Assembly (NCBI GenBank): GCA_023252195.1
Contig: JAHEXI010000002.1
Span: 310,001 to 374,000, forward strand
Origin: Pseudonocardiales bacterium
GTDB taxonomy: Bacteria > Actinomycetota > Actinomycetes > Mycobacteriales > Pseudonocardiaceae
Length of the DNA: 64,000 nt
Direction: 5' to 3'
Every line of letters begins with the position of its first letter. Positions within the stretch are counted from its first letter, which is position 1. Positions 1 through 64,000 of the stretch are shown piece after piece. The notes beneath the pieces are model-generated. The model was not told where the DNA came from, did no database searches, and saw only the letters and a program-made list of their open reading frames with translations. Both the position numbers and the translations under genes were made by a program.

Positions 1-1
1 G

Positions 2-1798
2 GACCCGGACAAGCTTCCCACGTTGCGCGGCCAGATCTGGACACTGATCCAGAGTGCCCAGCTGCACCATGATCTCGGCGCGGACGCGCCGCCGGGTGAC
101 GACGCTTTCGACGACTTCGTGCTGCACCTCGACGGCTACCTGTGCGAGATCAAGGACGTGCAGATCCGCGACGGCCTGCACGTGCTGGGCCGCGCCCCCG
201 AGGGTGCTGAGCTGGTCAATGACGTACTGGCGGTGCTGCGAGCGCGCCAGGTGTTCGGCTCGGGACAGCCGCTGCCGGGGTTGCGCGCGGCCATCGCGGC
301 GTGCATCGGCTCAGACGACGAGCAGGGCTCGCTCGCTGACGTCGACCACCTGGAGGAACTGGCCCGCACGCTCGTGCAGGGCACCCTGGCAGCTGGGTGG
401 GACCCCGCGAAGGTGCCCGCGGTGGTCGCCGAGGTGTTGGGGGAACCGGATGCCGGGGTGGTCGCCGTACTGCAGTTCGCGTGCACCGAGCTGGTCCCTC
501 GCCTGGCCGGCACCCCGGCCGAGATCACCAATGTGCTGCGGGCCCTGGACGGCCGGTTCATCGAGCCGGGGCCCTCGGGCTCCCCGACCCGTGGTCTGGT
601 CTCGGTGCTCCCGACCGGACGCAACTTCTACTCCGTGGATCCGAAGTCGATCCCGACCCGCAACGCCTTCGACGTGGGCACCGCGCTGGCCGATTCGTTA
701 CTCGAGCGCCACCGCGCCGACACCGGTGACTGGCCTGCCTCAGTGGGTCTGACCATTTGGGGCACCAGCGCCATGCGTACCCAAGGCGACGACATCGCCG
801 AGGTGCTGGCGCTCCTGGGGGTGCGTCCGACCTGGGACGACGCCTCCCGCCGGGTCACCGGCCTGGAGGTGGTCGGGCTCGATGAGCTCGGCAGGCCCCG
901 CATCGACGTGGTGCTCCGCATCTCCGGCTTCTTCCGGGACGCGTTCCCGCACGTGGTCGCGTTACTCGACGACGCGATCGCGGCCGTCGCGAGGTTGGAG
1001 GAGCCGGCGGCGCGCAACTTCGTCGCCGCGCACTACCGGGCTGATCTGGCGGCGCACGGCGACGACCGGCGGGCCCGCACCCGGATCTTCGGTTCCAAGC
1101 CGGGCGCGTACGGCGCGGGCCTGCTGCCGCTGATCGACAGCCGGCAGTGGCGTACCGACGCCGATCTCGCCGAGGTCTACGCCACCTGGGGCGGTTACGC
1201 CTACGGGCGAGGGCTCGACGGTGCTGCGGCGCGTGGCGATATGGAGCACGTTTTCCGGCGCATCACGGTGGCCGCCAAGAACGTCGACACCCGGGAACAT
1301 GACATCGCCGATTCCGACGACTACTTCCAGTATCACGGCGGAATGGTCGCGATGGTGCGCTCGTTGACCGGGAGCAATCCGGCGGCCTACGTCGGTGACT
1401 CCGCGATACCGCACGCGGTGAAGACCCGTTCACTGGCCGAGGAGACCCGCCGGGTATTCCGCTCCCGTGTGGTCAACCCGCGGTGGATCGCCGCCATGCA
1501 ACGGCACGGCTACAAGGGCGCTTTCGAATTGGCCGCGACCGTGGACTACCTGTTCGGCTTCGACGCCACCGCAGGCGTGGTCGAGGACTGGATGTATCAC
1601 CAGCTCGCCGAGTCCTACATCTTCGATTCCGGCGTGCAGCAGTTCCTGCGGAAATCCAATCCGTGGGCACTGCGCGGAATGACCGAGCGGCTGCTTGAGG
1701 CCGCTGACCGGGGCCTGTGGGCCGAACCCGATCCCGCCGATCTCGACGCGCTTCGGGCGATTTACCTCGACCTCGAGGGTGATCTGGAGGGGCCGTGA
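2..1798 (+). CDS. cobN: Cobaltochelatase subunit CobN, 5' end outside window
   Basis: This is the C-terminal part (about 599 residues) of CobN, the large subunit of the ATP-dependent cobaltochelatase that inserts cobalt into hydrogenobyrinic acid a,c-diamide in the aerobic cobalamin route. The frame is open to the left edge and reads DPDKLPTLRGQIWTLIQ, a typical internal CobN segment. CobN/BchH hallmarks include the QLHHDLG and FQYHGGMVAMV stretches, a DYLFGFDATAGVVEDWMY region and the end LRAIYLDLEGDLEGP. It stops 4 bp from a convergent gene. CobN normally works with CobS/CobT or ChlI/ChlD-like AAA+ subunits, and a ChlI/ChlD-type gene lies nearby at 3201-5153. The identification is firm; only the N-terminus is missing. 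Confidence 0.96.
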   Translation, partial: DPDKLPTLRGQIWTLIQSAQLHHDLGADAPPGDDAFDDFVLHLDGYLCEIKDVQIRDGLHVLGRAPEGAELVNDVLAVLRARQVFGSGQPLPGLRAAIAACIGSDDEQGSLADVDHLEELARTLVQGTLAAGWDPAKVPAVVAEVLGEPDAGVVAVLQFACTELVPRLAGTPAEITNVLRALDGRFIEPGPSGSPTRGLVSVLPTGRNFYSVDPKSIPTRNAFDVGTALADSLLERHRADTGDWPASVGLTIWGTSAMRTQGDDIAEVLALLGVRPTWDDASRRVTGLEVVGLDELGRPRIDVVLRISGFFRDAFPHVVALLDDAIAAVARLEEPAARNFVAAHYRADLAAHGDDRRARTRIFGSKPGAYGAGLLPLIDSRQWRTDADLAEVYATWGGYAYGRGLDGAAARGDMEHVFRRITVAAKNVDTREHDIADSDDYFQYHGGMVAMVRSLTGSNPAAYVGDSAIPHAVKTRSLAEETRRVFRSRVVNPRWIAAMQRHGYKGAFELAATVDYLFGFDATAGVVEDWMYHQLAESYIFDSGVQQFLRKSNPWALRGMTERLLEAADRGLWAEPDPADLDALRAIYLDLEGDLEGP

Positions 1799-1802
1799 GC
1801 AT

Positions 1803-2696
1803 TCAGTGCCCATTGGCGCTGAAATGCATGAAATCCACCGGCGCCGACCACCGCCCACCCCATTTCCAGCCGGCCGACTCGAATGCGGTCACCGCCACGC
1901 CGCCGTCGAGCACCATGCCTGAGCGCGCCCAGTCCCGGTCGAGATAGGACGACGCCAGCTCGGGCAACACCAGATCGCCTTTGACCGACGGGTTGTTGAA
2001 CGGGTTGAGGTCGATGGCCAACCCGTAGGCGTTGGCCGACCACTGGGTCTGACCGCGGGTTTGGCGACAGACAAAGGCGCTGGTGTTGTTGCCGTCCCCG
2101 GTCGGCGGCAACTTCAGCTCGGCTTCGGTTGTGATCCGCATCTCCTCGATGGGAAAGCCGGCAGCGTAGAGCCGCTTGAAAACACCCACCACGGTCTGCG
2201 CGACATCGGCGTTCACCAGCACCTCGCCGGTGTGCGCGCGGGCGTCAAAGCCGCGGAAAGACATGGTGAGGTAACGCAGTTGCTCGGGTTTCACCGGACA
2301 TATTGGTTTCCAGGTGCTACGGGCCAACACCTCGGGAGGCACCGGGCTGATCGTCGACTGGAACGAGGTCGAGGTGGGTGGCGCAAGCAGATCGACGGTG
2401 GCCAGCCGCCGGTCTATCAGCGCCGCAGGCGTGGACCGCGCTATCCCGAACCCATCCGGACGCCGCGGCAGCGGCATGGCTCCCAACACCCACGCAGCCA
2501 CCGGGCCGGGCGCGGTGGCGGGGGTCACCGGTTGCCGGGGGACGGGCCGGGTCGAAGTCTGCGCGGCTGATGCAGGAGTGTGCTGGCCGATGCGGACCTG
2601 CTGGATAACGGTGCCACCAGCTACCAGTAAGGCACCCACGAACAGCCAAACCAGGGTCCACCTCAGAGTGAGCTGCCGGGACCGATGGGGCGTCAC
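1803..2696 (-). CDS. M15-family D-Ala-D-Ala carboxypeptidase-like protein, membrane anchored, one zinc ligand replaced
   Basis: The 297-residue protein has one N-terminal hydrophobic segment (about 11-31, WTLVWLFVGALLVAGG), so the rest is expected outside the membrane. The C-terminal third matches the M15 (VanY/LdcB-like) peptidase fold with WSANAYGLAIDLNPFNNP (about 219-236) and DFMHFS near 288-293. In this family the zinc is normally held by His, Asp and His in SxHxxGxAxD and DxMHF. Here the first His position is Asn222 (codon AAC); Asp229 and His291 remain. It may therefore be an inactive cell-wall-binding relative or use altered metal binding. It converges on cobN, 4 bp away, and is divergent from the following acetyltransferase. 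Confidence 0.85.
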   Translation of the reverse strand: MTPHRSRQLTLRWTLVWLFVGALLVAGGTVIQQVRIGQHTPASAAQTSTRPVPRQPVTPATAPGPVAAWVLGAMPLPRRPDGFGIARSTPAALIDRRLATVDLLAPPTSTSFQSTISPVPPEVLARSTWKPICPVKPEQLRYLTMSFRGFDARAHTGEVLVNADVAQTVVGVFKRLYAAGFPIEEMRITTEAELKLPPTGDGNNTSAFVCRQTRGQTQWSANAYGLAIDLNPFNNPSVKGDLVLPELASSYLDRDWARSGMVLDGGVAVTAFESAGWKWGGRWSAPVDFMHFSANGH

Positions 2697-2733
2697 CCCG
2701 CCACGATGTCAGACCTTCTGGTAGGCAGGAGCG

Positions 2734-3198
2734 GTGGGCAACACAGTGCTACACCGCCGGCTCGCTGCCGACCTGTCGACCGCCATGATCTACGCCCTAC
2801 TGCGCCTGCGGGTCGAGGTGTTCGTAGTCGAGCTGGGCTGTGTGTATCAGGAGCTCGACGGGCATGACCTGGATCGGACCACCCGGCACTACTGGCTCGC
2901 GCCCGATGGTGCGATCGAACAGCCGCAGGCCACTCTGCGGCTGTTGGAGCCCACCGACGGCCACTTCCGGATCGGCCGGATCTGCACTGCCCGGCAGGCC
3001 CGTCGCCAAGGTGGGCTCCGGCGGCTGCTCGAAGCGGCCCTGGCCGAGGTAGGCGATAGGCCCTGCGTGCTCGACGCGCAGCTCGACTGCGTCGAGCTTT
3101 TCGGTTCATTCGGTTTCGTGATCGACGGGCCGAAGTTCACTGAGGACGGCATCCAGCTCGTGCCGATGCGCCGCGCCGCGTCGGCACGAGTCCGCTGA
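2734..3198 (+). CDS. GNAT-family acetyltransferase (ElaA-like)
   Basis: A 154-residue single-domain acetyltransferase of the ElaA-like GNAT group. It has the [14 protein letters not shown] opening typical of ElaA proteins, a central beta strand and acetyl-CoA loop region ([19 protein letters not shown], about 86-104) and a C-terminal [14 protein letters not shown] segment. The acetyl acceptor is unknown. The GTG start at 2734 was chosen because it is the first start in frame and lies just after the divergent M15 gene. The stop is 2 bp before the chelatase gene, so the two are probably co-transcribed. The same GNAT-chelatase-cobO-cobB order is known from mycobacteria. Confidence 0.88.
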
Positions 3199-3200
3199 CC

Positions 3201-5153
3201 ATGAGTGCCGCCCGATATCCGTTCTCCGCGATCGTCGGGCACGACGATCTCCGGTTGGCGTTGCTGCTCAACGCTGTGCATCCAGGGATCGGTGGGGTGC
3301 TGGTCCGCGGCGAGAAGGGCACCGCGAAATCCACCGTGGTCCGGGCGCTTTCCGCGCTGCTACCCGCGGTGACCGCGGTACCAGGTTGCCGCTTCGGGTG
3401 TGACCCGACGGCCCCCGATTCCACCTGCCCGGACGGCCCGCACACCGCGGTAGCGGGACAGCTGATCCGGCCGGCCCGGTTGGTCGAGCTCCCGGTCGGC
3501 GCCACCGAGGACCGCCTGGTGGGCTCGCTGGATCTGCAGCGCGCGCTGACTGAGGGCGTCTCGGCGTACCAGCCCGGTCTGCTGGCCGCGGCCCACCGCG
3601 GGGTGCTCTACGTCGACGAGGTCAACCTGCTACCCGACCATCTCGTCGACGTGCTCCTCGACGCCGCCGCGATGGGTCGCGCGCACGTAGAACGCGACGG
3701 TGTGTCGGTCTCGCATGCCGCGTCGTTCCTGCTGGTCGGCACGATGAATCCAGAAGAGGGTGAACTACGCCCGCAGCTGCTGGATCGCTTCGGGCTCACC
3801 GTCGAGGTGGCGGCGTCCCGTGACGTCGACACGCGGGCCGAAGTGATCCGCCGGCGGCTGCGTTACGAGGCGGACCCAGCTGTTTTCGCAGCGGTGTGGC
3901 ATCCCGAGGATGCCGCACTCGCCAATCGGATCACGGTGGCCCGGGCGGCGTTGCCTGGTGTGGTGCTGCCTGATGGCGAACTGCGTCGGATCGCCGCGGT
4001 GTGCGCCGCGTTCGAGGTGGACGGGATGCGTGCCGATCTGGTGCTGGCCCGCACTGCCATGGCTCACGCCGCCTGGCGCGGCGCCGCCGCGGTGGGCGAG
4101 GAGGACATCCGGGTCGCGGCGATACTGGCGTTACCGCACCGCCGTCGCCGTGACCCCTTCGACCAGCCCGGCCTAGACAGCGAGCAGCTAGAGAACGCTC
4201 TGAGCACCCAAGACCAACCCCCGCCCGACCCCCCCGACCCTCCCACCAACGGCGGGTCCCCTCCCGACATGGGGACATATCGGGGTAATTCGGCACCCAA
4301 TAACCCCGATATGTCCCCATGTCGGGGCGATAGCCCGGCACCCGCACCGGGGGTGTTTCGGGCGCGGTTGTTGGCGGTGCCTGGGGTAGGGGCTGGGGTT
4401 CCTGGGCGGCGGTCGGCTGCTCGGACGAGTGTCGGGCGGATGATCCGTGCGTCCGTCTCCGCCGGCAGCGGGTTGCACCTGCTGGGCACGCTGGCCGCTG
4501 CCGCGCCGCACCAGCGCGACCGCGGGCGCAGCGGCCCTGGCCTGCTGGTGTTCCGGGCCGATATTCGGCGGGCGGTGCGGGTGGGGCAGGAGTCCAACCT
4601 GGTGCTGTTCGCCGTCGACGCGTCCGGCTCGATGGCGGCCCGCACCCGGATGTCCGCGGTGACCGGCGCGGTGCTGTCCCTGCTGCGCGACGCCTATCAG
4701 CGCCGCGACAAGGTAGGGCTGATCAGCTTCCGGGGCACCGAGGCGGAGCTGCTGCTACCACCGACGTCGGCGGTGGATGCCGCTGCTGCCCGGTTGACCG
4801 CGTTGCGCACTGGGGGGCGTACGCCGTTGGCCGCCGGGCTGGTGCGCTCGGCTCGGGTGCTGGCTGCCGAGCGGCTGCGCGATCCCGACCGGCGGGCGTT
4901 GCTCGTGGTGCTCACCGACGGCCGGGCGACGCACGGCGGGATGGACGCCGCGCTGGCCGCGGCCGCTCTACTGCGCCGCGACGGCGTCGCGTCGATTGTG
5001 GTGGACTGCGAGTCCGGGCCGGTCCGGTTGGGACTTCCCGACCGGCTCGCGGTCGCGCTAGGAGGTGGGTGCGTGCGGCTGGCGGAGCTGTCCGCCGACG
5101 CGGTGGCCGGAGTCGTTCGCGCTGCCAGATCTGCCGCTAGATCCGTTGCCTGA
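3201..5153 (+). CDS. Magnesium/cobalt chelatase-like AAA+ and VWA protein (ChlI-ChlD fusion)
   Basis: The 650-residue protein joins a ChlI-type AAA+ ATPase (about 1-330; Walker [10 protein letters not shown] at 37-45, Walker [10 protein letters not shown] near 136-144) to a ChlD-type von Willebrand A domain (about 460-650; MIDAS motif DASGSMA near 473). Proteins of this design power or assist CobN-type cobalt insertion. The linker (about 335-450) is rich in Pro and Gly and contains a 64-bp palindromic repeat translated in frame at about residues 355-376. The gene follows the GNAT gene by 2 bp and precedes cobO by 12 bp, which supports a role in cobalamin synthesis. Which metal it serves is inferred from context, not shown. 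Confidence 0.92.
4263..4326. repeat. 64-bp in-frame palindromic element, copy 1
   Basis: Two perfect 24-bp inverted arms (4263-4286 and 4303-4326) enclose a 16-bp loop. The left arm contains ACATGGGGACATATCGGGG. The element sits inside the chelatase linker and is translated as PDMGTYRG, a loop of about six residues, then PDMSPCRG. A second 64-bp copy lies at 28550-28613 with nearly identical arms, a different loop and the same reading frame. Because it is inside an uninterrupted gene it cannot be a terminator. A dispersed mobile palindrome tolerated in protein linkers fits best. Confidence 0.85.
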
Positions 5154-5165
5154 ACGGAGGTTCGC

Positions 5166-5780
5166 ATGCCCCAAGGTGTACCGGTCGCCGTCCCCGATGA
5201 CGGGCTGTCAACCCGACAGCGGCGTCATCGGCCGCTGCTGATCGTCCACACCGGAGCGATGAAGGGCAAGTCCACAGCCGCGTTCGGCTTGGCGTTGCGG
5301 GGTTGGAGCGCCGGCTGGTCCATCGGGGTGTTCCAGTTCGTCAAGTCCGCGAAGTGGAAAGTGGGGGAGCAGGCCGCGTTCCAGGCGCTGCATGACGTGC
5401 ACCAGCGGACCGGGCAAGGCGGGCCGGTCGAGTGGCACAAGATGGGCGAGGGCTGGTCCTGGGCGCGCAAGCAGGGCAGTGCCGAGGACCACGCCGCCGC
5501 CGCGGCGCAGGGGTGGACGGAGATCACCCGCCGGCTGGCCGAGCAGGTGCACGACCTGTATGTGCTCGACGAGTTCAGCTACCCGCTGCACTGGGGCTGG
5601 GTGGACACCGACGAGGTGGTGGCCACGCTGGCCGACCGACCCGGCCGGCAGCACGTCGTGATCACTGGCCGCAACGCCCCACCTGCGCTGCTTGACGCCG
5701 CTGATCTGGTGGTGGAGATGACGAAGATCAAGCACCCGATGGACGCGGGCCAGAAAGGCCAGCGCGGAATTGAGTGGTAA
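5166..5780 (+). CDS. cobO: Cob(I)yrinic acid a,c-diamide adenosyltransferase
   Basis: A 204-residue CobO/CobA-type ATP:corrinoid adenosyltransferase, which attaches the adenosyl group to cob(I)yrinic acid a,c-diamide. The P-loop-like TGAMKGKST lies at about 29-37. Family segments include GVFQFVKSAKWKVGE, WHKMGEGWSW, YVLDEFSYPLHWGW and VVEMTKIKHPMDAGQKGQRGIEW at the end. Length and motif order are normal for the family. ATG at 5166 follows an upstream AACGGAGG ribosome site. Its last codons overlap the longest cobB frame, and the stop lies 7 bp before the cobB palindrome. Confidence 0.96.
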   Translation: MPQGVPVAVPDDGLSTRQRRHRPLLIVHTGAMKGKSTAAFGLALRGWSAGWSIGVFQFVKSAKWKVGEQAAFQALHDVHQRTGQGGPVEWHKMGEGWSWARKQGSAEDHAAAAAQGWTEITRRLAEQVHDLYVLDEFSYPLHWGWVDTDEVVATLADRPGRQHVVITGRNAPPALLDAADLVVEMTKIKHPMDAGQKGQRGIEW

Positions 5781-7146
5781 ACCGCTCGTGAGTGGGAAAC
5801 AGTGTTATAACACTGTTTCCCACTCACGGCTGGTCGTCGCGGCGCCCGCATCGGGCGCTGGCAAGACCACGGTGGCCACCGGGTTGATGGCCGCGCTGTG
5901 GCGCCGGGGCACCACGATGGCTGGGTTCAAGGTCGGCCCGGACTACATCGACCCCGGCTACCACGCGCTGGCGACCGGGCGACCCGGCCGTAATCTCGAT
6001 CCGGTGCTGGTCGGTGAGCAGCGCATCGCGCCGCTGGCCGCCTACGGCGCTGCCGGAGCGCAGGTTGCGATCGTCGAGGGCGTGATGGGCCTGTTCGACG
6101 GCCGCACCGGGACTGCTGGCTACGGCTCGACGGCGCACGTCGCGGCCCTGCTGGGGGCCCCGGTGCTGCTGGTCGTCGACGTGCGCGGCCAGGGTCGCAG
6201 CCTCGCCGCGCTGCTGCACGGGTTCCGGTCCTTCGACGACAGCGTCCGGATCGCCGGGGTGGTACTCAACCGGGTCGGCTCGGCGGGCCATGAGCAGGTC
6301 TGCCGGCAGGCCTGCGTCGAGGTGGGTCTGCCGGTGCTCGGTGCGCTGCGCCGGGATGACGCGCTGGCGGTGCCGTCGCGGCACTTGGGTCTGGTCACTG
6401 CCGCCGAACACGCCACCGCGGCGGGCGTGGTGACCCGTTGGGCCGACGCGGTGGCCGCCCAAGTTGACCTGGACGCGGTGGTCTCGCTCGCCGCGCCGGC
6501 GCAGGCGGTCACGCGTTGGGAACCGGACGCTGAGGTTGTTGAGGTGACCGGGAAGCCGGTAGTCGCGGTGGCCGCAGGACCGGCGTTCACCTTCGGCTAT
6601 CCCGAGCACGCCGAACTGCTCGCCGCGGCCGGAGCCGAGGTCGTGGGCTTCGACCCGCTGCGTGATGAGTCGCTGCCGCCGGGTACCGCCGGTCTGGTGC
6701 TGCCCGGCGGATTCCCGGAGTGCCACACCGAGGCGCTGTCGGGCAACGTCGCACTGCGGGCGCAGATCGCCGCCCTGGCCCATCGCGGCGCCCCGGTGCA
6801 CGCCGAATGCGGTGGACTGATGTACCTGTGTCGCTCAGTCGACGGCGCACCGATGTGCGGCGTGCTCGACGCCGAGGCGGCGATGACCGGGCATCTCGTG
6901 CTGGGCTACCGCGACGCGGTGGCGTTGCGCGACTCGGTGCTGCACCCGGCTGGCGCACGGGTCAGCGGTCACGAGTTCCACCGCACCACCGTCACGCCCC
7001 GCGCGGGCGAGGCCGCCTGGGCGTGGACGGGCGCGCAGCCCGAGGGGTTCGTCCACGGCGGGGTACACGCATCGTTCCTGCATACCCACCCGGTCGCGCA
7101 TCCAGCAGCGGTGGCACGCTTTGTGGCGAGCTGTCTGAAGGGTTAG
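5770..7146 (+). CDS. cobB: Hydrogenobyrinic/cobyrinic acid a,c-diamide synthase
   Basis: The 458-residue glutamine-dependent amidotransferase amidates the a and c side chains of the corrin ring. It has an N-terminal ATPase domain (P-loop APASGAGKTT at about 25-34), DYIDPGYH and EGVMGLFDG, then a type I glutaminase domain with LPGGFPE and the nucleophile in HAECGGLMYL (Cys near 346). Possible starts are TTG 5770, overlapping cobO, or GTG 5788. Both lie before or at a perfect 42-bp palindrome (5787-5828), so VSGKQCYNTVSHSR is translated either way; no ATG, GTG or TTG lies between the palindrome and the P-loop. The extra N-terminal peptide looks like an insertion and should not touch the catalytic core. 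Confidence 0.95.
   Translation: MSGKPLVSGKQCYNTVSHSRLVVAAPASGAGKTTVATGLMAALWRRGTTMAGFKVGPDYIDPGYHALATGRPGRNLDPVLVGEQRIAPLAAYGAAGAQVAIVEGVMGLFDGRTGTAGYGSTAHVAALLGAPVLLVVDVRGQGRSLAALLHGFRSFDDSVRIAGVVLNRVGSAGHEQVCRQACVEVGLPVLGALRRDDALAVPSRHLGLVTAAEHATAAGVVTRWADAVAAQVDLDAVVSLAAPAQAVTRWEPDAEVVEVTGKPVVAVAAGPAFTFGYPEHAELLAAAGAEVVGFDPLRDESLPPGTAGLVLPGGFPECHTEALSGNVALRAQIAALAHRGAPVHAECGGLMYLCRSVDGAPMCGVLDAEAAMTGHLVLGYRDAVALRDSVLHPAGARVSGHEFHRTTVTPRAGEAAWAWTGAQPEGFVHGGVHASFLHTHPVAHPAAVARFVASCLKG
5787..5828. repeat. Perfect 42-bp palindrome at the start of cobB
   Basis: The two halves meet without a loop at a central TTATAA. The left half reads GTGAGTGGGAAACAGTGTTA after a leading C, and the right half is its exact reverse complement. 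It contains no in-frame stop and is translated as the first residues of CobB. A related direct half-site, TGAGTGGTAAAC at 5771-5782, overlaps the cobO stop and matches TGAGTGGGAAAC inside the palindrome at 11 of 12 positions. It could be a mobile palindrome or a regulator site; no second copy was found in this window. Confidence 0.85.
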
Positions 7147-7155
7147 GTCGACACC

Positions 7156-7881
7156 GTGGAGCTGATCGGGATCGGGGTGGGTCCAGGGGACCCGGATCTG
7201 CTGACCGTTGCCGCAGTCCGCGAGCTGTCGCACGCCGGACGGATCTTCGTGCCGGTGATGGCCACGGACGTCGCGGGCCGCGCGGAGGCCGTCGTGCGGG
7301 CGCATCTGACGCACAACCGGCTGGAGCGGCTGGTGTTCGCCCTCAATGACGACGTCGCCGGGTCGCAGCGCCGGCGCCACGACTGTTGGGACGCCGCGGC
7401 CGCGCGGGTGGTGGCGCACCTGCGCGAGCACGGCGGCAGCGCCGCCTTCGCCACCCTCGGTGACCCGTCGGTGTACTCCACCTTCGGTTACCTCGCCAAG
7501 ACGATCCGCGAGCTGCTGCCCGACATCCGGATCCGCACCGTGCCGGGCATCACCGCGATGCAGGCCGCCGCCAGCGCCGCTGGCTTGACCCTGGTCGAAG
7601 GATCCGAACCGCTCACGCTGCTCCCGCTGACCCGCGATCTCGCCGCCTTGGATGAGGCGCTGGCTGGGGGTGGCGCGGTCGTCGCCTACAAGGGTGGCCG
7701 CCGGTTGGTGCAGCTACGCGAACGGATCGCCGCCGCCGGGGCGCTGGACCGCGCCTGGTGCGCCGAGCACATCGGCACGCCCGACGAGCGGATCACCCGG
7801 TTGGCGGAAACCGACTCCGCGGCTTACCTGTCGACGGTGGTGGTCCTGCCGCCGCGCAGCAGCAGAGGTGCGCAGCTATGA
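7156..7881 (+). CDS. cobI: Precorrin-2 C20-methyltransferase
   Basis: A 241-residue tetrapyrrole methylase that transfers a methyl group from S-adenosylmethionine to C20 of precorrin-2 (CobI/CbiL). Family features are the N-terminal IGIGVGPGDPDLLTVAAVREL, the cofactor loop FATLGDPSVYSTF, VPGITAMQAAAS and VVAYKGGRRLVQL. The GTG start at 7156 lies 9 bp after the cobB stop. The stop overlaps the cbiD start as ATGA, indicating translational coupling. The DPSVYSTF and PGITAMQAAAS signatures separate it from the other tetrapyrrole methylases in the window. Confidence 0.94.
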   Translation: MELIGIGVGPGDPDLLTVAAVRELSHAGRIFVPVMATDVAGRAEAVVRAHLTHNRLERLVFALNDDVAGSQRRRHDCWDAAAARVVAHLREHGGSAAFATLGDPSVYSTFGYLAKTIRELLPDIRIRTVPGITAMQAAASAAGLTLVEGSEPLTLLPLTRDLAALDEALAGGGAVVAYKGGRRLVQLRERIAAAGALDRAWCAEHIGTPDERITRLAETDSAAYLSTVVVLPPRSSRGAQL

Positions 7882-9023
7882 CCGACGGGCCGCCGCTGCG
7901 TGAGCCGGACCTGCCCCGGACCGCGAAGATGCGCCCGCACGCACTGCGTACCGGGTTCAGCACCGGTGCCTGCGCAGCGGCGGCGGCCAAGGCCGCGGCG
8001 GCAGCGCTGAGCGGTACCCGGATGTCCACGGTGAACATCGGGTTCCCTTCGGGGGATCGGCACACCTTCACCGTCGAATCGCTGCGTTGCCAGGGGGCCA
8101 CCGCCACCGCCGTCGTGATCAAGGATGCCGGTGACGACCCTGACGTCACGCACGGCGCGCACCTGACGGTGACCGTCGCCTGGCGCAGCGACGGCGAGGT
8201 GGTGCTCTACGGCGGCGAGGGCGTGGGTGTCGTGACCCAACGTGGATTAGGCTTGCCAGTCGGGCAGCCGGCGATCAACCCGGTACCCCGCCAGATGATC
8301 ACCGAGGCGGTGTGGGAGGCGTCCGGCGGGCGGGGCGCGGATGTGACGATCAGCGTGCCCGGCGGGGAGCAGATGGCCCGCAAGACCACCAACCGCCGGT
8401 TGGGCATCGAGGGTGGGATCTCCATCCTGGGCACCACCGGCATCGTCCGCCCGTTCTCCACCGCCTCCTGGCGTGCCTCGGTGGAGCAGGCGGTGTCGGT
8501 GATGGCCGCCCAAGGTGTGCCGACGCTGGTGCTCGCCACCGGCGGACGTACCGAGCGGGGCGCGATGCGGCTGCTGCCGCACCTGCCGGAGGTGGCGTTC
8601 GTGGAGGTCGGCGACTTCACTGGGGCGGCGCTGCGCCGCGCGGTGGAGCACGGACTGACCGAGGTGGTGTTCGTCGGCATGATCGGCAAGTTGACCAAGC
8701 TGGCGTCCGGCGTCCTGATGACTCACTACACCAAGTCTAAAGTGGACACGGGTCTGCTGGCGGAGATCACCGCCGCGCACGGCGGCGACCCGGCGGACAT
8801 CGCGGAGATCCGCGACGCGCCGACCGCCCGCCGGGCCTATGAGATCTGGGAGGCCAGCGGGTTGCTGCGAGCGTGCGGGGATGATGTCTGCGCTCGGGTG
8901 GCGGATACGTTGCACCGGTTCAGCGCCGAGGTCGGGCGCCCGCTGCACGCGAATGCAGCCATGGTCGACTTCACTGGGAAGCGTGTGGTGGCCGCGACCG
9001 TGCCGGACTGGGTTTCAGAGTGA
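7878..9023 (+). CDS. cbiD: Cobalt-precorrin-5B C1-methyltransferase
   Basis: CbiD catalyses C1 methylation during ring contraction in the early-cobalt (anaerobic-type) pathway. The 381-residue protein carries the signature LRTGFSTGACAAAAAKAA (about 23-40), IKDAGDDPDVTHGA, GGRGADVTISVPGG and VFVGMIGKLTKLASG. The open frame extends upstream, but ATG 7878 was chosen because it forms a 4-base ATGA overlap with cobI and begins just before the conserved domain. Its stop overlaps the cobL start as GTGA. Its presence beside CobN-type chelatase genes is one sign of a mixed pathway. Confidence 0.95.
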   Translation: MTDGPPLREPDLPRTAKMRPHALRTGFSTGACAAAAAKAAAAALSGTRMSTVNIGFPSGDRHTFTVESLRCQGATATAVVIKDAGDDPDVTHGAHLTVTVAWRSDGEVVLYGGEGVGVVTQRGLGLPVGQPAINPVPRQMITEAVWEASGGRGADVTISVPGGEQMARKTTNRRLGIEGGISILGTTGIVRPFSTASWRASVEQAVSVMAAQGVPTLVLATGGRTERGAMRLLPHLPEVAFVEVGDFTGAALRRAVEHGLTEVVFVGMIGKLTKLASGVLMTHYTKSKVDTGLLAEITAAHGGDPADIAEIRDAPTARRAYEIWEASGLLRACGDDVCARVADTLHRFSAEVGRPLHANAAMVDFTGKRVVAATVPDWVSE

Positions 9024-10177
9024 CCGTCACCGTCATCGGCCTGGACGGCGCGGCACTGCCACCCGGCGCGGCCGAAGCGCTGGCAGGTGCGCAGGTCGTG
9101 CTCGGCGCGCCGTATCAGCTCGCCACCGTGCCGGTGCCCACCAGCGCTCGGGTGCTCGGGCCAGCTGAGTTGGACGGCCTTTTCGACACCCCAACCGTGG
9201 TGCTGGCCAGCGGGGATCCCGGGTTCTTCGGCATAGTGCGGGCGCTGCGCAACCGCGGTCTGCGGCCCGTGGTGCTGCCGGCGCGGTCCAGCGTGACGCG
9301 GGCGTTCGCGCTGCTGGGCCGCTCCTGGGACGACGTCGCGGTAGTCTCAGCGCACGGCGACAGGTCGCTGCGACGTGTGCTCAACGTATGCCGGGCGCAC
9401 CCAGCGGTCGCGGTATTGACCGGTCCAGGAGCGAGCGCCCCGCAGATCGTCGCTGGGCTGTCCGGCTGGCGCCGCAGCGTGCTGGTCGCCGAGGACCTCG
9501 GCGGTCCCGGCGAGCGGGTCCGACGTTTCGATGGCGAGCAGGTGCGCGATCCGCATATCGTGTTATGCCTGGCCGACGAACACGCGGTTCCTGACCGGGG
9601 GTGGATCACCGGCGGTGACCCGGTGCCGCCCACGACCGGCTGGGCGCTGGACGAGACGGAGTTCTCACACCGCGATGGGATGATCACCAAGTCGGAGGTC
9701 CGGGCGCTGGCTCTGGCGCGGCTGGCCCCCGGGCCGGGTCGGCTGGTGTGGGATCTGGGGGCCGGGTCGGGCTCGGTCGGGGTGGAATGCGCCCGGCTCG
9801 GGGCTGCCGTGGTTGCTGTCGAGCGCGATCCCGCGCAGTGCGCCCGATTGATGGCCAACGCCAGCGCCCACCAGGTCGACGTCCGGCTGATCGAGGGACA
9901 AGCGCCGGCAGTGTTGGCGGGCCTACCCGAGCCCGACGCGGTGTTCGTCGGTGGGGGAGGGCCCGATGTGGTGCGCGCCGCGGCGAAGGCCTCGCCCCGC
10001 GTCGTGGTCGCGCTAGCCGCGCTGGACCGCCTGGCGCCCTGCCGCACGGCCCTGCGGCAAGCGGGCCACGAGGTGGATGGAGTCCAGCTTGCGGTGTCCC
10101 GGTTCGCGGAGCTGCCCGACGGGTCGGTGCGATTGGCTGCGACCAACCCGGTGCTGCTGCTGTGGGGCCGGCGGTGA
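9020..10177 (+). CDS. cobL: Precorrin-6Y C5,15-methyltransferase (decarboxylating), CbiE-CbiT fusion
   Basis: The 385-residue CobL joins a CbiE-like tetrapyrrole methylase (about 1-200; SGDPGFFGIVRAL and VSAHGDRS) to a CbiT-like Rossmann methyltransferase (about 210-385; MITKSEVRALALARL then the SAM-binding VWDLGAGSGSVGVE near 242). It methylates C5 and C15 and removes the acetate carboxyl of ring C. Length is normal for a fused CobL. GTG 9020 overlaps the cbiD stop, and its own stop overlaps the next GTG start, continuing the tightly coupled chain. Confidence 0.95.
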   Translation: MTVTVIGLDGAALPPGAAEALAGAQVVLGAPYQLATVPVPTSARVLGPAELDGLFDTPTVVLASGDPGFFGIVRALRNRGLRPVVLPARSSVTRAFALLGRSWDDVAVVSAHGDRSLRRVLNVCRAHPAVAVLTGPGASAPQIVAGLSGWRRSVLVAEDLGGPGERVRRFDGEQVRDPHIVLCLADEHAVPDRGWITGGDPVPPTTGWALDETEFSHRDGMITKSEVRALALARLAPGPGRLVWDLGAGSGSVGVECARLGAAVVAVERDPAQCARLMANASAHQVDVRLIEGQAPAVLAGLPEPDAVFVGGGGPDVVRAAAKASPRVVVALAALDRLAPCRTALRQAGHEVDGVQLAVSRFAELPDGSVRLAATNPVLLLWGRR

Positions 10178-10713
10178 CGGGCCTGGTCGTCGGGCTCGGC
10201 TCATCCCGGGGGGTTCGCGCGGCGGCCGTGTGGTCGGCGCTTCGATCGGCCGTGGTGGACCTCAGTGCAATCACCGCGTTCGGCACCATCGACCGGCGCC
10301 GCGACGAGCCCGGGCTGCTCGCGGTGATCCGGGAACACGGTGCACCGTTGCACTGCTACCCGGCCGCTGAGCTCGACGCCGTTGACGTGCCGCATCCCAG
10401 CGAGCCGGTCCGCAGCCACGTCGGCACCCACAGCGTCGCCGAAGCTGCTGCCCTACTCGCGGCTCACGACCTCGGCGGAGGATCACTGATCGTGCCGAAA
10501 CTGCGTGGCGAGCACGTCACCGTCGCGGTCGCCGCCCTGCATCCGCTGTCGATCAGTTCAGCGTGCACCGCTTGCGGGGCGTGTCTGCGCACCTGCCCGG
10601 AGTACGCCCTGCGGCCAGCCCCGCTTCGCCCGATGGTGATCGCGCCTCGCTGCACCTCGTGCGGCGAGTGCGTGGAGGTCTGCCCCACCGACGCGATCAC
10701 CCTGCGTGATTAG
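10174..10713 (+). CDS. CobE/CbiG C-terminal domain fused to a two-cluster ferredoxin
   Basis: The 179-residue protein starts with a CobE/CbiG_C domain (about 1-125; GLGSSRGVRAAAVWSAL, ITAFGTIDRRRDEPGLL, VGTHSVAEAAALLAA, IVPKLRGEHVTVAVA), found in corrin-ring synthesis. It ends with a bacterial ferredoxin having two CxxCxxCxxxC motifs (Cys131/134/137/141 and Cys160/163/166/170), enough for two [4Fe-4S] clusters. The N-terminal and central lactone-opening parts of a full CbiG are absent. The frame is open upstream, but GTG 10174 overlaps the cobL stop and begins just before the domain. The ferredoxin half might deliver electrons to a reductive or oxygen-dependent corrin step; that is inference. 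Confidence 0.88.
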   Translation: MTGLVVGLGSSRGVRAAAVWSALRSAVVDLSAITAFGTIDRRRDEPGLLAVIREHGAPLHCYPAAELDAVDVPHPSEPVRSHVGTHSVAEAAALLAAHDLGGGSLIVPKLRGEHVTVAVAALHPLSISSACTACGACLRTCPEYALRPAPLRPMVIAPRCTSCGECVEVCPTDAITLRD

Positions 10714-10719
10714 CGCGAA

Positions 10720-12000
10720 TCAGAACGGTGGTGGTTCTGGGTGTGGCCGGATGTCTGTGTAGAACTCGATACGGGGTGGCGCGCGGAAGTGATAAACCCG
10801 GCCGGTGGGACTGGTCCAGATGAATAGGCCGGGTTCGGGTTGGGACAGCGACCAACTGGTGTGGGTCTTGAGCCGGTGGTGGTGCCGGCACAGCGGGCCC
10901 AAATTGCCTGGTGCGGTGGGTCCACCTCGGTCGTGGGCAAGGGTGTGGTCGAGGTCGCAACGGTGGGCCGGTTGGCGGCAACCGGGAAAGCAGCAGGTCC
11001 GGTCCCGGGCCCGCACTGCGAGGTCGAGCAGCCGACGGGGCCGGTAGGCGACTGATAGGTCCTTGAGCTGCCCAGTTTCCTCGTCGATGAGGGCGGCCCG
11101 CCAGCGGCGGGCCGCGGCGGCGAGTTCGCGGGCCATCTCGGCGGGGATGGGGCCGTAGCCCGCGAGCTCACCGGGGTTGTCGGCGAGCCCGGCTAGGGTG
11201 GCGGCATCGAGATTGACCTGCACCTCGACCGTGGTCTGCTTCTCGCCGCGCACGTCGTGGCCGAGTAGCAGGTCGGTGAAGATATCGGCGCGCCGAGCAT
11301 CCATCCCGCGTGGATCGTCGGCATCCATGCCACGTGCGAGAGCGTCCAGCCTGGCGTAGGCGGCGGTCGCGTCGTCGGCGGGCAGCAGTGCCCACATCGC
11401 GCCCATGCCGTCGGGATGGGGATGGAGCTGGACGCGGCGGTCGTTTCGGGCGGCGCGGTGGCGGCGGTTGGCGGCACCAGGGTCGACAGCCAGCACCGAC
11501 CGGGATAGCGCGGCGCGGAGTTCGCCGACAGTCTGGGTGGCGGCCTTGGGAAGTACCCGGGACTGCACGGCGGCCGTGGCCGGCTCGTCCAGCACCTCGG
11601 TGGCCTCGCTGATCGCGCGCGCTTTCGGCAGGTCGATCGTCCCGGAATGCAATTCGGCCAGGGTGTCGGGCAGCTGCGTGCACAGCCGGGTGGCGAGGTC
11701 CAGCCGCGCGCCCGCGGTGCCGCGGGACAGATGCAGTACCGGGGCGACCTCGTCGGCGGTGAACTCATCCGAATCGGGGCCCACTTGAAGACTGGCGAAG
11801 CGGGCTAGCGCCCGGAACTGCTGGGCTTGGGCATGCGCCACCAGCCGTTCCCACGCCGCGGCGGTCTCCAGTGCGTCATCAGCATCCAGCCGACCCACAT
11901 CCAGGCTGGACAGCAGATCGGTGAGCAGGCCGGACGGTTCGAACTGTGACCAGGCCACACCGGGTAGCAGCCCGGGAGCCAGAGTGTCAGTATCGAACAT
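10720..12000 (-). CDS. DUF222 / HNH endonuclease protein (13E12-repeat family)
   Basis: A 426-residue protein of the actinobacterial 13E12-repeat family. An N-terminal DUF222 region (about 40-300; ARLDLATRLCTQLPDTLAEL, IDLPKARAISEATEVLD) precedes a C-terminal HNH nuclease (RDRTCCFPGCRQPAHRCDLDHTLAH split across about 330-360, then NLGPLCRHHHRLKTH). The longer open frame begins at 12225, but ATG 12000 (MFDTDTLAPGLLPG) gives the usual N-terminus. These genes are multicopy in mycobacteria and behave like mobile or homing-type elements; their role is not settled. The gene lies 6 bp from the CobE-ferredoxin stop in convergent orientation, beside several damaged genes. Confidence 0.9.
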   Translation of the reverse strand: MFDTDTLAPGLLPGVAWSQFEPSGLLTDLLSSLDVGRLDADDALETAAAWERLVAHAQAQQFRALARFASLQVGPDSDEFTADEVAPVLHLSRGTAGARLDLATRLCTQLPDTLAELHSGTIDLPKARAISEATEVLDEPATAAVQSRVLPKAATQTVGELRAALSRSVLAVDPGAANRRHRAARNDRRVQLHPHPDGMGAMWALLPADDATAAYARLDALARGMDADDPRGMDARRADIFTDLLLGHDVRGEKQTTVEVQVNLDAATLAGLADNPGELAGYGPIPAEMARELAAAARRWRAALIDEETGQLKDLSVAYRPRRLLDLAVRARDRTCCFPGCRQPAHRCDLDHTLAHDRGGPTAPGNLGPLCRHHHRLKTHTSWSLSQPEPGLFIWTSPTGRVYHFRAPPRIEFYTDIRPHPEPPPF

Positions 12001-12067
12001 GCGTTCGAGTCTAGCGCAACGGTCTGACACTGCAAGGCCAAGGACGTGTCGAGCACCGCGGCGCCGA

Positions 12068-12433
12068 AGCGCCGATCTCGGACAGCTCGACCAGCTGTGC
12101 ACGCCCGACATGGTCAACCACGCGTTGGCCCCCACGCGACCCGCCGGTCTGGAGGGCACGCGAGAGTTCCTAGCCACGGCCGGCAGGAAGCTAAGTAGCG
12201 ACCGATGGCAAGACGTCGTTGTCATCGCAGAGAACGATCTCGTGGTGCAGCACGGGGTGCGCTGCGGCCACTGGCCAGGAGGAACCTTCCTCGGCGTGCA
12301 GGTACCCGAGGGTCCCTATGCCAGGGAAGTCGTGTTCATCTACCGCCTCGTCGACGGACGCATAGCCGAGCGCTGGGCGGTCCGGGACGACCTTGGCATG
12401 ATGCGCCAGCTCGGCGCCCTTCAGTTCGAGTGA
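12068..12433 (+). pseudogene. SnoaL-like (NTF2-fold) ester cyclase-type gene, 5' truncated
   Basis: Similarity to SnoaL-like ester cyclase proteins starts abruptly near 12068 (DLGQLDQLCTPDMVNHALAP) and runs to the stop (GGTFLGVQVPEGPYAREVVF, YRLVDGRIAERWAVRDDLGM). The first helix and first strand expected in this small NTF2-like fold (about 20 residues) are missing. Upstream codons read as low-complexity Arg-rich sequence antisense to the DUF222 promoter region. The only ATG inside the similarity is at 12110 (MVNHAL), so a functional protein is unlikely. The break lies about 70 bp from the DUF222 start, suggesting that the insertion or rearrangement removed the 5' end. Confidence 0.55.
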
Positions 12434-12447
12434 CTCGCCGCGAGCCT

Positions 12448-13301
12448 TCAAACTCGGCGGGTGACTCGATGCTGCTCGGTGGCATCAAGGGTCTGGGCAA
12501 GCAAGACGGCGATGGTCATGGGTCCGACCCCGCCGGGGACAGGCGTGATGAGTGCGGCGCGGTGGGCAGCGGCCTTGAAGGCAACGTCGCCGATGTTGCC
12601 TGGGTGGTAGCCAGCGTCGATCACCACGGCCCCAGACTTGATCCACTCGCCCCGGATCAACTCCACCCGCCCGGCGGCAGCCACGAGGATGTCCGCCTCG
12701 CCGACGTGGGCCGCCAGGTCGTGGGTGCGTGAGTGGCAGTAGGTGACCGTCGCGTCGCGGGCGAGCAGTAGCGTCCCCATTGGCCTGCCGAGAATGGCGC
12801 TTCGCCCTACTACCACGGCACGCCTGCCGCGCAGCACCACCTGGTAGGCCTCGAGTAGCCGCATGATCCCGCCCGGCGTGCACGAACTGAAACCCGACTC
12901 GCCAAAGCCATCGACGCGAAGGAAGCGTTTGTGACGCCATCGACGTCCTTGGTGGGGTCGATGGCGTCGAATGCTGCTCGCTCATCGACATGCGCTGGCA
13001 CGGGGTGCTGCAGCAGAATTCCATTCACCCCGTCGTCGGCGGAAAGTTCGCGCAGCGTGCGAACCAGCTGATCTGTGGTCGTCGCGGCGTCGAGATTTAT
13101 CCGGCGGGACTCGATGCCTACCTCGCGACAACGGTTGAGCTTCATGCGCACGTAGGTGTGCGAGGCGGGATCATCGCCAACCAGGACGGTCGCCAGGCAC
13201 GGCCAGCGTCCTTGCCGAGCGTGAAATTGGGCGGCACGCTGCGCTGTGTGCCGCAGTAGCTGTGCGGCCAGCGCTCGGCCATCCATAAGCGTGGCGGTCA
13301 T
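12448..13301 (-). pseudogene. folD: folD-like methylenetetrahydrofolate dehydrogenase/cyclohydrolase, one frameshift
   Basis: The N-terminal part (MTATLMDGRALAAQLLRHTA, VGDDPASHTYVRMKLNRC with the family Lys, [24 protein letters not shown]) is in one frame from ATG 13301. The C-terminal part ([60 protein letters not shown]) is in another. Restoring one G near 12901-12903 gives [20 protein letters not shown], the expected join, so a single-base loss splits the gene. FolD interconverts methylene-, methenyl- and formyl-tetrahydrofolate. Everything else looks intact, so this is either a recent pseudogene or an assembly error. A ZTP riboswitch lies just upstream. Confidence 0.85.
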
Positions 13302-13322
13302 GGGTGTGCTCCTCGCTCGAAG

Positions 13323-13409
13323 GTGAGAAGCACCCAGGCGGACGATGCTCCAGCAGAAGCGCTCCCCGGTGGTCACCCACCCACGCCAGTCACGTATCGC
13401 GACCCTACC
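13323..13409 (-). promoter_or_regulatory. ZTP (pfl) riboswitch upstream of folD
   Basis: Read on the minus strand, the leader contains, in order, GGGTCGCGATACGTGACTGG, then GCG, ACCACCGGGGAGCG, a variable hairpin, and CGTCCGCCTGGGTGC. These match the conserved blocks of the pfl/ZTP aptamer (GGGUCGnGACUGGCG, ACCGGGGAGCG and CCGCCUGGGC). ZTP riboswitches sense ZMP/ZTP, which build up when 10-formyl-tetrahydrofolate is short, and commonly precede folD, as here: the aptamer ends about 20 bp before ATG 13301. A covariance-model search would confirm it. Confidence 0.82.
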
Positions 13410-13468
13410 AACGACGACGGTGCCGTTTCGTCGACGTCACCGCCGGGCGCAGCGTTGGCCCGGTCGGG

Positions 13469-13732
13469 CTACAGGAGGTAGCCGCGGGTGATGCCTTTCA
13501 TCCTTCGACGCGCGGCGGCTACGCCCAGCTGGCCACACTCGTTGCACCGCCGACCTTGCAGTGGCTGACTAACGCCTTCGTCCTCGACGAAGAGCGCCAG
13601 AGGTGAAACTCCCTCGGGCACGGCAGGGACGGATACGAAGACCCATTCGCCCGCGCGCAGCTCTGGGCGCATGCTCCGGAGCAGCGCATCGAGATCTCGT
13701 TCTCCCTGGGGCGGCTGGTGTCCCGACGTCAT
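13469..13732 (-). CDS. ACT-domain protein fragment, C-terminus lost
   Basis: From ATG 13732, which overlaps the CbiX-CbiO stop as ATGA, the first 50 residues match the start of a small actinobacterial ACT-domain protein (DLDALLRSMRPELRAGEWVF, VSVPAVPEGVSPLALFVEDEG). After EDEGV the sequence changes to an unrelated Arg/Cys-rich tail (RRCNECGQLGVAAARRRMKG) and stops at 87 residues, whereas the family usually continues through a complete ACT fold to about 130 residues. This looks like a 3' truncation joined to foreign sequence. It is the last member of the coupled minus-strand cobalamin chain. Function is unknown; it may be a pseudogene. Confidence 0.6.
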   Translation of the reverse strand: MTSGHQPPQGERDLDALLRSMRPELRAGEWVFVSVPAVPEGVSPLALFVEDEGVSQPLQGRRCNECGQLGVAAARRRMKGITRGYLL

Positions 13733-15444
13733 GCGCCCAGCGGGTTGAAGCCGGCGGGGAGCTCCAGCCGGTGGGCGCTCATGAACCCGGTGTCGGCGAG
13801 CAATTCGCGGGTGGGCCCGTCGCCGACGATCTGCCCGTGGTCGATCACCAGCGCGCGCGGGCACAGCTCCAGCGCGTAGGGCAGATCGTGGGTGACCAGC
13901 AGCGTCGTCATGCCCAGCCGCTTGATCAGATCAGCGAACTCCCGCCGGGCCGCCGGGTCGAGGTTGGCGGTGGGTTCGTCGAGCACGAGCACCTCCGGAT
14001 GCATCGCCAGCACGGTGGCCACCGCAGCGCGCCGCCGCTCGCCCAGCGACAGCCGATGCGGTGGCCGGTCGGCGGCATCGGTCAGACCGACATAGGACAG
14101 CGCCTCGGTGACCCGCGCCTGCAGCGCGGCACCGGACAGTCCCAGATGAGCGGGCCCGAACGCCACGTCGCGCCCCACGGTGGGGCTGAACAGCTGGTCA
14201 TCGGGATCTTGGAAGACCACACCGACCCGCCTGCGGACGTCTGTCAAGGTGCGGCGACCTACTTCAACGCCGCCGATGAACACCGACCCAGCCGATGGCG
14301 TGAGCACCCCGTTGAGCTGCAGCACCAGTGACGTCTTGCCGGCACCGTTGGGGCCGAGCAGCGCGACCCGCTCGCCGGGTTCGACGCGCATCGAAACCCC
14401 GGACAGGGCTTGGCGCCCGTCCGGGTAGGAGAAGTCGAGATTCCGCACTTCGATCGTGGGGTGCTCGCCTGCGGGTGAAGAAACGGTGAATCGGCCGCGA
14501 CGGATCTGCGGTGCCGGGGCGGGTGCGCGGGTGGCCCGACGAGCTCGCCGAGAGCCTCGAGCCGGGCCGTCGCCGTGCGGGCTCAGCGAGATCGGTGTGC
14601 CGACCTTGGACTCATATCCGGGCAGTTGGACCCGGTAGGCGCACAGGTCACAGTTCATCCGGACGTCCCCGGCCCGTGCTTCCCGGTACCGTTCCAGGAC
14701 CAGCCGGGCCAGCCGAGGATCGGGGCCCAAGTGGCCAGCGTCGCGGACCTCGACCTCGGGGTGCTCCTGCGCCCAGGCGGCCGCTTCGCTGTAGATCCGG
14801 TTGCGCAGTATCCCGGAGAACAGGAAGAAGGGCGCGACCACCGCGGTCCCGGTGCCGAGCAGCCGCAGCCGCTCCAACGCCTCGGGGACCGACGGGGTGG
14901 CGACCGAGACGAACCCCGGCTCGACGGTACCCAGACCGCGCCCATCGGCGAGCAACCGGCTGACCTTCCACAGGTCTGCGCAGGCGTCCGGATCGCTGCA
15001 CCCTCGCCCGATCAGCGCTACCCCGAGCTTCTCCGGGTCGGCGTCACCAGCCGCGTCCCGGACCCGATCCGCGGTGATCTCCAGGATGCCCGGCTCGATA
15101 CCCAGATCGCGGGCCAGCCGGAACTGCACGTCGGGGTGCCTGGCCCGGGCCCGGGCCAATGCTGCGGGACCGTCGTTCTTCAAGTGCCCGGCGGCCAGCA
15201 ACACCAGCGGCACGCTGACGATCTCGGTGGCGCCGCGCGCGACCAGGTCGTCGATGGCCTCATCGACGGTGGGCGCGGCCAGCTCGATGAAACCGAACCC
15301 GGTCAGCAGATCCCCTGCGGCGGCGCGGATGGTGCTGGCCAACGCCCAGTACTCGTCGACCCCGTCGGCGTCCCGACTGCCGTGACCCACCACCAGCATC
15401 GCTGGCCTGCTGGCTCGACCCTGCGAGTAGGTCTCGCGGGTCAT
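13729..15444 (-). CDS. Fusion of sirohydrochlorin cobaltochelatase (CbiX) and cobalt ABC transporter ATPase (CbiO)
   Basis: One uninterrupted 571-residue frame carries two activities. Residues 1-280 are CbiX, which inserts cobalt into sirohydrochlorin (LVVGHGSRDADGVDEYW, LLAAGHLKNDGPAAL, PFFLFSGILRNRI and the CbiX tail MNCDLCAYRVQLPGYESKVG at 263-282). A basic Ala/Pro-rich linker of about 45 residues follows. Residues 331-571 are CbiO, the ATPase of a cobalt ECF importer (GPNGAGKTS, QDPDDQLFSPTVG, LSLGERRRAAVATVLA, LVLDEPTANLDP). No stop and no suitable start codon lies in the linker; the first CbiO residues are preceded by GTT. ATG 15444 overlaps the cbiQ stop. The fusion would place cobalt import and insertion on one polypeptide. 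Confidence 0.88.
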   Translation of the reverse strand: MTRETYSQGRASRPAMLVVGHGSRDADGVDEYWALASTIRAAAGDLLTGFGFIELAAPTVDEAIDDLVARGATEIVSVPLVLLAAGHLKNDGPAALARARARHPDVQFRLARDLGIEPGILEITADRVRDAAGDADPEKLGVALIGRGCSDPDACADLWKVSRLLADGRGLGTVEPGFVSVATPSVPEALERLRLLGTGTAVVAPFFLFSGILRNRIYSEAAAWAQEHPEVEVRDAGHLGPDPRLARLVLERYREARAGDVRMNCDLCAYRVQLPGYESKVGTPISLSPHGDGPARGSRRARRATRAPAPAPQIRRGRFTVSSPAGEHPTIEVRNLDFSYPDGRQALSGVSMRVEPGERVALLGPNGAGKTSLVLQLNGVLTPSAGSVFIGGVEVGRRTLTDVRRRVGVVFQDPDDQLFSPTVGRDVAFGPAHLGLSGAALQARVTEALSYVGLTDAADRPPHRLSLGERRRAAVATVLAMHPEVLVLDEPTANLDPAARREFADLIKRLGMTTLLVTHDLPYALELCPRALVIDHGQIVGDGPTRELLADTGFMSAHRLELPAGFNPLGA

Positions 15445-16193
15445 GCCAGCGCCGTACCGATCGCGGCCAGCGCGGGCACCGTCAGTGCAGCTCCCCACGC
15501 CAGCCGAGACGCCGGGGCGCCGGTCAGTGCGGCCGGCAAGGCGCCGGTGTACCCGCGTGAAGCCATCGCCATATAGACCCGCTCGCCGCGCTCGAAGGAG
15601 CGGACGACAAGTGCGCCGAGGCCGGCCGTCATGTCGCGGACCTGCCAGAGCCAGCGCGGGTTGCCCCCCCGGCACAGTGCGGCGGTACGCATCCGGGCCC
15701 ACTCGGCCACCAGCACCTCGGTGTAGCGCACCATGAAGGCCGCCACCGCGGTGAATACCCGCGGCAGCCGCAACCGCTCCAACCCGGTGATGATCTCCGG
15801 TAGCGGCGTGGTCGCGGCCAGGATGCCCGTGGCGAGCAGCCCGAACGTCGCCTTGAGCGTGATGGTCGCCGCGGCGTGCAGCCCGGGCACCGACAGTGCG
15901 ATCCCGAGCACCGTCTGGTGCGGCGGGCCGCCGAGAACTGGCAGCGCCGTCACGAACAGCACGAACGGCACCTCCACCAGCAGCCGGCGCCCCAAAATCA
16001 GCGGGGGCAGCCGGGCCAACGCGGCGACCCCGGCGAGCAGCAGCAGATACCACAGGTAGGGCCAGTACACGCCCCGCGCAGTGGCGGCGACGGCGAGCAC
16101 GAACAGTGCGGTAGCGGCCACCTTGCACTGCGGCGCCAGCCGGTGCACCGGGGTGTCGGCGGGAACCAGCAGGGCGGCGTGGGTGGCACTCAC
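15441..16193 (-). CDS. cbiQ: Cobalt ECF transporter transmembrane component
   Basis: The 250-residue membrane protein is the T component of the cobalt energy-coupling-factor importer. It has several hydrophobic helices (for example ATALFVLAVAATARGVYW, YLLLLAGVAALA, LLVEVPFVLFVTALPVL) and the coupling regions LERLRLPRVFTAVAAFMVRY and RGERVYMAMASRGYTG that contact the ATPase. It lies between cobA and the CbiX-CbiO fusion with ATGA overlaps on both sides. The substrate-binding CbiM/CbiN components are not in this window, so a partner must be elsewhere. Confidence 0.92.
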   Translation of the reverse strand: MSATHAALLVPADTPVHRLAPQCKVAATALFVLAVAATARGVYWPYLWYLLLLAGVAALARLPPLILGRRLLVEVPFVLFVTALPVLGGPPHQTVLGIALSVPGLHAAATITLKATFGLLATGILAATTPLPEIITGLERLRLPRVFTAVAAFMVRYTEVLVAEWARMRTAALCRGGNPRWLWQVRDMTAGLGALVVRSFERGERVYMAMASRGYTGALPAALTGAPASRLAWGAALTVPALAAIGTALA

Positions 16194-16918
16194 TGAGGCT
16201 CCGGCTGAGGATATGCACAGCCCGCCGTGACGTCCAAAGCCGCCACTTGGCCGATCACCACGGTCAGCGGGGCGGGCAGCCGTGCCGACGGCGGCTGGGC
16301 CAGGGTGCCGCGGACGGTGCGCTGGTGCGGACGGTTGGCGGCGCTGATGGCGGCAACCGGGGTGTCTGGCGGCATCCCGCCCGTGAGCAGAGCGGCGACC
16401 ACCCGGCGCAGCGCCGCCCGTCCGGTGAGCAGCACCACGGTGCCACCCAGCTGGGCCACCGCGGCCCAGTTCACCTCGTCGACATCGTCGTTGCCGGCGA
16501 CCACGGTGAGCGTGCGGGACAGTTGGCGCACCATCACCGGGATCCCGGCCGCTGCCGGCGCCGCCACCGCGGCGGACACCCCGGGTACAACGTCGACCTC
16601 CACCCCGGCGTGGGCCAGCGCCACCGCCTCTTCGCCGCCGCGGGACACCACGAACGGGTCACCCGCCTTCAAACGCACCACGCACGCCCCGGTGCGACCG
16701 AGAGTGACGAGCAGTGCGTTGATCTCATGCTGTGGTGGGGCCGGGATGGCGCCCTGCTTGCCGACGCAGTGCCGGGTGGCAACCGGGGCCAGCGCCACGA
16801 TCTCGGCCATCGAAGGGCGGTCGTAGACGACGTGCTCGGCTCGGGCTAGCAGCGCCGCACCGCGCCGGGTGACCAGCTCGGGGTCGCCGGGTCCGGCACC
16901 CACCAGATGGACGGTCAC
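16190..16918 (-). CDS. cobA: Uroporphyrinogen-III C-methyltransferase
   Basis: The 242-residue single-domain SUMT methylates uroporphyrinogen III at C2 and C7 to make precorrin-2, the entry step to cobalamin. Motifs include [19 protein letters not shown], the loop VRLKAGDPFVVSRGGEE, VPGVSAAVAAPAAAGIPV and a C-terminal LTVVIGQVAALDV. A second SUMT is present as the C-terminal half of cysG (20115-21326), so this copy is probably the cobalamin-dedicated one. Its start overlaps the cobJ stop and its stop overlaps the cbiQ start. Confidence 0.94.
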   Translation of the reverse strand: MTVHLVGAGPGDPELVTRRGAALLARAEHVVYDRPSMAEIVALAPVATRHCVGKQGAIPAPPQHEINALLVTLGRTGACVVRLKAGDPFVVSRGGEEAVALAHAGVEVDVVPGVSAAVAAPAAAGIPVMVRQLSRTLTVVAGNDDVDEVNWAAVAQLGGTVVLLTGRAALRRVVAALLTGGMPPDTPVAAISAANRPHQRTVRGTLAQPPSARLPAPLTVVIGQVAALDVTAGCAYPQPEPQ

Positions 16919-17664
16919 CGCGACTCACTGAGCGACCGTGCGGTCACCAGCCAGTCGCCCAACCGCCTGGTGCCGCCGGCGCCGACGATCACCACGGTAT
17001 GCATCCCGGCCCGGTCGGGGTCTAGGGCGGCCAGCGTGGTGATCTCCACCTGCTCGCCGGCTCGCCCCGCGTCGGTGACCAGCCCGACCGGGGTGTCACC
17101 GGAGCGGTACTCGGCGAGGATGTCGCGGGCCTGGCCCAGCTGCCACGCCCGGCCCCTCGAGCGAGGGTTGTACAACGCGAGGACCAGGTCAGCGGCGGCC
17201 ACCGCGCGCAGCCGTGTCTCCACCGCTTCCCAGGGAGCGAGCAGATCGGACAGGGTCAGGCAGGCGAAGTCGCGAGCCAGCGGAGCTCCCAGCAGCGCCC
17301 CCGCCGCGATGGCTGCTGTGACGCCGGGTACCACCCGCACCGCGGGGCGTCGTGCCGGTGGCAGCGCGGCGGCGGCGGTCAATGCCAACGAGGCCATCCC
17401 GTAGATGCCGGCGTCACCGGAGGACACCAGCGCCACCCGGGCACCCTCGGCGGCCGCGCGGACCGCATCCTCGGCGCGCTGCTGCTCGGCGCCGATCTCG
17501 CTGGACACCAGGTTTTGGTGTGCGCCAGTGAGATCCGGGCAGGTCGCCAGGTAACCCCGATATCCGAACACGACTTCGGCGTCCCGGATGGCGTCCTCAG
17601 CGGCGCGGGTCCGGTGCGCAGGACCGCCCGGCCCCAGTCCGACGATGCTGAGTGAGCCGGTCAC
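16915..17664 (-). CDS. cobJ: Precorrin-3B C17-methyltransferase
   Basis: The 249-residue CobJ/CbiH performs C17 methylation with ring contraction. It is recognised by LSIVGLGPGGPAHRTRAAED, FGYRGYLATCPDL, VALVSSGDAGIYGMASLALT, VVPGVTAAIAAGALLGAPL and ALYNPRSRGRAWQLGQA. In the aerobic route the preceding step needs CobG or CobZ, and neither is visible in the window. Both ends overlap neighbours by 4 bases (cobM upstream, cobA downstream). Confidence 0.94.
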   Translation of the reverse strand: MTGSLSIVGLGPGGPAHRTRAAEDAIRDAEVVFGYRGYLATCPDLTGAHQNLVSSEIGAEQQRAEDAVRAAAEGARVALVSSGDAGIYGMASLALTAAAALPPARRPAVRVVPGVTAAIAAGALLGAPLARDFACLTLSDLLAPWEAVETRLRAVAAADLVLALYNPRSRGRAWQLGQARDILAEYRSGDTPVGLVTDAGRAGEQVEITTLAALDPDRAGMHTVVIVGAGGTRRLGDWLVTARSLSESR

Positions 17665-18479
17665 GGCAACCTTCGCTTGGCGGTGGGGATGGCCCGGCCG
17701 GTAGTGGTGCCCGGCAGCGAACGGCGCCGGCAGCCGTGCGAGTAGTTGGGGTCATACAGTCGGCTACGAGCGCCTGCGCCCGATAGCACCGGCCCGACCA
17801 GGACCAGCGCTGCGGTCCGGATACCGGACGTGGTCAACGCATCGGCGAGGCCGTCCACCGTGGTCGTGATCACCGTCTCGTCCGGCCAACTGGCTTTCGC
17901 GACGACGACAGCGGGGGTCTGCGGTGGGTAGCCGGCCAGCAGCTCCTCCCGCAACGCGGCCGGCCGGCCGGCGGAGAGGTAGATGGCCATCGTGGTGCCA
18001 TGGCGGGCGAAACCGGCGACACTCTCCCCGGCCGGCATCGACGCCTCGGTCCGGCCGCCGCCGAGCCGGGTGAGCACGGCGCTTTGCGCCACCGCGGGCG
18101 CGGTGAGCTCCACCCCCGCAGCGGCCGCTGCGGCAGCCAGCGAGCCCACCCCGGGCACGATCTCGAAGGCCCGGCCTTGCCGGGTGCACCAGGTGATTTG
18201 CTCGGTCAGAGCGGAATACAGCGAGACGTCTCCGGAGTGCAGCCGCACGATCGCAGCGTCCGGATGCGCCGTGTACACCTCGAGAACGTCCTCCAGCGTC
18301 ATGCCCGCCGAGTCATGCAGCTCGGCATCATCGCGGCAGTGCTCCAGCACTGCGGTAGGCACCAGCGACGACGCCCAGATCACCACGTCAGCGGTGGCGA
18401 GCCGGTCCGCGGCACGCAGCGTGAGCAGGTCCGGTGCGCCGGGTCCGGCGCCTACGAACGAGATCAGCCCAGTACCCAT
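17661..18479 (-). CDS. cobM: Precorrin-4 C11-methyltransferase
   Basis: The 272-residue CobM/CbiF methylates C11. Family features are ISFVGAGPGAPDLLTLRAAD, VIWASSLVPTAVLEHC, AIVRLHSGDVSLYSALTEQ, VPGVGSLAAAAAAAGVELT and the terminal SRLYDPNYSHGCRRRS. It extends about 25 residues past the usual end (LPGTTTGRAIPTAKRRLP), a tail of no known role. It is the first cobalamin gene of the minus-strand chain. The region between it and the upstream SOD-like gene is only 24 bp, so it may share that gene's transcript. No cobalamin riboswitch was recognised upstream. Confidence 0.93.
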   Translation of the reverse strand: MGTGLISFVGAGPGAPDLLTLRAADRLATADVVIWASSLVPTAVLEHCRDDAELHDSAGMTLEDVLEVYTAHPDAAIVRLHSGDVSLYSALTEQITWCTRQGRAFEIVPGVGSLAAAAAAAGVELTAPAVAQSAVLTRLGGGRTEASMPAGESVAGFARHGTTMAIYLSAGRPAALREELLAGYPPQTPAVVVAKASWPDETVITTTVDGLADALTTSGIRTAALVLVGPVLSGAGARSRLYDPNYSHGCRRRSLPGTTTGRAIPTAKRRLP

Positions 18480-18503
18480 AATCCCAGGGTAACGCGCTGA
18501 CGG

Positions 18504-19151
18504 TCACCGCTTGGAAAGGGTGAGGCAGGCGATGGGGGCGCCTGCATTGCCGGCGTGGCCCGGATCCGTGAGGGTCCGCATCGCTTCGTGCAGCACGATC
18601 GATCCGGGCGCCCGATCGGTGAAAACGAAGGGCATTGTGGTGATCGATATGCCGGCGCCGGTGGCGTCGGTGCGCACGTCGAGCCAGACCTCGTTGTTCG
18701 GGTTTGCGTACCGGGGGCTGCTCGACGGTGCTTGGGGCGTCGCAGCAGGGTCGAGATGATTCTGGAAGCGCGGTCCAGCCTCATCCGCGGCTGTACCACA
18801 GGATCTGGTGTGTGCGTGCGCCGCGTAGCCCCGGTTGGGCAGCAGTCCGAAGACCGTAAGCTCCGCCCGTGTCGATCCGTCCGACGAGGGGATCAGGCGG
18901 GCCGTCATCGCGGCACCGATCGGCGCCAGGTCCGGGTTGTAGGTGATGGCTTTCGAGGCAGGATTAGGCGTGGTGAGCGTGCCACTGCCGAACAGAAAAA
19001 TCGCGGATCCCGGGCTGTCGAAAGAGGCCGGTAGCGTGGGCATGCTGATGCTCTGGTACGCCCAGCCAATCGGCGCAACGGCCATGACGGTGCCGACGAC
19101 GAGAAGTCGCCGCAACGCTGGGTGAGGCCTGCCCACCCAGCGTTCACTCAT
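18504..19151 (-). CDS. Secreted Cu/Zn superoxide dismutase-like protein
   Basis: The 215-residue protein starts with an Arg-containing segment and a hydrophobic stretch (RRLLVVGTVMAVAPIGWAY, about 14-32), consistent with export or membrane anchoring. The remainder resembles the Cu/Zn superoxide dismutase fold: HAHTRSCG, FQNHLDP, NPNNEVWLDVRTDATGAG, SIVLHEAM and GNAGAPIACL. The His residues in HAH, FQNH and VLHE are plausible metal ligands. In this divergent actinobacterial group dismutase activity is not assured. It lies 24 bp upstream of cobM on the same strand, but a link to cobalamin is only positional. Confidence 0.72.
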   Translation of the reverse strand: MSERWVGRPHPALRRLLVVGTVMAVAPIGWAYQSISMPTLPASFDSPGSAIFLFGSGTLTTPNPASKAITYNPDLAPIGAAMTARLIPSSDGSTRAELTVFGLLPNRGYAAHAHTRSCGTAADEAGPRFQNHLDPAATPQAPSSSPRYANPNNEVWLDVRTDATGAGISITTMPFVFTDRAPGSIVLHEAMRTLTDPGHAGNAGAPIACLTLSKR

Positions 19152-19193
19152 GGGTGTGATTGTGCCCGAGCTGTGTGCGTGTGGCGATACCCG

Positions 19194-19439
19194 TTACTGA
19201 GCATCGGGGTCGCTTTCCATGGCGAGAACGAAATTCTCCACGTAGCGCAGCGCCAATCCTTGGCGGTCGGTTGGGTGCGGTGCCCAGGCGAGCGCGTCAC
19301 CCGCGAGGCCCAGCAACTGATCCTCGTTGAGTCTGGAGACGATCAAGCGAGCGAGCCCAGCTCCGTCGAGGTCCGGACGCAGGCGCCGAGCGAGGACATA
19401 CTGGGTGGCCAGCTCATCATCGTGATCTTCGTCGCTCAT
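19194..19439 (-). CDS. Small acidic hypothetical protein
   Basis: An 81-residue acidic protein (MSDEDHDDELATQYVLARRL at the start; GLARLIVSRLNEDQLLGLAG in the middle) predicted to be mostly helical, without membrane segment or known motif. ATG 19439 follows GGAGA at a good distance, which supports translation. It is divergent from cobH and lies 42 bp upstream of the SOD-like gene on the same strand. I do not recognise the family. Confidence 0.55.
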   Translation of the reverse strand: MSDEDHDDELATQYVLARRLRPDLDGAGLARLIVSRLNEDQLLGLAGDALAWAPHPTDRQGLALRYVENFVLAMESDPDAQ

Positions 19440-19527
19440 CTGCGGTCTCCGTTCGGCTCACCACCGTCGGTGCAGCACCATTGTGGCGGCAAGCTGTACG
19501 CCGTGCCGAGGGCCGGAAAGGGAAGAC

Positions 19528-20118
19528 GTGAGTCGCGCTGCGCATCCGATCGAAGTCGAGTCATACCGGATCCTGCGATCCCAGGTGGACACCGAGGGGC
19601 TGCCGCCCGGAACCCGCGCGGTGACCGAGCGGGTAATCCACGCGAGCGCGGACACCGACTACGCCGCTGACCTGGTCTGCGACGAGGATGCGTTGCACGC
19701 GGGGCACCGCGCGTTGGTCAGCGGGGCGCCCCTGGTGGTCGATGTTCGGATGCTTGCCGCAGGCATCACCTCACGGCAGTGTGTCGTCGCGCTTGATCTG
19801 GCGCCGGCCTCGTCGCAGGGGCTGACGCGCTCCGCGGCGGGTATCCGGGCGGCCGCTGCCGAATACCCCGAAGCGGCGGTGTGGGCAGTCGGCAACGCGC
19901 CGACGGCGCTGCGCGAACTGATCCGCCTCGCCGCATCCGGCGTGCTGCGCCCGGCCCTGGTGATCGGACTACCGGTGGGGTTCGTCGACGCCGCTGCCGC
20001 GAAGGCGGCCCTGCGGGAGTCGGGTTTGCCGGCGCTGTCCAACCGCAGCGCCAAGGGCGGAACCGCGGTCGCTGCGGCGGCGGTCAACGCGCTGTTGTGC
20101 TGGGAACCGGTCCGGTGA
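19528..20118 (+). CDS. cobH: Precorrin-8X methylmutase
   Basis: The 196-residue CobH/CbiC moves the C11 methyl group to C12, giving hydrogenobyrinic acid. It is recognised by HPIEVESYRILRS, TERVIHASADTDYAADL, VDVRMLAAGIT, AVGNAPTALRELIRL and GLPVGFVDAAAAKAAL. The open frame starts at 19483, but GTG 19528 was chosen because it follows a GGAAAGGGAAG ribosome-binding stretch and begins just before the conserved region. The stop overlaps the cysG GTG start. Confidence 0.94.
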   Translation: MSRAAHPIEVESYRILRSQVDTEGLPPGTRAVTERVIHASADTDYAADLVCDEDALHAGHRALVSGAPLVVDVRMLAAGITSRQCVVALDLAPASSQGLTRSAAGIRAAAAEYPEAAVWAVGNAPTALRELIRLAASGVLRPALVIGLPVGFVDAAAAKAALRESGLPALSNRSAKGGTAVAAAAVNALLCWEPVR

Positions 20119-21326
20119 AGCCGTACCTGGTGGGGCTTGATCTGGCCGGACGCCGGGTCGTGGTGGTCGGCGCGGGCACCGTAGCGCAACGGCGGCTGCC
20201 GCGGCTGATCGCCGCTGGTGCCGAGGTGCTGCTCGTCGCTCCGAAGGCCACTCCCGCCGTCGAGGCGATGGCTACCGCGGGCGAACTGCACTGGGACGTC
20301 CGCGGCTACGCCGACGGCGATCTCGAGGACGCCTGGTATGCACTGGCCTGCACTTCCGATCCCGTGATCAACGCTGCGGTGGCTGCGGAGGCGCAGCGAC
20401 GGCGGGTGTTCTGCGTGCGGGCCGACGATGCGACTGGTGGCAGCGCCGTCACTGCGGCCACCGGGGACCACGAAGGGTTGCTCATCGGCGTGCTCGCCGG
20501 GCGCCGGCCGCGGCGCTCCGCCGCCGTCCGCGACGCGCTGATCGACGCGCTGCGCACCGGAGTCGTCGACGATGCCCCGGACGCCGAAGACCACGTCCCG
20601 ACTCCGGGGGTGGCGCTGGTCGGCGCGGGACCGGGTGATCCCGACCTGATCACCGTGCGGGGTCGACGGTTGCTGGCCCGCGCCGATGTGGTGTTGGCCG
20701 ACCGGCTGGCGCCCCGGGAGCTGCTCGACGAGCTCGGTGCGCACGTCACAGTGATCGACGCGGCAAAGGTGCCCTACGGCCGCGCGATGGCCCAGGAGCA
20801 GATCAACGCGCAGCTGATCGAGCATGCCAAGGCCGGCCGGTTCGTGGTGCGGCTGAAGGGCGGTGACCCCTACGTCTTCGGGCGCGGCTTTGAGGAGGTG
20901 CTGGCCTGCACGGCCGCCGGCGTGCCGGTGACCGTGGTTCCGGGCATCACCAGCGCCATCTCGGTGCCGGCCGCGGTGGGAATCCCGGTGACGCACCGGG
21001 CGGTGGCCCATGAGTTCGTCGTCGTGTCCGGTCACGTGGCGCCGGACGATCCCACCTCGCTGGTGGACTGGCCGGCGCTGGGGCGGCTTCGTGGCACCCT
21101 GGTGCTGCTCATGGCCGTCGAGCGGATCGGTGTGTTCGCCGACGCCCTGGTCACCCACGGCCGGGCTCCGGACACTCCGGTCGCCGTGGTCGCCGACGGC
21201 ACCCTGCGGAGCGAGCGCGTCGTGCGCTCCACGCTGGCGGAGGTCGCCGCAGCTATCGCCGCTGAGGGGATCCGCCCGCCCGCGATCGTGGTCATCGGTC
21301 CGGTGGTGGCGCTTGGTGCTCCGTGA
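20115..21326 (+). CDS. cysG: Siroheme synthase-type fusion: precorrin-2 dehydrogenase/ferrochelatase and SUMT
   Basis: The 403-residue protein has an N-terminal CysG dehydrogenase/ferrochelatase domain (about 1-150; [53 protein letters not shown]) and a C-terminal SUMT (about 165-403; [56 protein letters not shown]). It can supply precorrin-2, sirohydrochlorin and siroheme. Together with CbiX, sirohydrochlorin from this enzyme could feed early cobalt insertion. GTG 20115 overlaps the cobH stop as GTGA; the longer upstream frame was rejected because it is antisense-like within cobH. Confidence 0.94.
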
Positions 21327-21511
21327 GGGTGGCGCTCGTTGAGAACGGTGAGCGCATCCCCGAGAACTCGGTGCTCCACGAGTCCCCCGCCGGGAACGAT
21401 CCGGGATGGGGTTCGCTGCGCCAGGCGAAGCAGTCACGGCTGATCCTTCGATGTGGATTGCGTCTAGCCAGTCGCCGGTCACCCAGCTTCCCATCAGCGG
21501 ACCATCGCGGC

Positions 21512-21928
21512 ATGACCGAGCCCGCCCGCAGTGACCCGGATCTGCTCAACAGTGCGACCGGGGCCGGCCTCATCTACTTCTGCGACATCATGATCAAACG
21601 GAACGAGATGACCAAGGCGACTGGAAGCGCATTGCGCACCGGGTGCAAGAAGGTGCTCGACACCGAGGATGACCCGGACACCACGGAACTCCGGACGCTC
21701 GACATGGAGGGCCTGCTCCGCCGCTTTGTAAACAAGAACCGCGCCGACCTGAACGACCGGAGCCTGCAGACGTACCAGCAGCGCTTCCGGCAGACGGTGG
21801 ACATGTACCTAAAGTTCATCGACCGCGACCCGAACTGGAACACCGTCAAGGTTCGGGCGGGTGGTCTGCGGAGCCCGGGGAACATCGGTAACGGCACCAG
21901 GTCCAGCAAGTCTGGAAACGTGGTATAG
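21512..21928 (+). CDS. Hypothetical protein, possibly with an integrase-like N-terminal fold
   Basis: From ATG 21512 the frame encodes 138 residues. The central helical region (KATGSALRTGCKKVLDTEDD, LRTLDMEGLLRRFVNKNRAD, LNDRSLQTYQQRFRQTVDMY, LKFIDRDPNW) resembles the core-binding N-terminal domain of tyrosine recombinases, but no catalytic domain follows. The longer frame back to 21323 overlaps the cysG stop and reads as non-coding sequence. Its stop directly abuts the next ATG, so the two genes are coupled. AT-leaning codons (AAG, AAC) stand out from the neighbours and fit an accessory origin. The function is unknown. Confidence 0.55.
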   Translation: MTEPARSDPDLLNSATGAGLIYFCDIMIKRNEMTKATGSALRTGCKKVLDTEDDPDTTELRTLDMEGLLRRFVNKNRADLNDRSLQTYQQRFRQTVDMYLKFIDRDPNWNTVKVRAGGLRSPGNIGNGTRSSKSGNVV

Positions 21929-22261
21929 ATGAAGCCGACCGGCGCCACGTCGGAAGCCGCGTCTAACTCCGACGCGACTCCGGCGCTCGGGATGATCGAA
22001 TGGTCGATCCCGGTGCGGCCGGGAGTGGTGGGCAAGCTGGTGCTGCCGGACAGCCTGACCCATCGCGAGGCGCAGAAGGTGGTCAAGGTCGTGACTGCCC
22101 TCGCGCACGCCTTCGAGGAGCAGTTCCGCAACTGGAATCCCCTCACCTTCAGATGGTCGAGTAACAGCTTCGCGATCACCAGATCCGGGCTGTCAGTCTG
22201 CATCGGGCGCCACCTCTGTTCGGCGCCCCGTGTGGTCGTTGAGCGGAGCACGGTGGGCTGA
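21929..22261 (+). CDS. Small hypothetical protein coupled to the previous gene
   Basis: This 110-residue frame starts with ATG immediately after the previous stop. Residues 20-70 (LGMIEWSIPVRPGVVGKLVL, PDSLTHREAQKVVKVVTALA, HAFEEQ) look like a compact domain of the kind that forms a small partner protein. The remainder (FRNWNPLTFRWSSN onward) looks like run-on sequence and is antisense to the degraded gene at 22160-22847. The original 3' end has probably been lost by a rearrangement near 22130-22160. No function is assigned. Confidence 0.45.
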   Translation: MKPTGATSEAASNSDATPALGMIEWSIPVRPGVVGKLVLPDSLTHREAQKVVKVVTALAHAFEEQFRNWNPLTFRWSSNSFAITRSGLSVCIGRHLCSAPRVVVERSTVG

Positions 22262-22847
22262 GGGCGTTCGGGGAGTTCCTCGGCCCCACCGTGGTCGAAG
22301 GCCAGCCATCCAGCCCCGGGGAACCTGCGGGAAGAAGGCGGAGGCGGGACGGCCGGGATCTGATGTGGCTCAGTGCGCGGATCGGTGAAGTCTGGCTCGA
22401 CGCTGGACAACACATCGGTGTCGCCCAGGTCACCCGCTGCCAGATGGGTCGCGCTGTCATGCGCGGGCGGCAGGTCCGTCAGTCCCAACTCGCGGGCCAA
22501 CAGGCAATTCAGGAACTGACGGGCTGATGCAGCCAATAATTCGCCTTGACGTGCACCCGGCACAGACGACGACGCAACCCGAGCACACCGCCCGAACGCC
22601 GACACGACCGGCACCGGCCGCGCTGATCCACAGAATGATCACACAGCAGGAGGTATAGGACCGCGCAGGCCCGGAACTGGGTAGAGGCGGTTGCGCCCGG
22701 GGCAGCTGGCTTGAACGTGACGGCTGCCAGTAGGACATCGCGCAGCGCACTGATCATGTCGTGGGTGGTCTCCGCAGCACTGTCGCGCACGACGTTTCGC
22801 TTCGCTGAGGTCGCCGTGTGCATGCGTCTCACTCTGGGTGACAACAT
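22160..22847 (-). pseudogene. Cys-rich small regulator-associated protein gene, frameshifted
   Basis: From ATG 22847 the minus strand reads a helical N-terminus (AAETTHDMISALRDVLLAAV, TQFRACAVLYLLLCDHSVDQ) and a Cys/Arg-rich knuckle (RGRCRSCRR, then LRRRLCRVHVKANYWLHQP). It stops at 22509. The continuation LNCLLARELGLTDLPPAHDS, LAAGDLGDTDVLSSVEPD and DPRTEPHQIPAVPPP is in another frame; one added base near 22515 joins them. The Pro-rich tail then fades out near 22160, so that boundary is approximate. The gene follows the XRE regulator by 37 bp on the same strand, a pairing I associate with Pseudonocardiales-type genomes. Confidence 0.6.
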
Positions 22848-22884
22848 GCGGACGCGGGAGTGGCCAGCTTAGTGGCCGCACCGC

Positions 22885-24039
22885 TCAGGAACGTTCGATC
22901 TCCGTCATGAGCATCCGAAGTGTGAGGGAGTGCTTCTCGATCGGCAGTGCATCGAGGGCGGTCTGCGCGTACGTGGTTCCACCTTCGCGATCTCCGGCTC
23001 GGACCAGCATCAGGCCGCGGTGCATCTCCAGATGAGTACGGAACCGGGGCATCGACTCCGGGAGCGTTCGGGCCGCCTCGTCTTGAGCCTGTAGCGCCAT
23101 GTGTACCTCGCCCAACCGTGCGGCCATCAGCGAGATGAAGACGTTGAAGCGCCACCACGGCACCGCATAGTCGGATTCGGCGTCATCGGAGCCGGCGGCG
23201 TCGAACACCCTGCGCCCGTCATCCACCTGCGCCACCGCGGTGAGAGAGTCGCCACGGATGGCAGCGACGTGGGCCTTGCCCATGATGGCGTTGAGCCGGC
23301 CGAGCGAGGGCCGCTCGTCGAGGGCGACGGCCTGACCGGCCAACTGGTCGACGGCGTCGAGGGACGCACCCTCGTAGCCCAACGCGATGGCCGCCCGTCC
23401 GCGCACCCAGACCTGGGTGGCCTTGTCGCCGGATCGGTCGGCGAAGGCGGCCGCGTGTCGGTACCAGGTGAGGGCCTTGGCGCCGTCGCTGCCGGGAAAG
23501 GTTTTCCCGTACAGAGTCGCCAGCTTCGCGCCCACTGCCCAGAGACGCGGGGTGCCGAGCTGCTGCTGGAGGACTACCAGGTCCCCGGCGAGGCGTTTTT
23601 GGATCTCACCAGCGCCGGAGGTCATGTAGTCGTGGCCGTAAGTGTCGACCGCCTGATCCCAGTCATCGATGCTGGGGTAGCTGCCGTGCAGCGCGGTAGC
23701 GAAGCCGTGCTCGATCAGGTCAGAAGCGACCAGAGGCGCGATGGTCGCGCCGGCCACACCGGTGAGGAAATGACGTCGGTCCACGCCCGCTTGCTCCAAG
23801 ATCTCAATGGGGACTTGCAGAACGGTGGCCAGGTGGCGCAGCCACCACGGCCCGGGGGTGCGTTTGCCGGTCTCCCACCGCGAGACGGTCTCGCGGGTGA
23901 CTGTCTCGCGGTCGGCAACTGTGCACAGCGCCGTGGCTAGCCGGGACTGCGACCAGCCCAATGATTCCCGAAGATCCCGGATGACAGCACCAAGCATGAC
24001 CGCGTGGGCGCGCGGCGCATTTCCGTCGCCGACGGGCAT
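22885..24039 (-). CDS. XRE-family transcriptional regulator with TPR-like C-terminal region
   Basis: The 384-residue protein has an N-terminal helix-turn-helix (about 15-75; LGAVIRDLRESLGWSQSRLA and TRETVSRWETGKRTPG), then RRHFLTGVAGATIAPL, then a long helical tetratricopeptide-type region (about 120-380; AVGAKLATLYGKTF, ALTWYRHAAAFADRSGDKAT, LEMHRGLMLVRAGDR). This design is typical of large actinobacterial XRE regulators that may sense peptides or proteins. ATG 24039 follows GGGGAGG about 14 bases upstream; ATG 23997 is an alternative. The frameshifted Cys-rich gene lies just downstream. Confidence 0.88.
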   Translation of the reverse strand: MPVGDGNAPRAHAVMLGAVIRDLRESLGWSQSRLATALCTVADRETVTRETVSRWETGKRTPGPWWLRHLATVLQVPIEILEQAGVDRRHFLTGVAGATIAPLVASDLIEHGFATALHGSYPSIDDWDQAVDTYGHDYMTSGAGEIQKRLAGDLVVLQQQLGTPRLWAVGAKLATLYGKTFPGSDGAKALTWYRHAAAFADRSGDKATQVWVRGRAAIALGYEGASLDAVDQLAGQAVALDERPSLGRLNAIMGKAHVAAIRGDSLTAVAQVDDGRRVFDAAGSDDAESDYAVPWWRFNVFISLMAARLGEVHMALQAQDEAARTLPESMPRFRTHLEMHRGLMLVRAGDREGGTTYAQTALDALPIEKHSLTLRMLMTEIERS

Positions 24040-24078
24040 GGAAGACCTGCCTCCCCGCGAAGTGCCAACGAACCCACG

Positions 24079-24626
24079 CTACGGCAGCGTCGTCGTCCCC
24101 TTCAGGACGCGAGCCCGGCCGGCGTCGGCGAGCTGCGGGGGCAGGCCGTGGGCGGTGAACCAGTCGGTCACGATCCGCACATCCCGGGCCAGGAACGCGG
24201 GCCCCTGCGGGTTGGCGACGATGTCCACCACCTGCGGCAGGTCGATCAGGACCAGCCGCCCGCGATGTACCAGCAGGTTGAATGGGGACAGGTCGCCGTG
24301 TGTCAGGCCCTCGCCGGTGAGCACCAGCAGCGCGTCGATGAGCTGATCCCACAGCGCGCGCAACTGCTCACGGCCGGGTCGCAGCTGCGCCAACCGCGGA
24401 GCGGCGTGCCCGTCCGGTTCGTCGAGGTATTCGCTTCCTTGCCGGTCTTGAGCACGCCGAGCTCAGTGTCGACGGCGGCCAGCTCGGTGACCAACCAGCC
24501 CGGGTAGGGGGATGGGGCCGCACTGCCCGACGTCCCAGGTAGACCACCGATCCCCGGCGGCCGGACCGTCGTCGGGTGACGCGGGGTCGTGAGCGCGCCG
24601 GGGCGCTGTGGGCTTGTCGTCATCAT
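24079..24626 (-). pseudogene. RIO-type serine/threonine kinase remnant, middle deleted
   Basis: An N-terminal piece (PYPGWLVTELAAVDTELGVL, KTGKEA, near 24540-24440) and a C-terminal piece (24393-24079) are in different frames. The C-terminal piece begins MAQLRPGREQLRALWDQLID and contains the kinase motifs THGDLSPFNLLV and LVLIDLPQVVDIVANPQG. The ATP-binding and intervening region, about 100 residues in intact RIO kinases, is absent. The metal-binding and catalytic loop survives but the enzyme cannot be complete. It is divergent from OsmC and lies upstream of the XRE regulator on the same strand. Confidence 0.7.
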
Positions 24627-24976
24627 CGAAGTGGCGTCGACGCCGACGGACGCCAGCCTCATCAAGTCAGGTGACAGTGTTGTCAAAGCGGTCGTAGAAG
24701 TGGCTGCGCCGGACGGGCAGCCGATCGTGCTGTGGCACGGGAGGATCTCCTCGGGAGCGGCGCCCCGGAGTCGATCAGTCGACCGGGTGACGGGAGGGCA
24801 AGGTCAGGCACACGCCATTAGCAGCCATGGCTAGCCACCTCCTCCCGCTACGCCAAACCTTGTGGGGTCCAAGTAGTGGCACCCTTCGTCGTCGGTTGCA
24901 GCATGTCCGGTACCCGGGTGACCGGCAACCGATTTACGGTGATGCCAGCCATCCCGGCTTAGTGGGACCATGGGAT
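24627..24976. other. Intergenic stretch without recognisable gene
   Basis: About 350 bases separate the RIO-kinase remnant from OsmC. Short open frames exist but show no family motif. A 10-bp palindrome AGCCATGGCT at 24825-24834 and several short GC-rich inverted matches are present. The OsmC promoter should lie in the right-hand part, but I could not identify one with confidence. Confidence 0.4.
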
Positions 24977-25483
24977 ATGGATCGTGAGCAGCTGCTAGCC
25001 CTCCAATACCCGCTCAAGCAGCAGTACCGGCACGACGCCACGGCCGCGCTTGTCACGCTGAGTGCCGACGGCAAGCTCGGCGAGGGAATCACATGCTCGG
25101 TCCGGACAGGCAGGGCTCTGGCTGAGGCCGGCCTGCATACCGCCACCGGGGGCGACGGGCTGTCGCTGTGCTCGGGCGACATGCTGCTTGAAGCTCTGGC
25201 GGCCTGCGCAGGCGTGACGCTGCGGGCGGTGGCCACATCCCTCGACATCCCGGTCGCGGGCGGCACCGTCCATGTCGAGGGCGACCTCGATTTCCGGGGC
25301 ACTCTGGCCGTCTCCAAGGAGGCCCCCGTCGGCTTCCGTGCGATCCGAGTGCGGTTCATCCTGGACACGGCCGCCAGTCCCGAGCAGCTCGCGACTCTGC
25401 TCCGGCTCACGGAGCGTTACTGCGTCGTGTACCAGACCCTCGCCGGCACGCTTCAGCTCTCCTCGGGTTGGGAGACGACCTAG
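24977..25483 (+). CDS. OsmC-family peroxiredoxin-like protein
   Basis: The 168-residue protein has the OsmC fold: LKQQYRHDATAALVTLSADG, GDMLLEALAACAGVTLRAVA and LLRLTERYCVVYQTL. The two cysteines in ACAG and RYCVV match the redox pair that reduces organic hydroperoxides in OsmC/Ohr proteins. The frame is open back to 24827, but ATG 24977 starts just before the conserved domain. Its 3' end overlaps the convergent VOC gene by 4 bases. The natural substrate is not known. Confidence 0.85.
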   Translation: MDREQLLALQYPLKQQYRHDATAALVTLSADGKLGEGITCSVRTGRALAEAGLHTATGGDGLSLCSGDMLLEALAACAGVTLRAVATSLDIPVAGGTVHVEGDLDFRGTLAVSKEAPVGFRAIRVRFILDTAASPEQLATLLRLTERYCVVYQTLAGTLQLSSGWETT

Positions 25484-25839
25484 GAGACCGCCCGGGCTAT
25501 CCGTGATGGCTGCCGACGCCAGAACTCGTTGCCCTCCAGATCGGCCAGCACCGTCCACCACAGCCCCGGCGCGTTGCCCTCCGCGAGCACCGCCGCGCCC
25601 AGCGCCGTGAGCCGCGCGACCTCGGCGCCCCGGTCGTCGGCATACAGGTCCAGATGTACCCGGTTCTTGCCAGCCCGCGGCTCGGGCACGCGCTGTAGGC
25701 CGAGCGCCGGCGCGCCGGTCAGCAGGACGAAATCTCCGTAATCGCCGGCCACCGTGGTATCCAGCGCCGCGGTCCAGAATCCCGCCAGCGACTGCGGATC
25801 CGAGCAGTCGATAGTCACCATGCCGATCGAGAGAGCCAT
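25480..25839 (-). CDS. VOC-family (glyoxalase-like) protein
   Basis: The 119-residue protein has two beta-alpha-beta-beta-beta units typical of small VOC proteins: IGMVTIDCSDPQSLAGFWTA at the start, then LQRVPEPRAGKNRVHLDLYA, and VLADLEGNEFW near the end. His in RVHLDL and Glu in EGNEFW are plausible metal ligands. Substrate and reaction are unknown; relatives act as lyases or as resistance and carrier proteins. ATG 25839 was preferred over the longer frame (to 26004), which would extend through the proS promoter. Confidence 0.82.
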   Translation of the reverse strand: MALSIGMVTIDCSDPQSLAGFWTAALDTTVAGDYGDFVLLTGAPALGLQRVPEPRAGKNRVHLDLYADDRGAEVARLTALGAAVLAEGNAPGLWWTVLADLEGNEFWRRQPSRIARAVS

Positions 25840-25929
25840 GCCGCAGACGGTAACCAGGAGGACTGACAGTCTCGCGGCCATATACGCTGCGGGCTTCGCA
25901 ATCCGGCCGTCCGAGGAGTTCCTGAGAGT

Positions 25930-27678
25930 ATGATCACCAGGTTGTCGACGCTGTTCCTGCGCACCCTGCGCGAGGACCCGGCGGACGCCGAGGTGCCCAG
26001 CCACAGACTGCTGGTGCGCGCCGGGTACGTCCGGCGCGTCGCCCCGGGGATCTACTCGTGGCTGCCGCTGGGCCTGCGGGTGCTGCGCAACATCGAATCC
26101 GTGGTGCGCCAGGAGATGGACGCGATCGGTGGGCAGGAGATCCTGTTCCCGGCGTTGCTCCCCCGGGAGCCATACCAGACCACCGGCCGCTGGACCGAGT
26201 ACGGCGCGAATCTGTTCCGGCTACATGACCGCAAGGGTGGCGACTACCTGCTCGGCCCCACCCACGAGGAGCTGTTCACCCTCACAGTCAAGGGCGAGTA
26301 CAGCTCCTATAAGGACTACCCGGTGATCCTCTACCAGGTGCAGACGAAATACCGGGACGAGGAGCGGCCCCGCGCCGGGATCCTGCGCGGCCGGGAGTTC
26401 TTGATGAAGGACTCGTACTCCTTCGACCTCTCCGAGGAGGGCTTGGCGCGGTCCTACCAGGTCCACCGCGAGGCCTACATCAAGATGTTCGATCGGCTCG
26501 GATTGCGCTATGTGATCGTGTCGGCGATGTCCGGCGCGATGGGCGGCTCGGCCAGCGAGGAGTTCCTTGCCGAAGCCGAGACCGGCGAGGACACCTTCGT
26601 TCGCAGCACCGAGTCCGGGTACGCGGCCAACGTGGAGGCGGTGATCACGCCAGCTCCGCCGGAGCAGCCCCTCGACGGCCTGCCGCCGGCCCGAGTGCTG
26701 CACACCCCGAACACCCCCACCATCGACACGCTGGTCGGGCACCTCAACGGCGTAGGTCTGGGCCGGACCTTCAGCGCTGCGGACACCCTGAAGAACGTCC
26801 TGGTCAAGACCCGGCAACCCGGGGCGCAACGCTGGGAACTGCTGGGTGTGGGAATCCCCGGTGACCGGGAGGTCGACATGAAACGGCTGGAGGCCTCGCT
26901 GGCCCCGGCAGAGGTGGCATTGCTCGACGACGCGGACTTCGCGGCACATCCGTTTCTGGTCAAGGGCTACATCGGGCCGGGCGCGCTCGCGGGGAACGGG
27001 GTGCGCTACCTCGTCGATCCCCGGGTGGTCGTTGGTACCGCGTGGGCTACTGGTGCTAACCAGGCCGACCACCACGTCGTGGACCTGGTGTGCGGGCGCG
27101 ACTTCACCCCCGACGGCACCGTCGAGGCCGCCGAGGTGCGGGCCGGCGACCCTTCCCCCGACGGGGCCGGCACGCTGGTCGCGGCTCGAGGTATCGAGAT
27201 CGGGCACATCTTCCAGCTCGGTCGCAAGTACAGCGACGCCTTCGCGTTGGACGCCCTAGGCCCCGACGACAAGCCGATCCGGATCACCATGGGGTGCTAC
27301 GGCGTCGGAGTCTCCCGGCTGGTCGGAGCGGTCGCCGAGCAGAGCCACGACGCGCACGGGCTGATCTGGCCCCGTGAGGTAGCGCCGGCCGATGTGCACG
27401 TGGTGATCGCGGGCAAGGACGCCACGATCGCCGCCGCCGCCGAGCGGCTGGTTGCCGAGCTGGACGCGGCCGGTCTGCGGGTGATCCTCGATGACCGGCC
27501 GGCCACCCCTGGGGTGAAGTTCGCCGACGCCGAGCTGGTCGGTGTACCGACCATCCTGGTGGTGGGGCGCGGTCTCGCGTCGGGTGTCGTCGAGGTCAAG
27601 GACCGAGCCACCGGGGAGCGCACCGAGGTGCCGGTGGACGGTGTGGTGGCGCACCTGCTGGAGCTGTGCCACAAGTAG
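25930..27678 (+). CDS. proS: Prolyl-tRNA synthetase
   Basis: The 582-residue class II synthetase charges tRNA-Pro. It is the bacterial type with a YbaK-like editing insertion (about 230-390) between class II motifs 2 and 3. Seen motifs are [63 protein letters not shown] and [13 protein letters not shown], followed by a C-terminal anticodon-binding domain ([25 protein letters not shown]). The ATG is preceded by GGAGTTCC. The gene converges on yjbQ with a 2-bp gap. Confidence 0.97.
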
Positions 27679-27680
27679 CG

Positions 27681-28091
27681 TCAGCCGGCCAGGAAGCTCA
27701 GCCGGACAGTTCGGACCGGGTTGTCGTGGTTAGTGTCCACCAGGCAGATCGACTGCCAGGTGCCCAGGGCGGGTTGGCCGTCGAGCACCGGCACGCTGAC
27801 GTAGGGCGGCAGGAGCGCAGGCAGCAGGTGATCGCGGCCGTGCCCGGGGGAACCGTGCTGATGGTCCCACCGGTCGTCGGCGGGCAGCAGCTCGCGCAGC
27901 GCGGCGAGCAGGTCGGTGTCACTGCCGGAGCCGGTCTCGATCACCGCGAGGCCGGCGGTCGCATGCGGCACCCAGACATGCAGCAGACCATCACCGGCAG
28001 CGGCCCGCTGCAGGAAGGCGTGGCAGTCCTTGGTGAGGTCATAGACCTTTTCATGCGAGCCGGTCTCGATACGAAGCTGCTCGGTATGCAC
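27681..28091 (-). CDS. YjbQ family protein (UPF0047; secondary thiamine-phosphate synthase type)
   Basis: The 136-residue protein belongs to the YjbQ family. It shows YDLTKDCHAFLQRAAAGDGL, LHVWVPHATAGLAVIETGSG, LPADDRWDHQHGS and PVLDGQPALGTWQSICLVDT. Conserved His and Asp residues in VPHATAG and WDHQHGS form the presumed metal site. Members weakly complement thiamine-phosphate synthase, but their main biological role is open. Start at ATG 28091. It follows the DUF4439 gene by 18 bp on the same strand. Confidence 0.88.
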   Translation of the reverse strand: MHTEQLRIETGSHEKVYDLTKDCHAFLQRAAAGDGLLHVWVPHATAGLAVIETGSGSDTDLLAALRELLPADDRWDHQHGSPGHGRDHLLPALLPPYVSVPVLDGQPALGTWQSICLVDTNHDNPVRTVRLSFLAG

Positions 28092-28109
28092 GGTCCTACG
28101 GTAATGAGC

Positions 28110-28628
28110 TCAGGGTGCGCCGGGAAACGGCACCGTCAGCGGGGTAGCACCCACGGTTGCCCGCCACCGGGTCGCCCGTACGGCCGCGTCGGTCAGTGCC
28201 TCCAGCGCGGTCCCGCGCAGATCCGCATCAGCCGGACTGCGCTCGACCACCGAGCGCCACGCCGCGGCTGCGTCGGTCTCCGCGGTGATCGCCAGCCGCA
28301 GCGCGGAGGCGGCATCGGTGACCGGTTCTGGCGTCAGGTAGCCCGGTTCAGGTGGCACTGGTGCAGCACCCGCGTCGATCAGGATGCGCTGCGTGGCGTC
28401 CCGCCGAGCCTGATGAGCGGTAGCGGCCTCGTCAAGCCGGCGGCTCAACGCATCCGGCACAAACGCCCCCACCACCCCGTAAACCCACACCGCAGCATGC
28501 TCAGCCCCCAAAGCCCCCTGCAACGCCCCCACCGGCACCTGGGATCGGACCCGATATGGGGACATATCGGGCCTAAAAGGTGTCTCTTTACCCCGATATG
28601 TCCCCATGTCGGGGGGCGGGCGTTTCAT
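28110..28628 (-). CDS. DUF4439 ferritin-like protein, N-terminus carrying a palindromic insert
   Basis: The 172-residue frame contains a four-helix ferritin-like DUF4439 domain (about 36-165; LQGALGAEHAAVWVYGVVGA, ALSRRLDEAATAHQARRD, ALRLAITAETDAAAAWRSVV). Residues 5-27 (PPDMGTYRG and PDMSPYR) come from a 64-bp palindromic element. ATG 28628 is favoured because it overlaps the upstream lipoprotein stop as ATGA, indicating coupling. If GTG 28538 were used instead, the element would be untranslated leader. Function is unknown; the pair with the adjacent lipoprotein is conserved upstream of rimP in related genomes. Confidence 0.8.
   Translation of the reverse strand: MKRPPPDMGTYRGKETPFRPDMSPYRVRSQVPVGALQGALGAEHAAVWVYGVVGAFVPDALSRRLDEAATAHQARRDATQRILIDAGAAPVPPEPGYLTPEPVTDAASALRLAITAETDAAAAWRSVVERSPADADLRGTALEALTDAAVRATRWRATVGATPLTVPFPGAP
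28550..28613. repeat. 64-bp palindromic element, copy 2
   Basis: Two 22-bp inverted arms (28550-28571 and 28592-28613) with one mismatch enclose a 20-bp loop. The total length, 64 bp, equals that of copy 1 at 4263-4326. Read along the host gene (minus strand) the leading arm is identical to copy 1 for about 26 bases, including GACATGGGGACATATCGGGG, and the reading frame is the same. Only the loop differs. This supports one dispersed family and not two chance hairpins. Confidence 0.85.
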
Positions 28629-29128
28629 GAGAGGAGTGCTGCGTGGGTGGCGCAGCAGGCGGCTACCGATGCGAGCAGGGCGGCGCGGTAGCCGGGGAGT
28701 GTGACGACCAGTCCGGCGGCTTCGTCTTGGGCGGCGCGTGCCGCCTGGGCCAGGGCCGTCCGGGCGGCGGAAAGGTCGGGAGCGGCGACCGCCGGTGCAG
28801 CCACCGGCGGCGGGACGGCGCTGGTGGCTGGTGGGAGAGGCCGGGCCCGGCGCAGCTCGGCGCGCAGTGCTGTGGCATGCGTCGTCCGGTCCTCAGCGAG
28901 CGCCCTCGCCGATGCGGCCAACGCCGGGTTGGTTTGAGTCTGCGTCTGGACCACCGCTTGCGCCAGCGCCGCGTCAGCCTCGGCGCGCCGGGCTGGTGAC
29001 TCCAGCGGATCGGGCCCGCTGGGTGCCCGTGCCGATGAGCTGCACCCGGTCAGCGCTGCCGGACCGGTTAACAGCAGCGCGGTGCCGACGGTCAACACGC
29101 CGCGACGGCTGGGACGGGCTGCTGGCAC
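28625..29128 (-). CDS. Putative Ala-rich lipoprotein
   Basis: The 167-residue protein begins with a Tat-like RPSRRGVL and a hydrophobic stretch ending in the lipobox LTGC (Cys near 28), so it is probably exported and lipid-anchored. The rest is Ala-rich and helical (ARRAEADAALAQAVVQTQTQ, ARALAEDRTTHATALRAELR, AQAARAAQDEAAGLVVTLPG). Its stop overlaps the DUF4439 start as ATGA. An equivalent Ala-rich pair lies between proS and rimP in mycobacteria. No function is known. Its start faces rimP about 180 bp away. Confidence 0.78.
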   Translation of the reverse strand: MPAARPSRRGVLTVGTALLLTGPAALTGCSSSARAPSGPDPLESPARRAEADAALAQAVVQTQTQTNPALAASARALAEDRTTHATALRAELRRARPLPPATSAVPPPVAAPAVAAPDLSAARTALAQAARAAQDEAAGLVVTLPGYRAALLASVAACCATHAALLS

Positions 29129-29305
29129 GGTCGGCCATCATGCCAGCAGCCCTGGTTTGCTGCGGGCTCAGCACCGTGATCCGCTTGGCGCAGGCTGCCT
29201 CCGCGACGCGATACCCTAGGTAATCCCGACCGGGCCATGCCGCATTGGTGCATCGCCGTAGTACCACATTGTAGAGAGATAGTCACTTCTAGTCAGGAGG
29301 CCACG

Positions 29306-29830
29306 GTGACCGCGCAGCCCGCGAACCTCGGCTCAGCAATCGAGTCGGTGGTTCGCGACGCGGTGGCTGACGTGGGGTTCGATCTGGAGAGCTTGGAGGA
29401 GGTGCGGATAGGCCAGCGCTGGGTGATCCGGGTGATCGTCGATTCCGACGCCGGTGTCGGGCTGGACGACATCGCCGCAGTGAGCCGCGCGGTGTCGCAG
29501 GCCTTGGACGAGCGCGATGAGCTGATGGCCGGGCCCTATACCCTTGAGGTGACTTCCCCTGGAGTCGACCGGCCGCTGACCCACCCGCGGCACTGGCGGC
29601 GCAACCGGCTGCGGCTGGTTCGGGCTGCCCTGGTAGCCGGCGGAGAGCTGATCGGTCGGATCGGTGACTGCGACGACGAGGGCGTCACGCTGCTGGCGTC
29701 GGGATCCCTGCGCCGGGTGCGCTATACGGAGCTGAGCCGCGCGGTGGTCGAGGTGGAGTTTCGCCACCCGCCCGCTGATGAGCTCGCTGTGCTCGACGGC
29801 GCGAGCCGGCAGGATTGGGAGGAACGGTGA
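29306..29830 (+). CDS. rimP: Ribosome maturation factor RimP
   Basis: The 174-residue protein helps assemble the 30S ribosomal subunit. It has the N-terminal alpha-beta domain ([60 protein letters not shown]) and a C-terminal Sm-like beta barrel. GTG 29306 was chosen because it follows a strong AGGAGG at 29295-29300 with correct spacing; the longer frame from 29237 has no site. Its stop overlaps the nusA GTG start. It heads the conserved rimP-nusA-ylxR-infB operon. Confidence 0.95.
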
Positions 29831-30885
29831 ACGTCGACATCGCGGCGCTGCGCGCCATCGAACGGGACAAGGACATCTCCTTCGATACGGTTCTCGAGGC
29901 AATCGAGACGGCGCTGCTGACCGCGTACAAGCACACCGACGGCCATCAACCGCACGTTCGCATCGACGTCGACCGCAAAAGCGGCCTGGTCCGGGTGCTC
30001 GCCCAAGAGCTCGACGACGACGGCAACGTCAGCCAGGAGTGGGACGACACCCCTGAAGGGTTCGGCCGGATCGCGGCCACCACAGCCCGCCAAGTGATCC
30101 TGCAACGGCTGCGTGACGCCGAGCACGAACGTACCTTCGGCGAGTTCTCGGCCAAAGAGGGCGAGATTGTCGCGGGGCTCGTACAACGGGACGCCCGGGC
30201 CAACGCTCGTGGCGTGGTGGTGGTCCAGATCGGCGAGACCGAGGGCGTAATCCCGCCGGTGGAGCAGGCTCCCAGGGAGACCTACCGGCACGGCGAGCGG
30301 ATCAAGTGTTACGTGGTTGGCGTATCCCGGGGAATGCGCGGGCCGCAGATCACCCTGTCCCGCACGCATCCCAACCTGGTCCGCCGGCTGTTCGCCCTGG
30401 AAGTTCCCGAGATCGCCGACGGAACCGTGGAGATTCCCGCGGTAGCCAGGGAGGCGGGGCATCGCTCGAAGATCGCCGTCCGGTCGACCGTCGTTGGAGT
30501 CAATGCCAAGGGCGCCTGCATCGGACCGATGGGCCAGCGGGTTCGCAATGTGATGAGTGAGTTGGGTGGCGAGAAGATCGACATCATTGACTACGCAGAG
30601 GACCCCGCGACGTTCGTGGGAAATGCGTTGTCCCCGGCGAAGGTCATCTCGGTACAGGTGATCGATGCCCGAGCTAAGACGGCCCGGGTCGTGGTCCCCG
30701 ATTTCCAGCTGTCGCTTGCGATTGGCAAGGAAGGGCAGAACGCCAGGCTTGCTGCCCGGCTGACCGGTTGGAAGATCGACATTCGAAGCGACGCGGACCC
30801 GATGGCATCCCCACCAGCCGGCGCTGCGCGCGCCGAGGTGCCGGTGACCAATGCCGGTTCTCCGCCCGCGGCTGGGACGCGCTAG
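29827..30885 (+). CDS. nusA: Transcription termination/antitermination factor NusA
   Basis: The 352-residue protein binds RNA polymerase and nascent RNA. It shows the N-terminal domain ([20 protein letters not shown]), an S1 domain (about 115-195; [20 protein letters not shown]) and two KH domains ([60 protein letters not shown]). Like other actinobacterial NusA proteins it is short and lacks the C-terminal acidic repeats of E. coli NusA. GTG 29827 overlaps the rimP stop as GTGA. Confidence 0.96.
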
Positions 30886-30889
30886 AATT

Positions 30890-31201
30890 GTGGTGGCCTC
30901 CCGTCGGGGGACGGTCTACGCCTGCCCGGATGATGTTCGGCGCCGCCGCGAGCGGCCCGCCGAGCCAGTCCGGATGTGCGTGGGTTGCCGGACCAAGACG
31001 GCGGCTTCCGGATTGCTGCGTGTGGTGGCGGTGGATGGGACCCTAGTCCCGGACCCGCGGCGTCGGTATCCAGGTCGAGGTGCGTGGGTGCATCCCGATA
31101 TCGGATGCCTACGTCTGGCCGAGCGGCGCCGGGCCTTCCCGCGGGCGTTGCGCTCCGCGGGGGTGCTCGACACCGTCGCGGTGTACGCCTTCCTCACCTA
31201 G
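30890..31201 (+). CDS. YlxR family RNA-binding protein (DUF448)
   Basis: This small nucleic-acid-binding protein lies between nusA and infB as in most Gram-positive genomes. Signature residues are PVRMCVGCRTKTAASGLLRV, PGRGAWVHPDIGCLRLAERR and RAFPRAL. An ATG at 30851 overlaps nusA by 35 bases; GTG at 30890 or 30893, just after the nusA stop, is a better fit, giving about 103 residues. Known YlxR proteins associate with RNase P or act as nucleoid-type regulators; the role here is not established. Confidence 0.88.
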   Translation: MVASRRGTVYACPDDVRRRRERPAEPVRMCVGCRTKTAASGLLRVVAVDGTLVPDPRRRYPGRGAWVHPDIGCLRLAERRRAFPRALRSAGVLDTVAVYAFLT

Positions 31202-31394
31202 CCGTTCGCCAGACGCGTGAGGTTCTCGGTTCGCTGAGGACGCACCGACGCCGGGACCGCCCCGGTGCGCGGTCGACACAGAGAGCAGGTCGATTCCGAA
31301 ATGTACCCGCAGTCGTGAAGCACTGACAGCGATGGCCATGTACTAGTAACGGGGTCGAGCGGGGTTGCCGCCGGCTCCATCAGTAAGGAGAGCA

Positions 31395-34355
31395 GTGGCA
31401 GGTAAGGCCCGCGTGCACGAGCTCGCGAAAGAGCTCGGTGTCACCAGCAAAGACGTTCTCAAAAAGCTCGCCGATCTCGGCGAGTATGTGAAGTCCGCCT
31501 CCTCAACGGTGGAGGCACCGGTCGCCCGCAAGCTTCGCGACTCGTTTCCCTCAGATGTGGGCAAGCAGTCCCACTCCAACGGTGCACCGACCAGCGGCCG
31601 CGGACCCTCTGGTGGGATCTCACCCGCAGCCGGTGGCGCTGCCAAGCCCGGTCCTGCACCGGTGCCGGCCCGTCGACCGGAAGACACTTCCTCTCCGGGC
31701 GTTCCCCGAGTGTCACCAGGAGTGTTCCCGGGGGCATCCCCGCCAGTGGCGCCGCAGCGCCCGACCCCAGTGGAGCACCGGGTGGCTGCTCAGGCCCCGG
31801 CCGTCGACGAGCCCCCGGCCGCGCCGAACCGGCCTGCGGCACCCTTGCGCCCGGCGGCGGAACGTCAAGTGGCTCCGCAACGGCCGCCGACCGATCAGCG
31901 GCCGGGTGTTCGGCCCGATGATCCAGGGCCCGCTCGCCCGCGGTTGCCGAAGCCGGGTCCGCGGTCCCCACGGGTAGGCAACAATCCCTTCGGCGTCGGA
32001 AGTTCCGCGCCGCCGCGTTCGTCGGGGCAGCGACCCGCACCGCCGGCGAGTCCAGCCGGGCCCAGCAGCATGCCTCCCCGCCCAGGCGGGGGCAACCGCC
32101 CCAGCACCAGCCGCAGCGGCCCAGCCGGCAGCGGCGGACCGCGACCGAATCCAGGCATGATGCCGCCCCGGCCGCCCAGCCCGGGAACAGGTCCGAGTCG
32201 TCCGGGACGTCCCGGCGCCGGTGAAGGCGCGCGCGGCGGCCCTGGTGGTCCTGGCGGCGGTGCCCGCGGTGGACCCGGTGGCCGTAGTGGTGGTGGCGGC
32301 GGTGGTTTCCGCGGCGGAGGTGGTGGTGGCGGTGGCGGTGCTCCCGGCGGTCCCCCTGGTGGCGGCGCTCCCGCTGGCGGTGGTTTCCGCGGCGGACCAG
32401 CGCGTCCGGGAGGCGGTGCTCGTGGTCGCGGCGGCGCGGCCGGTGCCTTCGGCCGGCCCGGTGGCCCCGCGCGCAAGGGCCGCAAGTCCAAGCGGCAGAA
32501 GCGCCAGGAGTTCGACAACATGCAGGCCCCGTCGGTCGGCGGGGTCCGGTTGCCGCGCGGCGGCGGGGAGACCATCCGGCTGCGTCGAGGTTCCTCGCTT
32601 ACCGACTTCGCCGAGAAGATCGACGCCAATCCGGCTGCGTTGGTGCAGGCGTTGTTCCACCTGGGCGAGATGGTGACGGCAACCCAGTCGGTCTCCGACG
32701 ATGTGCTGCAACTCCTGGGCCAGGAGATGAATTACAAGGTCCAGGTCGTCAGCCCCGAGGACGAGGATCGCGAGCTGCTGGAGTCCTTCGCGCTGTCCTA
32801 CGGCGAGGACTCCGGCGACGAGGGCGACCTCGCGTTCCGGCCACCGGTGGTCACCGTGATGGGTCACGTCGACCACGGCAAGACTCGCCTACTCGACACC
32901 ATCCGCCAGGCCAACGTGATGGGCGGCGAGGCTGGTGGCATCACCCAACACATCGGTGCCTACCAGGTCGCCACCGAACTGGAGGGTGTGGAGAGGCTGA
33001 TCACCTTCATCGACACCCCGGGTCACGAGGCATTCACCGCTATGCGGGCCCGTGGTGCGCGCTCGACCGATATCGCGGTGCTGGTGGTGGCCGCCGATGA
33101 CGGAGTCATGCCGCAGACGGTGGAGGCGATCAACCACGCCAAAGCAGCTGGTGTGCCGGTCGTGGTGGCGGTGAACAAGATCGACAAGGAGAACTCGGAC
33201 CCGACCCGGATCCGTGGTCAGCTCACCGAATACGGGCTGGTGCCGGAGGAGTACGGCGGCGACACCATGTTCGTCGATGTCTCCGCCAAGCTGGGTACCA
33301 ACATCGACTCGCTGCTCGAAGCGATCCTGCTTACCGCGGATGCCTCGCTAGATCTGCGGGCCAACCCCGACATGGAAGCCCAAGGGGTGGCGATCGAAGC
33401 GCATCTGGACCGCGGTCGTGGTCCGGTGGCGACCGTGCTGGTGCAACGGGGCACGCTTCGGGTCGGTGACTCGGTGGTCGCGGGTGATGCATACGGCCGG
33501 GTCCGCAGGATGGTCGACGAACATGGCGATGACGTCATTGAGGCGCTGCCCTCGCGACCGGTGCAGGTCCACGGGTTCACCTCGGTGCCGGGCGCGGGGG
33601 ATAACTTCCTCGTCGTCGAGGAGGACCGCATCGCCCGCCAGATCGCCGATCGCCGGCGCACCCGGGAGCGCAACGCGGACCTCGCCTCGCGGCGCCGTCG
33701 GGTCAGCCTGGAGGATCTGGACCAGGCGCTCAAGGAGACCAGTCAGCTCAATCTGATCCTCAAAGGCGACAACTCCGGCACCGTCGAGGCGCTGGAGGAC
33801 ACCCTGATGAAGATCGATGTCGGCGACGAGGTGGAGCTGCGGGTGATCCACCGCGGGGTCGGTGGCATCACTGAGGGCGACATCAACCTCGCCATCGCGG
33901 ACAACACCATCGTGCTCGGGTTCAACGTCCGGGCCGACGGTAAGGCCACTGCACTGGCCAACCGCGAGGGTGTGGAGATCCGCTATTACTCGGTGATCTA
34001 CCAGGCGATCGATGAGATCGAGCAGGCGCTGAAGGGCATGCTCAAGCCGGAGTACGAGGAGGTAGCGCTGGGCCGCGCCGAGGTCCGCGAGGTCTTCCGG
34101 TCCTCCCGGGTCGGCACTATCGCCGGCTGCATGGTCACCTCAGGGGAGATCAAGCGCAACGCCAAGGCCCGGCTGCTTCGGGACAACGTGGTGGTCCGGG
34201 AGGACTTCACGGTGTCCTCGCTGCGCCGGTTCAAGGATGACGCATCCTCGGTACGGGAAGGTTTCGAGTGCGGCATCACGCTCTCGTCCTTCCACGACCT
34301 CCGGGTCGGCGATGAGATCGAGACCTACGAGATGCGGGAGAAGCCCCGCGCCTGA
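31395..34355 (+). CDS. infB: Translation initiation factor IF-2
   Basis: The 986-residue GTPase delivers initiator tRNA to the 30S subunit. An N-terminal IF2_N domain ([20 protein letters not shown]) is followed by a very long disordered region rich in Pro, Arg and Gly (about 50-370), including [11 protein letters not shown] and [13 protein letters not shown] tracts. A second IF2_N domain and a conserved core follow, with the G domain P-loop [27 protein letters not shown] and NKIDKE, then domains II-IV. GTG 31395 follows AAGGAG with good spacing. A hairpin at 34358-34402 marks the 3' end. Confidence 0.97.
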
Positions 34356-34357
34356 TC

Positions 34358-34402
34358 GTTGCTGGGGTTGGTGGCCCGCCAAGGACCACCAACCCCAGCA
34401 AC
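34358..34402 (+). terminator. Perfect 17-bp stem hairpin after infB
   Basis: Arms 34358-34374 (GTTGCTGGGGTTGGTGG) and 34386-34402 form a perfect stem with an 11-base loop, starting 2 bp after the infB stop. There is no U-tract, as is common for high-GC hairpin terminators. A partial third copy of the arm sequence (GGACCACCAACCC) at 34414-34426 can pair with alternative partners. It could end most infB transcripts or protect the 3' end. Confidence 0.55.
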
Positions 34403-34469
34403 GGTGATCTTCCAGGACCACCAACCCTGGGCGCGGTGGTCTTCACCAGCTACCAACCGGTGGTGAACG

Positions 34470-34766
34470 GTGTACGTCGGGGCTGTGGAGTTGGACGTGC
34501 TGTTCGGCGAGATTCACTCCTTGAAGCAGAAGCGCTCGCTGGTCCGACCGGTGATCGCCGAGCTCCGGCGGCGCTTCGAAGTCGCGGCGGCCGAGGCCGG
34601 GCACGTGGACCTGCACCGGCGATCGTTGATCGGGGTCGCCGCCGTCGCCGCCGACGCGGGCCATGTGCGGGAGGTGCTCGACGCATGCGAGCGCTTGGTG
34701 GCCGGGCGGCCGGAGCTGGACCTGCTGTCGGCCCGGCACCGGATAATGGGTCCAGATGATGACTAG
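34470..34766 (+). CDS. YlxP family protein (DUF503)
   Basis: The 98-residue protein has the DUF503 alpha-beta fold: [40 protein letters not shown] and [20 protein letters not shown]. The gene commonly sits between infB and rbfA in Gram-positive bacteria and is suspected to take part in ribosome biogenesis, without proof. GTG 34470 is the first in-frame start after the infB hairpin. It lies 38 bp before rbfA. Confidence 0.9.
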
Positions 34767-34804
34767 CGCCAAACGACCATGAAAAGCGAGAGGACAACGC
34801 TGCG

Positions 34805-35257
34805 ATGGCCGACCCCCCACGGGCTCGCCGGCTCGCCAAACGGATCGCCAAGATCGTCGCGTCCGGCTTGGAACATGAAGTCAAAGATCCACGGCTGACG
34901 ATGGTGACGATCACTGATGCGAAGGTCACCGGAGATCTTCGGGACGCGACGGTCTACTACACGGTGCTCGGCGAGACCGTCGATACGCCGCCGGATACCG
35001 CCGGAGCAGCCGCCGCCCTGGCGAGTGCGACCGGAGTCTTGCGTTCCCTTGTCGGACGTGGAACAGGCGTCCGGTTCACCCCTACCCTGACCTTCCGCTG
35101 CGACGACATCCCGGACGGGGTGCGCCGGATCGACGAGTTGTTGGCCAAGGCGCACGAGGTCGATGCGAAGGTCGCCCGCATTGCCGCGGACGCGTCACCC
35201 GCCGGTGAGCCCGACCCGTACCGCCCACCACGGGACATTGCCGCAGACGATGACTGA
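34805..35257 (+). CDS. rbfA: Ribosome-binding factor A
   Basis: The 150-residue KH-type protein is needed for 16S rRNA 5'-end processing and 30S maturation. Hallmarks are [50 protein letters not shown] and [20 protein letters not shown]. The ATG is preceded by GAGAGGA. Its last 8 bases overlap the start of nrnA, so the two are coupled. Confidence 0.96.
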
Positions 35258-36254
35258 CCGCCGCCGCGACCGGGACTGGTGGGATCTGGAGCTAGCCGCC
35301 GCCGCGGAGCTCGTCGGCCGGGCCAGGGACGTCACATTGGTTGCCCATGTGCAACCCGATGCCGACGCGCTGGGTAGCGCGCTGGCTCTGGGCATGGCAC
35401 TTCGCCAGCGCGGCGCCACGGTGCGGGTCACCTTCGGTGATCCGGGCCAGACCCCGCACTCGCTGCGGGCGCTGGACGTCGCCGATCTCGTCGTGTCGCC
35501 AGACCAGGTGCCGGCGCGGCCGGAGCTGCTCGTCGCCCTGGACACGGCGAGTCGGAGCCGGCTGGGCTGCCTCGCGGACCGGGTGGACACTGCCGGCGCC
35601 GTGCTCGTGATCGACCACCATGCCACCAACGGTGGATTCGGAACCCACCATCTGGTGGATGCCGGGGCGGAGGCTACCGCGGTGCTCGTACTGGAGCTGC
35701 TAGACGAGCTGGAGATACCGCTGGACGAGCCGATCGCGCGTTGCCTTTACGCTGGTCTGGTCACCGACACCAGTTGCTTCCGACGCGCCGACCCTGGAAC
35801 TCACGCGATCGCCGCCCGGCTGCTGGCCGCAGGTGTTGATCCCAACGTCACCACCCGGGAATTGCTGGACAACCATCCCTTCGGCTGGTTGGCCATGCTG
35901 GGGGCGGTCCTCGGTCGGGCCCGATTCGAGCCCGCATCGGCCCAGGGCCTGGGACTGGTGCACACCACGGTGTGGTTGGCCGACACAGCGGGCCTGCGTC
36001 GCGAGGAGGTCGAAGCCGTGGTGGATCTCGTGCGGACCACTTCGGAGGCCGAGGTCGCCGCGGTGGTCAAGGAAGCCGGCCCGGACCGATGGGCGGTGTC
36101 GCTGCGCGCTAAGCAGCGCCTCGATGTCTCCGCCGCCGCGGCCGAGTTCGGCGGTGGCGGCCACCGCCTCGCGGCTGGTTTCGCGGCCGACGGCAGTGCC
36201 GAGGACGTGCTGCACGCGCTGCGCCGCGCCCTGCACCGCGCGCCCCTGGTCTGA
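35250..36254 (+). CDS. nrnA: DHH/DHHA1 phosphoesterase (NrnA-like oligoribonuclease / pAp phosphatase)
   Basis: The 334-residue protein degrades short RNA oligomers and 3'-phosphoadenosine 5'-phosphate or cyclic-dinucleotide products in relatives. DHH motifs are [42 protein letters not shown] and [13 protein letters not shown]; the DHHA1 motif is [17 protein letters not shown] 35250 was chosen for its overlap with rbfA and its position just before the catalytic domain; the longer frame from 35163 lies within rbfA. Confidence 0.94.
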
Positions 36255-36377
36255 CCCGGGCACACCGCGCCCGCAACGTCGCGCCGCTGGAGTTCGGTAA
36301 GGTCAGCTGCCCGCCGCGGAAGCGCAAACCGCCACCGTCGCGAAACCGCCACCCCCTCGAAACCGTGGGAGACAGTC

Positions 36378-37571
36378 ATGGGTATCGCGCCAGAATTTCC
36401 GGTGACCGCAACGCGCTACGAGTCGGTGCTGTCGGCCGTCATCGAGCGATCGGTCGGCCCGCAAGCCGCCGAGATCGACCGTACCGGGGCTTTTCCGCGC
36501 GAGGGTGTGCAGGCGCTCGGGGACGCTGGGCTGCTCGGCCTGCTCAGCGCGCCCAATGTCGGGGGCGGTGGCGAGTCACTCGCGGCGGCCGCGCAGGTCA
36601 TCGAGACGGTGGGTGCCAGGTGCGCCTCGACGGCCACAGTGGTGTTGATGCACTATGCGGCGGTCGCCGTCATCGAAGCCCACGGGCCGCAGGACATCCG
36701 TCGCCTGATCGCCCGCGGCGATCATCTGAGCAGCCTGGCATTCTCCGAGGTCGGCTCCCGCAGCCACTTCTGGGCGCCGATGGGCACTGCCAAAGCCGGC
36801 TCAGAAGACGGCTCAGAGGACACTGTCCAACTTGATGCCCGCAAGAGCTGGGTGACCTCGGCTGGGCACGCCGACAGCTACGTGTGGTCGAGCCGGCCGC
36901 TAGCTCACCAGGAAAAGGATGCAGGGGGCGCCATGACCCTGTGGCTGGTACCTAGCAAGGCGGCCGGGTTGCGAGTGGCGGCCAAGTTCGACGGCCTGGG
37001 CCTGCGCGGCAGCGCCTCCAGCCCGGTGTCCGGGGTGAATGTGGTGGTGCCTGCCGACGCCCGGCTAGGCGACGACGGAGCGGGATGGGACATCGCAATG
37101 GCCACCGCATTGCCAACCTTCCTGGTACTCAACGCGGCACTGTCACTGGGCATCATGGAAGCACTGGTCGCCGAAGCCGGCGCACACCTCGCCCGCAGCC
37201 GACTGCAGCATCTCGACCAGACGCTCGCCGAGCAGCCAGTCTCCCGGGCGGCACTAGCCCGGCTGCGCATCCGGACCGACAGCGTTCGGGCGTTCCTGCG
37301 GGACACCCTCGCGGCCCTGAGTACCGAGCGTGACGATGCGGCCCTTCGGGTGCTGGAGGTCAAGGCGGTCGCGGCAGAGGCGGCAGCAGAGGTCGCCGAC
37401 GGGGCGCTGCAGTTGTGCGGCGGCGCCGCGTTTCGCAAGGAGCTCGCCATCGAGCGGTTGTTCCGCGATGCGCTCGCGGCCCGGGTGATGGCGCCCACCA
37501 CCGAGGCGTTGCACGACTTCGTCGGTCGGACCTGCCTAGGGCTGCCGCTGTTCGACGCACCAGGTGAGTGA
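36378..37571 (+). CDS. Acyl-CoA dehydrogenase family protein
   Basis: The 397-residue flavoprotein has the three-part acyl-CoA dehydrogenase fold: an N-terminal helical domain (FPREGVQALGDAGLLGLLSA), a central beta domain (LAFSEVGSRSHFWAP, RKSWVTSAGHADSYVWSSRP, FDGLGLRGSASSPVSGVNVV) and a C-terminal helical domain (VADGALQLCGGAAFRKELAI, ERLFRDALAARVMAPTTEAL). The exact substrate is unknown. It sits between nrnA and truB, where mycobacteria have other genes, and its end overlaps truB by 8 bases. ATG 36378 follows GTGGGAGA. Confidence 0.9.
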   Translation: MGIAPEFPVTATRYESVLSAVIERSVGPQAAEIDRTGAFPREGVQALGDAGLLGLLSAPNVGGGGESLAAAAQVIETVGARCASTATVVLMHYAAVAVIEAHGPQDIRRLIARGDHLSSLAFSEVGSRSHFWAPMGTAKAGSEDGSEDTVQLDARKSWVTSAGHADSYVWSSRPLAHQEKDAGGAMTLWLVPSKAAGLRVAAKFDGLGLRGSASSPVSGVNVVVPADARLGDDGAGWDIAMATALPTFLVLNAALSLGIMEALVAEAGAHLARSRLQHLDQTLAEQPVSRAALARLRIRTDSVRAFLRDTLAALSTERDDAALRVLEVKAVAAEAAAEVADGALQLCGGAAFRKELAIERLFRDALAARVMAPTTEALHDFVGRTCLGLPLFDAPGE

Positions 37572-38490
37572 CGGCGCGGGTAGCGCCGACGACGTCATGA
37601 CTGCCGCGTTGGCGCCCGGTGGCCTGGTGGTGGTGGACAAGCCGGCCGGGATGACGTCGCATGACGTCGTCGCCCGGCTGCGCCGGTTGCTGGGCACCCG
37701 CCGGATCGGGCACGCAGGCACCCTGGACCCGATGGCCACCGGCGTGCTGGTGTGCGGCGTGCAGCGGTCCACCAAGCTGCTGGCGCATCTCCCGCTGGAA
37801 CCGAAGGTCTACCGCGCCACGGTGCGCCTGGGCATGTCCACCAACACCGACGACGCCGACGGTGAGCGCAGCTACGGCGCCGATGCCTCCACGGTGAATG
37901 AGCAGGAGATCCTCTCGGGCATCGCGGATCTGCGCGGCGCGATCGAGCAGGTCCCCAGCACAGTGAGCGCGGTCAAGGTTGCCGGCAAGCGGGCCTATGC
38001 GCTGGCTCGAGCCGGTGAGCAGGTCTTGTTGACCGCCCGTCCGGTGACCGTGTTTCGGTTCGAGCTCGTCGCTCTGCGTCGCGGCGACGCCGTGACCGAC
38101 CTCGACGTGCTGGTGGAATGCAGCGGTGGCACCTACGTCCGGGCGCTGGCCAGGGACCTCGGGGCGGCGCTGGCTGTCGGGGGGCATCTCACCGCGCTGC
38201 GCCGCACTCGGGTGGGCCCCTACGGTGTGGACGTCGCCCGCACGCTGGAGGAACTGGCGGCCCAACCGCGGTTGGGGGCGGAGCTCGACGAAGTGGTGGC
38301 TACCGTGTTCAGCCACCGCACCGTGGACAGCCAGCAGGCCTGGGTATTAGCTCATGGTGGATCGTTGCCAGCGGTCGGGCTGACCGCAACGCACGCCGCG
38401 ATCGACCCGGATGGGCACGCCATCGCGCTGCTCACCGAGCGCGACGGCCAAGCCCGGCCGGTGCTGGTGCTTCGCCCCGCGGGCGACTGA
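37564..38490 (+). CDS. truB: tRNA pseudouridine(55) synthase
   Basis: The 308-residue enzyme makes pseudouridine 55 in the T-loop of tRNAs. It carries VVDKPAGMTSHDVVARLRRL, the catalytic loop RRIGHAGTLDPMATGVLVCG (Asp nucleophile), YRATVRLGMSTNTDDADGE, and a PUA-like C-terminus (ATHAAIDPDGHAIALLTERD). GTG 37564 overlaps the preceding stop; ATG 37597 is an alternative that leaves the domain intact. It is followed by ribF as in many actinobacteria. Confidence 0.95.
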   Translation: MSDGAGSADDVMTAALAPGGLVVVDKPAGMTSHDVVARLRRLLGTRRIGHAGTLDPMATGVLVCGVQRSTKLLAHLPLEPKVYRATVRLGMSTNTDDADGERSYGADASTVNEQEILSGIADLRGAIEQVPSTVSAVKVAGKRAYALARAGEQVLLTARPVTVFRFELVALRRGDAVTDLDVLVECSGGTYVRALARDLGAALAVGGHLTALRRTRVGPYGVDVARTLEELAAQPRLGAELDEVVATVFSHRTVDSQQAWVLAHGGSLPAVGLTATHAAIDPDGHAIALLTERDGQARPVLVLRPAGD

Positions 38491-38526
38491 GTTCGAGTGC
38501 GCCGGTCTGAGTTAACCTCGGTGCTT

Positions 38527-39459
38527 GTGCAGCGCTGGCGCGGAATAGAGGCCATCCCGAACGGATGGGGCCGCAGTGTGGTCACCATCGGGGTCTTCGA
38601 CGGGATGCACCGGGGTCACATCCAACTGGTGGGCCACGCGGTGCGCAGGGCCCGTGAGATGGGTGTTCCCAGCGTAGTGATGACCTTCGACCCGCACCCG
38701 TCGGAGGTGGTCCGGCCCGGCAGTCATCCAGCGCAGCTGACGACCCTTCGCCGCCGGGCTGAGCTGGTCGAACAGCTTGGTGCCGAGGTGTTCCTGGTAC
38801 TGCCCTTCACCGTCGAATTATCTCGGATGCCAGCCGACGAGTTCGTCCACACGGTGCTCGTTGAGCGCCTGCACGTGGCGGAAGTGGTGGTGGGTGACAA
38901 CTTCACTTTCGGGCACAAAGCGGCCGGTGATATCGAGCTGCTGCGGTCTCTGGGCCGGCGATTCGGCTTCACCGCCGAAGGCGTGGGGCTGCTTTCCCAA
39001 GGCGAGCTGACCTTCTCCTCGACCTACATCCGCTCGTGCATCGACGCCGGTGACGTGGTAGCCGCGGGCACCGCCCTGGGCCGCCCGCACCGGGTGGAGG
39101 GGATCGTGGTCCGCGGCGACCAGCGTGGCCGCAGCCTGGGTTACCCGACGGCAAACCTGTCGACCGCACGGTATGCCGCGATCCCCGCCGACGGTGTGTA
39201 CGCGTGCCGTTTCGTGCACCGCTGCCGGGAGCTGGCGGCAGCGGTCTCGATCGGAACGAACCCCACCTTCTCTGGACGCGAACGCCGGGTGGAGGCATTC
39301 GTGCTGGATCTGGACGAAGATTTCTACGGCGAGCGGGTGGCGCTGGACTTCGTCGAGCGGCTGCGCGGCATGTGCCGCTTCGACACCCCCGAAGAGCTCG
39401 TCACCCAGATCGACGACGACGTGGTGCGCACGCGAAAGGCGCTCGACCGGGCCGGTTGA
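38527..39459 (+). CDS. ribF: Bifunctional riboflavin kinase / FAD synthetase
   Basis: RibF converts riboflavin to FMN and then FAD. The N-terminal nucleotidyltransferase domain shows VVTIGVFDGMHRGHIQLVGH, MTFDPHPSEVVRPG, VVVGDNFTFGHKAAGDIELL and FSSTYIRSCIDAGDV. The C-terminal kinase domain shows RGDQRGRSLGYPTANLS and VSIGTNPTFSGRERRVEAFV. Starts at GTG 38497, 38521 and 38527 are possible; 38527 (VQRWRG) matches the usual N-terminus and gives 310 residues. Confidence 0.94.
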   Translation: MQRWRGIEAIPNGWGRSVVTIGVFDGMHRGHIQLVGHAVRRAREMGVPSVVMTFDPHPSEVVRPGSHPAQLTTLRRRAELVEQLGAEVFLVLPFTVELSRMPADEFVHTVLVERLHVAEVVVGDNFTFGHKAAGDIELLRSLGRRFGFTAEGVGLLSQGELTFSSTYIRSCIDAGDVVAAGTALGRPHRVEGIVVRGDQRGRSLGYPTANLSTARYAAIPADGVYACRFVHRCRELAAAVSIGTNPTFSGRERRVEAFVLDLDEDFYGERVALDFVERLRGMCRFDTPEELVTQIDDDVVRTRKALDRAG

Positions 39460-39520
39460 TGCAGGTATCGGGCCGGCTGTGTTCGGGCCGGCTGTATGAG
39501 GGCACGGAAGGGGGAGGCTG

Positions 39521-40093
39521 GTGGATGATCAGCGTGCCGTTGCGCGCAACGTCGCCCGGCAGCGCGAGTGGTATGGGGAGCCGCTCGGCGACCGGGTGCG
39601 CCGACTCGTGGTCGCCTTCAATGTCTCCCAGGCGCAGTTGGCCGAGGTTCTCGGGTTGAGCGCGCCGATGCTCAGCCAGCTGATGAGCGGGCGTCGAGCG
39701 AAGATAGGAAATCCGGCGGTGCTGGCCCGGATGGTGATGCTGGAGCGTCGGGTGCTCACCCCAGCGGTTGCCTCCGGTGATCCCACCGCGATCCGGGCTG
39801 CACTGGAGGAGGTGCGCGACTCCCGGCCCACCGTCAGCCGGCCCACCGTCAGTGGCTCGACGGTCAGCGGGTCCACCGTCAGCTGGTCGACCGGCGGTGA
39901 GTCGATCGGCGGTGCGGAGACACCCCCCGTCGAGAAGGATGGGGACGAGGTGCTCATCCCGGCGCTGCGCGCGGTGGCTGGTTCGGCCGATCTGGCTGCC
40001 GCGGCAGGACTGCTGCAGGACCGGTTCCCGGTGCTTGCCGCATTGCTTCGGCGTGCCGCCGGCTCCGGCCAGGAAAGCGACGTCGAGAGGTGA
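39521..40093 (+). CDS. Helix-turn-helix protein with internal pentapeptide repeats
   Basis: The 190-residue protein has a Cro/XRE-type helix-turn-helix (about 22-70; [40 protein letters not shown]). A flexible linker (about 103-127) is made of five 15-bp repeats, and a C-terminal helical piece ([35 protein letters not shown]) follows. GTG 39521 follows a strong GGGGAGG. It sits between ribF and rpsO and could regulate either side. The upstream gap carries a short direct repeat (TCGGGCCGGCTGT twice near 39467-39494). Confidence 0.85.
39827..39901 (+). repeat. Five 15-bp tandem repeats encoding (P/S)T(V/G)xx
   Basis: Units CCCACCGTCAGCCGG, CCCACCGTCAGTGGC, TCGACGGTCAGCGGG, TCCACCGTCAGCTGG and TCGACCGGCGGTGAG follow without gaps. 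They encode [20 protein letters not shown] and STGGE inside the helix-turn-helix protein. Because each unit is five codons, copy-number change would alter linker length without shifting the frame. Confidence 0.85.
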
Positions 40094-40202
40094 GCTGGTA
40101 ATCTTCCCAGGGGTCCGGCTGCGGTCCGTGGCGGTCGGTCCAGTGAATCATTCCACGCGATATTCGCGGCCCACACGGTACAAGATGACAGGAGAAGATT
40201 TC

Positions 40203-40472
40203 GTGGCGCTGTCCACTGCACAGAAGAGTGAGATCCTGGCCGAATACGGGCTGCGCGGGGGGGACACCGGGTCCCCGGAGGCGCAGGTCGCCCTGCTGAC
40301 CAAGCGCATCATGGACCTTACCGAGCACCTCAAGCAGCACAAACACGACCATCACTCGCGGCGCGGCCTGCTCCTCATGGTCGGCCGCCGACGCAACTTG
40401 TTGAACTACCTCGCCAAGGTCGACATCGCGCGCTACCGATCCCTGATCGAGCGCCTCGGCCTGCGCCGCTGA
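40203..40472 (+). CDS. rpsO: 30S ribosomal protein S15
   Basis: The 89-residue protein binds the central domain of 16S rRNA. It reads [60 protein letters not shown] and [20 protein letters not shown], complete and of normal length. GTG 40203 is preceded by ACAGGAGA; the longer frame from 39768 is antisense-like in the previous gene. It precedes pnp, and S15 levels are commonly controlled through this leader region. Confidence 0.97.
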
Positions 40473-40690
40473 CCCTCAGCTAGCTGACCTGGGCCAGTAC
40501 GAAGTACACAACCACACATCGCGCACGAGCCGCCTCGTCACCGTCGTCGGGACCGTCGTCCGCCGGTCCTCGGTAGTGGCTCCCGGGAGTACGTCACATG
40601 CTCCGGGGGCTTCGATCGAAGACCGGTCCGCCGTCCTCGTTCCCGCGCCGATGGTTTCACCAGCGGTTCGTGTCGCGAGGAGGAGAAGAA
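40473..40690 (+). other. rpsO-pnp intergenic leader
   Basis: About 218 bases separate rpsO from the pnp start. A 12-bp palindrome TCAGCTAGCTGA (40476-40487) follows the rpsO stop at once. The rest is GC-rich with short inverted matches (CCGGTCC and GGACCGT types) that could fold. The end is a strong AGGAGAAG ribosome site. Polynucleotide phosphorylase leaders are often processed and autoregulated; no specific structure was proven here. Confidence 0.35.
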
Positions 40691-42972
40691 TTGACCGACT
40701 CCACTACCACCGCTACCCAGACGGTGCACGAAACGATCGCCTTACTGGACAACGGCGCCTTTGGTACCCGCACTGTGCGCTTCGAAACTGGTCGGCTGGC
40801 CCGGCAAGCCGCCGGCTCCGTCGTCGCCCACCTCGACGATGAGACGATGCTGCTGTCCGCCACCACGGCGTCCAAGCACCCGAAGGACCAGTTCGACTTC
40901 TTCCCGTTGACCGTCGACGTCGAGGAGCGGATGTACGCCGCCGGGCGCATCCCCGGCTCCTTCTTCCGCAGGGAAGGCCGTCCGTCCACCGACGCGATCC
41001 TCACCTGCCGGCTGATCGACCGCCCGCTGCGACCCTGCTTCGTCGACGGCCTGCGCAACGAGGTCCAGGTCGTCGTCACCGTGCTCAGCCTCAACCCGGC
41101 TGACCCCTACGACGTGCTCGCAATCAATGCCGCATCAGCGTCCACCCAGCTGTCTGGGCTGCCGTTCTCCGGTCCGATCGGCGCTACCCGGGTCGCCCTG
41201 GTCAGCCAGGACGAAGGCGGCAGCCAGTGGGTCGCCTTCCCGACGCATGAGCAGATCGGCCGGTCGGTATTCGACATGGTCGTCGCGGGTCGGGTCGTCG
41301 GCGACGGCGCCACCAGCGACGTGGCGATCATGATGGTCGAGGCCGAGGCCACCGATGTCACCATCGAGCTGATCGCCGGTGGTGCCCAGGCCCCGACGGA
41401 GGAGGTGGTGGCCGCCGGGCTGGAGGCCGCCAAGCCCTTCATTCGCACCCTGTGCCAGGCCCAGCAGGAGCTGGCCGCGGCGGCCGGCAGCCCGGAGCTG
41501 GAGTTTCCCACCTTCCCCGCTTACCAGCCCGACGTCCTGGACGCCGTCCGCGAGGTAGTGGCCGACGAGCTGGCGCACGCGCTGGTCATCGCAGCCAAGC
41601 AGGAGCGGGAGAGCCGGCTCGACGAGCTCAAGGCCGGCGCTCTGGAGCGGTTGGGGGAGCGCTTCGCGGGCCGGGAGAAGGAGATCGGCGCCGCGTTCCG
41701 AGCCCTGACCAAGGCAGCGGTACGCCAGCGCATCCTGCGCGACAAGGTGCGCATTGACGGCCGGGGTATCACCGATATCCGGCCGCTGTCGGCTGAGGTC
41801 GAGTTGATTCCTCGGGCGCACGGATCGGCGCTGTTCGAACGCGGCGAGACCCAGATCCTCGGCGTCACCACGCTGAACATGCTGCGCATGGAACAGCAGA
41901 TCGACTCGCTGGGTCCGGAGACCACCAAGCGTTACCTGCACCACTACAACTTCCCGCCGTACTCCACCGGCGAGACCGGCCGGGTGGGCTCGCCCAAGCG
42001 ACGAGAGATCGGTCACGGTGCGCTGGCTGAGCGAGCGCTGATGCCGGTGCTGCCCAGCCGTGCGGAGTTCCCCTATGCGATTCGTCAGGTCTCCGAGGCG
42101 CTGAGCTCCAACGGCTCCACCTCGATGGGCTCGGTATGCGCGTCGACGATGTCGCTGTTCAACGCGGGAGTGCCGCTCAAGGCTCCGGTGGCTGGTATCG
42201 CGATGGGTCTGGTGTCAGGTGAAGTCGATGGCCAGACCGCTTTCGTCGCGCTCACCGACATTCTGGGCGCCGAGGATGCCTTCGGCGATATGGACTTCAA
42301 GGTCGCCGGCACCAGCGCGTTCGTCACCGCATTGCAGCTCGATACCAAGCTGGTCGGGATCCCGTCGGAGGTGCTGGCCGGGGCACTGTCGCAGGCTCGA
42401 GACGCCCGGTTGACCATTCTTGACGTGATGGCCCAGGCCATCGACGGGCCGGACGAGATGAGCCCGTTCGCCCCGCGGGTCACCGCGATCAAGATCCCGG
42501 TCGACAAGATCGGTGAGGTGATCGGCCCGAAGGGCAAGATGATCAACTCGATCACCGAGGAGACCGGTGCGGACATCTCCATCGAAGACGACGGCACGAT
42601 CTACGTCGGCGCCAGCGACGGCCCCTCCGCGGAGGCCGCCATCGACCGGATCAATGCGATCGCCAACCCGCAGCTGCCCAAGGTGGGGGAGCGTTTCCTC
42701 GGGACTGTGGTGAAGACCGCAGCCTTCGGCGCGTTCGTCTCGCTGGTACCCGGCAAGGATGGGCTGGTGCACATCTCCAAGCTGGGCAACGGTAAGCGCA
42801 TCGCCAAGGTCGAGGACGTGGTGAAGGTCGGCGACAAGCTGCGCGTGGAGGTGGCGGACATCGACAACCGCGGCAAGATCAGCCTGGTGCCGGTGAGCGA
42901 GAACGATGCTGCCAACGCCGCAGCTTCTGGTGCCGGACCCGCCACGGACACCGCTGAGGTCCCGGCCGGCAC

Positions 42973-42976
<4 letters not shown>
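40691..42976 (+). CDS. pnp: Polynucleotide phosphorylase (guanosine pentaphosphate synthetase type)
   Basis: The 761-residue 3'-5' exoribonuclease and polymerase has two RNase PH domains ([60 protein letters not shown]), a KH domain ([20 protein letters not shown]) and an S1 domain ([20 protein letters not shown]). TTG 40691 was chosen for the strong AGGAGAAG just upstream and an N-terminus ([20 protein letters not shown]) like other actinobacterial enzymes. Its stop overlaps the next GTG. Confidence 0.96.
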
Positions 42977-45098
<2,122 letters not shown>

Positions 45099-45114
45099 CC
45101 GCTCCCTCCCCGAC

Positions 45115-45219
45115 CGCCATTCGGATCCGAATCGCGGTTCCCGCTCGCGTGGAAAGCGCCATTAGGAGCCGAATTGCGACGCTGGCCGCTTGTGGACCGC
45201 TATTCGGAGCCGAATAGCG
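45115..45219. repeat. Three 22-bp palindromes, left flank of the DUF559 gene
   Basis: Copies at 45115-45136, 45157-45178 and 45198-45219 share the core ATTCGGAGCCGAAT with variants (ATTCGGATCCGAAT, ATTAGGAGCCGAAT) inside CGC-N-core-N-GCG. The third has perfect 10-bp arms and ends 1 bp from the DUF559 stop codon. Starts are 42 and 41 bp apart, leaving 19-20 bp between units. Two more copies lie on the other side of the gene. Confidence 0.85.
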
Positions 45220-45220
45220 T

Positions 45221-46123
45221 TTACGGCAACGCGCGTCGGGTGAGGGCGGCGCGGACGGTGCGGACCATGCGGGCGGGATCGTTGAGCAGTTGGGCGGTGA
45301 CGAATACGATCTCCCAGCCTGCGGCTTGCACGCGGTTGAGCCGATCCCGGTCCCGATTGAGCGCCCACAGCTCGCCGTCCCGCCAGGAGCCGTCGTATTC
45401 CACCGCGACTTTGTGCTCTGGGAAAGCCAGGTCGGCGCGTGCAAGCCGGCCGCTGCCGTCCTCGATCCAGTACTGCGGCACGGGGTGTAGACCGTCGAGC
45501 ACAAGCCACACCCGGACCCGCGATTCCGGCCGGGATTCCGCCCTTGCATCGGCAAGCTCGATGGCGCGACGAGCCAGCACGATGCCCTTGTCCGAGCGTC
45601 CCTCGATCATCCTGGCGACCCGCGGTAATGCGACCAAACCGGCTCGCAGTACGGCATCGAGGTCGGCGACGGCATCTGGCAGCGGCCGGTCGAGCAACAG
45701 GTCGAGGGTCGTCCGCAGCGGGGTTGCGACGGCGACCTCGGACCATGGTGTGCACTCGTGAGGTCGGACGACGGTTCGCCGCACGTTCAGCCCAGCGCGC
45801 CGGGCGATGCGGGTGCCGTCCGGGGCCACGACCTGGACGCAATCTTCTGCGCGGGCCAGCTGCACACCCCACAGGCCGGCCGCCGACTTACCGGTGATCA
45901 CCGTCCCAGGTGGCAGCGCGAGTGCCGCGGCTGCGCAGCGCAAATCGTGCGACATAGGTTCGCTGCGTAGTGCGTATACGCCCTGGAACAGCCGCCGCAC
46001 CGTCGATCCGCGCAACTGGCTGCGGGTCAGCGCGCCCGCGACGACCGCGTCAGTGCCCTTGAAAACCGGTGCGGGCTGCTTGAGTTTGATCTCTCTGCCC
46101 ATAGCCGGCAACTGTGCCGCCAT
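45221..46123 (-). CDS. AbiEi-like / DUF559 (Vsr-fold endonuclease-like) protein
   Basis: The 300-residue protein has an N-terminal winged-helix region like AbiEi antitoxins (about 25-60; ALTRSQLRGSTVRRLFQGVY). A middle helical region (GKSAAGLWGVQLARAEDCVQ, TTLDLLLDRPLPDAVADLDA) follows, then a C-terminal DUF559 domain of the Vsr/restriction-endonuclease-like fold (about 215-290; LARADLAFPEHKVAVEYDGS, WRDGELWALNRDRDRLNRVQ, GWEIVFVTAQLL). Asp/Glu/Lys residues in DLAFPEHKVAVEYDG fit a nuclease core. No antitoxin or toxin partner is adjacent; instead five palindromes bracket the gene. Function is unknown. Confidence 0.85.
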   Translation of the reverse strand: MAAQLPAMGREIKLKQPAPVFKGTDAVVAGALTRSQLRGSTVRRLFQGVYALRSEPMSHDLRCAAAALALPPGTVITGKSAAGLWGVQLARAEDCVQVVAPDGTRIARRAGLNVRRTVVRPHECTPWSEVAVATPLRTTLDLLLDRPLPDAVADLDAVLRAGLVALPRVARMIEGRSDKGIVLARRAIELADARAESRPESRVRVWLVLDGLHPVPQYWIEDGSGRLARADLAFPEHKVAVEYDGSWRDGELWALNRDRDRLNRVQAAGWEIVFVTAQLLNDPARMVRTVRAALTRRALP

Positions 46124-46163
46124 CCGCCGAATCGATCAAACGCCCATCCACAGGCAGGCCGAG

Positions 46164-46172
46164 TTATCCACA
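46164..46172 (+). promoter_or_regulatory. DnaA-box-like site upstream of the DUF559 gene
   Basis: TTATCCACA, a perfect match to the DnaA-box consensus, lies 40 bp upstream of the DUF559 start, with a second weaker CATCCACAGG at 46145-46154. A lone box may bind DnaA as a regulator; it does not make an origin. It is also possible that the match is coincidental. Confidence 0.4.
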
Positions 46173-46189
46173 GCACGGTCGGGCCACTC

Positions 46190-46253
46190 CGTCATTCGGC
46201 TCCGAATGGCGACGGCCGGGGTGCTGTCGATCGCTATTCGGCTCCGAATGGCG
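46190..46253. repeat. Two 22-bp palindromes, right flank of the DUF559 gene
   Basis: Copies at 46190-46211 and 46232-46253 share the core ATTCGGCTCCGAAT and start 42 bp apart, the same period as the three copies at 45115-45219. Together the five units bracket the DUF559 gene on both sides. Confidence 0.85.
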
Positions 46254-46277
46254 GTCGGTGGAGCGGGCGGGAGCGAG

Positions 46278-46841
46278 TTAGGTGAGTACGAGGTCTAGGG
46301 GGCCGGTTAGGCGGATCTCGCGGAGCGCGCGGCCGGCGGCGTCGAGGGTGCGGATGGTGCCGTCGGGGTTCCAGCCGGCGCGCCGGTAGAAGCTCAGCGA
46401 GGCCGGGTCCTCGGCGGGCACCCAGGCGATTCCCCGAGTAGCTCCGGCGTCGCGTAGCGCCGCCGCGACGGCAGCGAGCAAGCGGCCGCCGTGGCCTCGG
46501 CGTCCCCACCTGGGCTCTACCAGCAGGGTGCTCATCAGCACGGTCCGTGCCGCGTCAGGCGGCAAAGTGCCATCGGCAGCGGCCACGTCCTCCTCGGGCG
46601 CCGGACCGGCCACCACGAATCCGACCGGATCGTCGCCTTCGGTGGCGATCAACACCGTGGCTCCGCCTTCGAGCGTATCGGCCCAGACTTCTCGCAGGTG
46701 CGGTGCATCCAGCTCGTCGAGGGTGCCGGGCGGCAACAGCTCGGAGTAAGCGGCGCGCCAGGTGGCGGCGTGCAGCGCGGCCAAGATGGGAACGTCCTCA
46801 GATGTCGCCGCGCGCACCCGAGCCACTGCCATGCCGCTCAC
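46278..46841 (-). CDS. GNAT-family N-acetyltransferase
   Basis: The 187-residue single-domain acetyltransferase shows ARVRAATSEDVPILAALHAA, TWRAAYSELLPPGTLDEL, VLIATEGDDPVGFVVAGPAP, the acetyl-CoA loop LVEPRWGRRGHGGRLLAAVA and the C-terminal LSFYRRAGWNPDGTIRTLDA. The substrate is unknown. It is transcribed away from the YcaQ-like gene with about 60 bp between starts. ATG 46841 is the first start; ATG 46832 (MAVARVRA) is an alternative. Confidence 0.88.
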   Translation of the reverse strand: MSGMAVARVRAATSEDVPILAALHAATWRAAYSELLPPGTLDELDAPHLREVWADTLEGGATVLIATEGDDPVGFVVAGPAPEEDVAAADGTLPPDAARTVLMSTLLVEPRWGRRGHGGRLLAAVAAALRDAGATRGIAWVPAEDPASLSFYRRAGWNPDGTIRTLDAAGRALREIRLTGPLDLVLT

Positions 46842-46902
46842 GGTATGCGGTAGCCGGAACGCAGACGTATCCGAACGCTAGCGCGGGAACTGTCGGTGCC
46901 GG

Positions 46903-48165
46903 ATGGCAGCATCAGTGACCGTGGATATCGTGGGACAAGACAGTGCGCGGCGCACCGCGCTGGCCGCGCAGGGCTTTGCCGATCCGCGCCCCACCGGGGT
47001 GGCGACTCGGCGGCATCTGGTCCGGGTGCTGGGTCGGATCCGGTTGCTGCAGTTGGACTCGGTCACCGTGCTGGCCCGGGCGCACTACCTGCCGATGTTC
47101 AGCCGGCTGGGTCCATATTCAAGGGAACTGCTTGACGCCGCAGCCTGGGGGCGCCCGATGCGCCGTCCTCGGCTGCTAGCGGAGTGCTGGGCGCACGAGG
47201 CAAGCCTGGTTCCGGTTGGCGACTGGCCGCTGTTGCACTCGGGAGCAAAGAGCCCCGGTTGGTGGCGACGGTATGGCGAGCTGGCGCAGCGAGCCCCAGA
47301 GCTGGTCTCGGCAGTGCTGGATGCGGTCAAGGAATACGGCCCGGTCGGCGCGGGCACGGTGGAACGGGAATTGGGTGCGGGGGTCCGTGCAGTACCCGGA
47401 TCATGGTGGAATCGGACCGACACAAAACGGATCTGTGAGTGGCTGTTCGGCATGGGCGAGCTCGTCGCCGGTACCCGGCGTGGCTTCGAGCGGCTCTATG
47501 ACCTGCCGGAGCGGGTGCTCCCAGCGGAGGTACTCGGCCGCCGAGTCGACGCTGAGCAGGGCGCTCGTGAGCTGATCGCGCGGGCTGGTTCCGCGCTGGG
47601 CGTAGCCACCGAAGCTGACTTGCGGGACTACTACCGGTTACGACCGGAGCGCAGCCGCAAGGCGGTCACGCAGCTCGTGGAAGCCGGAGAGCTGCAACCG
47701 GTGATGGTCCGGGGCTGGCGGGCACCGGCCTACCGGCACCGCGATGTTCGCACGCCGCGACGGATCACCGGCGCCGCACTGCTGTGCCCGTTCGATCCGC
47801 TGATCTGGGACCGGGCGCGCACTGAGCGGCTGTTCGGCTTCCGCTACCGAGTCGAGATCTATGTCCCGGAGCACCGGCGTAGCCACGGCTACTATGTGTT
47901 CCCGTTTCTACTGGACGGCGAGCTGGTCGCCAGGGTCGACCTCAAGGCTGACCGTTCCGCGGGCCTGCTGCGGGTGCCGGGTGCTTTCGCCGAGCCCGGG
48001 ACCGCCAACACGTCGCGAGTGGTCACCGAGCTAGCCGGGGCGCTGAAGGAGATGGCGCAATGGCTGGAGCTGGACGGGATCGCCGCCGGGCAGCGCGGGG
48101 ACCTGGTCGCGGCACTGGGCAGCGCGACCAGGCGTGGCGCACTGGTCAGGATGGTGCCGCAGTGA
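46903..48165 (+). CDS. YcaQ-like winged-helix DNA glycosylase family protein (HTH_42)
   Basis: The 420-residue protein belongs to the HTH_42/AlkZ-YcaQ superfamily of winged-helix DNA glycosylases that open interstrand crosslinks or remove bulky alkylated bases. It has RIRLLQLDSVTVLARAHYLP with the QxD-type catalytic motif, MFSRLGPY, RPRLLAECWAHEASLVPVGD, LLCPFDPLIWDRARTERLFG and YRVEIYVPEHRRSHGYYVFP. Its closest E. coli relative repairs crosslinks; activity here is inferred from family. The 3' end overlaps the convergent DUF4097 gene by 20 bases. Confidence 0.87.
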   Translation: MAASVTVDIVGQDSARRTALAAQGFADPRPTGVATRRHLVRVLGRIRLLQLDSVTVLARAHYLPMFSRLGPYSRELLDAAAWGRPMRRPRLLAECWAHEASLVPVGDWPLLHSGAKSPGWWRRYGELAQRAPELVSAVLDAVKEYGPVGAGTVERELGAGVRAVPGSWWNRTDTKRICEWLFGMGELVAGTRRGFERLYDLPERVLPAEVLGRRVDAEQGARELIARAGSALGVATEADLRDYYRLRPERSRKAVTQLVEAGELQPVMVRGWRAPAYRHRDVRTPRRITGAALLCPFDPLIWDRARTERLFGFRYRVEIYVPEHRRSHGYYVFPFLLDGELVARVDLKADRSAGLLRVPGAFAEPGTANTSRVVTELAGALKEMAQWLELDGIAAGQRGDLVAALGSATRRGALVRMVPQ

Positions 48166-49018
48166 CCAGTGCGTCGCCTGACCCGGTCCGGGCCCGCACC
48201 CGCAGCGCGACCTCACCCTCGGCGGGCGGACCGCCGACCGGGAGGTCGCTGTGCGCGCGCCCCGACCCGGAGCTGACGTCCAGCTCGGCAAGGACGCCGG
48301 CGTGGATCCCGACTCGCAGCTGTCCCGAACCGGTGGTGAGCTCAAGTCCACCGGCGCTGGCGTCAACCACCGTGAGGTCGCCGCTGCCGGTGCGCGCGCT
48401 GACGTCGCGCGCGACGGCGCCAAGCCGGACGTCGCCGGAACCGGTCTGCACGGTTCCGCTGCCCTGCGTGCCCTCGACGCTGATCACGTCGACCTCCCCG
48501 GACCCGGTCCGCACCCGCAAGTGGCCCGAGACCGTTCCCAACCGCACGTCGCCGGAGCCGGTGGCGGCGTCGAGAGCGGCGGCCATTCCAGTGACGGCGA
48601 CGTCCGCGGAGCCGCTTCGAGCGTTGATCGACGAGCCCGGTGGCGCGCTCACCTGGATTATCAGCGGCACAGTGCGCAGCGGAAGCTCCCGCGGTGTGCG
48701 TACGGTGAGTCGCTGCCCGGTGAAGTCGATCACCGTGCGCCGGACCGCCTCGGCTGCCAACGCGCCCGGTGGGGTGGCCCCGGTCTGCTCGCCCAACCAG
48801 TTCAGCAGGCCGCCGATCCCTACCGCCCACGGCGGTTGGCTGGTGGGATCCGGGCGGATCTGTACAACTACCTCAGGGCCCGCAGTGCCTTCCTCTGGGC
48901 CGTCCTCCAGTGTGATATCCAGCCGTCCACTATCCAGCTCGACCGAGATGTCGATTGGTCCTTGGCACTCGAAGTCCTGTTGCCGAACCACCGATGCGTC
49001 GGTGTCGTCGTGTTCCAC
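48146..49018 (-). CDS. DUF4097-type beta-helix repeat protein
   Basis: The 290-residue protein has no signal peptide. After a short beta-rich N-terminus it shows repeated TGSGDV/TGSGEV-type units (SGSADVAVTG, TGSGDVRLGTV, TGSGEVDVISV, TGSGDVRLGAV, TGSGDLTVVD, TGSGQLRVGIH, SGSGRAHSDL, TGSGDALVTAA) that form a right-handed beta-structure as in DUF4097/adhesin-like proteins. Function is unknown. It follows the RHH-like gene by 28 bp on the same strand, a pairing conserved in actinobacteria, so the latter may regulate it. Confidence 0.85.
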   Translation of the reverse strand: MEHDDTDASVVRQQDFECQGPIDISVELDSGRLDITLEDGPEEGTAGPEVVVQIRPDPTSQPPWAVGIGGLLNWLGEQTGATPPGALAAEAVRRTVIDFTGQRLTVRTPRELPLRTVPLIIQVSAPPGSSINARSGSADVAVTGMAAALDAATGSGDVRLGTVSGHLRVRTGSGEVDVISVEGTQGSGTVQTGSGDVRLGAVARDVSARTGSGDLTVVDASAGGLELTTGSGQLRVGIHAGVLAELDVSSGSGRAHSDLPVGGPPAEGEVALRVRARTGSGDALVTAAPS

Positions 49019-49046
49019 GAGTTCTCCTCAACGAGATAGCAGGTGG

Positions 49047-49598
49047 TCAGCCCTGGGTCCAGCCTTGGACCCGATTGCGGCTACGGCGATCGCCCGGTCC
49101 CCGGCGCGTCTCGTTCCACGGCTCGCCGCGCAATGCGCCTGCAACGGCTTGGGAGACCCAGGTGTTCAGGGACACGCCCTGCTCGGCGGCGGCCCGCTCA
49201 GCCTGACCCTTGAGCTGGTCGAACAGCCGCAGGGTCATCCGTCGGATGTCACCGCTGGCGTCGCCGAAGGGAGTTGCGCCGGGCTCGTTGGGTGGCGACG
49301 AACCCTCCGCCCGCGGATCGGTGGCATGGATCCCATTAGCACTCGAGACGGTGTCGGATGGAGCGCTCACCGCGATCCGCACGTCACGGCCGTCCAGCCG
49401 CACCTCCACCACCCGGTCGTCCAGCGCCGCGGTGACCTCCGCGGCGAGGTCGGACAGTGCATTCATGATGGCCAAGCGGGCCGCGGGGCCCAGCGCGGCG
49501 CCCAGCACGGCGGCGGTGTGGCGGGTCTGCTCATCGCCCGCCGACGCCGCGGCGGTGAGGTCTTCGCGCAGCTGCGAGATGTACGGAGTGAGATCCAT
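49047..49598 (-). CDS. Putative ribbon-helix-helix regulator paired with DUF4097
   Basis: The 183-residue frame from ATG 49598 (MDLTPYISQLREDLTAAASA) has an Ala-rich helical N-terminal half (ARLAIMNALSDLAAEVTAAL), a short beta piece (DDRVVEVRLDGRDVRIAVSA) and a C-terminal segment like a ribbon-helix-helix or HicB-type DNA-binding domain (RRMTLRLFDQLKGQAERAAA, EQGVSLNTWVSQAVAGAL). The basic tail (RRSRNRVQG) fits DNA contact. It is upstream of DUF4097 and divergent from thyX. Starts at 49634 and 49610 are possible. Confidence 0.75.
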   Translation of the reverse strand: MDLTPYISQLREDLTAAASAGDEQTRHTAAVLGAALGPAARLAIMNALSDLAAEVTAALDDRVVEVRLDGRDVRIAVSAPSDTVSSANGIHATDPRAEGSSPPNEPGATPFGDASGDIRRMTLRLFDQLKGQAERAAAEQGVSLNTWVSQAVAGALRGEPWNETRRGPGDRRSRNRVQGWTQG

Positions 49599-49699
49599 GA
49601 TGTCAAGCATGGCGTCACATCTGGCGTCAGTCAAGACGCCACTGGTGTCGCAGTACGCTGCGGACGCTCGGAACTGCGGCCGTCTGAGAGGAATGCACA

Positions 49700-50515
49700 G
49701 TGAGCCAAGCGCAGGAAGTTGACGGCGCCGCGAGTGCCACCGAAGCGGAAGTCAATGACCCACAGGTGAGCACCGTGGCGTTGCGGGTCCAGCTCGTCGG
49801 CAAAACCGAGTTCTTCCCGCCCGCTGATGTGCCGTGGTCCACCGACGCCGACGGTGGGCAAGCACTCGCCGAGTTCGCCGGTCGGGCCTGTTACCAGTCG
49901 TGGCGCAAGCCCAATCCAGCGACCGCCACGAACGCCGGATACCTCCGACACATCCTCGAGGTCGGCCACCTGTCAGTGCTCGAACACGGCACGGTCAGCT
50001 TCTACCTCACCGGCGTGTCCCGGTCGTTGACCCATGAGCTGATCCGGCACCGGCATTTTTCCTACTCGCAGTTGTCTCAGCGCTACGTTCCCGAGCGGAC
50101 CGCCGCGATGGTCGAGCCGGACGTCATCGCCAATGATCCCGAGCTGCACCAGCGGTTCCACGCCGCGGCCCAGGCCAGCCAGCAGGCCTACAACCACCTC
50201 CTCGCCGGTTTGGAAGAACGGTTCGCCGACGAGCCGAACGCCACGTTGCGCCGCAAGCAGGCGCGTCAGGCGGCTCGCTCGGTACTGCCCAATGCCACTG
50301 AGACCCGCGTCGTGGTCACCGGCAACTACCGGGCCTGGCGGCACTTCATCGCGATGCGTGCCACCGAGCACGCTGACGTCGAGATCCGCGAGCTGGCCGT
50401 GGAGTGTCTACGCCAGCTGCACAAGGCAGCACCCAACGCGTTCAGCGACTTCGAGATCAGCGTCCTGCCAGACGGCACCGAGATCGCCTCCAGCCCGTTC
50501 GTGTCAGAGGGCTGA
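49700..50515 (+). CDS. thyX: Flavin-dependent thymidylate synthase
   Basis: ThyX makes dTMP from dUMP with FAD and methylenetetrahydrofolate. The 271-residue protein shows the ThyX motif [14 protein letters not shown] (RHRxxSxxxxSxRY, near 116-129), [12 protein letters not shown]-type N-terminal contacts ([12 protein letters not shown]), [20 protein letters not shown] and [23 protein letters not shown] 49700 follows GAGAGGA. A short disordered N-terminus precedes the domain. It uses the same folate pool that the damaged folD would serve. Confidence 0.96.
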
Positions 50516-50529
50516 AGTAGCGTGCAGTT

Positions 50530-50940
50530 ATGGACCTCGACGAGGCACGGGCGGTTGTCGCTGAGCAGCACCACGCGGTGCTGACCACCCTGCGCCGCGA
50601 CGGTACGCCGCAGATGTCGCCGGTGGCGGCGACGGTGGACGCAGCGGGCCGGGTGGTGGTGAGCACCCGCAAGACCGCGTTCAAGGTGCGTAACCTACGG
50701 CGCGACCCACGAGCGTGGCTGTGTGTCCTGCCTGATGGTTTCTACGGTCACTGGATCCAGGTGGGTGGCTCGGTGCGGATAGTCGAGTTACCGGAGGCGA
50801 TGGAAGGGCTGGTGGACTACTACCGGAGGGTGTCCGGCGAACACCCGGACTGGGATGACTACCGGACGGCGATGGAGCACGATCAGCGAGTGCTCTTGCA
50901 GGTCGAGCTCACCTCGGCCGGGCCTGACCGAGAAGGGTGA
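50530..50940 (+). CDS. PPOX-class F420-dependent protein
   Basis: The 136-residue split-barrel flavin/deazaflavin-binding protein resembles the mycobacterial Rv1155-type PPOX group. It shows HHAVLTTLRRDGTPQMSPVA, VVVSTRKTAFKVRNLRRDPR, WLCVLPDGFYGHWIQVGGSV and VDYYRRVSGEHPDWDDYRTA. Relatives bind F420 and may reduce unknown substrates. It starts 14 bp after thyX and overlaps the next gene as GTGA, so the three form one unit. Confidence 0.87.
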   Translation: MDLDEARAVVAEQHHAVLTTLRRDGTPQMSPVAATVDAAGRVVVSTRKTAFKVRNLRRDPRAWLCVLPDGFYGHWIQVGGSVRIVELPEAMEGLVDYYRRVSGEHPDWDDYRTAMEHDQRVLLQVELTSAGPDREG

Positions 50941-51608
50941 CTACAGGCGTGGGGGACCGGACACTTGCTGCTGGCGAGCGGCACGAGCTGTGCAATCTGA
51001 TGGACCGGCTGGGCCCGGACGCTCCGACGCTGTGCGAGGGGTGGACGACCCGCGACTTGGCGGCGCATCTGGTGGTCAGGGAGGGCCGACCGGCGGCCGC
51101 CGCAGGCATTCTGCTGCCGCCGCTGGCGCCGCTAACCGCTCGGGTACAGCGCAGCACCGCCGAACGGCCCTGGCCACAGCTCGTTGCCATGGTCCGCAAC
51201 GGGCCGCCGTGGTGGTCGGTGCTGCGCCTGGGGCCGCTGGGGGAGAAGATCAACGGAATTGAGTTCTTCGTTCACCACGAGGACGTGCGACGGGTCGGGC
51301 GGGGGTGGGAACAGCGATCAGCAGACTCAGACCGTGCCGAGGCGCTGTGGACGGTACTGTCTCAGCTGGCCCGACTGTGCTACCGGCGTTCACCCGTCGG
51401 TGTCGTGCTGCGTCGCTCAGACGGCAGCCCAGGCGGCGGCGTGCACGGGACGGAGCACGTCGCACGGCGTGGTCGCCGAAGCGTTACCGTCGTCGGTCCG
51501 CCCGAGGAACTGACGTTGCACGCTTACGGTCGTGCGCAAGCGTTGGTCGACGTTGACGGTGATCCGATGGACGTCCAGCAGCTCCAGGACAGCCAGCGGG
51601 GGTTCTAG
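50937..51608 (+). CDS. TIGR03085-type DinB-like metal-binding protein
   Basis: The 223-residue protein belongs to a DinB/mycothiol-dependent maleylpyruvate-isomerase-like group of actinobacteria (TIGR03085). It shows LCEGWTTRDLAAHLVVREGR with a metal-binding His, PWWSVLRLGPLGEKINGIEF, FFVHHEDVRRVGRGW and GTEHVARRGRRSVTVVGPPE. Its substrate is unknown; relatives use mycothiol. GTG 50937 overlaps the PPOX gene's stop. Confidence 0.85.
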   Translation: MTTGVGDRTLAAGERHELCNLMDRLGPDAPTLCEGWTTRDLAAHLVVREGRPAAAAGILLPPLAPLTARVQRSTAERPWPQLVAMVRNGPPWWSVLRLGPLGEKINGIEFFVHHEDVRRVGRGWEQRSADSDRAEALWTVLSQLARLCYRRSPVGVVLRRSDGSPGGGVHGTEHVARRGRRSVTVVGPPEELTLHAYGRAQALVDVDGDPMDVQQLQDSQRGF

Positions 51609-51654
51609 TCAACGCCCGAGGAGTCCTCAGCGGTGCGCTGACGGGCAACGGTAG

Positions 51655-54284
<2,630 letters not shown>

Positions 54285-54351
54285 CCAGTGGTGCGGCTGC
54301 TGGGGCGTGGCGTGCCGATGTGAACAGGGCCGGACGGCTAGCGTGTCGCAC

Positions 54352-56823
54352 ATGAGGGGGCGCAGCTCCACGAAGACTACGGCCGCGCGGTCCCGCGCCG
54401 CGGGCGGCAAACCGAGGCAGCGGTCGAGCCCGCAGCGTCCAGCCCGCCGGCCAGCGCCCCGAATCGGGCGGGGCCGCCGCGGTCTGGGCGGCGCGTGGTC
54501 TCTGCTGGCTCGCGGTATCGGTGGGCTTGTCAGGGCGCTGGGCCGCACCCGCGAGCTTGAACCTGAGCACCGCCGAGACGGTCTCGCCCTCGGTCTGGTC
54601 GGGCTCGCCGTGGTCATCGCCGCTGCGGTCTGGTGGACCGCGGGCGGACCGGTCGGTGCCGGTCTTCAGCAGGCACTGGGTGCCCTGTTCGGCGCCGCGT
54701 CGGTGGGATTGCCGGTGGTGCTCGCCGCGGTCGGAGTGACCCTCATGCGCACCGAACCCAATCCGACCGCCCGGCCCCGCCGCACCCTTGGCACGCTGTG
54801 GCTGACCTTGGGGACCCTGGGCCTGTGGCATCTCGCGGCCGGGGCGCCTGCGGACGCGGTGGGAAGGTCCCGGTCGGCTGGGATGGTAGGTTTCCTGGCC
54901 GCAGGTCCGTTGGTCGACGGGTTCACGATCTGGGTGGCGGCACCTTTGCTGGCGCTGCTGGCCGGTTACGGGCTACTGGTCTTGACCGGGACACCGGTTC
55001 GAGCGGTATCCGAACGGATCCGCCGGCTGTGCGGAGCGCTGCCGGATCAGGACACCGACACCGATGCGGCCGGCACCGATGCGGCGGACGCCGATACCAG
55101 CGTGACGAGCGCCGATCCGGCCACCGCGCGGTTACGTCGCCCGGCACGGCGTAGGCAGGCTGCCCAGAGCGAGCCGGAGCCAGCGGAGGCTACCGCCGCG
55201 GAACCCGCCCAACCTGCGGCACAGCGCAAGCCTGCCGAGTCGGTCGGAGAGTTGGCCACGGAGCGAGCCGCCGGAAAGCCCGGGTCAGCGACATCCACGC
55301 ACCGGGTAGTCGAGGGTGACTACCGGCTTCCGCCGGCCGATCTGCTGCTCAAGGGGGATCCGCCTAAGGCTCGCAGCAAGGCCAACGACGCGATGATCGA
55401 GGCGATCAACGGGGTGCTCGATCAGTTTTCGGTGGATGCCCAGGTGACAGGTTTCGCCCGCGGCCCGACCGTCACCCGATACGAGGTGGAGGTAGGACCC
55501 GGCGTCAAGGTGGAAAAGATTACCCAGCTGACCCGCAATATCGCCTACGCGGTGGCCACCGACAATGTGCGGCTGCTAGCCCCGATTCCGGGTAAGTCCG
55601 CTGTGGGCATCGAAGTTCCCAACAGCGACCGCGAGATGGTGCGGCTGGGTGACGTGCTGCGCGCGCCGACGACCAGCCGCGACCAGCACCCGATGGTGAT
55701 CGGGCTCGGCAAGGACATCGAGGGTCACTTCGTCACCGCGAATTTGACCAAGATGCCGCACCTGCTGGTGGCCGGTTCCACCGGTTCGGGCAAGTCGAGC
55801 TTCGTCAACTCGTTGCTCGTCTCGCTGCTCACCCGAGCAACCCCGGACGAGGTCAGGATGATCCTGATCGACCCGAAGATGGTGGAGCTCACCCCGTATG
55901 AGGGCATCCCGCACCTGATCACACCCATCATCACCCAGCCGAAGAAGGCGGCGGCGGCGCTGGCCTGGCTGGTGGAGGAGATGGAGCAGCGCTACCAGGA
56001 CATGCAGGCCGCCAAGGTGCGGCACATCGACGACTTCAATACCAAGGTGCGCAGCGGCGAGATCACGGCGCCGCCGGGCTCGCAGCGCGAGTACCGCCCC
56101 TACCCCTACATCATGGCGATCGTCGACGAGCTGGCTGACCTGATGATGACCGCCCCGCGCGACGTGGAGGACGCCATCGTCCGCATCACGCAGAAGGCTC
56201 GGGCCGCCGGAATCCACCTCGTGCTGGCCACTCAGCGGCCCAGCGTCGACGTGGTCACCGGACTGATCAAGACCAACGTGCCGTCCAGGCTGGCCTTCGC
56301 CACCTCCTCGCTCACCGACAGTCGGGTGATCCTGGACCAACCCGGCGCGGAAAAGCTGATCGGCATGGGCGACGGGCTCTACCTGCCGATGGGCGCGTCC
56401 AAGCCGGTACGCATCCAGGGCGCCTACATCGGTGACGCCGAGATCGCCAAGGTCGTGGCCTACGCCAAGGACCAAGCCACTCCGGAGTACACCGACGGGG
56501 TCACCGCGTCCAAGCCGGGGGAGCACAAGGAAGCCGACCCGGACATCGGTGACGACCTCGACGTGCTGCTGCAGGCCACCGAGCTTGTGGTGACGTCGCA
56601 GTTCGGCTCGACGTCGATGCTGCAACGCAAGTTGCGAGTCGGGTTCGCCAAGGCGGGCCGGCTGATGGACCTGTTGGAGAGCCGGGGCGTGGTGGGGCCC
56701 TCGGAGGGGTCCAAGGCACGCGAGGTCCTCGCAAAACCCGATGAGCTCGACGGACTGCTGTACGCGCTTCGCGGCGGCGACCCAGTGGGGGGCGATGGCG
56801 ATAGCAGTCCCCACAAACGGTGA
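54352..56823 (+). CDS. ftsK: DNA translocase FtsK
   Basis: The 823-residue cell-division translocase has a basic N-terminus and about four membrane segments (within about 80-225; LALGLVGLAVVIAAAVWW, GLPVVLAAVGVTLM, APLLALLAGYGLLVLTG), an acidic and Ala/Pro-rich linker, the motor domain (Walker A VAGSTGSGKSSFVNSLLVSL near 472; ILIDPKMVELTPYEGIPHL; VDELADLMM; LATQRPSVDVVTGLIKTN) and a C-terminal gamma winged helix (LVVTSQFGSTSMLQRKLRVG). ATG 54352 was chosen; GTG 54343 is near. It helps chromosome segregation at division. Confidence 0.95.
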   Translation: MRGRSSTKTTAARSRAAGGKPRQRSSPQRPARRPAPRIGRGRRGLGGAWSLLARGIGGLVRALGRTRELEPEHRRDGLALGLVGLAVVIAAAVWWTAGGPVGAGLQQALGALFGAASVGLPVVLAAVGVTLMRTEPNPTARPRRTLGTLWLTLGTLGLWHLAAGAPADAVGRSRSAGMVGFLAAGPLVDGFTIWVAAPLLALLAGYGLLVLTGTPVRAVSERIRRLCGALPDQDTDTDAAGTDAADADTSVTSADPATARLRRPARRRQAAQSEPEPAEATAAEPAQPAAQRKPAESVGELATERAAGKPGSATSTHRVVEGDYRLPPADLLLKGDPPKARSKANDAMIEAINGVLDQFSVDAQVTGFARGPTVTRYEVEVGPGVKVEKITQLTRNIAYAVATDNVRLLAPIPGKSAVGIEVPNSDREMVRLGDVLRAPTTSRDQHPMVIGLGKDIEGHFVTANLTKMPHLLVAGSTGSGKSSFVNSLLVSLLTRATPDEVRMILIDPKMVELTPYEGIPHLITPIITQPKKAAAALAWLVEEMEQRYQDMQAAKVRHIDDFNTKVRSGEITAPPGSQREYRPYPYIMAIVDELADLMMTAPRDVEDAIVRITQKARAAGIHLVLATQRPSVDVVTGLIKTNVPSRLAFATSSLTDSRVILDQPGAEKLIGMGDGLYLPMGASKPVRIQGAYIGDAEIAKVVAYAKDQATPEYTDGVTASKPGEHKEADPDIGDDLDVLLQATELVVTSQFGSTSMLQRKLRVGFAKAGRLMDLLESRGVVGPSEGSKAREVLAKPDELDGLLYALRGGDPVGGDGDSSPHKR

Positions 56824-57336
56824 TCACAGTTCGAGGAGCATCCGGATGTTGCCCAGGGTGTTGGGCTTGGCGTAGGGCAAATCGAGGAACTCGGCGACGC
56901 CTTCGTCGTGCGAGCGGCGCATTTCGTCGTAGACCTCTTCGGTCACCGGTGCCCCCTCGATGGTCCGGAAGCCGTGCCGGGAGAAGAAGCGCTCCTCGAA
57001 GGTCAATACGAACAACCGGCGCAGCCCCAGCGCCCGTCCGTGCTCCACCAGTTGCGCAACGAGCGCGTGCCCTACCCCGTGGCCCACGGCGTCGGGGCAT
57101 ACGGCCAGTGTCCGGATCTCGCCCAGGTCCTCCCACAGTACGTGCAGCGCACCGCAGCCCAGCAACGCGTCGGTCCCCTCGGCCACCCAGAACTCCTGGA
57201 TGTCTTCGTAGAGCGTGACGAGCTGTTTGGTCAGCAGCACCGCGCCGGCGTAGCAGTCCACCAGATCCTTGATCCGGCGGACGTCCCCGACCCTGGCCCG
57301 ACGTACGGTGATCGGAGTAAGCACAGTCCTGAACAT
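56824..57336 (-). CDS. ArgA-like amino-acid N-acetyltransferase (GNAT)
   Basis: The 170-residue GNAT protein matches the short actinobacterial N-acetylglutamate synthases that start arginine synthesis. It shows ITVRRARVGDVRRIKDLVDC, EFWVAEGTDALLGCGALHVL, WEDLGEIRTLAVCPDAVGHG, VGHALVAQLVEHGRALGLRR and LFVLTFEERFFSRHGFRTIE. The same ftsK-ArgA neighbourhood is known in mycobacteria. It abuts ftsK tail to tail. Confidence 0.9.
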   Translation of the reverse strand: MFRTVLTPITVRRARVGDVRRIKDLVDCYAGAVLLTKQLVTLYEDIQEFWVAEGTDALLGCGALHVLWEDLGEIRTLAVCPDAVGHGVGHALVAQLVEHGRALGLRRLFVLTFEERFFSRHGFRTIEGAPVTEEVYDEMRRSHDEGVAEFLDLPYAKPNTLGNIRMLLEL

Positions 57337-57395
57337 ATCGGCGGTTGTCGTTCCGACCGCGCAACACCTCAGCAGAGGAAACTCCAGCAGATGAG

Positions 57396-57647
57396 CTAAG
57401 CAGCCGGTCGCTCACCGCAGGATGGTCCTGAGTCCTCCGCGATGTCCAGAATCGCGCCGATGAGCCGCTGCGTCCGGGTCTGCGATTGCATCCACGACGG
57501 TAGATCAAGCACCGCCATGATCTCGCCAGCGAGCACCTCGCCGATTACTCCCGGCCACAACCGCGCGGCCTTCGCAGCGGCGGCCGCGGCCATCCGCGAG
57601 GCGTGCTGGTCGACTTCCTGCGCGACCGCGATGTGTGTGTCAGGCAT
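57396..57647 (-). CDS. Small Ala-rich hypothetical protein, copy 1 of a paralog pair
   Basis: The 83-residue protein reads MPDTHIAVAQEVDQHASRMA, AAAAAKAARLWPGVIGEVLA, GEIMAVLDLPSWMQSQTRTQ, RLIGAILDIAED. ATG 57647 follows AGGAGG, a strong ribosome site. A close paralog lies at 60465-60725 with the same AAAAAAKA, RLWP, GEVLAGE, LDLP, WMQSQTRTQ blocks. No known function. Between the two lie only damaged genes. It lies just downstream of the sigma-factor remnant. Confidence 0.75.
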   Translation of the reverse strand: MPDTHIAVAQEVDQHASRMAAAAAAKAARLWPGVIGEVLAGEIMAVLDLPSWMQSQTRTQRLIGAILDIAEDSGPSCGERPAA

Positions 57648-57654
57648 CGGAAAC

Positions 57655-58138
57655 CTCCTGCGCCACTGGCCGTGCCCGGCTCGCGGCGACGTACTCCCGG
57701 GCGTAATACCTCAACAGAGCGCCGAGACCACTTCCTGCGTACCGTCATGGGGATGATTCCCCCAGTTCAGCACGCCCAGGTTTCGATCCTGTGACGAGAT
57801 TGCGCCTCATCAGACTGCAACGAGACCGTCGAGATCGAGGTGACTGCTGCCGCTCGGGCAGCTCGCGGATCGCTCCCTCGAGCACGACGCGGATCTCGAT
57901 AGCCAGGACAACGGCTTCCGGCGAGGGCTCCGGCGCCATCACGGGTTCCAACAATGGCTTGATTGGGTACGTACTGCCGGGCTAACCGCAGCATCAGCGG
58001 GGTGTAGCGGCGGACCAGAATCCGGTAGGCGGCCTCATCCCGGCGTCGGAGGGCCTCCACGAGGTCTTGCTCTTCCGCGGAGTTGGCTGCAGTGACGACC
58101 CGGCCGGGGCGGGTTGGTGGTCCTTGATGGTCATGCAA
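57655..58138 (-). pseudogene. ECF-type sigma factor remnant
   Basis: From ATG 58138 the N-terminus reads EEQDLVEALRRRDEAAYRIL, VRRYTPLMLRLARQYVPNQA, a sigma-70 region 2 start. The rest of region 2 is lost. A piece in another frame (SPEAVVLAIEIRVVLEGAIR, ELPERQQ) resembles the beginning of region 4, followed by traces in further frames (LLRYYAREYVAASRARPVAQ) up to about 57655. Several frameshifts and a deletion make this non-functional. Confidence 0.6.
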
Positions 58139-58165
58139 CCACGCTGGTCGCGGGGGGTGCGCGGG

Positions 58166-59142
58166 TCAGTACTCGGCAAGTCTTTCACCCGGGTGAGACG
58201 ACCCGTGGTGAGTATTCGTCGTCGCGAGCAACCCGATCAACCGGGCCCGCTGTACTGCTTCAGCTCGGGAGCAGGCGCCCAGTTTTCGGTATAGCAGGCG
58301 GCTGTGTGTCTTGACCGTGTTGAGCGAGAGATGCAGCACCGCGCCGATCTCGCGTTTGCGACAGCGTACCCGCCAGCAGCGGCAACAGTTCCCGCTCCCG
58401 GTCGCTGAGTGTGACCGTCGCCCCAGCGCCATCATCCGACGAGTGCGGCGCGGCCGGAGCCATCGAGCGGCCCAGCCGGGTCAGCCGCTCGGGTAGCCAC
58501 CCTGGGTCCCGGCAGATCCGAACTACCCGCTTGGCCTCAGCCAGTGCCGGGCCGCCATCTTCGTCCGCAGCGCCCAGGGTCTGCGCATGAGTGGCCAACG
58601 CGAGGGCGAGCTCGAGACGCCCGGCACCGCGCCGGGCCAGTTGCACTGCGGCTGGCCGTCGACCACCATCCCTCGCTCGATGTGGGTCAGCGCGAGGTAG
58701 CCCATGGCGTAAGTCTCCCCGAGGAGGTTGACGGTTCGCCGCGCCATCGCGACCGCGTCGGTCAGCGGCCGGACCGCCGCCGTCGCCGCACCTTCCCAGA
58801 ACAGCGTTACCCCCAGCAACGCGTGCCGCCCATGCCCAGTGTCGCCAGCGTGTGTTCGCCCACATCAGGTGGCGACGTACGTAACGCGGCGATCAGGTAG
58901 TTCCAGAACCGCACCGGGTCGCTGTCCTCAGGGTCCAAGGCCAGCCAGCAGACCCGGTCTCGCTGGCCGGTGGCGTGCCAGTCGGCCAGTAGCGAAGTCT
59001 TGCCCCAGCCCGCCGGTGCAACAAGCAGGCTCAGCCGGTGGCGGGCCGCGCCATCCAACACTTGCACCAGCTGCCGCCGGTGTATCAAGCCGCGGCGCAC
59101 CGGCGGCTGCAGCTTGGTAGCCAGCAGCGTCGGCCCGGGCAC
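58166..59142 (-). pseudogene. MalT-type LuxR-family regulator remnant
   Basis: The N-terminal ATPase start is clear (ATKLQPPVRRGLIHRRQLVQ, LSLLVAPAGWGKTSLLADWH, VCWLALDPEDSDPVRFWNYL, 59142-58830). The central region has been lost. Helical repeat pieces (TLFWEGAATAAVRPLTDAVA, MARRTVNLLGETYAMGYLAL) and the C-terminal LuxR helix-turn-helix (REIGAVLHLSLNTVKTHSRL, LYRKLGACSRAEAVQRARLI) follow in other frames. An intact protein would be near 900 residues; about 325 codons remain, so it is a decayed gene. Confidence 0.75.
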
Positions 59143-59227
59143 GCCCTAAGGGTCCCCGATCGCGGCCCGCCCCGAAAGGTACCCGACGGCTGTAACGGCT
59201 GCGGTGGTCACAGGGTCTTAAACGGCT

Positions 59228-60020
59228 GTGACAGGCGTCGAACAGACAGTGGACGTGGTCGTGGTCGGGCTCGGGCCGGGCGGCGAGGAGATGGCGTCCC
59301 GGCTGGCCGACGCAGGGCTGACCGTGCTCGGGGTCGAGCGGGAGCTGGTCGGTGGTGAGTGCCCGTACTGGGCTGCGTGCCCAGCAAGATGATCGTCCGT
59401 GCGGCCGAGACGCTCGCCGAGGCGAGAAGGGTTCACCAGCTTGCCGGCGCCGCGCGGGTGTACCCCGACTACGCCCCGGTGGCCCGGCGGATCCGCTCCG
59501 AGGCCACCGGCAACTGGGACGACACCGTCGCGGTGCGGCGATTCGAGAAGCACGGCGGCGGTTCGTCCGGGGGCAGGCGACGCTGGTGGGGCTGCGGCGG
59601 GTCCGGGTCGGCGAAACGGTGTACACAGTCGCGTGGGGTGGTGTTGGCCACTGGTTCTACGCCGGTCCGCCCACCGATCCCCGGGCTCGCCGACGCCGGC
59701 TACTGGACCAATCGGGAGGCGATCGAGGCCACGGAACCGCCCCGCTCGCTGGTCGTGCTCGGTGGTGGCGCTATTGGGTTGGAGCTGGCACAGGCGTTCG
59801 CCCGGTTCGGGTCGGTGGTCACTGTGGTGGAGGGTGCCGACCGGCTGCTGCCGATGGAGGAGCCCGAGGTCAGCGCGGTGATCGAGGCTGTCCTCAAGGT
59901 CGAAGAGCTGACCCTGCGCCCCGGGTGCCGTGCGGTCGCGGTGTCCCGGTCGGCTGGGCATATAGCCGTGGAGCTATCGGATGGCGGCATCGTCGAGGGT
60001 GAGCAGCTGCTCGTCGCTGT
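59228..60020 (+). pseudogene. FAD-dependent pyridine nucleotide-disulfide oxidoreductase remnant
   Basis: GTG 59228 begins TVDVVVVGLGPGGEEMASRL (FAD-binding) and ELVGGECPYW, then a frameshift near 59365 moves the continuation CVPSKMIVRAAETLAEARRV to another frame. A further short segment (about 59550-59640; RRFVRGQATLVGLRRVRVGE) is in a third frame. VLATGSTPVRPPIPGLADAG and the NAD motif LVVLGGGAIGLELAQAFARF follow. Similarity ends near 60020 without the C-terminal dimer domain. The redox Cys pair region (CPYWxCVPS) shows a single catalytic-type Cys. Confidence 0.75.
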
Positions 60021-60109
60021 GAGCGGCCGATGCGCTCGGTCGCATCGGGCGATTCGGACCATCCGCGCTCCTCGGGCTCTCCGCTCGCTACCCCGGCGCG
60101 AGGTGGCGC

Positions 60110-60439
60110 AAGAGGGTGCCGCTGGCCGCCGAGCTGATGGATCCGCGCGCGGAATCCGCGATGGATTACACCGCGGCCAAGCATGGAGTGCACGGCCTGG
60201 TGCGCACCGCCGCACTGGAACTCGCACCGCCCGGCGTGCGGGTCAACGCGGTTGCGCCGGGCATCACCCGCACCGCGATGACCTCGGGGGTCACCGACGA
60301 TCTGCTCGCCGACGTCCCCTTGGGCCGGATCGCTGAACCCGAGGAGATTGCCCACGCCGTGGTATGGCTGGCCTCGCCCAAGGCGTCCTACGTGACTGCA
60401 CGGTACTTACCGTCGACGGCGGTTACCTGGCGCGCTGAC
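60110..60439 (+). pseudogene. Short-chain dehydrogenase/reductase C-terminal fragment
   Basis: The frame holds the catalytic YTAAKHG (YxxxK), VRTAALELAPPGVRVNAVAP, GITRTAM and PLGRIAEPEEIAHAVVWLAS, but the NAD-binding N-terminal half is missing. One base is also lost near the end: adding one base near 60395-60400 restores VTGTVLTVDGGYLAR and a stop at 60439. The fragment is fused directly to the end of the flavoprotein remnant, pointing to a deletion. Confidence 0.75.
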
Positions 60440-60464
60440 TGCGCAGCGCATAGCGGCACACCGA

Positions 60465-60725
60465 CTAGGCGGCATGGCTGGTGCTCGCGTTCCGAGTTGC
60501 GCAGGCCTCCTCCGGGAGGCTGAGGATCGCGTCGATCAGGTGCTGGGTGCGGGTCTGGGATTGCATCCATGGGGGCAGATCCAGCAGTGCCATCACCTCG
60601 CCGGCGAGCACCTCGCCGATCATGTTCGGCCACAAGCGCTTGGCCTTCGCGGCGGCGGCGGCCGCTATCCGTTGCGCGGCGTACCGGTCGACGTCGTGCG
60701 GATCAGGAATCCGTGTCTCAGACAC
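60465..60725 (-). CDS. Small Ala-rich hypothetical protein, copy 2 of a paralog pair
   Basis: The 86-residue frame from GTG 60725 (SETRIPDPHDVDRYAAQRIA, AAAAAKAKRLWPNMIGEVLA, GEVMALLDLPPWMQSQTRTQ, HLIDAILSLPEE) matches the gene at 57396-57647 almost throughout. GAGGAGG lies just upstream, favouring this start over TTG 60767. It is predicted cytosolic and helical with a central GEVLAGEVMALLDLPPW block. Function unknown. Confidence 0.75.
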   Translation of the reverse strand: MSETRIPDPHDVDRYAAQRIAAAAAAKAKRLWPNMIGEVLAGEVMALLDLPPWMQSQTRTQHLIDAILSLPEEACATRNASTSHAA

Positions 60726-60906
60726 TGAAGGCCTCCTCAGTGCTTGGCCGTACTCGGCATTCACCAAAGCCCAACGATTGCGGCTGGGTACAGTGGCGAA
60801 CGATTCTCAGCCCGCGGTTGCGCGCGGGTTAACGACACGGTCCTCACCGTCGCGGCAGCGCCGCCGGACCGGGTGGCCGCGGTCCGTGAAGTCGCAGACG
60901 TCCTCA

Positions 60907-62826
60907 TCACCGGTATGGCGCGGTGAGCCGGATGGCGCGGTTGAGTTCGGCGACCGACCAGGCTTGGAAAGGGCAGCCGGTGGCGGCGTGGGGTGCGTCG
61001 CCATCGGCGGTCTCGGAGACCGAGCCGAGTCCCCACTCGGCCAGGTGCGCCGCCAAACCGGCGAGCACCCCGTCGGCGGGGACGCCAGTGCGCTGGCAGG
61101 CGTCGACGTAGGGACCGATCAGCCAGGGCCAGACGGTGCCTTGGTGGTAGGCGCGGTCGCGGTCGCGCGGCCCCCCGCGGTGCTGGCCGCGGTAGCCGGG
61201 GGAGCCGGGCGCGAGGCTGCGCAACCCGAGCGGAGTGAGCAGCGGTGCGGCCAACGCGTGGACCACGTCTGGGTTGGTGAGCGGCGCGTGGGGCAGCGAG
61301 AATGCGAGCAGCTGGTTGGGCCGCACGGTATCGTCATCGCCGGCCGGACCGTCCACGACGTCGTAGAGTCCACCGCCGGGCGTAGGAAAGCGGGTGGCGA
61401 ACGATGAACGGGCGCGTTCGTGCAGTTCGGCGATGTCTGGCGCAGCCGAGCCGAGGCGCGCGTGCAGCGCCAGCAGGGCCGCGAGACCGTTCACCCACAG
61501 CGCGTTGATCTCCACCGCTTTGCCGATGCGAGGTGTCACACCTAGCCCGTCGACGCGGGCATCCATCCAGGTCAGCGCGTAGCCAGGTTGCCCTTGGCGG
61601 AGCAGCCCGTCGGCCGGGTCGACGCCGATTCCGTACCGGGTGCCCAGCACGTGCGCCTTCACCACCCCGTCCAGCACCGGCAGCGCACCGGCGGCGAGGT
61701 CGAGATCGTCGGTCGCCGCGACATGGCGGTCGACGGCGTGGACGAACCACAGCGTGGCGTCGGCGGTGTTGTACTCGGTGGTGCCGGTGTCGGCGGTATT
61801 GGCCAGCATCCCCTCGGAGACCGTCGCGGCGTATCCGCGTAGCAGCGCCCGTCCCTCGTCCACCCGACCGGTGGCGAGGAACAGCCCCTCGTAGGAGGTC
61901 ATGGTGTCACGCGACCACGCGCCGAACCACGGGTAGCCCGCGACGACGTCCGGCGCGGTGGTGACGAATGCGTCGGCAGCGAGCACGAGACGCGCCGCCA
62001 CCTCGTCGGTGGGGCCTGCGGTCGCCACCAGGGTGCGGGCCCGCTCGCGGGCGGCCGCCACTACATCGACCGACGGCGGTGGCTCGGTGGCCAGGTCGCC
62101 GGCCCAGGCCGACACCGCCAGCGTGTCGCCCACGGTATCCAGGTCGGCGGCGAACCGACCGGCCAGCCACACGTCCTCGTCAGCATTGAGGCCGCGCTGC
62201 GCCTCCAACCGTGCGTGCACGCCGCGGTACCAGTCACCGGCCGGTGACCAGCTGGGTCCTCGGAGCCGGAACGATCCCTCGACCACCGCCCCGCCATCAA
62301 CCTGCTCGACCGGCAACGGCCCGTTGGCGAAGCGCTCGCCGTGCGCGTCGCGCCAGGTCACCAGGGCTTCCAGCGCCAGGCGTACCGGGCCGCCCGCGAG
62401 CAGCCGGTGGACCACCGCCACCGATGCGCTGCCATGTTGCATTGCCAGTTCGCGTTCCAGCACGACATCGCCGACCCGCCACCGCCAGCGCGGCAGCCCG
62501 TCGTTGAGGTCGAACGATTCGAGGAAGGTATGCCCGCTGGGTGACACCGCGCCGCCCGCCCACTCGTGCACGCCGAGCCGCGCCGAGGCGCCGGAGGGCA
62601 TCATCAGGATGGGGTCCAGCGCGACCAAACCGAGGCGGCGAGCCGAAGGGCCACTGACCCCCGGCACCAGCAGGCCGTGGTAGCGCTGGGTGCGCAGCCC
62701 GCAGACAGTGCCCATCGCATAGCCGCCGCAGCCATCGGCGACCAGCCATTCCCGATCGCCGCCCTCAGCGAGTGAGGTACACACAGCGGGACCGAAGGCG
62801 ATGCGCAGCGGAGTCGTCATGCTCAT
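60907..62826 (-). CDS. Glycogen-debranching-type amylo-alpha-1,6-glucosidase family protein
   Basis: The roughly 639-residue protein matches the bacterial/archaeal GDE family that trims alpha-1,6 branches. The N-terminal domain shows REWLVADGCGGYAMGTVCGL and RTQRYHGLLVPGVSGPSARR. The C-terminal (alpha/alpha)6 barrel shows GYPWFGAWSRDTMTSYEGLF, LANTADTGTTEYNTADATLW, GKAVEINALWVNGLAALLAL, RPNQLLAFSLPHAPL and DRAYHQGTVWPWLIGPYVDA. Asp and Glu in WSRDTM and TTEYNTADAT fit catalytic positions. Starts at ATG 62826 or 62820. Divergent from the next gene. Confidence 0.92.
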   Translation of the reverse strand: MSMTTPLRIAFGPAVCTSLAEGGDREWLVADGCGGYAMGTVCGLRTQRYHGLLVPGVSGPSARRLGLVALDPILMMPSGASARLGVHEWAGGAVSPSGHTFLESFDLNDGLPRWRWRVGDVVLERELAMQHGSASVAVVHRLLAGGPVRLALEALVTWRDAHGERFANGPLPVEQVDGGAVVEGSFRLRGPSWSPAGDWYRGVHARLEAQRGLNADEDVWLAGRFAADLDTVGDTLAVSAWAGDLATEPPPSVDVVAAARERARTLVATAGPTDEVAARLVLAADAFVTTAPDVVAGYPWFGAWSRDTMTSYEGLFLATGRVDEGRALLRGYAATVSEGMLANTADTGTTEYNTADATLWFVHAVDRHVAATDDLDLAAGALPVLDGVVKAHVLGTRYGIGVDPADGLLRQGQPGYALTWMDARVDGLGVTPRIGKAVEINALWVNGLAALLALHARLGSAAPDIAELHERARSSFATRFPTPGGGLYDVVDGPAGDDDTVRPNQLLAFSLPHAPLTNPDVVHALAAPLLTPLGLRSLAPGSPGYRGQHRGGPRDRDRAYHQGTVWPWLIGPYVDACQRTGVPADGVLAGLAAHLAEWGLGSVSETADGDAPHAATGCPFQAWSVAELNRAIRLTAPYR

Positions 62827-62884
62827 ACAGTGTCCCGCAGACTGACGGTCGTAACGCCCAGCCCAGGCTGCTGTACTGACCAGC

Positions 62885-64000
62885 ATGACCTCAGCGGAGC
62901 ACGCCCGGCTACAGCAAGCAGACACGGCCACGGCGGCCTGGCGGGCTTGGGGGCCGTATGTGTCCGAGCGAGCGTGGGGCACGGTCCGGGAGGACTACAG
63001 CGCCTACGGCGAGGCCTGGGACTACTTCCCGCACGACCACGCGCGCTCAAGGGTGTACCGCTGGAACGAGGACGGGATGGCCGGGGTCTGCGACGAGTGC
63101 CAGATGTTCTGCCTGGCACTAGCATTGTGGAACGGCGTCGATCCGATCCTCAAGGAGCGGATGTTCGGGCTGACCGGGCCGGAGGGCAATCACGGCGAGG
63201 ACGTCAAGGACTACTGGTGGTACCTGGATTCCACGCCCACGCACTCCTGGATGACCTGGCGATACCACTACCCCCAGCGGCCCTTCCCGTACACCGACCT
63301 GGTGGAGCAGAACCGCAGCCGGGGCAAGGACGCGCCGGAGTACGAGCTGGTCGACACCGGCGTGTTCGCGCAGGACCGGTACTGGGCGGTGACGGTCGAC
63401 TACGCCAAGGCCGGCCCGACGGACCTGTGCCTGCGGATCACCGTGGACAACCGCGGTCCGGAGGCGGCGACGTTGCACGTGCTGCCGACGCTGTGGTTCC
63501 GCAACACCTGGGCGTGGGGATTGCCCGGGCAGGACGCGGTGCCGGAGATCCGCGCCGGGGCGGACGCGACGCTTCGCGCGCGGCACGCCGAGCTGGGCAC
63601 GCTGGTCCTCGGCGGAGACGGTGCCCCGCAGCCGCTGCTGTGCGACAACGAGACCAACACCGCGCGCCTGTACGGCGTGCCGGGCCGCTCGGCGTACCCC
63701 AAAGATGGGATCAACGATCATGTGGTGACCGGCGCCCGGACCGTCAATCCCGACGAGGTCGGCACGAAGGGTGCGCTGTGGTACCGGCTCGACGTACCGG
63801 CCGGTGGTCGGGGTGTGATCCGGGTGCGGCTGACCGCCGGCGACAGCGCCAGTGATCTTGGGTCCGGTGATCTGGGGGACGGGTTCGACGCGGTGATGAC
63901 GGCCCGGCGCGCTGAGGCCGACGAGTTCTACCAAGCGCTGACCCCCGCCGAGGCGTCCGCCGACGACGCGCTGGTGCTGCGGCAGGCGATGGCCGGGATG
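62885..64000 (+). CDS. MGH1/GH63-like glycoside hydrolase, 3' end outside window
   Basis: An open frame from ATG 62885 runs to the window edge (372 codons). It reads [100 protein letters not shown], as in large actinobacterial glucosidase-like proteins of the MGH1/GH63 type. The catalytic (alpha/alpha)6 barrel lies mostly beyond the edge. Substrate cannot be told; relatives act on glucosides. Only 58 bp separate it from the divergent debranching-type gene, so both may be controlled together. Confidence 0.85.

Follow-up and report, generated by a model that had tools for sequence, protein, structure and literature searches.

The 64-bp palindrome that is translated inside a chelatase-like gene of a Pseudonocardiales bacterium is one copy of a dispersed, hairpin-forming repeat (family A), which shares a symmetric head with a second set of repeats (family B) whose stems are for the most part unrelated. 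We conclude that these elements are probably non-autonomous, REPIN-like mobile palindromes without the GTAG and CGTC tags. Outside a single actinobacterial genus, which is represented here mainly by metagenomes, family A and the exact head are almost never found. Note that the window referred to below is the whole stretch of 64,000 nucleotides that was analysed; its genome (G000) is a 4.74-Mb draft of 48 contigs, 97.8% complete, from a genus of the Pseudonocardiales, and the 11 genomes of this genus are all drafts (87-98% complete, 48 to 610 contigs).

Copy 1 occupies window positions 4263-4326 and consists of a left arm (4263-4285), an 18-nt spacer (4286-4303) and a right arm (4304-4326), with 24 of 24 outer positions complementary, that is, perfect 24-bp arms; the head (GGGG-TAAT..AATAA-CCCC) spans 4282-4307. 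The host gene (3201-5153, plus strand) is an ORF of 650 aa with the Pfam domains AAA, AAA lid and VWA of a chelatase-like protein. Residues 355-376 are the element read in frame, and they lie between AAA_lid_2 (to residue 331) and VWA (from residue 468). The original prediction of a 64-bp palindrome in frame within an AAA+/VWA gene was therefore right in coordinates, arms and frame. Palindromes as strong as this one occur four times in the window, compared with none in three first-order Markov shuffles of it. No blastn match to copy 1 was found in plasmid or phage records, and a phage or plasmid origin was rejected on this ground. At the Rfam gathering score the window gave two matches, a ZMP/ZTP riboswitch (13325-13403, minus strand) and an Actino-pnp RNA (40562-40627, plus strand), neither of them at the elements.

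A search of the full genome, proposed earlier as a check, established that the palindrome is multi-copy and dispersed. With a 22-nt arm pattern and up to three mismatches, 31 matches (15 + 16) were found in G000, making up 15 pairs and one single arm, whereas the reversed pattern used as a control gave none; a BLAST search with the element gave 30 matches, spread over 16 places and including one of just 28 bp. The resulting count of 15 full copies led us to reject a single coding element at one locus. Family A elements are about 64 bp long, with two inverted arms of 23-24 bp and a spacer that is usually 18 nt. The left outer end reads CCCG in 13 of the 15 copies and TCCG or CCTG in the others. 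A covariance model built from copy 1 and the other 14 scored copy 1 at 88.6 bits.

The original prediction had also placed a second 64-bp element with nearly the same arms and the same reading frame in a different gene, and this was borne out at window positions 28550-28613 (copy 2), which were identified by the arm pattern and the covariance model. Here the loop is 20 nt long and 21 of 22 arm positions pair (with 22-nt arms, the score is 19). The host gene (28110-28628, minus strand) encodes a DUF4439 (ferritin-like) protein, as judged by Pfam on 28110-28538 and by orthologues, and copy 2 codes for its N-terminal part in the same PDMxTYRG frame that is used in the chelatase. The start ATG overlaps the stop of an upstream minus-strand frame (ATGA). 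An in-frame ATGA lies upstream of the copy 2 site in all ten DUF4439 orthologues (GTGA in G001; the TGA was read as the end of the upstream gene in G000 only), and all five element-bearing orthologues have an open frame. Because the start is set by these orthologues, we count copy 2 as intragenic. The N-terminus ahead of the conserved VPV..Q is 5 aa long in the element-free G010 and G004, 12 aa in G006, 14 aa in G001 and 16 aa, with a remnant of the element, in G008; in the five element-bearing species it measures 30, 30, 34, 40 and 40 aa in the same open frame.

Orthologues of the chelatase were found in 49 of 61 genomes, including 10 of the 11 of the genus, and the linker was compared in an alignment of 23 rows that was scored by eye (13 rows from outside the genus). 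The element is intact in G000, G005, G007 and G008 and decayed in G009; it is absent by eye from G001, G003, G006 and G010 and from all 13 outside rows. The peptide is thus missing in four of the nine scorable orthologues of the genus (the G002 row was not scorable). Among orthologues that have the copy, arm identity stays at 0.91-0.98. Alignment of orthologues had been suggested as the means of telling an insertion from an ancestral linker, and its outcome is mixed: the peptide is absent from four genus rows and from every outside row, but it is common to four species and degraded in a fifth. We rejected an ancestral linker peptide as the full account of copy 1 on the basis of the four genus genomes and 13 outgroup rows that are without it, although the sharing within the genus is real.

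At least five genes of the genus carry a family A element within the coding sequence, namely those for the chelatase (linker), the DUF4439 protein (N-terminus), SelB, FdhD and a DUF5134 protein. The PDMxTYRG frame is used in the chelatase, in the DUF4439 protein and in FdhD, where the element of G005 sits in a variable stretch. In SelB the element lies between domains in G000, G008, G009 and G002 and is read in the RHGDISG frame, which is open in all four element-bearing orthologues; the corresponding stretch is shorter in the element-free orthologues of G001 (21 aa) and G006 (19 aa). In the DUF5134 protein of G007, where the element is at the N-terminus, the left arm is read as RHGDLSG and the right arm as PDKSPCR. 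A single fixed coding frame as a trait of the element therefore does not hold. Separately, a further A copy at L148 in G009 was called intragenic by the gene finder. At the L013 site of both G000 and G001, an arm supplies the ATG that heads the adjacent reading frame, which we take to be rsmA/ksgA.

Most copies are found elsewhere. A gene finder built for this work from codon usage puts the coding share of the window at 86%, and only three of the 15 A copies of G000 are intragenic (P = 1.7e-8 for so few at this coding density). The other 12 lie outside genes or at gene ends, and nine of these hold a gene 3' end or lie within 30 bp of one. For 14 A and 21 B copies of G000 the gene finder gave a location, which was intragenic in six of the 35 (two A, four B) and intergenic in 29. 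(Note that the 29 include the DUF4439 copy, since placed as intragenic; the A copy left out of the 14, G000:C41:117256, is near a locus end and is intergenic, with its neighbours 394 and 256 bp away.) A gene 3' end is inside the element or no more than 30 bp away in 24 of the 29, and in nine of them the gene end reaches into the element; the spacer can supply the TAA or TAG that ends the host gene, seen as negative 3' gaps. Of the 29 intergenic copies, 11 lie at convergent junctions, a larger share than the nine among 62 junctions between genes in the window (Fisher P = 0.014); this excess is not significant for family A alone (4 of 12, P = 0.13). The idea of a protein-coding mobile palindrome that settles in linkers is in part upheld, in that the element is dispersed and some copies are in frame in variable parts of genes, and in part not borne out, 12 of 15 copies being outside genes or at their ends.

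The hairpins formed by family A elements are strong. In the long hairpin, 95.3% of cells are paired over the 15 copies, compared with 92.8% in shuffles. Four pairs show double changes, the covariation score is 0.123 compared with 0.073 in shuffles (reached in 0 of 500), and four of five measures beat nearly all shuffles; further pair types did not exceed shuffles (138 of 500). Moreover, the two arms of one copy resemble each other more than permuted arms do, with 20.34 of 23 positions identical over 88 A copies (permuted, 18.89, sd 0.09) and 21.63 of 24 over 70 B copies (permuted, 20.99, sd 0.084). (This comparison used 2000 permutations per family and ignored relatedness, and orthologous copies among the 88 and 70 inflate the excess.) Each A arm is itself a hairpin with a 9-bp stem and a 4-nt loop (the CCCGAC form has one mismatch), so that the DNA of the element can fold as one long hairpin or as two short ones.

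Family B was traced from one weak match (L016). Its arms (CCGCATTCAGCGGGCTCAGCGGGG) are unrelated to the A arms over most of their length, and with up to three mismatches they gave 32 matches in G000, with none for the control. Over the loci examined we gathered 93 A copies and 77 B copies, counting orthologues (outside G000 the sampling was not exhaustive), and 67 and 58 of these, respectively, have an 18-nt spacer. The two families share a symmetric head, with the consensus GGGG-YTAT-N10-ATAR-CCCC; the Y after GGGG is followed mostly by TAT or by AA-type letters, and this is mirrored before CCCC. The pattern used for the head, CGGGGYWA-N12-TWRCCCCG, was matched 96 times in eight of the 11 genus genomes (G000 included), compared with a single match among the family's 189 other genomes, whereas the reversed pattern has none in the genus and 15 elsewhere in the family. 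(The head pattern is absent from G002, G004 and G009, of which G002 and G009 do carry A-type matches.) Some spacers are shared as well: six pairs of A and B spacers are identical at 16 or more of 18 positions, whereas 60 simulations gave 0.27 such pairs on average and never more than 2; the six are not independent. In one pair, the A copy in the chelatase gene of G008 and the B copy at G000:C5:46582, the match is 18 of 18 (inverted). At two sites, moreover, some species have an A element where others have a B element. At L010 there is an A element in G000, G005 and G007, a B element in G008 and a B-like one in G010, with none in G001, G006 and G004; at L291, G005 has an A element and G001 a B element, G000 has a decayed B arm together with another palindrome, and G006 has none.

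Within the genus, matches to the covariance model of the 15 copies were found in 10 of the 11 genomes at E ≤ 0.001 (the weaker ones include family B), and the B arm pattern with up to two mismatches was found in 10 of the 11. Among 50 other genomes searched with the B pattern, two had matches, G026 (nine arms) and G126 (one arm). The sole G026 locus that was examined (L251:1478; another genus) is a palindrome with B-like arms and a spacer without the shared head, which argues that stems and head are not always linked. When the covariance model was used with stricter filters and E ≤ 1e-7 on 70 genomes of the family, matches were in the three genus members drawn and in G076, of another genus; the latter (L418:1501-1563; 3e-8 by the A model) is a 63-nt palindrome with unrelated stems and a spacer that starts with CTAT. 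Of 200 relatives, seven have the exact double-arm pattern, and six of the seven belong to the genus. In a collection of 84,980 species the pattern matched 18 stretches, 17 of which are in five metagenome assemblies named as Pseudonocardiales, Pseudonocardiaceae or Actinobacteria bacterium, the same as our G002, G005, G007, G008 and G009. Double-arm matches in G144 and in a Rikenellaceae metagenome assembly were rejected as family A because their outer stems differ, the second being another palindrome; likewise rejected were seven double-arm and two B-type pattern matches in viral contigs, where the surrounding letters are those of other palindromes. Within the genus, G004 (only 87% complete) has no elements by covariance model, B-arm search or head search. 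At one site the aligned sequences of G004 (L186) and G003 (L187) are identical, and these two bins may therefore be mixed.

Elements are passed down at orthologous sites, where a sister species may have only a remnant or nothing. The L015 site, for example, has an element in five species and none in G008 and G003, the L013 element is shortened in G006, and the FdhD element is down to a few codons in G008; the differences at L013 in G006 and at L005 and L052 in G008 resemble loss with remnants. Over 56 orthologous pairs, identity is 0.846 in arms, 0.801 in spacers and 0.859 and 0.839 in the two flanks, and the arms exceed the flanks in only 24 of the 56. The arms being no more conserved than the flanks, most copies decay like their surroundings. 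At three orthologous sites (L001, G000 versus G007; L006 and L009, G000 versus G008) position 11 has changed in both arms together, a pattern that either selection for pairing or hairpin-templated correction would produce. At L183 in G007, an orthologue of the L006 site, the 4-nt loop of one arm is inverted relative to the orthologues, and the arms no longer pair through the loop. By eye, the site alignments showed neither a consistent target-site duplication nor a clean recent insertion; most of the comparisons are old or loss-like, and movement itself was not observed.

Other palindromes are present in the same DNA. The window has a strong one (CGTGAGTGGGAAACAGTGT-tata-ACACTGTTTCCCACTCACG) at 5787-5828, between a gene ending at 5780 and the next gene, with a related one at L266:1013, and another (CGTTGCTGGGGTTGGTGGCCC-gccaa-GGACC..) at 34357-34403, two bases after a called gene end (34355), which is perhaps a terminator. 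Two weaker palindromes (45115-45178 and 46189-46254) belong to a further family with an arm like CGCCATTCGGAGCCGAATNGCGG that is also seen at L284:896 and L293:576. Dispersed families were noted with arms like CGTGAACTCGACNGNACCGACGTT (L012:474, L078:865, L142:725, L272:1402, L328:1069) and ACCCGTGAGTGGCGATGCGAGT (L106:843, L107:834, L107:4880, L147:856, L228:278). An additional family has an arm like CGCGTTCTGGATGCAGACTGCGG (L268:1375, L327:1666, L325:1218), and L325 is a hybrid with the outer stem of this family and the inner stem of family A.

REPINs are REP doublets that form hairpins, in Pseudomonas and others, and are linked to RAYTs, which are Y1 HUH transposases (PMC3116915). The elements described here resemble REPINs (PMC3116915) in having two conserved inverted ends that enclose a spacer of nearly constant length but lower conservation, in forming one long hairpin with compensatory changes, and in being mainly extragenic with several groups per genome; unlike REPINs, they have no GTAG-type tag, no Y1/RAYT gene in the 11 drafts, an actinobacterial host and unrelated stems with one head. 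For REPs of the GTAG and CGTC types, the main locations are next to 3' ends and in the gaps of convergent or unidirectional gene pairs, and such REPs may supply stop codons or be intragenic (PMC3733652); elements of families A and B likewise favour 3' ends and gaps of these kinds, supply stop codons and are in some cases intragenic. The A arm, with its 9-bp stem and 4-nt loop, is within the range of CGTC REPs (8-9 bp, 4-5 nt; PMC3733652); the B arm folds over 4 bp only. Unlike both types, A and B elements carry neither tag: at the 250 ends of 18-nt spacers (134 A, 116 B) GTAG occurs seven times (five A, two B), and CGTC, TGTC and CCTC do not occur; the commonest ends are ATAG in family A (35) and ATAA in family B (34). 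CGTC REPs are described as having no known dedicated transposase, and the word Actinobacteria is absent from the main text of that paper (PMC3733652).

For insertions within genes, the closest system is that of the Rickettsia palindromic elements, or RPEs (PMC10969869). As with RPEs, a palindrome is found in frame in unrelated genes and is apparently tolerated in loops and tails, here in a minority of copies; unlike RPEs, which are about 150 bp long (PMC10969869), the present elements are 64 bp, lie mostly outside genes and have no single frame or peptide, and it is by these features rather than by sequence that we set them apart. In the papers considered here, work on REPs, REPINs and RPEs deals mostly with Proteobacteria and, in the case of REPINs, with RAYT transposases (PMC3116915, PMC3733652, PMC10969869). 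Among the matches listed in a search of the open-licence literature, no description of such a palindrome in actinobacteria or in Pseudonocardia or Pseudonocardiaceae, or as an actinobacterial coding palindrome, was found, which is weak evidence of novelty.

Would a function at the chromosomal site account for these elements? In such a case the head would be a dimer-binding site (for a nucleoid protein, gyrase or a regulator), or the hairpin a bidirectional terminator or stabiliser of RNA 3' ends, duplicated and kept by selection. The location of copies at gene 3' ends, the convergent excess of A and B copies together (11/29 versus 9/62, P = 0.014, with P = 0.13 for A alone), the usual 18-nt spacing, the symmetric head and the strength of the hairpins are all in keeping with this. 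However, the arms of orthologous copies change at the pace of their flanks, sister species have no copy at many of the sites, model, B-arm and head searches gave no element in G004 (at 87% completeness), and by eye the 15 copies of G000 have no T-run on either flank of the hairpin; we regard a functional site as unlikely. A coding element like the RPEs, with in-frame insertion into proteins as its main niche, is a poorer candidate still and we give it little credence. The intragenic hosts (at least five for family A), the frames open in 5/5 DUF4439 and 4/4 SelB element-bearing orthologues and the consensus arms free of stops in all frames speak for it, but it is weakened by the location counts (12 of 15 G000 copies outside genes or at their ends), by the use of more than one reading frame and by the spacer stop codons that end host genes.

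The small size and palindromic ends would also suit a MITE derived from a classical DDE insertion sequence, the arms being its terminal inverted repeats and the parent being missing from the drafts. IS copies are often lost from draft assemblies, and the genomes here are drafts of 48 to 610 contigs. Against this, 30 of the 31 arm matches in G000 are paired at 64 bp, which means that no arms flank a gene-sized insert there, the site alignments, for the most part old or loss-like comparisons, have no consistent target duplication by eye, and blastn with copy 1 matched nothing among plasmid or phage records; a parent IS with the same ends was not found in the G000 draft. We therefore consider such an origin improbable. 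The Y1 domain of RAYT-type transposases (PF01797) was detected in none of the 11 genus drafts and in five of 14 control genomes. From this result and the lack of a plasmid or phage match we infer a putative trans-acting enzyme that would recognise the head shared by the two families.

We return to the REPIN-like mobile palindrome, for which the following course of events may be envisaged. Single-stranded DNA of the element would fold into one long hairpin, and a trans-acting enzyme would recognise the tip of that hairpin, where the consensus shared by both families lies, and copy or move the element. If the shared head at the tip is what is recognised, different stems could be served by the same machinery. 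Harmless insertions would survive, typically behind stop codons, where the spacer may give TAA or TAG, and less often in protein linkers or tails, where they could be tolerated since none of the frames of the consensus A arms contains a stop. The likeness of the two arms may be maintained by selection for pairing or by repair templated on the hairpin, given that some orthologous copies have changed identically in both.

A bolder form of this idea, which we hold only tentatively, is that the hairpin is modular and indifferent to its stems: a non-Y1 enzyme might read only the tip and the 18-nt spacing, unrelated stems (A, B and perhaps further ones in these genomes) would be exchangeable around the one head, and templated copying would keep the arms alike. 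If this is so, insertions within genes would add short palindrome-coded peptides to conserved proteins. The elements form a set of genus-specific actinobacterial hairpin repeats, with no Y1 transposase detected, in which two families of stems have one head and some spacers in common. The chelatase, SelB, FdhD and DUF4439 genes offer natural comparisons, inside conserved proteins, of forms with and without the element. Two questions thereby become testable: what moves REP-like repeats where there is no RAYT, and how often linkers and tails of proteins are made from palindromes outside Rickettsia.
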